From: Candidatus Magasanikbacteria bacterium RIFCSPHIGHO2_02_FULL_48_18
GTDB lineage: Bacteria; Patescibacteriota; Patescibacteriia; Magasanikbacterales; UBA922
DNA: 36,416 nucleotides
Direction of reading: 5' to 3'
NCBI GenBank assembly: GCA_001784285.1
Contig: MFQC01000008.1
Location: 49,913 to 86,328, forward strand
Numbering within the stretch: position 1 is the first letter of the stretch; each line of letters opens with the position of its first letter. The position numbers and the translations under genes are program-made. The notes under the pieces were generated by a model. That model was not told the origin of the DNA. It did no database searches and saw only the letters and a list, made by a program, of their open reading frames with translations. This document shows, in pieces, positions 1-36,416 of this stretch.

Positions 1-64
1 TCGGTCTTCGGATACACGCGGCCCCATTATATGACATTGCGCCCTTAACTGTTAAAATAAAAAT

Positions 65-490
65 ATGAATTGGATTTTTCTTGCAATCATGACGGCTATC
101 TTTTATGGAGCATACAATGTCTTCATCAAAGTTTCGTCAGGCCACATCAATCAAATAGTTGGAGCTGTAATTCTTCAAATCGTAGCCGCACTTGTGGGCG
201 GAATTATTCTTTTGATAATGAAGATGACGAACAGCCCATTAGAAATATCTCAAAAAGGAGTTTTGTTTGCAGTTCTTGCTGGTATTTTCGTAGGATTAGC
301 TGAAATTACTTCGTTCTTCGTCTTTTCAAAAGGTGTCTCCGCATCAGTCGGAATTCCAATTATTATAGGTGGTTCTGTATTAGTCGGGGCTGTTCTTGGC
401 CTGACTTTTCTCAAAGAGACGCTCAATCCAATCCATTATGTAGCAATTGCCATGGTTGTGGTGGGGGTGATCATACTTTCTACTAAGTAG
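65..490 (+). CDS. EamA/DMT-superfamily small membrane transporter (single EamA-like domain)
   Basis: 141 aa, four or more hydrophobic segments, C-terminal GxxLGLTFLKETLNPIHYVAIAMVVVGVIIL typical of EamA. Confidence 0.8.
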   Translation: MNWIFLAIMTAIFYGAYNVFIKVSSGHINQIVGAVILQIVAALVGGIILLIMKMTNSPLEISQKGVLFAVLAGIFVGLAEITSFFVFSKGVSASVGIPIIIGGSVLVGAVLGLTFLKETLNPIHYVAIAMVVVGVIILSTK

Positions 491-550
491 GGCGGGCGCA
501 ACAGCATATAACAGCGTATAGCAGGTTCGTGTATCCTCTCTGACCCAAAT

Positions 551-579
551 TTGACTTATTTTTTCCTTGGAGGTACATT
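551..579 (+). promoter_or_regulatory. Sigma70-like promoter for hicBA
   Basis: TTGACT-N17-TACATT. Confidence 0.5.
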
Positions 580-602
580 GAAAGTACAGTAATTTCTAAA
601 AT

Positions 603-824
603 ATGCGCAAAATAGACCTCAAATCAGTGGTGTGGAAAGAAGGTAGGTATTATATCTCTCAATGTTTAGATGTGGATGTTTCAAGCTTTGGCAAGACCAA
701 AAAAGAAGCCCTTGCGATGCTTGAAGATGCCTTGAATCTGTATTTTGAAGATGTACCGCCACCAAAGAAGACGGAACGAGTAAAGCGTCCGGTTATTGCT
801 TCGGTGCAGCTTCAGTATGCCTAA
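603..824 (+). CDS. hicB: HicB-family antitoxin
   Basis: EGRYYISQCLDVDVSSFGKTKKEALAMLEDALNLYFED is a HicB-like fold signature; overlaps hicA. Confidence 0.8.
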   Translation: MRKIDLKSVVWKEGRYYISQCLDVDVSSFGKTKKEALAMLEDALNLYFEDVPPPKKTERVKRPVIASVQLQYA

Positions 825-1041
825 ACCCTATCCAGTTCGACTGGTGATTCAAGTCCTTGAACGCAAGGGCTTCTTTTTTGTGTCACAGTCTGGCAGTCAT
901 GCCAAATACAGAAAGAAGGGAAATCCTACTCTCACGGTCATTGTTCCGATTCATGGAAAAGATATTCGGTATGGCACCTTTCGGTCTATTTTGCGCCAAG
1001 CAAAATTGAAAGAAAGTGATTTTCAGAAAGAGAAAAAATAA
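817..1041 (+). CDS. hicA: HicA-family mRNA interferase toxin
   Basis: VLERKGFFFVSQSGSHAKYRKKG...IVPIHGKDIRYGTFRSILRQAKL: GSH dsRBD-like HicA motif; ATG at 817 overlaps the hicB stop by 8 nt. Confidence 0.85.
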   Translation: MPKPYPVRLVIQVLERKGFFFVSQSGSHAKYRKKGNPTLTVIVPIHGKDIRYGTFRSILRQAKLKESDFQKEKK

Positions 1042-1321
1042 GTCAAACTTCTGCTATACGCGAACGTTCAGCAAAATTGTAATTTTTTTATCACGTAAAC
1101 TGCCCTGCGGCAGAGACCGCAGGGCGTCGCCCTAAAACTCAAAGAGTTTTAGTTGAGCGACATCCTGTGGCCTTCCTTGATTTTTTGTAAATAGCTACAA
1201 AAACCAAACGCCTTAGCCAAAAAACCAACCCCTGACATTACTATACCAGTATAATGATATAGTAAGTGCCATTACTCAATCATTTTTGACAGGTAGAGAG
1301 CCCATTTGACTTAATCCTCCT

Positions 1322-1358
1322 AATTGGATATAATTGGATGTAGTTAATATATCCAATT
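1322..1358 (+). promoter_or_regulatory. Inverted-repeat operator candidate upstream of the first Fic gene
   Basis: AATTGGATATA ... TATATCCAATT (11-bp arms) with a further AATTGGAT between them, just 5' of ATG 1366. Confidence 0.45.
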
Positions 1359-1365
1359 TGAATAT

Positions 1366-2460
1366 ATGCCTAATATTAGCCAAAAAAATACAGAAAAACA
1401 TGAAATTTTTGACAATTTTGCTAAACGAATTGAACAAATTCCGTCAAATATTGTATCTAAAATTGCCAAAATTGATGAATTAAAAGGGCGGTGGATAACT
1501 GGGGCGCGTTTAAGCCCGCAGGTCTTAGGGCGCCTAAAACGCTCGGTTTTGATTACCTCTACCGGCGCGTCCACTCGTATTGAGGGCTCTCGCCTGTCCG
1601 ATGCAGACATTGAAAAAATGATACGCGGTATTAATATTCAAAAATTTACTGACCGCGACAAACAAGAGGCGCAAGGATATTATGAATTATTAGAAAATGT
1701 TTTTAATTCCTGGAAAAATTTAAAATTAAGTGAAAACACTATCAAACATTTTCATCAAGAACTGTTGAAATATGTTGATAAGGATGAAAAACATCGCGGC
1801 GATTACAAAAAAGGTGAAAACAAGGTGCACATGCTAGATGGTGCGGGGAAATCAATCGCTATTTTATTTGACACGGTGCCGGCATATCTAACCCCGGGGA
1901 AAATGCGCGATTTGGTGGAGTGGACACAAAAAACATTGAAAGAAAACAAATATCATCCATTACTCGTGATTGGTAATTTTCTGGTTGAATTTTTGAAGAT
2001 CCACCCTTTTACCGATGGCAACGGGCGATTATCCCGCGTGCTTACAAACCTGCTTTTACTCCAAGCAGAATATTTGTATATCCCCTATGTTTCTCACGAA
2101 AAATTGGTGGAAGACAATAAACCAGATTACTATATTGCTTTGCGTCGTAGCCAAAAAACCATGGGGACAAAAAATGAAAGTATCGTTGATTGGCTGGATT
2201 TTTTCTTGGGCATTGTTTTAAAACAATCAGAAATGGCGGTGGCATTATTGTCCAAAGAAAATATAGAAAAAATACTATCTGAAAAACAACTAACTGTTTG
2301 GCAATACATTGAAAAAGTAAAGGAGGCGGGCACTGGTGATATTACTGAAAATACTAAAATGGCCAGACCAACAGTAAAACAAACTCTGGGCGTTTTGCTT
2401 AAACTTAAAAAAATTGAACGAATTGGATTGGGAAGAAGCGCGCGATACAGAAAAATATAA
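1366..2460 (+). CDS. Fic family protein (Fic_N + Fic + C-terminal HTH)
   Basis: HPFTDGNGRLSR Fic catalytic motif; STRIEGSRL inhibitory-helix motif upstream; C-terminal winged-helix-like region. Confidence 0.93.
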   Translation: MPNISQKNTEKHEIFDNFAKRIEQIPSNIVSKIAKIDELKGRWITGARLSPQVLGRLKRSVLITSTGASTRIEGSRLSDADIEKMIRGINIQKFTDRDKQEAQGYYELLENVFNSWKNLKLSENTIKHFHQELLKYVDKDEKHRGDYKKGENKVHMLDGAGKSIAILFDTVPAYLTPGKMRDLVEWTQKTLKENKYHPLLVIGNFLVEFLKIHPFTDGNGRLSRVLTNLLLLQAEYLYIPYVSHEKLVEDNKPDYYIALRRSQKTMGTKNESIVDWLDFFLGIVLKQSEMAVALLSKENIEKILSEKQLTVWQYIEKVKEAGTGDITENTKMARPTVKQTLGVLLKLKKIERIGLGRSARYRKI

Positions 2461-2841
2461 TTGAACGAATTCGCCCCCCCCCCTTTGAGTGAACGAAAAA
2501 ATAAAAAGTGTAAAAATAATTTACAATTTACATCCGATAACACCGAGTATCTGGTTACGCTCCGCTCCACCCACATTGCTTCGCAACATCAGATACTCGG
2601 GAACATTATACGCAATTCAAAAAATGAATTATAAAGCGCCGTAAAGCCGACAACAGCACATATATCTCCGCCGCCTGCTCGGTAGCTCCGCCCTCCGGGG
2701 ACATACGGAGTACCGAACGTCATATATGCGCAATCCATTCTGCCCCAATCGACTCAAACATCCTCTCGTAGTCGGAAATAAGATAAGTCGGTCCGCCGTC
2801 CTTCAAAGTACCACCAGCCTTCTTCATTTTCCAAAATTTCT

Positions 2842-2899
2842 TGCGCGTAAGTTGCGCGATTCTTGCGCGATTCCCACATATCTGCTATACTGTCTATAG
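2842..2899 (+). promoter_or_regulatory. Promoter with TTGCGCG iterons and overlapping palindrome, second Fic gene
   Basis: Three TTGCGCG copies at 11-bp spacing; TTGCGC-N17-TATACT; CTATACTGTCTATAG across the -10. Confidence 0.5.
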
Positions 2900-2913
2900 T
2901 CATCCGATTCTAT

Positions 2914-3972
2914 ATGTTTTCACCAAAATACAAACTCACCAACAAAATTTTGGCTGACCTCACTGCTGTTGCAGAAGCAAAAGGAATTATTGATCGTGCC
3001 AAAATTCTGCCAAAGCAAGAATTGCGTTTGCGCCGGCAGGCCACAATTCGCATGACACACCACTCTACGGAGATTGAAGGCAATCGGCTTAATATACAGC
3101 AAGTAGAAGCACTGTATGCTAAGAAAAAAATAGATGCGCCTGACAGAGATATTCACGAGGTGCAAAATTACTTAAACGCATTAAAGTATATTGAAAAATT
3201 GGTCGCAGAAAAAAAGCCCACAACTGAAAAGGTCATTTTGCAAATTCACAAGCTCGTCACGGCAAAAACAATGGATACAAAATTTTGCGGCACATATCGC
3301 CCGGGGCCGATCTACGTTGTCCGTCGACGACTTGGCATGCCACAAGAAACAATCTATACCGGGCCAGTTGCAAAACGTGTGTCCAAACTCATGGAAGTAT
3401 TTGTTGACTGGCTGAAAATAAGTGAAGAAAAAGAAGTAAATCCCGTTATCGTGGCCGCGATTGCTCATCTTGAAATCGCCGCAATTCACCCGTTCAACGA
3501 CGGCAACGGCCGTACTGCTCGCGCACTTGCAACACTGCTGTTATACCAGCGCGGATATGATTTTCGACGTTTATTTGCACTCGAGGATTATTACAATACT
3601 GGTAGGCAATCTTATTACAAGGCAATTAATCTTGGTAAAACATACGACGAAAGAAAAAATGATATTACATCTTGGCTTGAATATTTTACTAAAGGTTTCA
3701 GGAAAGAAATTGATACTGTAAAGTATACTATTCTCGTGCTTTCATCCCGCAAGGTTGACGGGAAGATAAAATCACAAATTTATCTCAGGCCCGAACAGCT
3801 CAAAATTATTGATTTTCTTGATCAAATGGGCAGAATTACTGCCAAAGATGTCGAGGATGTATTGTCTATACCAAAACGAACCGCACAGCTTCACGTTGAG
3901 AAGCTCAAAAAAATAAAGATGATAAAACAGGTTGGCAAAGGACGAGCAACCTATTACATTGCGAATAATTGA
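2914..3972 (+). CDS. Fic family protein
   Basis: HPFNDGNGRTAR motif; STEIEGNRL inhibitory motif; C-terminal HTH-like region; start taken as MFSPKYK at 2914 after the -10. Confidence 0.93.
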   Translation: MFSPKYKLTNKILADLTAVAEAKGIIDRAKILPKQELRLRRQATIRMTHHSTEIEGNRLNIQQVEALYAKKKIDAPDRDIHEVQNYLNALKYIEKLVAEKKPTTEKVILQIHKLVTAKTMDTKFCGTYRPGPIYVVRRRLGMPQETIYTGPVAKRVSKLMEVFVDWLKISEEKEVNPVIVAAIAHLEIAAIHPFNDGNGRTARALATLLLYQRGYDFRRLFALEDYYNTGRQSYYKAINLGKTYDERKNDITSWLEYFTKGFRKEIDTVKYTILVLSSRKVDGKIKSQIYLRPEQLKIIDFLDQMGRITAKDVEDVLSIPKRTAQLHVEKLKKIKMIKQVGKGRATYYIANN

Positions 3973-4089
3973 TACGAATGTGTTGGCGGGGGGGCGCACC
4001 TACCTGTGCCAGCAGGCAGGATTCACCCTTTTGATTTCTCTTCCTCCAGAGGCGGACAGGCTTGCGCCCAGGCCAAATGAAAAAACAAT

Positions 4090-4410
4090 TTGATCATTAT
4101 GAAAAAAATCATTATCGGTATCATAGTCGCCATCACAGCCATACTTTTTTGGTCGCCTTGGATGGGCGAAGGTGGTGGAGAAGATGTTATCCAAAAAGTT
4201 CAACAAAAAGAAAGTGTTAAGGCTGAAATGGAAGAGCTCACAAGCAAATACGGATATCAGGCAACACTATCGTACAACACGCACTTTGAGGTTCCACTCC
4301 CTTCGGTCGCTACGCCCATGTTTGGCGCCGATGTAGCACTCCGTACTAAAATTATTCCAGTTCCAAACATCGCAAAGTGCGGAACGTTGAAATATATTTT
4401 TACTTTTTAA
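4090..4410 (+). CDS. Hypothetical protein with N-terminal TM/signal segment
   Basis: MKKIIIGIIVAITAILFW hydrophobic start; no recognised family. Confidence 0.45.
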   Translation: MIIMKKIIIGIIVAITAILFWSPWMGEGGGEDVIQKVQQKESVKAEMEELTSKYGYQATLSYNTHFEVPLPSVATPMFGADVALRTKIIPVPNIAKCGTLKYIFTF

Positions 4411-4427
4411 AAATCAGACGAGGTATT

Positions 4428-5258
4428 ATGAAAGAAAATTTGAATATCGGAATAATAACTGGCAAAAAACTAACAGATGCGTTGTTATGCGAAGCGTTAA
4501 CAAAAAAATTTCCAAATATTAAAATAGTTCAATACAAAATCCCATTCAACATGTGGATTCCGTGGATCTGGAAACGCATAATTAAAATGGGGTGCATTGT
4601 TCTTTGCGGCCACATATTTCTTTCCATATATCTACGTATACAAAGAAAAATTGAACTATTCCATAAAAAACCACTTTGGCTTAAATATACAAATGTAACC
4701 CCAGCTTGGAAAGAATTAAATAAAAAAAAGGAAATTTGTCTTTCCGAAAAAGCTTTGATTAAAAAAATACGCGGATTGGATGTTATTATTCTAGCGGACT
4801 CATTCCGTTTATCTCATAAATTTTTTCGAAAAACTAAAGTACCATGTCTTCAATTAGTATGGGGACTTGCGCCAAGCTATATGGGTGACTCTGCAGGATT
4901 TTGGGCATTTGCCTCGCATAACAAGCAACATGTTGGAATTAGTATAATTGAAAGGTTTGCCCAGTTTAATAAAATAAGAATTATAAAACAAAGAATTATT
5001 GAAACTGGTCACCAAGAAGATTTACGTTCTATTAAAATAAAACAAGTTATAAAAATGGCTGAAATACTGCCTGAAATAATAGAAAGATACTTTAATAAAG
5101 AAACTGTTCCTAGACAACAGACGACAGAAATAATATGCCGAATATTTCAAGCGCCAACGTTATCAACATATTTACATTTTTTAAAATTTCGCAAAATTAA
5201 TACGTTACCTCATTATTCGTATAACGATATCCCATGCACACTCATAACGGCAAAATAA
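4428..5258 (+). CDS. Divergent formyltransferase-domain-like protein
   Basis: PCLQLVWGLAPSYMGDSAGFWAFASHNKQHVGISIIERFAQFNKIRIIKQRII aligns by eye to the formyl_trans_N core. Confidence 0.5.
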   Translation: MKENLNIGIITGKKLTDALLCEALTKKFPNIKIVQYKIPFNMWIPWIWKRIIKMGCIVLCGHIFLSIYLRIQRKIELFHKKPLWLKYTNVTPAWKELNKKKEICLSEKALIKKIRGLDVIILADSFRLSHKFFRKTKVPCLQLVWGLAPSYMGDSAGFWAFASHNKQHVGISIIERFAQFNKIRIIKQRIIETGHQEDLRSIKIKQVIKMAEILPEIIERYFNKETVPRQQTTEIICRIFQAPTLSTYLHFLKFRKINTLPHYSYNDIPCTLITAK

Positions 5259-5932
5259 AACACTACCCTATACAAACCATCATTTTTATTATCACCGGCT
5301 TGTTTTTTGCACTATATGCACACGATAGTAATCTATATCCGCACTTAAGCACTATTGATACAGCTATTTTGTCTTTTTTAAGATTCTTCCTGCTAGCAAC
5401 ACCAGTATTTCTTGGATTTTTGATTGTTCAATTTAAACAAAGAAATTTTTTGAAATATCTACTACTGGTAGTATGGATTCTATTTTTGCCGTACACTATT
5501 TATTCAATCACTGAAATACGGCACATCGCAGAATTGTGTAGATTGCCAGAACTAAACACATACTATACAGAAATATGTGTTACAAAATTATGGATGCTAT
5601 TTCCAACCTTTATATATTCAGCCGCTGGTAGTTTGGGGTTTGTGTTTTCAGTCTCTCAAGTTACATCGCATTTATTTTTAGTTTCTTGGAAAAAACAAAC
5701 AACAATTATTTCAATGTGTTTTTTAAGTGGTTTTGCGAGCGTATTTGGTCTTTACACAAGAATTAATATTTGGGAAATTTTTTCAAATCCTATAATGTTT
5801 TTCCAATCCATCTCCACGACAACTTACCAGAAAGATTTTCTGTGGAACGTTTCGGTATTTTCATTATTTGTGATTGGTTATTTTTTTGTCACTAATCGTT
5901 TATTCAGACAAGCCAATAAATCCCGCACATGA
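5234..5932 (+). CDS. Hypothetical polytopic membrane protein
   Basis: 232 aa with repeated hydrophobic segments; starts inside the preceding ORF. Confidence 0.65.
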   Translation: MHTHNGKIKHYPIQTIIFIITGLFFALYAHDSNLYPHLSTIDTAILSFLRFFLLATPVFLGFLIVQFKQRNFLKYLLLVVWILFLPYTIYSITEIRHIAELCRLPELNTYYTEICVTKLWMLFPTFIYSAAGSLGFVFSVSQVTSHLFLVSWKKQTTIISMCFLSGFASVFGLYTRINIWEIFSNPIMFFQSISTTTYQKDFLWNVSVFSLFVIGYFFVTNRLFRQANKSRT

Positions 5933-5956
5933 AAGGCTATTCTGATCCCTCATCCC
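5915..5956. repeat. Dispersed 42-bp repeat, copy 1
   Basis: AATAAATCCCGCACATGAAAGGCTATTCTGATCCCTCATCCC; near-identical copy at 23977-24018. Confidence 0.85.
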
Positions 5957-5971
5957 AGTAGCCCCACCCAT

Positions 5972-5990
5972 ATCCCGACAAAGTCGGGAT
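5972..5990. repeat. Short palindrome ATCCCGACAAAGTCGGGAT
   Basis: Same palindrome (loop TAA) at 36331-36349; degenerate form at 18331-18349. Confidence 0.8.
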
Positions 5991-6039
5991 ATCGCATACA
6001 CACGGCCCCGTTGTGCATAATAGCTAATTTGTTAGGCTA

Positions 6040-6068
6040 TTGCATGGTTGATGTAACTGGGGTATAAT
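6040..6068 (+). promoter_or_regulatory. Sigma70-like promoter
   Basis: TTGCAT-N17-TATAAT, upstream of the small ORF at 6100. Confidence 0.6.
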
Positions 6069-6099
6069 ATCTTTAGATTTTATTTTTAATCCTAAAACT

Positions 6100-6279
6100 A
6101 TGTTACCAAGAGAATCTGGCCCATCCCCTGAAGAAATAGGTATAGAAACTAATGTGGAGGAAACTATGGATCTACCACCAGCCCCACCTAATTTGTTCGA
6201 TGATAAAGCAGTTGAAGAACATAATAAAAAGATGGAAGAATGGAAAGAAAGACAGAAAAACAACAAAACAACGGAATAG
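6100..6279 (+). CDS. Small acidic/charged protein, unknown function (59 aa)
   Basis: MLPRESGPSPEEIGIETNVEETMDLPPAPPNLFDDKAVEEHNKKMEEWKERQKNNKTTE, read by eye between a good promoter and a terminator. Confidence 0.5.
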   Translation: MLPRESGPSPEEIGIETNVEETMDLPPAPPNLFDDKAVEEHNKKMEEWKERQKNNKTTE

Positions 6280-6325
6280 AGAAACATTGTTGTTTGTGTA
6301 CCAATAACAAATTACCAGGAAATAT

Positions 6326-6358
6326 AATGGCCGCCTGTGAGGGCGGCCGTTGCTTTTT
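6326..6358 (+). terminator. Rho-independent terminator
   Basis: GGCCGCC-tgtga-GGGCGGCC followed by a T-rich tract. Confidence 0.7.
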
Positions 6359-6359
6359 A

Positions 6360-6625
6360 AATTGCCTTGCGACGTAGTCAAAAATCCATGGGAACCAAAA
6401 ACGAAAATATATCAGATTGGCTTAATTTCTTTTTTGATATTGTCTTGAAATAATCACAAATGGCAGTGGAGCTATTATCTAAAGAAAATATAGAAAAAAT
6501 TCTCTCGGAAAAATAAATTATTGTTTCGCAATATATTGAAAAAACAAAAAAACAAGCACTGGCGATATTACCAAAAAAAACTAAAATTGCCCGGCCAACG
6601 GTAAACAACTCTTGGGAAACTAACA
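6360..6625 (+). pseudogene. Decayed C-terminal fragment of a Fic gene
   Basis: Encodes ALRRSQKSMGTKNENISDWLNFFFDIVLK*SQMAVELLSKENIEKILSEK*..., homologous to 2140-2400, with two in-frame TAA stops. Confidence 0.88.
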
Positions 6626-6726
6626 CCTTAGTATTGATGAATATTGAGGCGGGGTGCATTAAAAAATATTCATCTGTACTCAAGATTCCCATTTCTCATC
6701 AGGATGAAAACTTCAAATATGGGCAT

Positions 6727-7495
6727 ATGAAAAAGAAACGTCCAATTTTTATTCTCGCATTGGTAATCCTAACAGCAGGATCATTATCTCTGTATTTCAT
6801 GCAATTTAAAAAAAATAAGGCAAATTCCATTCATGATATTTATGAATACTCTACAATGGAATTCAATAATTTAAGGTATGATATTGCAAAAATTAAACCT
6901 GAAAAAATTGATTCACTAACTTTTTATTACAAGAACCAAAATAACCAAAAATTTACAGACATCAATGATCTCAAAAAACAAAAAGAGAAATTAATTTTTG
7001 CTACAAACGGTGGTATTTTTTCAAAAACATACGAACCATTGGGGCTGTACATAGAAAACGGCACAACACTATCAAGTCTTAACGCAGATACAGGCGAAGG
7101 AAATTTTTATCTCCAACCAAATGGCGTTTTTTACATAGAAAAAAACCAAGCAAACATAATAGAAACAAAAAAATACCACGACGCACCAAACGTATCATTT
7201 GCTATTCAATCTGGCCCGCTATTGGTAATTAATGATGAGATTAATTCCTCTTTTAGCGAAGATTCACAAAATAGATATATCCGCAGTGGAGTAGGCAGAG
7301 ATAGAAATGGAAATGTAATTTTTGCAATATCAGACCAACCAGTGACATTTCATGAATTTGCTTCATTTTTTAAAGAAAAACTGAACTGCAACAATGCATT
7401 ATATGTAGATGGCGCAATATCTGAAATGTATGTTCCAGGATATAGAGAAAATACCAAAGAAAAATTTGGCGTAATGATTGGCATTGAAGACAATG
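6727..7495 (+). CDS. Phosphodiester glycosidase (NAGPA/DUF2233)-like secreted protein; 3' end disrupted by repeat sequence
   Basis: ATNGGIFSKTYEPLGLYIENG..., FAIQSGPLL, SGVGRDRNGNVIFAISD, ALYVDGAISEMY; ORF runs on to 7782 only through repeat A and the next gene. Confidence 0.75.
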
Positions 7496-7604
7496 GAGCC
7501 CCCCCCCGCTCAGCGGGGTGGTACCAGTTGCCACCGCCCGGTGGGGCGGAATCCGCCAACCCACAGACTTCATGGCTAAAGCCGTGGTATTATTTGGCGG
7601 ATAA
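7490..7604. repeat. Dispersed intergenic repeat, copy A
   Basis: Shares TACCAGTTGCCACC, TG-GGCG-AATCCGC and other blocks with 21303-21419. Confidence 0.75.
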
Positions 7605-7651
7605 AAATAATCCAATCAAAAAGTACAATATTATCAACGAACCAAAATACT

Positions 7652-7975
7652 ATGAAACTAGGAATTATTATCAGTCAAACAAATCCAGAAATAAACTGGA
7701 ATGCCCTGCGTTTAGCAAATTTTGCTCTCAAGCAAAGCGACGAAGTTACAATTTTTCTCATTGGAGAAGGCGTAGAGTATGAAAAGAGTAATTCGGAAAA
7801 ATTCAACATCCAAGAACAAATAGCGGAATTTTTAAAATCGGAGAAAGCAAAAATTTTAGCATGCGGAACTTGTCTCAAATCAAGAAATCAAGAAGCGACT
7901 CATACCCGCCCGATGAGCACGATGAAAGATCTGTATGCGCTTGTTCAGGAAAGCGATAAAATTTTGACTTTCTAA
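7652..7975 (+). CDS. DsrE/DsrF-like family protein
   Basis: MKLGIIISQTNPEINWNALRLANFALKQSDEVTIFLIGEGVE ... ILACGTCLKSR. Confidence 0.85.
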   Translation: MKLGIIISQTNPEINWNALRLANFALKQSDEVTIFLIGEGVEYEKSNSEKFNIQEQIAEFLKSEKAKILACGTCLKSRNQEATHTRPMSTMKDLYALVQESDKILTF

Positions 7976-7986
7976 TTTCAAGCACT

Positions 7987-8121
7987 ATGGAAAAATTACT
8001 TCTACTTGCAATCTTAATTTTTGTTTTCAATTTTTCTGTTCCGACCCTATCGCTTGCTCAAGGCATGACGGGCTTTAATAACACCGCAACATCGTATATG
8101 CCGGGATGTAATCGGAAATAA
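7987..8121 (+). CDS. Small protein with signal-peptide-like N-terminus (44 aa)
   Basis: MEKLLLLAILIFVFNFSVPTLSLAQGMTGFNNTATSYMPGCNRK. Confidence 0.4.
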   Translation: MEKLLLLAILIFVFNFSVPTLSLAQGMTGFNNTATSYMPGCNRK

Positions 8122-8134
8122 ATTCTAGCCTAAG

Positions 8135-8470
8135 ATGAAAAAAACAAGCTTTTCTTTGAAGAAAGATAAATATAAGGCTGCTCGGGGCGGCCATTCAAGG
8201 TTGTTAAATGTCTGCTGTCGTAAGTGCGAGAGCGTCGTTGTAGTGTATCAAAAAGATGGCCCGGGTAATTTGCGACGATTATACTTAGATAGAATATTCG
8301 AGCCTGTAGAAATGGCAGGTCTGCAAGCCCTGAACATAAAAGATGTCCCTGTGTTAAAATGCAAAAAATGTTCCGCGGCGCTTGGCACGCCCTATATTTA
8401 TATTAAGGAGAAAAGAAAAGCTTTTAGATTGTACAAAGATTCAGTCACTAAGCGACTAAATTTAATTTGA
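8135..8470 (+). CDS. Hypothetical zinc-ribbon-like protein
   Basis: Two CxxC pairs (CRKC, CKKC). Confidence 0.6.
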   Translation: MKKTSFSLKKDKYKAARGGHSRLLNVCCRKCESVVVVYQKDGPGNLRRLYLDRIFEPVEMAGLQALNIKDVPVLKCKKCSAALGTPYIYIKEKRKAFRLYKDSVTKRLNLI

Positions 8471-8586
8471 CACCAATATGGAAAATAGGCCAAAAGTCGG
8501 GGTTGGCTGGAACAACCCGCCGCAACCCCTTTTTATTGCTACTGAGAATTTCTATAAAAGCGGGTACAATCCATTAACATAAGCGC

Positions 8587-8617
8587 CCCGCAGTATTCTC
8601 TGCGGGACATTTTTTTG
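8587..8617 (+). terminator. Rho-independent terminator
   Basis: CCCGCAG-tattct-CTGCGGG followed by TTTTTTT. Confidence 0.75.
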
Positions 8618-8706
8618 ATGAGGGAAAAACAAGGCCGACAAAGTCATGACCAAATGTTGGCTTTCAATCGAGAACAGGTATTTTTTTATTGTCAAGTGTT
8701 TTTTTA

Positions 8707-8734
8707 TTGACACGATCTTTGTGGATGGTATATA
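8707..8734 (+). promoter_or_regulatory. Sigma70-like promoter
   Basis: TTGACA-N16-TATATA, upstream of the GC-rich gene at 8847. Confidence 0.5.
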
Positions 8735-8846
8735 TATGGCGGTTTTTCCAGTCGTGTCGGGAACCAGTGAGTCCTGGTATTGCTGGAGAACTCGTTAACC
8801 TGCGATGGTCGCAGGCCCGGTTTTCGCTCCAAGAAAGAGGTGCGAG

Positions 8847-9425
8847 ATGAGCGGCCAATTTAGCAAAGAGGACGTCCTGCATGTCCGTGGTATGGTCGAG
8901 GCGGGGGTCTTTGAGGAGATCAACCCCTCGAGGCTGACGAGCTTCGCGAGTGGGACAGTTGCGTGTAAATGCGCTGACGGGAGATGGTCTATCCCCCTCC
9001 TCACCCTGCTTCAGAACCTTCAGCGTCCTCACAGGCAGGGAAACGGCGTCTTCGTGCACACCCTGAGTTTGCACGGCGGGCCTCTGAGGATCCGCCCCGG
9101 GTCAAGGGCGAACAAGGAGTTCAACCTCGCTTCAGCGTGGGAATACGAGCTGGAGCTTGCGGCCACGATCTCGCGGTCGCTTGCTGGCAACAAGTCAATC
9201 ACGTTGCTCGGCCATGGGCCGTGTGGCATGGCGGCGCGAGCAGGCATGACCTTCCTCGAAACTGTCGAGGAGCTGGTCGCCACCAAGCGATACATCCGCA
9301 TGGGACATCCGGACTGGTTCGAGAGCATCATCTGCATGATGCATCTCGCGGTGGATGGTGCCGAGCGGGTCTATTTTGTGAACCCGCGGCAGTTCGAGCG
9401 ATGGCTCATACAAAACGCCGCATAA
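8847..9425 (+). CDS. Beta-carbonic-anhydrase-like protein (GC-rich gene)
   Basis: CADGR (CxDxR) and HGPC (HxxC) zinc-ligand motifs in TVACKCADGRWSIP ... ITLLGHGPCGMAA; SD AAAGAGG before ATG. Confidence 0.55.
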   Translation: MSGQFSKEDVLHVRGMVEAGVFEEINPSRLTSFASGTVACKCADGRWSIPLLTLLQNLQRPHRQGNGVFVHTLSLHGGPLRIRPGSRANKEFNLASAWEYELELAATISRSLAGNKSITLLGHGPCGMAARAGMTFLETVEELVATKRYIRMGHPDWFESIICMMHLAVDGAERVYFVNPRQFERWLIQNAA

Positions 9426-9452
9426 TAGGAGATTATGGGAGGCTACAGAGTT

Positions 9453-9490
9453 CACGGATCGGAGAGATAGGCATGCTCTCCGATCCCGTG
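9453..9490 (+). terminator. GC-rich hairpin after the GC-rich gene
   Basis: CACGGATCGGAGAG ... CTCTCCGATCCCGTG; no immediate T-run. Confidence 0.45.
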
Positions 9491-9642
9491 GGCTAAACAA
9501 TATACAATTTTTACATTTTTTGGTTCTAACTATTTTTGTACATACAGCTTGGTAGCCTGGGGCATGGAATCAAATCCTTTTCTTTGAAAAAAGAAAGACT
9601 ATGGTAGAATAAGGTAATATAAACGTACAGTAATATATTGAT

Positions 9643-10011
9643 ATGACTCATTTTTTGAAACAAAAAAATCGGCCCCTTATAGCCGGCGCCACTATGGGAC
9701 TTTTCTTGTCTCTCGCATTACTCGCTATCAATGTGTATATAAATGCTCCGAGCGAGAATAGTCTTATCAACCGTGGATATGCTGGTGGAGAAATCGGATA
9801 TGAACTCGGCTTATCAGACATAGTTCTATTTTTGCCTACCTTGTACGCAAAACACTTGTTTGAAACTTTATTCCAATTAGGCAAACCAATACGCGGGGTC
9901 GGCTTTTTTGTTTTTCATATTGCTTTCTACATACTCCTCGGAGTATTTATTGGATGGATTGTCTACAAAGTAAAAAAAGGGAAAAAAGTAAGTCATAGCA
10001 ACTTCATTTAA
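9643..10011 (+). CDS. Hypothetical membrane protein
   Basis: Two to three hydrophobic segments. Confidence 0.6.
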   Translation: MTHFLKQKNRPLIAGATMGLFLSLALLAINVYINAPSENSLINRGYAGGEIGYELGLSDIVLFLPTLYAKHLFETLFQLGKPIRGVGFFVFHIAFYILLGVFIGWIVYKVKKGKKVSHSNFI

Positions 10012-10036
10012 CACGGTATATGACATTTTTTTCTCT

Positions 10037-10807
10037 ATGTCGACAGATCGGAATCAGATAATTAACAAATTGGAAGATGAATTGAAAAATAATTCATTTG
10101 TTTTTGCTTTTTGGTTAGAGGGGGCTGATGCGCATGGTACTGTAGACGAATATTCAGATATTGATGTCTGGCTCGATGTGCAGGACGGTCATGAAGGAAT
10201 GGTCATCGAACAAGTTCGATCGGTCTTGTCTCAAATCGCTCAACTGGACTTTGAACACGAAGTGGAGCACCCACATCCAAAGATACGGCAGATGTTTTTT
10301 CATCTCACAGGTACTTCGGGATTTCTGATCATTGATGTCTGTGTGCAGAGCCATAGCAGAGAGTTTTGGTATACCAAAGGATATGCCGATGAGAAAGTAA
10401 AGATACTCTTTGACAAGGAAAACGTTATCCAGTTTCGCGATTTGAACAAAACCGAATTCCAAAGCCTCCAAAACAAAAAAGTAGAAGAATTGAAGAAAAC
10501 ATTTGTCTTCTTTCAGGCGTGGGTGATGAAAGGCGTCAATCGAGGTCACTTTTTGGAGGCGTTGTCATCTTATCATTCCTTCATTTTAGAACCGCTCGTT
10601 GAGTTGCTTCGAATACAGCATCAGCCAACCAAACGTGAATTCGGGTTAAAGCACGTCGAGCGTGATATACCAAAAGACGTACTGCTGATTCTCGAAGATC
10701 TGTATAAAGTAAATTCAACGGAAGAAATTTCTACCAAGGCACAAAAAGCAAATGAATTATTTTTTGACGTGCTGAAAAAAATCAAAAAAGAAAACATCAT
10801 CACCTAA
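10037..10807 (+). CDS. Nucleotidyltransferase-fold protein
   Basis: LEGADAHGTVDEYSDIDVWLDV (G..S-DxD-like motif), aminoglycoside-nucleotidyltransferase-like layout. Confidence 0.7.
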   Translation: MSTDRNQIINKLEDELKNNSFVFAFWLEGADAHGTVDEYSDIDVWLDVQDGHEGMVIEQVRSVLSQIAQLDFEHEVEHPHPKIRQMFFHLTGTSGFLIIDVCVQSHSREFWYTKGYADEKVKILFDKENVIQFRDLNKTEFQSLQNKKVEELKKTFVFFQAWVMKGVNRGHFLEALSSYHSFILEPLVELLRIQHQPTKREFGLKHVERDIPKDVLLILEDLYKVNSTEEISTKAQKANELFFDVLKKIKKENIIT

Positions 10808-10816
10808 CTATTAACT

Positions 10817-12544
10817 ATGAAAAAAATAATTTTAACAGCTGGTTCGTTGGTATTAATTTTTTTTATGAGCGGCTGTGTTCAGCGGCAAACTCAGCCATCC
10901 AAAAAAGAACCGGCACCCGTCTCTACAGTTTCTGCTCCTTCACATTGTAGAGACAACCTCTACAACAAGGGCGAAGAAGGGCTTGACTGCGGTTGGAGTT
11001 GTCCGAATGCATGCCAATTCACGGAAAAATGCGGGGAAATAGACAAAGACGAAACATGGTCCGGCAACGTGTCTGTGAGCTGTTACACTACGGTGAATGA
11101 CGGCGCTCGGCTTACTATTGAACCGGGCACGATAGTAAAATTTCATCATGACAGAGATTACAAGACATCCGGCAGAGCCGGCTTATCGGTGAACGGAGGA
11201 GATATTGTTGCGCGCGGGAACAAAGACCACATGATCTGGTTTACGTCTGACGCCAAAGACCCGATCAACGGCGACTGGATGCACATCAATATCGACCACA
11301 GCAAGAATTCAATGCTTGACCATGTGATTGTGGAATTTGCAGAAATTGGAGTTTCGCAATTTGATTCTTCGGTGCCCATAACCAATTCCATTATTCGCTG
11401 GATCAACTCCGAGGGTCTATACGCAGAACGTTCAACCCCCATCATAGAAAATAATACATTGTATAATAATGGGTATCACGAAATAGCGCTTGAGCAATAT
11501 AATACAGACGCCGTTGTCTCTCGTAACTATTTTAAGGGCGGGCATCACGGAGTTCATTTCGAAAAAAGCACAGGAGTAGTGAAGAATAATTTTTTTGAGA
11601 ATTATCGCGCGCTGAAGACCAGTGACCCGGAGTTTACCATAAGCGCAGGAATGGAATCAGCAGTAACTATTGAAGATAACAAATTCCAAAATGTGGGAGA
11701 GATTATTTTTGCTATTGATGACAACGTGGAAAGCACGATGAAAAATAACCCAATTGTCAATGGCCAGCAGCCGCCGGTATTTGACTATGACGATATACGA
11801 AATTTTGAGTTGGGCTACATCCCGGGCGATGAAGACGACCAATTCCCCTATGTGTATGCCGATACAGATACAACCAGGAGAGTAACAAAAAAAATTGGGA
11901 AAGACCTGTACTTTGGGTGGTCGCTCGTGTATGCGGACGGCGCGTTGTATCGTTTTAGTTTGGGATATGGCGAAGTTGGCAAGGAACTGGATTTGATCAA
12001 ACTTGATCCGGAAACCGGGGCTGTCGAACGATTTGGGAATAATGACATTATCAGTCCAAGAGGATTGGCATGGGATGGAGAATTCTTTTATGTCAATGAT
12101 GGCAGCTTGAAAAAAATTTTTACATTTAAAATAACAGGGGGCTTTATTGAAATTCTTGACAGCTTTGATATTCCCGAAGCAGAGAAAGGAGGCACAGCTG
12201 GTTTAACTTCTGACGGAGAATTTCTTTATCTCGTTCATCGATACGGGGAAAAAATTTGGAAATTGGACAAGCAAGGACAGATCGTCGGAGAAATTCCCTT
12301 TCAGACCCCAGGCGGCGCGATTACCTATGCAGACGGCTATTTTTGGGTTTATGCAGGATGTAAAAAAGGATTGTGCAAGATAACGAAAGACGGTGAGCTG
12401 GTTGGAGAGATATATCCTGCGGCCAAAGACCCCTGGGCGCTCGCGTGGGATGGAACATACTTGTGGGCGCTGTACAGAACAAGCGAGACATGGAACGACC
12501 CAAAAATATATCAAATGGAAATACTCGACGATTCTCTCGAGTAA
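10817..12544 (+). CDS. Lipoprotein with right-handed beta-helix repeats plus propeller-like C-terminus
   Basis: Lipobox LIFFMSGC; repeated ENNTLYNNG / RNYFKGG / KNNFFEN parallel-beta-helix-like repeats. Confidence 0.7.
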   Translation: MKKIILTAGSLVLIFFMSGCVQRQTQPSKKEPAPVSTVSAPSHCRDNLYNKGEEGLDCGWSCPNACQFTEKCGEIDKDETWSGNVSVSCYTTVNDGARLTIEPGTIVKFHHDRDYKTSGRAGLSVNGGDIVARGNKDHMIWFTSDAKDPINGDWMHINIDHSKNSMLDHVIVEFAEIGVSQFDSSVPITNSIIRWINSEGLYAERSTPIIENNTLYNNGYHEIALEQYNTDAVVSRNYFKGGHHGVHFEKSTGVVKNNFFENYRALKTSDPEFTISAGMESAVTIEDNKFQNVGEIIFAIDDNVESTMKNNPIVNGQQPPVFDYDDIRNFELGYIPGDEDDQFPYVYADTDTTRRVTKKIGKDLYFGWSLVYADGALYRFSLGYGEVGKELDLIKLDPETGAVERFGNNDIISPRGLAWDGEFFYVNDGSLKKIFTFKITGGFIEILDSFDIPEAEKGGTAGLTSDGEFLYLVHRYGEKIWKLDKQGQIVGEIPFQTPGGAITYADGYFWVYAGCKKGLCKITKDGELVGEIYPAAKDPWALAWDGTYLWALYRTSETWNDPKIYQMEILDDSLE

Positions 12545-12652
12545 CATTTTCAAAAAAATCCGCATCTCTTCGATGACAAAAGTATCCCCGCCTTCTCTTT
12601 TCAGTCGTGAACTGATACAATAAGCGCCTGATGATATATTATATAACGCAAT

Positions 12653-13849
12653 ATGTTTGAAATGCTCACTCGGCCGCCAAAGCAGTCCCCCATCGGTTCC
12701 TACAGCCTGGATGTCATTTCTTTGCCGGAAGAATGCGATTGGGAAAAATATCTGCCTGTAGAAATACGCTATATCTTCCAAAAAGAGCCGGCATACAAAG
12801 AAAAAATGAGGACAATACTGCAAAATGGCAAAGCGATCGGCGTCCGAACCGTGTTGCGCACTCCGGAAAATATCTTGAAAGCGATTCATACCATTAGCGT
12901 CCACAGCCAGCATAATTACATTATCAATTGGCTACCAAAATTGTTGAAAGAAAAGCATCTGCCCATCTTTACCAAAGATGACCACAAAAGGGCAAAGCAC
13001 CATCATGAAGATTTGGACAAAGCAATGGATATCATCTTGAAAGACCGGCTGAAATTCAAAAGAATCGTTCTTATTGATGAAGAAAATATCGGAATCACTC
13101 TGCAAGAACAGCAGTTTGTGTCAGAGCTGTCCGAAATCATTTATCCGATCGCGGTCGATTATTCCGTCTTTCGCGTCATTATTGACAACGCCCAAGAAAG
13201 AACGCGAATCGCTCAAAGCATCATCAAGGCGCTCCTTATTATCGGTCCGGCCGCGCATTTTCTTGAAAAATTTGTCAGTGGTTTGGGAAAAATCTTTGCC
13301 GCCTCTGCGGACGATCTTTTGGGAGAATCGGCAGAACTTATGGCCCTCCGAGGCTCCGGTTTTTCGTGGCGGGAGCTTGCAAAACGTGGAAAAGTGCTCA
13401 TTCCCGTATTTGCTCTGGCAACGTGGGGAGCATTTTCCGTTGAAGGATTGATTCATGAAAACAAGCTTATTCTTGCCGGTATTGTGTTTGGTTTGTCGGC
13501 TGTCGCGCTTTCGCTCACCACGGCCATCCAATCCATTTTTATGTACAAAAAAAACGCAACCATACTCGCCAAAGAAGGCAAAATGCCGACGGCAACCAAA
13601 AAGGCGCTCTTCAAAATATCGTTTATACAAGATTTTACCAACCCAGCAAGGCTGGGACTTATTATTGGCGCTCTTATGGCCCCCCTTATGGGTATTATCG
13701 GCTCATTGCTCGGGGTCATGGATAATGGGTGGGTGTTGGCGACCATTGGGTCTACGGAGTCAATCGTCGCTGGCGTCACGGTCATTTCCGCCGGCCATAT
13801 TAATGAATGGCGTTTCCGGAAAAAAATAAAAAAAATGATGACACGATAG
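12653..13849 (+). CDS. Hypothetical membrane protein
   Basis: 398 aa with soluble N-terminal half and TM segments in the C-terminal half. Confidence 0.6.
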   Translation: MFEMLTRPPKQSPIGSYSLDVISLPEECDWEKYLPVEIRYIFQKEPAYKEKMRTILQNGKAIGVRTVLRTPENILKAIHTISVHSQHNYIINWLPKLLKEKHLPIFTKDDHKRAKHHHEDLDKAMDIILKDRLKFKRIVLIDEENIGITLQEQQFVSELSEIIYPIAVDYSVFRVIIDNAQERTRIAQSIIKALLIIGPAAHFLEKFVSGLGKIFAASADDLLGESAELMALRGSGFSWRELAKRGKVLIPVFALATWGAFSVEGLIHENKLILAGIVFGLSAVALSLTTAIQSIFMYKKNATILAKEGKMPTATKKALFKISFIQDFTNPARLGLIIGALMAPLMGIIGSLLGVMDNGWVLATIGSTESIVAGVTVISAGHINEWRFRKKIKKMMTR

Positions 13850-13861
13850 GCATAGAAGAAA

Positions 13862-14839
13862 ATGACGTACGCACAGTGTATGATACCAAAACCAAAATTG
13901 GTTGGGCTAATGGCCCTCGTCCTCTTTACCGGATGCGTCTTCACGATACCAGGCGGTTCAAATACGACCACCCTTCCTGCCAATAATAAACCAAACATAT
14001 ATCAAGAAATACCAACACGCCTCACGAGTGAAGAGGTCAACGATTTTGACCCTGCAAAAGCAGTGGAAAAAGAAATACGAAGGCTTCGCAAAAAAGAATA
14101 TGCCTTTTTTCATGACCAAGCCAGCCCTGCGATACCAAGAACGCCTTTGTACTATCTCCAAAGCGCCGTGACATGTGAAAATGACACAAAAGAAGCATGC
14201 GCCATAACAGGAGCCCGCGTATATAAAAACAACAAGCCGGAAGAATACAGCATTGGCGCATGTGGCGAAGACGATTGGTGCGACGTGATTGATCCGTCAT
14301 TTCCAAAAGACGTAGCAGGCAGAATGACGCAACTGGCAGGGTTCTATGGCTTTGGCAAAGAAATCTATACCATTGGCAGTATCAGCGGGAATGATGAATA
14401 TACAATCTTTCAAAATGAAAAAGAAATTTTTTCTCATCCCATGTATTTTGGCGCTGAAAGCGTTATTGAAGAGGGGGCAATGGTATCAGGTTCTCCCGCG
14501 TTTACTTTTTATGATCTCAAAGGATGGGAAAATGAAAATCGTCCAATAGTTCGCCGTAATATTTGGCATAACGGAGAAACGCTGAATGAAAGATATGGCG
14601 TTGACGGAAGCTCCTATCTCTTTTCTTTCAAAGAAAAAATAGGATTTGTTGCGGAAAAGGATGAAAAAACATTTTTTTTCTTTAACGGACAAAAAATTTC
14701 TGAAGATTTTGATGAAATACGAACACACGGTTGTTGCACCATCTTTCCTTACCCCATCAGCCTGGATGACAGCGGCATACTATCTTTTCTTGCACGGCGC
14801 CAAAAATCATATTTTTGGGTAGAGATCAATCTCAATTGA
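13862..14839 (+). CDS. Hypothetical lipoprotein
   Basis: Signal plus lipobox LVLFTGC. Confidence 0.6.
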   Translation: MTYAQCMIPKPKLVGLMALVLFTGCVFTIPGGSNTTTLPANNKPNIYQEIPTRLTSEEVNDFDPAKAVEKEIRRLRKKEYAFFHDQASPAIPRTPLYYLQSAVTCENDTKEACAITGARVYKNNKPEEYSIGACGEDDWCDVIDPSFPKDVAGRMTQLAGFYGFGKEIYTIGSISGNDEYTIFQNEKEIFSHPMYFGAESVIEEGAMVSGSPAFTFYDLKGWENENRPIVRRNIWHNGETLNERYGVDGSSYLFSFKEKIGFVAEKDEKTFFFFNGQKISEDFDEIRTHGCCTIFPYPISLDDSGILSFLARRQKSYFWVEINLN

Positions 14840-14856
14840 ACAATAAAAAATTGCCA

Positions 14857-15423
14857 ATGACGGCAACACAAGAAAGAATACAACCATTTTTATACCCCGT
14901 CTTTGCAACGGGCGCTACACTTCTTATGCGTCTTCCATACCGAAAACCAGGAAAATATAGCCAGCATAATGGAGATTATTTCTTGACGCCGGAAAAAAAG
15001 ACGCAACTGGAAAAAAAATTAAAAACGCTCAAAACACTTCAGCGGCCGCAAGCCGCCTCCGAAGTGGCGCGTCTCGCTGAGCTTGGTGATTTTTCAGAAA
15101 ACGTGGAATATCAGCTTGCCAAAGGACGACTTCGACGAATCAACAACAATATTCTTCGGCTGGAACACCTATTGAACCAGGCGGTCATTATTGCCCCGCC
15201 CAAAGGAAATGCCATTCAAATAGGACACAAAGTGACCATTACCGAGAACGGCAAAACAAAAATCTATCATATTCTTGGTTCGGAAGAAACCAATCCTGAA
15301 AAAGGAATAATTTCTCACCGTTCGCCTATCGGCGTGGCTCTGCTTGGCCACAAAATAGGCGACATCGTGGAGGTCGGTTTGCCGGGCAAAACAATTTTGT
15401 ATACGATAGTGCAGATCGTATAA
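14857..15423 (+). CDS. greA: Transcription elongation factor GreA/GreB family
   Basis: [27 protein letters not shown] ... [26 protein letters not shown]. Confidence 0.9.
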
Positions 15424-15431
15424 TAATAACT

Positions 15432-15797
15432 ATGCATTCCCTCACTCCGGAAGAAGAAGCCATCATTGTCCATAAAGGCACTGAGCCGCCATTCACCGGC
15501 GAATACACCAACCATGAAGCCGAAGGCACCTATGCGTGCCGCCGCTGTCATGCGCTTTTGTATTGGTCCAAAGATAAATTTCAGTCGCATTGCGGCTGGC
15601 CAAGCTTTGATGATGAAATTCCAGGGGCGGTGACTCGGACCCTTGACGCGGATGGCCGACGCACAGAAATTACCTGCGCTAATTGCGGCGGGCACCTTGG
15701 CCATGTTTTTCTCGGCGAACATATGACGAAAAAAAATACGCGCCATTGCGTCAATTCTCTTTCGCTTCGTTTTATTCCAAAAGCTATGCTGTCGTGA
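15432..15797 (+). CDS. msrB: Peptide-methionine (R)-S-oxide reductase
   Basis: [47 protein letters not shown]. Confidence 0.95.
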
Positions 15798-15812
15798 CAG
15801 AACTCAAAAAAA

Positions 15813-15841
15813 TTGACAAACGTGTCTTTTTTTGCTATACT
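15813..15841 (+). promoter_or_regulatory. Consensus sigma70-like promoter
   Basis: TTGACA-N17-TATACT. Confidence 0.7.
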
Positions 15842-15965
15842 ATATTTGTTCTTCCCTCTTCCGCGGCGTTTTCATACGTCGCTTGACATAGGCCAATTCG
15901 TTCTTTCTCTGTTTATACTCTTCATTCATTTTTCTTCTTTGAAGAGTCAACAATTTTTCACTTTT

Positions 15966-16088
15966 ATGTCTCTACATGAAAAATCGTGGCGTGCTTTCAA
16001 TACGCAAAAAACAGAAAGCTATATCAGCGTCTATCTCTATCTTACCGCAGGAATTGTCTTGATGATGAGCGTGATTTTTCTGATATAA
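15966..16088 (+). CDS. Small single-TM protein (40 aa)
   Basis: MSLHEKSWRAFNTQKTESYISVYLYLTAGIVLMMSVIFLI, downstream of a consensus promoter. Confidence 0.45.
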   Translation: MSLHEKSWRAFNTQKTESYISVYLYLTAGIVLMMSVIFLI

Positions 16089-16166
16089 AGCGCAAAAAAA
16101 TACAGTATAGTGTTCAGTGTAGTGTTCATTGTTGAGAATGATGAGCTGTGAGATACTAGAGGCGCT

Positions 16167-16886
16167 ATGGAAATTCCACGAAATCCGGAGTTTATTCATC
16201 ACAGGCCCATGCCCAAAACCGGTCTCATTCGAGAAACCGTGTTTGGCGTTGAAGACGGGATGGTCTCGACGATGGGGGCTATTACGGGCATTGCCGCGGC
16301 GACACATGACCCTTTTACCATTTTTTTGTCCGGTTTCGTGATTATCTCGGTTGAGTCGGTATCAATGGCGGTTGGTTCGTATCTTTCCTCAAAATCCGAG
16401 CAAAGCATTAACCAGAGAAAACTAGAGGAAGAAAAAATTGAACTGAAACAATATCCAAAAGAAGAACGGCATGAACTGCTGGGAATGTATATAGACGATG
16501 GGTGGCCGGAAGAGCTGGCAAAAACCATGGCACAGACCGCATCGCAAAATAAAGAACTTTTTTTGAAAGAAATGGCCTACCGCGAACTGAAAGTCTTTCC
16601 GGAAGAGCCGGAATCTCCATTGAAAAATGCAGTTGCCATGGGAATTGCCTATATCATAGGCGGAGGCGTTCCTCTTCTTCCATATATCCTTTTTTCGCTT
16701 CCCGCTTCCATTTTTCTTTCCATTAGTGCGACACTCGCAGGTCTTTTTTTTGTCGGCGCTTACACCACCAGATATTCCAAGCGAATGTGGTGGAAAGCCG
16801 GCCTTGAAATGCTCTCTCTCGCAAGCCTGGCCGCGCTTATTGGATACGCGGCAGGGCAAGCGGTTGATTTATTTTTCTTACGATAG
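16167..16886 (+). CDS. VIT1/CCC1-family membrane transporter
   Basis: RETVFGVEDGMVSTMGAITGIAAAT ... SVSMAVGSYLSSKSEQ. Confidence 0.88.
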   Translation: MEIPRNPEFIHHRPMPKTGLIRETVFGVEDGMVSTMGAITGIAAATHDPFTIFLSGFVIISVESVSMAVGSYLSSKSEQSINQRKLEEEKIELKQYPKEERHELLGMYIDDGWPEELAKTMAQTASQNKELFLKEMAYRELKVFPEEPESPLKNAVAMGIAYIIGGGVPLLPYILFSLPASIFLSISATLAGLFFVGAYTTRYSKRMWWKAGLEMLSLASLAALIGYAAGQAVDLFFLR

Positions 16887-16889
16887 ACC

Positions 16890-16917
16890 AAGTAATCTGA
16901 AATACCCCAGATTACTT
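16890..16917. terminator. Hairpin between convergent genes
   Basis: AAGTAATCTG-aaataccc-CAGATTACTT. Confidence 0.5.
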
Positions 16918-18027
16918 AGCAAATCGCCAAATCTCCCGCCCCACCTTTTGTCCGGGACGATAATAAAAAAGACTTTCTTTACCTGGGAAAAAGGGCTGTA
17001 CAGAAAAACCGCACCGTGCGATGTCTTTCACGCAATTCACGCGAACCCATTCATCTCCCAGACGAAATCGGGGCATAATAAACAAGACAACTCCGTGCCT
17101 TTTCAAAACCGGAAAAAATGTTTTGAATGCCGCAACATATAATTGCCTCAATTTCTCTGCCTGTTTTTCCAAAAAAGATCTCGGTTCATGTCCTCTCAAA
17201 GGCTTCCCTAAATAGGGTTCAGAAATAATCGCGTCAACGGTTCCTTGTTTGAGAAAACGCTCCGCGGTTCGCACATCGGATACAAACAATTGGAACGATT
17301 TCTTTTTTTTCTCGTTCTCAACAATCCATTCCATATTTTTTTGCGCGTCATCAATTGCTTTTTGGGAATTGTCGCTTCCTAAAAGGTGAGTAAATCCCAT
17401 TGCCGCGGCTTCCATAAGAATCGTTCCCGACCCGCAAAAAGGATCCCACATAGTTTGGTTTGGCTGTATCCCTGAAAGATGAATAAGGATGCGCGACAAC
17501 TTTGGCGGGAGCATCCCGCTTTTGGTATCGCTTTTGGGGCGTCCGTAATCACGTTCCACAAATGCTTCAATCGGTTGAATGGCAGCGGTTGCGAACACCG
17601 TGTGATTCACAACCGTCAAGTCGGTCTGAAACGCGACCAAATTATTGTGTAAAATTGTTGCCGTGTTATTGGCTTCTACAAATCGCACCGACCGACCGCG
17701 TTGTTTGAGTTCTTTTTTTATGGCCAGCCCATGCCGCTTGTCCAAATTCCCTGAAAGAGAAAAAATAATTTTTCCTTCTTTTTGGATCTGTTCCAAATAA
17801 TCAGCAATAGTGCCCGTATCATCGCGCTCACAGACGCGTTTACCGATTTTTACCACTCCGCCAAGCCGGCTCATGAGGGCCGCCGCATCAATATCTTCTG
17901 TTATATGAACAACAAAAAATGGTCCTTGTTCAACCACGACACGAACGTGCCAACCATATAATTCAAAAACAGCCTCAAGCTCTGCGCGGGACAATTCTTG
18001 TTCTCGACCAAGACGAAAGAGATACAT
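16912..18027 (-). CDS. Trm11-like RNA guanosine N2-methyltransferase (UPF0020 family)
   Basis: MWDPFCGSGTILMEAAAMGF (SAM motif) and IISEPYLGKPLRG (catalytic-motif-like). Confidence 0.8.
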   Translation of the reverse strand: MYLFRLGREQELSRAELEAVFELYGWHVRVVVEQGPFFVVHITEDIDAAALMSRLGGVVKIGKRVCERDDTGTIADYLEQIQKEGKIIFSLSGNLDKRHGLAIKKELKQRGRSVRFVEANNTATILHNNLVAFQTDLTVVNHTVFATAAIQPIEAFVERDYGRPKSDTKSGMLPPKLSRILIHLSGIQPNQTMWDPFCGSGTILMEAAAMGFTHLLGSDNSQKAIDDAQKNMEWIVENEKKKKSFQLFVSDVRTAERFLKQGTVDAIISEPYLGKPLRGHEPRSFLEKQAEKLRQLYVAAFKTFFPVLKRHGVVLFIMPRFRLGDEWVRVNCVKDIARCGFSVQPFFPGKESLFYYRPGQKVGREIWRFAK

Positions 18028-18297
18028 AATACTGGGTTTGCTAAGTTATCTGAGTTTACTTAGCGAACGTAGACAACCGTCAATAGATAACCGCCAATTT
18101 GACATCCAAAAACAGACGTGCTATAGTATCTCGTACAATTCACTAAATATCAAGAAGAGGTTAGGGATCTGGCCCGTTGACCCTCTACCAACCTACCCGA
18201 GCTTGTCGGGGAAGGTGGTAATTCCAGCCCATGATGGGAAAGATACGTTCTGACAGTATGTCGGAAAAACGTGGACTTCTTCCTTTTGGGCAAGGAG

Positions 18298-18325
18298 TTT
18301 TTTTTCGTCCTTTGGACGAAAAAAA
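18298..18325. repeat. Inverted repeat TTTTTTTCGTCC-ttt-GGACGAAAAAAA
   Basis: Perfect IR. Confidence 0.7.
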
Positions 18326-18402
18326 TCCTGATCCCGACGAAGTCGAGAGAAGAATCCCTTTCTTTTGAGAGAAATATAAGGAAGAAAGGAAATGACCACC
18401 TC

Positions 18403-18477
18403 CTGTCATTCTGAGCGAAGCGAAGAATCTCTTTTAAACAATAGCCAAGGGATCCTTCGCTTCGCTCAGGATGACAG
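18403..18477. repeat. Long inverted repeat of the TCATTCTGAGCGAAGCGAAGAATC type
   Basis: CTGTCATTCTGAGCGAAGCGAAGAATC ... GGATCCTTCGCTTCGCTCAGGATGACAG. Confidence 0.85.
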
Positions 18478-18512
18478 AAGAAAAAAAGTAAAGCCCAACC
18501 AGGAGGTACATT

Positions 18513-26945: not shown

Positions 26946-29693
26946 TCACTTCAATTCTCCCCACCGCTTCCCGATACTCACATGTACTTCGACCGGCACG
27001 CGAAGCTTGACCACTTCTTCCATTGTTTTCTTCACCAGGGCGGACACAGCATGTTCCAGCCCTTTTTTGACTTCCAAAACCAGCTCATCATGCACCTGGA
27101 GAATAAGTTTGACGTCATTATTGGAATATTTTTTCTGAATTTCTTCGTCAAGCGCGATCATGGCGAGCTTTATCACATCCGCGGCCGTGCCCTGGACGGG
27201 CATATTGACCGCCATGCGTTCGCCCGCACTCCGCAACTGAAAATTTGATGATGCCAATTCCGGGATATACCGCCGTCGGCCGAAAAGCGTTTCCACATAT
27301 CCTTCTTTTTTTGCGAATTTCAACGTTTGATTCACATAGGCTTTCACGCCGGAAAACTGATGAAAATACTGATCAATAAATTCCTGTGCCTGCCACCGCG
27401 GAATGCCGGCGCGCCATGAAAGGCCATGCGCGCCCATGCCGTACAGCACGCCAAAATTGATTTCTTTCGCGCTATGACGCATTTCTTTGGTGACTTTGTC
27501 GAGCGGAACGCCATGAATAATGGCCGCGGTTGCTTTGTGCACGTCTTCCCCTTTTTGAAAAATATCGATAAGATGCTTGTCTTTGGCCAATGACGCCACA
27601 ATGCGCAATTCAATTTGGGAATAATCGGCGACGATAAGGACATTTCCGGATTCTGCCACAAAGGCATCACGAATTTTTTTACCGAGTTCCGTGCGAATGG
27701 GGATATTTTGCAAATTAGGATCGGAACTTGAGAGCCTGCCGGTTGTGGTGACGGCCTGATTGAACGACGTGTGAATGCGGCCGGTTTTTTTATCAATCAA
27801 CTGTGGAAGGACATCCACATACGTATTTTGGAGTTTTGTCACTTCTCGGTATTGCTCAATGAGAGGAATAATCGGGGACGCCTCGCGCAATTTTTCAAGC
27901 TCCGGCGCGGCCGTGGAATAGCCGGTTTTACCTTTTTTTATTCCGTCGGTCGGAAGTCCCATCGTGATAAAGAGCATATCGCGCAACTGCACCGACGACG
28001 CAATATTAAATTCCTGGCCCGCCTCTTTCCAAATGGCTTTGGTCAATTGTTGAACCTCGCTGTCAAAATCCGAGGATAATTGCTTTAGCATTGCGGTATC
28101 AATAGCAACGCCATATAATTCCATTCGCGCCAACACCGGAATAAGCGCCATTTCAATTTTTTCAAACAATCCAAGGTTGTCCATGTCCTCGAGCTTTTTG
28201 TCGTATTTCGCATACACCTGAAGAATCATTTCCGCCTCCTGCGCCGCTTCCGCGGGGTCTTCGCCAAAAAGCGCCGTCTGTTGCGATTTCTTTTTTTCGG
28301 AAACATCGTCCAATGAATCCGCGGCGTCCGACGAAAATTCCCGAAGCAAAATGCTGGTCACATCATGCGCCCTAGTGCTTGAATTGATGACATACGACGC
28401 AATCATCACGTCAAAGAGTCGCGCCTTCACCGCGATGCCTCGCGTGAGAAGAACCTTGAGCAATTTTTTTATATCATGGCCAATAAGATGCAATTCAGAC
28501 CGAGCAAACACCTCGGCACCCAGTCGCGTCAAAAGAGCGGCATCGCTTTTACTTGCGCGAAACGATGCCACATCCAGAAAAAAGGTCTTTTGGGGAATCA
28601 CAAAAATAAACCCGCGGATATCGCTCACAAGGGCGTCTCCCCCCACGGTCATCTCTTTGCATGCTGTATGCGGCGCCCGCGCGAGATCAGAAAAAAAATC
28701 ATCCACGGTATCCGGAGTAACGACATGAATCGTTTTTCCACCTTCGACTTTTTTCTTTTTTGCGGGCTTCTCTTCCGGCTGGGGCGCGGCGCCGGGAATT
28801 CTTTTGGTGAGGGAAAAAAATTCAAAACGGTGAAACGCGCGCTTAATTTTTTCATAATCAAAATGCTCGGCCTGGGACGCCGCAAGATCAAATGCAATGT
28901 CGGGAATATGGTCGTGGATAGTCGCGAGTTCTCGGCTCAGCCGGGCGTCTTTTTCTCCTGCCTCCAATTTTTGGACGACGGACGGACGAAACCGTTCTCT
29001 TGTTTTGGAGATTTTCTTTTGCAAATCTTCATAAATGTCGTCAATGCCCCCGATCGATTCAATCAATTCCTTTGCGGTTTTTTCTCCAATGCCCGGAACA
29101 CCCGGGATATTGTCGGACGTATCGCCTTTGAGCGATTTATAATCCACGATTCTTTCCGGGCCAAACCCAAACCGTTCCACGACTTTTTGTTCATTATATA
29201 ATTCAAAGTCACTGAGACCCTTTTTCAAGAGATACACTTCGGTGATATCATCATCTACCAGCTGTAAAAAATCCTGATCGCCTGTGACAATAATACTTTT
29301 GATATTTTCTTTTTTCTTTTTTACTTTTTTGGCAATGGTTCCAATCACATCATCGGCCTCAAACCCTTCTTTCGTATAAATAGGGATATCAAATGCCTCA
29401 ACAATTTGGTATATAAGAGGAATTTGATCATACAAATCTTGGTCCGCTTTCACTCGTTTCGCTTTATATTTTTCATATAAACTGTCACGAAATGTTTTTC
29501 CTCCCACATCAAACGTGACCGCGATATAGGCGGGAGCGAGATCATGAATCACCTTCAAAAGCATAGACGCAAAGCCATATACCGCGTTCACCGCTGTGCC
29601 GTCCTTGGTGGTCATGGGGGGAAGGGCGTGGTACGCGCGGTGCACAATGGCGTTCCCGTCGATAATGATACAATTTTTTTCTTGTGTGGCCAT
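26946..29693 (-). CDS. polA: DNA polymerase I
   Basis: N-terminal FEN domain; family-A polymerase motifs DYSQIELRI, KEINFGVLYGMG, LQVHDELVLEV. Confidence 0.97.
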   Translation of the reverse strand: MATQEKNCIIIDGNAIVHRAYHALPPMTTKDGTAVNAVYGFASMLLKVIHDLAPAYIAVTFDVGGKTFRDSLYEKYKAKRVKADQDLYDQIPLIYQIVEAFDIPIYTKEGFEADDVIGTIAKKVKKKKENIKSIIVTGDQDFLQLVDDDITEVYLLKKGLSDFELYNEQKVVERFGFGPERIVDYKSLKGDTSDNIPGVPGIGEKTAKELIESIGGIDDIYEDLQKKISKTRERFRPSVVQKLEAGEKDARLSRELATIHDHIPDIAFDLAASQAEHFDYEKIKRAFHRFEFFSLTKRIPGAAPQPEEKPAKKKKVEGGKTIHVVTPDTVDDFFSDLARAPHTACKEMTVGGDALVSDIRGFIFVIPQKTFFLDVASFRASKSDAALLTRLGAEVFARSELHLIGHDIKKLLKVLLTRGIAVKARLFDVMIASYVINSSTRAHDVTSILLREFSSDAADSLDDVSEKKKSQQTALFGEDPAEAAQEAEMILQVYAKYDKKLEDMDNLGLFEKIEMALIPVLARMELYGVAIDTAMLKQLSSDFDSEVQQLTKAIWKEAGQEFNIASSVQLRDMLFITMGLPTDGIKKGKTGYSTAAPELEKLREASPIIPLIEQYREVTKLQNTYVDVLPQLIDKKTGRIHTSFNQAVTTTGRLSSSDPNLQNIPIRTELGKKIRDAFVAESGNVLIVADYSQIELRIVASLAKDKHLIDIFQKGEDVHKATAAIIHGVPLDKVTKEMRHSAKEINFGVLYGMGAHGLSWRAGIPRWQAQEFIDQYFHQFSGVKAYVNQTLKFAKKEGYVETLFGRRRYIPELASSNFQLRSAGERMAVNMPVQGTAADVIKLAMIALDEEIQKKYSNNDVKLILQVHDELVLEVKKGLEHAVSALVKKTMEEVVKLRVPVEVHVSIGKRWGELK

Positions 29694-29780
29694 ATGTGCC
29701 ATTCTAACATTATTTGTAAAGAAAAAAAACGGAAAAGACTTGAAACCGCTCTCGCTTCATGCTACCCTAGAGGCGGATGC

Positions 29781-29855
29781 GGTACGGTAGCCAAGTGGTA
29801 AGGCGGGGGTCTGCAAAACCCCTATGCGTGGGTTCAATTCCCACCCGTACCTCCA
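29781..29855 (+). tRNA. tRNA-Cys (anticodon GCA), CCA encoded
   Basis: GGTACGGTAGCCAAGTGGTAAGGCGGGGGTCTGCAAAACCCCTATGCGTGGGTTCAATTCCCACCCGTACCTCCA. Confidence 0.95.
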
Positions 29856-29861
29856 AGTAAA

Positions 29862-29906
29862 GGGTCTGCAATCCCGCCATGGCGGGACAATTCCCACCCG
29901 TACCTC
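29862..29906 (+). pseudogene. Chimeric tRNA-Cys remnant with a perfect palindrome in its middle
   Basis: GGGTCTGCAA + TCCCGCCATGGCGGGA + CAATTCCCACCCGTACCTC. Confidence 0.88.
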
Positions 29907-29937
29907 ACAAAAACAAAAATCCCCTGGAAAGGGGATT
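29905..29937 (-). terminator. Terminator of efp
   Basis: Minus strand AATCCCC-ttcca-GGGGATTTTTGTTTTTG. Confidence 0.65.
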
Positions 29938-29953
29938 GTATGTAAAAAATTCT

Positions 29954-30520
29954 CTATTCCGTCGCTCTTCCGCCGTAGTCGCCGGTTTCTGTATTGATAA
30001 TAATATCTTCACCTTCTTTAATAAAAATCGGCGCCTGCGCCTTGAGTCCATTATCGAGAACTACTTCTTTTGTGACATTGCCGCTTGCTGTGTCGCCTTT
30101 GACGGCAGGAGGCGCCTCAACCACGCGATATGTAATTTTTTTCGGCAAGTCAATGGCCACAACCGCCCCATCATGGATAAGGGCTATCACGCTCAAACCT
30201 TCTTTCAGATACTGTGTATCTTCTTCAAGAAGATCGGACGATACGTCAATGGTTTCGTAGGTATCCTGATTCATAAACGAATACATATCGCCGGTTCGAT
30301 ACAAGTATTGCATATTTTGGCGCTGTACCTGAACCGTGTCAACGCTTTCACTGCTTTTATATGTTATTTCAATCGTTTTGCCGGTTGAAATGCTTTTCAT
30401 TTTTGTCTTGGTGAAAGCAGAGCCTTTTCCAGGATTCACAAACTGAAACTGAGTGACCACGTACAAGTCATTCTGATGCCTGATAACAGCGCCTTTTCTG
30501 ATGTCGGTTGTGTCGCCCAT
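29954..30520 (-). CDS. efp: Elongation factor P
   Basis: FVNPGKGSAFTKTKMKSISTGK ... YLYRTGDMYSFMN ... NTETGDYGGRA. Confidence 0.95.
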   Translation of the reverse strand: MGDTTDIRKGAVIRHQNDLYVVTQFQFVNPGKGSAFTKTKMKSISTGKTIEITYKSSESVDTVQVQRQNMQYLYRTGDMYSFMNQDTYETIDVSSDLLEEDTQYLKEGLSVIALIHDGAVVAIDLPKKITYRVVEAPPAVKGDTASGNVTKEVVLDNGLKAQAPIFIKEGEDIIINTETGDYGGRATE

Positions 30521-30533
30521 ACGAGGTTGTTGT

Positions 30534-30569
30534 CTAAGTTGACTAAGTCGTCTGAGTTAACTGAGCAAG
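30534..30569. repeat. 9-bp periodic repeat CTRAGTNNN x4
   Basis: CTAAGTTGA CTAAGTCGT CTGAGTTAA CTGAGCAAG. Confidence 0.75.
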
Positions 30570-30574
30570 CCAAC

Positions 30575-31621
30575 TCAATATATCCCAGATACCGGCAATA
30601 CTAGCACGTCATCAATGTTTTTGCAAGAGAGAATCACCTGAATAAGCCGGTCAATGCCAAGCGCGATGCCCGCCGATTCGGGCATGTTCCCAACCGCGTC
30701 AATAAATTCTGTGTCAATCGGATAGACCATTTTTCCCAATTTTTTTCTTGTTTGTTGTTCATCTTCCAGCCGTTTTTGCTGTTCCCCGGCGTCGGTCAAT
30801 TCGGAAAACGCGTTCGCAAGCTCAATACCGTTGACATACCATTCAAATCGCTCCGCGTAACCGAGGTCTTTTTCTGAAAGACGCGCAAGCGCCGCCATAG
30901 GGGCGGGGTAATGATGAATAATAACACTGCCATAGTCTTTAATTTTTGGCTCAATGTCATTTAAAAAAATACGATAGAACACATCTTCATACGGTTCGTC
31001 GGACAACGGATGATAACCGCGCGTTTTGCACAAATTAAGCATGGCATCTCGGTTGAGATAGCGGCCTAAATCAACACCAATCGTTTCGCGCCACAGATCA
31101 CGCATATGAATTTTTTTTGTATGAACAACGGGCAACGCATTGAACACCGTTTGGAGATGGGTATACAATGACGTCACATCATCCATAATCGCCCAAAAAT
31201 CGGCATGCGCGCGATACCATTCCGCAATGGTAAATTCCGGGTTGTGCAATCCGCCAAACGATTCATAATCCCGAAAACACTTGGTAATGCTAAAAATGTT
31301 TTCAAATCCCGCCGCCAACATTTTTTTTAATGTATATTCGGGCGACGTGTGAAGATACGCGTCGTATGATTTTCCTTTTTCGTCATGAATAACAAGCTTT
31401 ATGGGAGAAAGGTGTGGCTCTTGGCCGGGTAAGGCAACAAGATTGGGCGTTTCCACATCCAAAAAATTTTTCTCCCAAAAAAATTCTCGGATAAGACGGA
31501 TAATCTTTGCCCGCTGTATGAGAACTTCTTTTTTCTTTTTAATGGAATTGACGTGGTCCATAAGGTCTTTGGTGAGTGAGAGAATGGTATTTTGTATTTC
31601 TTCGTTTATAACAAATTGCAT
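30575..31621 (-). CDS. epmA: EpmA/GenX-like lysyl-tRNA-synthetase paralog (EF-P lysine ligase candidate)
   Basis: Class II core without anticodon-binding domain; LHTSPEYTLKKMLAAG, HNPEFTIAEWYR, ERFEWYVNGIELANAFSELTDA, SAGIALGIDRL; two genes from efp. Confidence 0.85.
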   Translation of the reverse strand: MQFVINEEIQNTILSLTKDLMDHVNSIKKKKEVLIQRAKIIRLIREFFWEKNFLDVETPNLVALPGQEPHLSPIKLVIHDEKGKSYDAYLHTSPEYTLKKMLAAGFENIFSITKCFRDYESFGGLHNPEFTIAEWYRAHADFWAIMDDVTSLYTHLQTVFNALPVVHTKKIHMRDLWRETIGVDLGRYLNRDAMLNLCKTRGYHPLSDEPYEDVFYRIFLNDIEPKIKDYGSVIIHHYPAPMAALARLSEKDLGYAERFEWYVNGIELANAFSELTDAGEQQKRLEDEQQTRKKLGKMVYPIDTEFIDAVGNMPESAGIALGIDRLIQVILSCKNIDDVLVLPVSGIY

Positions 31622-31902
31622 CAGTACTTCTGATAGAGGTCGTGATGTCCAATGTCAAAAATATCTACAACTCCAGGAGAAGAAAAATCAAAAAGGACCC
31701 TGTATCCATCTTTGAGCCGAAAAGCGAAACAGGTTTGAAGTTTGCCTTTCAGTTTGTGCGTCCTCAACAACGGATGAAATGGGTCTTTTATAAAAAGAAT
31801 AATTTTCTCGTTAAAATCGTCCTGTATGGACAAAGATAATTTTTTATATGCACGTTTAAAACGTGAAGAAATATGTACCTCCATAGCATGTTCATCACGC
31901 AT
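31621..31902 (-). CDS. RelE/YafQ-like toxin
   Basis: MEVHISSRFKRAYKKLS ... HKLKGKLQTCFAFRLKDGYRVLFDF ... VDIFDIGHHDLYQKY. Confidence 0.8.
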   Translation of the reverse strand: MRDEHAMEVHISSRFKRAYKKLSLSIQDDFNEKIILFIKDPFHPLLRTHKLKGKLQTCFAFRLKDGYRVLFDFSSPGVVDIFDIGHHDLYQKY

Positions 31903-32162
31903 TACGCACGGAGTTCCGCAATCAAACTTTTTGCATCTTTATGGGCAGTATAATCACCCAAAGCGTAATCAAGTCTCGCTTGATTGATAATTTCATCAAT
32001 CGTTTCTGCATTATTCATTCTTTTTATGTCTTTTGTAGAAATTTCACACACAATTTTTTTTTCTTTTGGGTATCGAAGAATACAACGTAAAGCAGACAGC
32101 GGAATTTTTATCATTGCCTCTTTGGTTTTTTTTACTTTTTTTGTTTTTATCTTTATAGGCAT
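31902..32162 (-). CDS. Cognate antitoxin candidate
   Basis: 86 aa, overlaps the toxin start by 1 nt. Confidence 0.6.
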   Translation of the reverse strand: MPIKIKTKKVKKTKEAMIKIPLSALRCILRYPKEKKIVCEISTKDIKRMNNAETIDEIINQARLDYALGDYTAHKDAKSLIAELRA

Positions 32163-32300
32163 AATATCTCTTTCTTATATTTTTTACTTTATCACAAAAG
32201 GGTGTATCGGGCAAGAATATGTAAGCCGAAAACAAGCCGGTTGTCAAGCTTTTTAGCGGTCATTCGCAGAAGAAGATGTTGCTGTCACAATATATTTTGT

Positions 32301-33095
32301 TCAGATAGATTGCGATACTGTGACGATAGGCCGCGTTACACGAGTATGTGACGCGCTCCCTTCTTTTATATATTCGTTCACATATGCAAGAAATCCATGT
32401 AGCACCCCATCGGCAAACGGCGAATCCGAATGAAACGCATCGAGCATGGAGTCGAGTTTTGACTGGTCTTCGGCGTACTCCGGATAATGCGAAATCCGTT
32501 CTTTCATGCGTTTCATATTAAGCTCCGGATGATACATCACGCCCCAGGCTTGTCTGCCCGCGACTTCATACGCCTGCACCGCCACTTTTTCTGATCGTGC
32601 GAAAGGCACCAGATGATCAGGAAAATCCACGGCTGTATCCCGATGCGCGAGCTGTGCCAAATATGTTTTTGGCAAACGGCAAAAAAGAGGATGCGTGGCC
32701 GCGCGATCCAAGAGTGAAATTTTATACGTTCCCGCTTCGGCGGTTGTCGGGTCGGTAATCACGCGCGCGCCCTCGTGCACGGCCAACAATTGAAAACCAA
32801 AACACACGCCCAAAAGCGGAATGTTTTTTGTAAAACAATCATCAACCAACTGCATCACATCGTCGCGCCACGAACCTTCGCCGTCATTTTTGGTCATATA
32901 AAATTGCGCGCTCCCACCAAGAATGACACCGTTAACATTTTCCGGCACCGATTTTGGCATGGTACCTTTGATTGGGTTCACAAAAACCAAATCAACGGGC
33001 GTGTTTTGAAACACCTCGCGAAAGCACGCTTCGTCATGCGCTTCGGATTGGTCGGTACGAAACTGGACGATCAAAATTGTAGGGAAAAATTTCAT
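32301..33095 (-). CDS. Class I glutamine amidotransferase-like protein
   Basis: GVCFGFQLLA (nucleophile Cys) and MYHPELN (His-x-Glu). Confidence 0.88.
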   Translation of the reverse strand: MKFFPTILIVQFRTDQSEAHDEACFREVFQNTPVDLVFVNPIKGTMPKSVPENVNGVILGGSAQFYMTKNDGEGSWRDDVMQLVDDCFTKNIPLLGVCFGFQLLAVHEGARVITDPTTAEAGTYKISLLDRAATHPLFCRLPKTYLAQLAHRDTAVDFPDHLVPFARSEKVAVQAYEVAGRQAWGVMYHPELNMKRMKERISHYPEYAEDQSKLDSMLDAFHSDSPFADGVLHGFLAYVNEYIKEGSASHTRVTRPIVTVSQSI

Positions 33096-33178
33096 AGGAA
33101 AAAAGGGGGGGATAATTTGTCATTTTTTTCATTCCAATCCTAAACACAATTTTTTGATTCTGTTCACCATTGGAGTGC

Positions 33179-33202
33179 GGACGGGTCCTCCAGGTCCCGT
33201 CC
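33179..33202 (-). terminator. GC-rich hairpin after the second ATP-grasp-like gene
   Basis: GGACGGG-tcctccaggt-CCCGTCC. Confidence 0.45.
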
Positions 33203-33220
33203 GTGTTCTCCCTCTTTTTG

Positions 33221-34633
33221 TTATGCCGCCGCGCGCGTCTGCTCGGCCGCGACCGACGCGTGCGCGAACGCGTCGATCTTGGCGTACACCGACCGGAGCT
33301 GGTCCAGGTCGGCGTACACGAGGCCGGCGCCCATGGAGCCATGGCCGGGCTCCAGGGTACAGATGACGCCTTCGCGGGCGCCGTCGTCCCACAGCAGACA
33401 CTCACCCTTGAGCCAGGCGAGGAAGGTCTCGATCGAGAGATCGTGACCGACCTTGACCTGGTCGTGGGTGAGGACGAAACGCGCCTTGGGGTCGCCTGCC
33501 AGCCAAGGCTGGTTGCCCTCAACCTCGGTGCTGAGGCCGAGGCGCGCGGTCATGGCGAGCCCGGGCACCGCCGCCGTCATCCGAGGATTGACCTCGGTGA
33601 ACAGCAGGTGTCCGTTCTCCTCGACCGCCCCGTCGAGCGAGAAGAACGTGTTCCGAAGGCCGACGGATGCGAGAAACGCGCCGACCGACTTCGCCGCCTC
33701 GACCATGGCCAGGTGGATCCCTGGCGAGACCACCTCGAGCCAGTCCGGGTGCCGGAGGATGCCCACACAGGAGCCGTCAGACGCCACGAACTGGTCGTGG
33801 ATCTGCAGGATCTCCACGTGGCCGGCGTGGTCGATGTGGCAGAGGGCCGCCGGGTGGGACGCGAACTGGTGGTACCGTTCCACCAGGACACCCGGGCGGG
33901 TCCACTCGTCGAGCGTCGGGATGTCCTCGCGCGTGAGGAGGACCTCGGCCAGCCAGTCCTCGACGGACCGCCACCCGTGCTCCTCCATCTCCTCGCGCGT
34001 CGTGCCGACGTTGCCGAGGCCGCCATCACCCTGCGCCTGGCGCAGGAACACACGGCCCTCCGAATCGAGGCGACGTTGGGCCTCCTGGAGCAGGCCATGG
34101 ACCGTGTAGACCGAGATGCCGTCCGGAACCTTGAGGCCGAGGGCCTCGAACCGGTCGCACATCCAAATCTTGTTGCTGACCAGCGCGACGACCCCGGCCC
34201 GGACGACCGGCTCGGGCACACCGAGAACCGGAATGCCGAGGCGATGCCCCAGGTCGATGGTTGCCTGATGGCTGATGTACGAGGTGAGCAGCGCACCGGT
34301 CTCGGCGTGGAACGCCTGGAGACTCTCGCAGAGCTCCGGGTCGTTCTGAACGTGCTCGGGGAGCGTTGCCCAGCCGTTGCACGGGATGTTCGGCGTGAAC
34401 ACCCGTGCCGACTCGCCGTACACCGCCTCGAGGTGCCCGAGAAACTCGGGGGAGGCCGCCTCGGCCATGACGGACGCGCCGCCAAGGCCGACGAAATGCG
34501 GCGCCCTCTTCCCGATCTGCTCGCACTTCCGGAGCAAAGCCCCGGTGGCGAGCACCTTAAACACCTGTCGAACGTCGTGCAGGTGGAGCGTGGCAAGCCA
34601 CATCTCCACGATTTTTTTTGCGGCCCTTTTCAC
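33221..34633 (-). CDS. ATP-grasp-like protein with pre-ATP-grasp region (GC-rich gene)
   Basis: GRVFLRQAQGDGGLGNVG and FFSLDGAVEENGHLLFTEVNPRMTAAVPG; GTG start at 34633 preceded by GAGGAGG. Confidence 0.65.
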   Translation of the reverse strand: MKRAAKKIVEMWLATLHLHDVRQVFKVLATGALLRKCEQIGKRAPHFVGLGGASVMAEAASPEFLGHLEAVYGESARVFTPNIPCNGWATLPEHVQNDPELCESLQAFHAETGALLTSYISHQATIDLGHRLGIPVLGVPEPVVRAGVVALVSNKIWMCDRFEALGLKVPDGISVYTVHGLLQEAQRRLDSEGRVFLRQAQGDGGLGNVGTTREEMEEHGWRSVEDWLAEVLLTREDIPTLDEWTRPGVLVERYHQFASHPAALCHIDHAGHVEILQIHDQFVASDGSCVGILRHPDWLEVVSPGIHLAMVEAAKSVGAFLASVGLRNTFFSLDGAVEENGHLLFTEVNPRMTAAVPGLAMTARLGLSTEVEGNQPWLAGDPKARFVLTHDQVKVGHDLSIETFLAWLKGECLLWDDGAREGVICTLEPGHGSMGAGLVYADLDQLRSVYAKIDAFAHASVAAEQTRAAA

Positions 34634-34661
34634 TTTTTTGCCCTCCTCAGGCAATTTTTTG

Positions 34662-34724
34662 CCAGCTCCTCGCCGGCGAAAAGCGCGCAGGCCGCGTGGC
34701 CCGCGCTCAACCGGCGGGAACTGG
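34662..34724 (-). promoter_or_regulatory. Large GC-rich hairpin in the leader of the ATP-grasp-like gene
   Basis: CCAGCTCCTCGCCGGC ... GCCGGCGGGAACTGG-type imperfect palindrome. Confidence 0.6.
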
Positions 34725-34729
34725 ACTTT

Positions 34730-34789
34730 CCAGATTCCTGCCAATTTTGACGCATCATAACTGGCGCGTCGGAATTGACAGGAATTTGG
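34730..34789. repeat. 24-bp inverted repeat, 12-nt loop
   Basis: CCAGATTCCTGCCAATTTTGACGC / GCGTCGGAATTGACAGGAATTTGG, 20 of 24 complementary by eye. Confidence 0.8.
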
Positions 34790-34827
34790 TATTTTAAAGA
34801 GGGAGATTATTTGTAAGGAACAAAATG

Positions 34828-35050
34828 TATGTACGAACATACGAACAGTACGAAATTACGAAAATGATAGTGTGACATCTATTTTTCGTCCTGTTCGAAA
34901 ATTCTTACAAAAATTTTTGCTAAATAATCATGTTTTTTCTGTTTTGTCAAGAAACAATTCACTTCGTATGTTCCTGCCTACCGGCAGGCAGGCGTACTGT
35001 TCGTAATTTCGTATATAACCTAATTTCGTACATTTCGTACTTTCGTACAT
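34828..35050. repeat. TTCGTA-rich inverted/direct repeat region
   Basis: GTACGAACATACGAACAGTACGAAATTACGAA and its complement segments TTCGTATGTTC / GTACTGTTCGTAATTTCGTA. Confidence 0.8.
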
Positions 35051-35055
35051 AAATA

Positions 35056-35080
35056 AAAATCCCGCCTTTCGGCGGGTATT
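35056..35080 (-). terminator. Terminator
   Basis: Minus strand CCCGCCGAAAGGCGGGATTTTTATTT. Confidence 0.7.
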
Positions 35081-35102
35081 CTACGTTTTTGTCAAGCTAT
35101 AC

Positions 35103-35189
35103 TTATGCTTTCGTCAACGCAAAACCACCGCCAAATTGGGCGAGAATAATAACGAGGACGAGAATCAAATTTTTTGCGTAATTTTTCAT
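35103..35189 (-). CDS. Small hydrophobic protein (28 aa)
   Basis: MKNYAKNLILVLVIILAQFGGGFALTKA, with AGG SD-like sequence and terminator just downstream. Confidence 0.45.
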   Translation of the reverse strand: MKNYAKNLILVLVIILAQFGGGFALTKA

Positions 35190-35247
35190 ACTTACCTGAG
35201 TAGCCTATCAAGAATTGTCAAATTGGTCAAGGATGGTGTGGATAACG

Positions 35248-35907
35248 CTATTTAAGTATTTGGGTCTTCAACTTCTTTGCCTCTTCCATAAAAAATGCCT
35301 GCCAAATTGTACATTCCAAAGGAATAATCATTCGGGGATAATCTTTTACCTCGGTCGCCTGTAAAAACTGACTCCCCAATTGCAAGGAATCCACATGCCA
35401 ATCAAACTTGCCTTTTGCCTTCATGATCAAATCATCAATATGCCATTGTGTTTTTTCTAAAATAAGAAACAGATCAATAAAATCCCGAGCACGCGGTTTT
35501 TGATATATGGTAAACAATTTATTCACGGCAATATCAAGTAAACTATCAATAGATAACCCCTCTTGTTTTATTCCCTTCTCAATCCGTGGGAATGGAAAAT
35601 AGGTAAATTCAGTTTTTATCACTTCGTCCGAATAATGAAGAAAAAATAATTGACGGTTAAAACTTTGCTGAAAATCAACGGAAGCAAACCCTGCCTCGAA
35701 TTGAATTTTCTTGAAAAAAGACAGTACGGATTGTGCATCCACTTCTTGATCAGAAAAAAAATCAAGGTCTTCGGAATACCGATGATGCAAGTACCACTCG
35801 GCAAGGGCCGTGCCGCCCGTAAGATAAAAAAAATCAACAACCAGCGGTTGTTTTGTAAAAAGAGAAAAAAGGATTTGTTGTCGAGGCGTTAGGATAGTGT
35901 GTTCCAT
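35248..35907 (-). CDS. AbiEii-like nucleotidyltransferase toxin
   Basis: FYLTGGTALAEWYLHHRYSEDLDFFSDQEVD ... KPRARDFIDLFLIL. Confidence 0.88.
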   Translation of the reverse strand: MEHTILTPRQQILFSLFTKQPLVVDFFYLTGGTALAEWYLHHRYSEDLDFFSDQEVDAQSVLSFFKKIQFEAGFASVDFQQSFNRQLFFLHYSDEVIKTEFTYFPFPRIEKGIKQEGLSIDSLLDIAVNKLFTIYQKPRARDFIDLFLILEKTQWHIDDLIMKAKGKFDWHVDSLQLGSQFLQATEVKDYPRMIIPLECTIWQAFFMEEAKKLKTQILK

Positions 35908-36092
35908 AACAAAAAGCGAAGGTACTGCTTCTTTTTTGGATCCAAAGCCAGCAAATCCCAGTTCTTTTTTAAATCAACTTTTGATAATTTTTCTCCATTT
36001 AAACCAAAATTAACCATTTGTTCCAGTTTCCAAATGGTGTATTTTTTTGGATCTTTTTTTAGCTCGCCCACGTCGGTTGACCAGTTGTACAT
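35889..36092 (-). CDS. Short partner gene of the AbiEii-like gene
   Basis: 67 aa, start upstream and overlapping by 19 nt. Confidence 0.6.
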   Translation of the reverse strand: MYNWSTDVGELKKDPKKYTIWKLEQMVNFGLNGEKLSKVDLKKNWDLLALDPKKKQYLRFLLWNTLS

Positions 36093-36136
36093 ATAGTGAA
36101 ATTATAGCAGAAATAAGGAAAAAAGTCAATTGAAAT

Positions 36137-36325
36137 TTATTCTTTCTTTAAAATATCATGCGTCCCAACACGGCGAAAAAATACCACCCTAAAACATATT
36201 TATGAGTGTAGATCGTCCAAAAGCACCTCAACATCATCAAATTTTTTGATCTTTCCTTCTGAAATTTCCTTATCTACTTCACGTTCAACCTCTTGCCACT
36301 CCTTTGTCCAAAAATACTCCTCTCT
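36137..36325 (-). pseudogene. Remnant toxin-antitoxin locus (MazE/AbrB-like antitoxin tail and RelE-like toxin tail)
   Basis: ...EYFWTKEWQEVEREVDKEISEGKIKKFDDVEVLLDDLHS* then VVFFRRVGTHDILKKE*; N-terminal parts missing. Confidence 0.65.
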
Positions 36326-36330
36326 CTACC

Positions 36331-36349
36331 ATCCCGACTAAGTCGGGAT
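36331..36349. repeat. Short palindrome ATCCCGACTAAGTCGGGAT
   Basis: Same family as 5972-5990. Confidence 0.8.
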
Positions 36350-36366
36350 TGATACAGAAAGGAATT

Positions 36367-36401
36367 TTCCGAACGCTAACCCCTCATGTCAGCGTTCGGA
36401 A
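36367..36401. terminator. Strong hairpin, possible terminator
   Basis: TTCCGAACGCT ... AGCGTTCGGAA, 11-bp perfect stem. Confidence 0.5.
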
Positions 36402-36416
36402 TCCCCCTTAGATCAG

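Follow-up and report, generated by a model that had tools for sequence, protein, structure and literature searches.

A chimeric copy of tRNA-Cys in a Magasanikbacteria genome is probably the right-hand junction of a decayed mobile GIY-YIG cassette of a kind that inserts into tRNA genes, here devoid of its open reading frame (ORF). The window that we analysed, a stretch of 36,416 nucleotides (C8:49913-86328) of a 1.1-Mb genome in 12 contigs that is 99% complete, holds two ORF-less members of this cassette family, one at tRNA-Cys and one at tRNA-Arg(cct). Cassettes that split tRNA genes are widespread in Patescibacteria and, as far as we could find, undescribed; a literature search, with preprints and most subscription journals outside its scope, returned no description of a tRNA-splitting GIY-YIG cassette in CPR/Patescibacteria.

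The tRNA-Cys chimera and its palindrome

The chimera described in an earlier note on this DNA is real: 10 nt of tRNA-Cys, a 16-nt palindrome and 19 nt of tRNA-Cys occupy positions 29862-29906 (Table 1), set off from the intact gene by the 6-nt spacer AGTAAA. Comparison with the intact tRNA-Cys also bore out the exchange that had been described, with the palindrome standing exactly in place of AACCCCTATGCGTGGGTT, and the right piece matched the window with a BLAST E value of 7.7e-6. Neither a GIY-YIG ORF nor a 5' partial copy was found at this locus, which we tie to the cassette family through its architecture and its relatives in the same genome. An assembly artefact is a very unlikely source of the chimera, because many independent genomes share the architecture. 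When 58 relatives were searched with the locus DNA as the query, the chimera itself had no match; the tRNA-Cys locus of another genome (G033) is built alike around a palindrome of its own, CCCCGCCCTTCGCGAAGGGCGGGG. For an empty-site comparison of the window's own Cys chimera, the downstream flank is too short. An intrinsic terminator was considered and rejected: no T-run follows the palindrome, and the terminator-like sites lie 3' of the chimera, on the opposite strand.

Table 1 Features of the Cys and Arg loci, in window coordinates
Feature	Position	Strand	Remark
tRNA-Arg 3'-side partial match, tRNA positions 37-52 (15/16, weak)	22399..22414	-	
Intact tRNA-Arg(cct)	22431..22503	-	Differs from adjacent 5' partial
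Half-palindrome CCTGCCCGCCATGG, adjoining the tRNA-Arg 5' partial	22509..22522	-	
Displaced tRNA-Arg 5' part GCCCCTGTAGTTCAATGGATA	22523..22543	-	
Half-palindrome CCTGCCCGCCATGG, second copy	22543..22556	-	
D-loop fragment CAATGGATA, second and shorter, from the same partial copy	22557..22565	-	
Further hairpin CCAGCCCCGGGCTGG	22566..22580	-	Resembles CCAGCC..GGCTGG hairpins in the D loops of relatives' partial copies
Intact tRNA-Cys(gca), CCA encoded	29781..29855	+	ARAGORN, Rfam
Displaced left piece GGGTCTGCAA, 5' strand of the tRNA-Cys anticodon arm and the loop as far as position 36	29862..29871	+	
Perfect palindrome TCCCGCCATGGCGGGA, 16 nt, in place of tRNA positions 37-54	29872..29887	+	36|55 class
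Displaced right piece CAATTCCCACCCGTACCTC, identical to tRNA-Cys 55-73, without CCA	29888..29906	+	

The palindrome had been taken for a short element that captured, or sits inside, a duplicated tRNA 3' half. Its place inside a duplicated 3' part stands, but its status as a repeated mobile sequence does not: the Cys palindrome has one copy in the genome, and the unit that inserts is larger and includes a complete tRNA. The 16-mer TCCCGCCATGGCGGGA occurs once in the window, with 0.11 occurrences expected even when 3 mismatches are allowed, and its 14-nt core is single-copy in the 1.1-Mb genome. The CCATGGCGGG core is indeed found beside tRNA-Arg too, in 2 copies (22509 and 22543). It has 4 matches in the window against 0.05 expected and 8 genome-wide; the 4 outside the Cys and Arg loci have no tRNA in the flanks that we read and look like chance matches within coding sequence.

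These copy numbers bear on a REP/RAYT-type palindromic repeat that would lie near tRNAs by chance. The motif CCCGN4-10CGGG, which is found 176 times in the genome against 85 for its reversed form, speaks for such a repeat. We nevertheless consider it exceedingly improbable, as the Cys palindrome is single-copy and its place in the tRNA is constant and recurs in different genera. With 0 matches to the Y1 transposase family PF01797 in the genome at E<=0.001 and no dispersed copies of the palindrome, a RAYT/REP origin was rejected. Elsewhere in the window, away from tRNAs, a hairpin ATCCCGAC..GTCGGGAT with the same type of stem as the tRNA-arm palindromes occurs three times (5972-5990, 18331-18349 and 36331-36349), and a SAM riboswitch at 18144-18249 scores above the Rfam gathering threshold.

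Marked tRNA loci in the same genome

At the Arg locus, the palindromes sit on partial tRNA copies, a point absent from the earlier note. The displaced 5' part GCCCCTGTAGTTCAATGGATA has exact counterparts in two other genomes: the beginning of the intact tRNA-Arg(cct) in G079 (L118) and a displaced 5' half in G026 (L117). Because the 21 nt of the window's displaced half are the same as in G079 whereas the window's intact tRNA-Arg differs, the locus fits tRNA replacement; we read the intact tRNA-Arg(cct) as the replacement, since it is unlike the 5' partial next to it.

We screened the 45 tRNA loci of the genome for adjoining partial copies and found them at Ile(gat), Pro(ggg), Asp, Trp, Cys and Arg(cct), in each case with a segment replaced or interrupted by a GC-rich hairpin. 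In the Ile, Pro and Asp copies, the anticodon arm is replaced by CCCCGCTGAATAGCGGGG, CCCCGATCGCAATCGGGG and TCCCGATGTCAATCGGGA, respectively; the Trp copy has CCCGGCCTTTAGGCCGGG at the position of the Cys palindrome and another hairpin in its D loop. The palindrome sequence varies from locus to locus; what stays constant is the hairpin and where it sits in the tRNA. Behind the tRNA-Ile lies a 92-amino-acid ORF with a GIY-YIG domain, followed by a 3' partial copy of tRNA-Ile that has the same hairpin. At Trp, the stretch separating the partial copy from the intact tRNA contains a truncated GIY-YIG start, MFYVYILLSKKDKKF*, which was read by eye and had no HMM match.

This genome also has a GIY-YIG ORF inside its own 16S rRNA gene (L084; G000:C11 ~49100), bounded by inverted CCACACCTTTTATGC / GCATAAAAGGTGTGG and placed on the nuclease tree near the cassettes of Trp, Glu and Lys tRNAs. 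On contig C3, near 281.9 kb (L083, around 1290), very GC-rich sequence changes abruptly to AT-rich, and the contig is possibly chimeric.

Cassettes at tRNA genes across Patescibacteria

The association of such palindromes with tRNA copies, which the earlier note had proposed to look for in related genomes, is present there. A pattern built from the window junction and its Trp relatives, GTCTSCAAYCC..GGRCRATTC, matched at 13 sites, spread over 9 of the 381 genomes searched in the class; the reversed pattern had 0 matches in any genome listed in the same search. An intact tRNA-Trp or tRNA-Cys lies no more than 660 bp away at 11 of the 13 loci, and a GIY-YIG ORF adjoins six distinct sites (L252, L253, L254, L255/L262, L258 and L260). 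Two of these (L253 and L254) have the order ORF, tRNA-Trp and palindrome-bearing 3' partial, the last 28-49 nt beyond the tRNA. Minus the ORF and the left half, this is the layout of the window's Cys locus.

Searching 86 genomes of the order with the Ile ORF yielded 30 loci, 28 of which have an intact tRNA gene, and 31 of 40 lower-ranked matches were no more than 300 bp from a tRNA. Not every GIY-YIG match is near a tRNA. Among distinct GIY-YIG ORFs, 67 of 82 lie no more than 320 bp from a tRNA gene, a proximity expected by chance for about 3% on the basis of tRNA density, and all 67 of these are on the strand of their tRNA. Across the phylum, a GIY-YIG match was present in 213 of 287 sampled genomes, and 22 of the 30 loci that we fetched were at a tRNA. 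Hosts include Magasanikbacteria, Levybacteria, Shapirobacteria, Gottesmanbacteria, one Paceibacterota genome and one record labelled Omnitrophota; nearly all of the genomes compared are draft metagenome-assembled genomes. The tRNAs concerned are those for Ala, Arg, Asn, Asp, Gln, Glu, Gly, Ile, Leu, Lys, Met, Phe, Pro, Ser, Thr, Trp, Tyr and Val, and a GIY-YIG fragment adjoins tRNA-Cys only at a contig edge (G016, L053). The Omnitrophota-labelled record is a 344-kb contig with a related GIY-YIG gene beside tRNA-Ala(cgc) (L149), and reflects either transfer beyond Patescibacteria or a binning error.

What inserts is a whole tRNA, in most cases together with a GIY-YIG gene, bordered on one side or on both by tRNA halves that bear a palindrome. 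In full loci (L106, L122, L133 and L151), the 5' half is followed by the tRNA and the ORF, in either order, and then by the 3' half. In the 5' half, the sequence extends from the start of the tRNA across the palindrome and into the T arm; in the 3' half, it extends from the D loop across the palindrome as far as the end of the tRNA. Where both junctions are readable (L010, L106, L122, L133, L146 and L151), each side has the same palindrome; the palindromes differ between loci. A search in which hairpins were no condition of selection gave 52 tRNA-flanked inserts, and 41 of these fold better than shuffled sequences (p<=0.02). The inserts fall at fixed tRNA positions. In the 27|43-45 class the anticodon arm is replaced, most rows are hairpins, and many of the 27|45 palindromes have a common outer stem, (C/T)CCCG..CGGG(A/G). 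The 36|54-55 class comprises Trp and Cys. Insertions into loops (12|13, 17|18, 22|23 and 35|36) cost the tRNA no base or hardly any and often have twin hairpins. An intron remnant was rejected, as no group I or group II intron family in Rfam matched any of 19 loci at E<=1.

Several loci depart from this plan in their details. Three (L114, L126 and L129) have a common block, GGCGGTGGCTAGGCCAAAATT..hairpin..GAGCCGAGGC, between the intact tRNA and the 3' partial, in which Rfam recognises no family. Two others (L049 and L057) have antisense tRNA-like fragments and a common hairpin block, GGGGATGGTAAGGGG..CCCCTTACA, between the intact tRNA-Cys and the 3' partial. In L203 (G024), a unit of 5' partial tRNA-Trp, palindrome and GIY-YIG ORF is duplicated in tandem, with identical copies, before the intact tRNA-Trp. 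In L103 (450-845), the GIY-YIG frame stays open across the hairpins and the 3' half of tRNA-Met, so that its tail is encoded by tRNA sequence. ARAGORN reports as tRNA-Stop(tta) a full-length copy of tRNA-Ile whose anticodon arm contains the palindrome (L146, 449-524); palindrome-marked tRNA copies may appear as suppressor tRNAs in the output of annotation pipelines.

Insertion into tRNA genes and replacement of the native tRNA

Comparison with empty sites places the cassettes inside tRNA genes. At tRNA-Val, G036 has 295 bp more than G022, a member of the same genus, and tRNA positions 44-76 are duplicated. The two genomes align up to the end of tRNA-Val and then again from tRNA position 44, directly after the palindrome; the insert holds the palindrome and a GIY-YIG ORF, together with a short piece of the D arm. 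At tRNA-Cys, the native upstream flank continues into the 5' partial (G018 compared with G035), and the 3' partial continues into the native downstream flank (G013 compared with G028). Judged by these three comparisons, the cassette has been inserted into a tRNA gene. As a partner for the tRNA-Ile locus of G035, the tRNA-Ile of G018 gave no strong match.

In two loci, the displaced halves and the intact tRNA are not the same gene. The outermost tRNA-Ile halves of G035, GGGCGTG../..CACGCCC, pair with each other, and the inner tRNA-Ile has GGGCGAC..GTCGCCC. The displaced 5' half of tRNA-Arg(cct) in G026 has 32 nt in perfect agreement with the intact gene of G079, a congener, and the intact tRNA-Arg of G026 differs from its own displaced half. 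In both loci, the displaced halves are the native tRNA and the intact gene is a different one. Most inner tRNAs match their own displaced halves, and a foreign origin is therefore visible in few loci only.

In a different account, replication slippage would have duplicated tRNA fragments locally in tandem, palindromes would then have been inserted into the non-functional copies or perfected there by template switching, and GIY-YIG genes that tolerate tRNA surroundings would have hitch-hiked. The copies do lie near their parent tRNA, many palindromes are in loops, and the ORF in the 16S gene indicates that other RNA genes are occupied too. We regard this account as improbable, as native flanks continue into the halves and an intact tRNA lies inside the insert, the intact tRNAs of G035 and G026 are unlike the halves, the palindromes are identical at both junctions yet different between loci, and the strand linkage is without exception.

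Scars of tRNA-integrating islands or phages, made at the att sites of tyrosine recombinases, would also leave tRNA fragments. In the classic att layout, the tRNA 3' part is duplicated downstream and the tRNA is restored, which resembles what is seen here. Such an origin is highly improbable all the same: the insert in G036 has room for the GIY-YIG ORF only (the remaining inserts were inspected by eye), displaced 5' halves are as frequent as displaced 3' halves, and the anticodon arm is replaced by a palindrome in both halves. Two cassette ORFs had no relative in the phage collection, and an IMG/VR scan with alignment A2 found none either; phage carriage was rejected on these grounds.

The GIY-YIG protein and a proposed mechanism

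The cassette protein, 80-90 amino acids long, consists of a bare GIY-YIG domain and has no obvious DNA-binding domain. The ORFs of relatives and the genome's own Ile ORF score above the PF01541 cut-off, and the Tyr, Arg and Glu columns of the GIY-YIG alignment are invariant. The closest solved structures are UPF0213 proteins and the structure-specific SLX1. Because the domain is bare and these are its nearest structures, sequence-specific homing is offered here as a hypothesis only. On the nuclease tree, built from 88 columns and with many open forks, the tRNA target changes 43 times against 62 when shuffled (0 of 200 shuffles as low), and on the same tree host families f1 and f8 are interleaved.

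Our explanation runs as follows. A full cassette consists of a complete tRNA and a single-domain GIY-YIG gene of ~85 amino acids on the strand of the tRNA, in free order, and its insertion splits the native tRNA, leaving the 5' and 3' parts on either side of the cassette. Each half has tRNA sequence on both sides of an identical palindrome, which either replaces the target site (the anticodon arm, or positions 37-54 in Cys/Trp) or occupies the D or anticodon loop, often as a twin, and the inner tRNA would let the cell survive. We infer that a tRNA gene without the mark is cut by the nuclease, or by an enzyme akin to it, and that the cassette is copied in through recombination repair of the break. 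The palindrome would eliminate the cut site and so confer immunity. It would also favour retention by making loss of the cassette costly, as recombination between the two halves would yield a tRNA with a hairpin for its anticodon arm. Recombination between a half and the inner tRNA would trim the cassette to a one-sided form, such as the Cys locus of the window. Cassettes with these properties may well be mobile by homing.

The agent could also be a structure-specific, SLX1-like nuclease that acts on hairpins or cruciforms of tRNA genes and palindromes, in which case the palindromes would be recognised ends, on the model of hairpin-dependent transposition, and not immunity marks. This variant changes the mechanism and leaves the anatomy as it is. 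We consider it unlikely, though less so than slippage: UPF0213 and SLX1 are the nearest solved relatives, a separate DNA-binding domain is lacking, palindromes stand at both junctions and many 27|45 palindromes have the outer stem in common, but the sequence, length and number (single or twin) of the palindromes differ by site class, and the clustering of target tRNAs on the nuclease tree suggests target specificity.

More broadly, these elements may represent a new class, tRNA-swap cassettes, which split a tRNA gene, supply a complete and sometimes different tRNA, have a palindrome at both junctions, persist through tRNA-based addiction, are common across Patescibacteria and can exchange the tRNA genes of their hosts. 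We hold the case for this wider proposal to be evenly balanced. If the cassette explanation is right, the abundant small GIY-YIG genes of Patescibacteria, matched in most of the genomes sampled, are parasites of tRNA genes, and many of the odd tRNA fragments and GC-rich palindromes in these bacteria are cassette footprints. Mobile DNA would then be replacing essential tRNA genes in streamlined bacteria, and a selfish element would be breaking an essential RNA gene that cannot be spliced and solving the problem with a replacement copy. Under this reading, tRNA replacement by cassettes is directly testable.

Comparison with known systems

Group I introns of bacterial tRNA genes are mobile insertions as well, often with a homing endonuclease. 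They restore their target by splicing, whereas the cassettes supply a complete tRNA. UPF0213 and SLX1 resemble the cassette protein in structure, but they are housekeeping or uncharacterised proteins and not parts of cassettes embedded in tRNA genes.

Insertion sequences in CPR rRNA genes encode GIY-YIG proteins and match no intron class (PMC11270868). They share with the cassettes the bacterial group and the location of GIY-YIG ORFs in stable-RNA genes, as does the ORF in the 16S gene described above, but their targets are rRNA genes only, and neither tRNA nor palindromes or hairpins turned up in a text search of that paper.

SegB of T-even phages is a free-standing GIY-YIG homing endonuclease that cleaves in tRNA genes; segB and tRNA genes are widely co-localised in phages, and the gene moves by intronless homing (PMC2988022; PMC13096335). 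As in the cassettes, a GIY-YIG gene lies at tRNA genes. In the accessible portions of these accounts, however, segB stands between intact phage tRNA genes, with no split halves, junction palindromes or replacement tRNA described, and its setting is the phage and not, as for the cassettes, the bacterial chromosome.

In Allomyces, an insertion in atp6 combines a nuclease ORF with a foreign replacement for the C-terminal part, and the function of the gene survives (PMC4019555). The likeness lies in the rescue of the target's function by a supplied replacement part. The atp6 target is a mitochondrial protein gene, and the source calls the insertion an intron with a nuclease, whereas the cassettes occupy tRNA genes, supply a complete tRNA and have palindromes at their junctions. 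The combination of split tRNA halves, palindromes and a supplied tRNA is undescribed for SegB, Allomyces atp6 and the CPR rRNA insertions, as far as the accessible parts of these sources go. The closest precedents of the cassette are phage SegB, for a GIY-YIG gene at tRNA genes, and the Allomyces atp6 insertion, for a target repaired by a supplied part.
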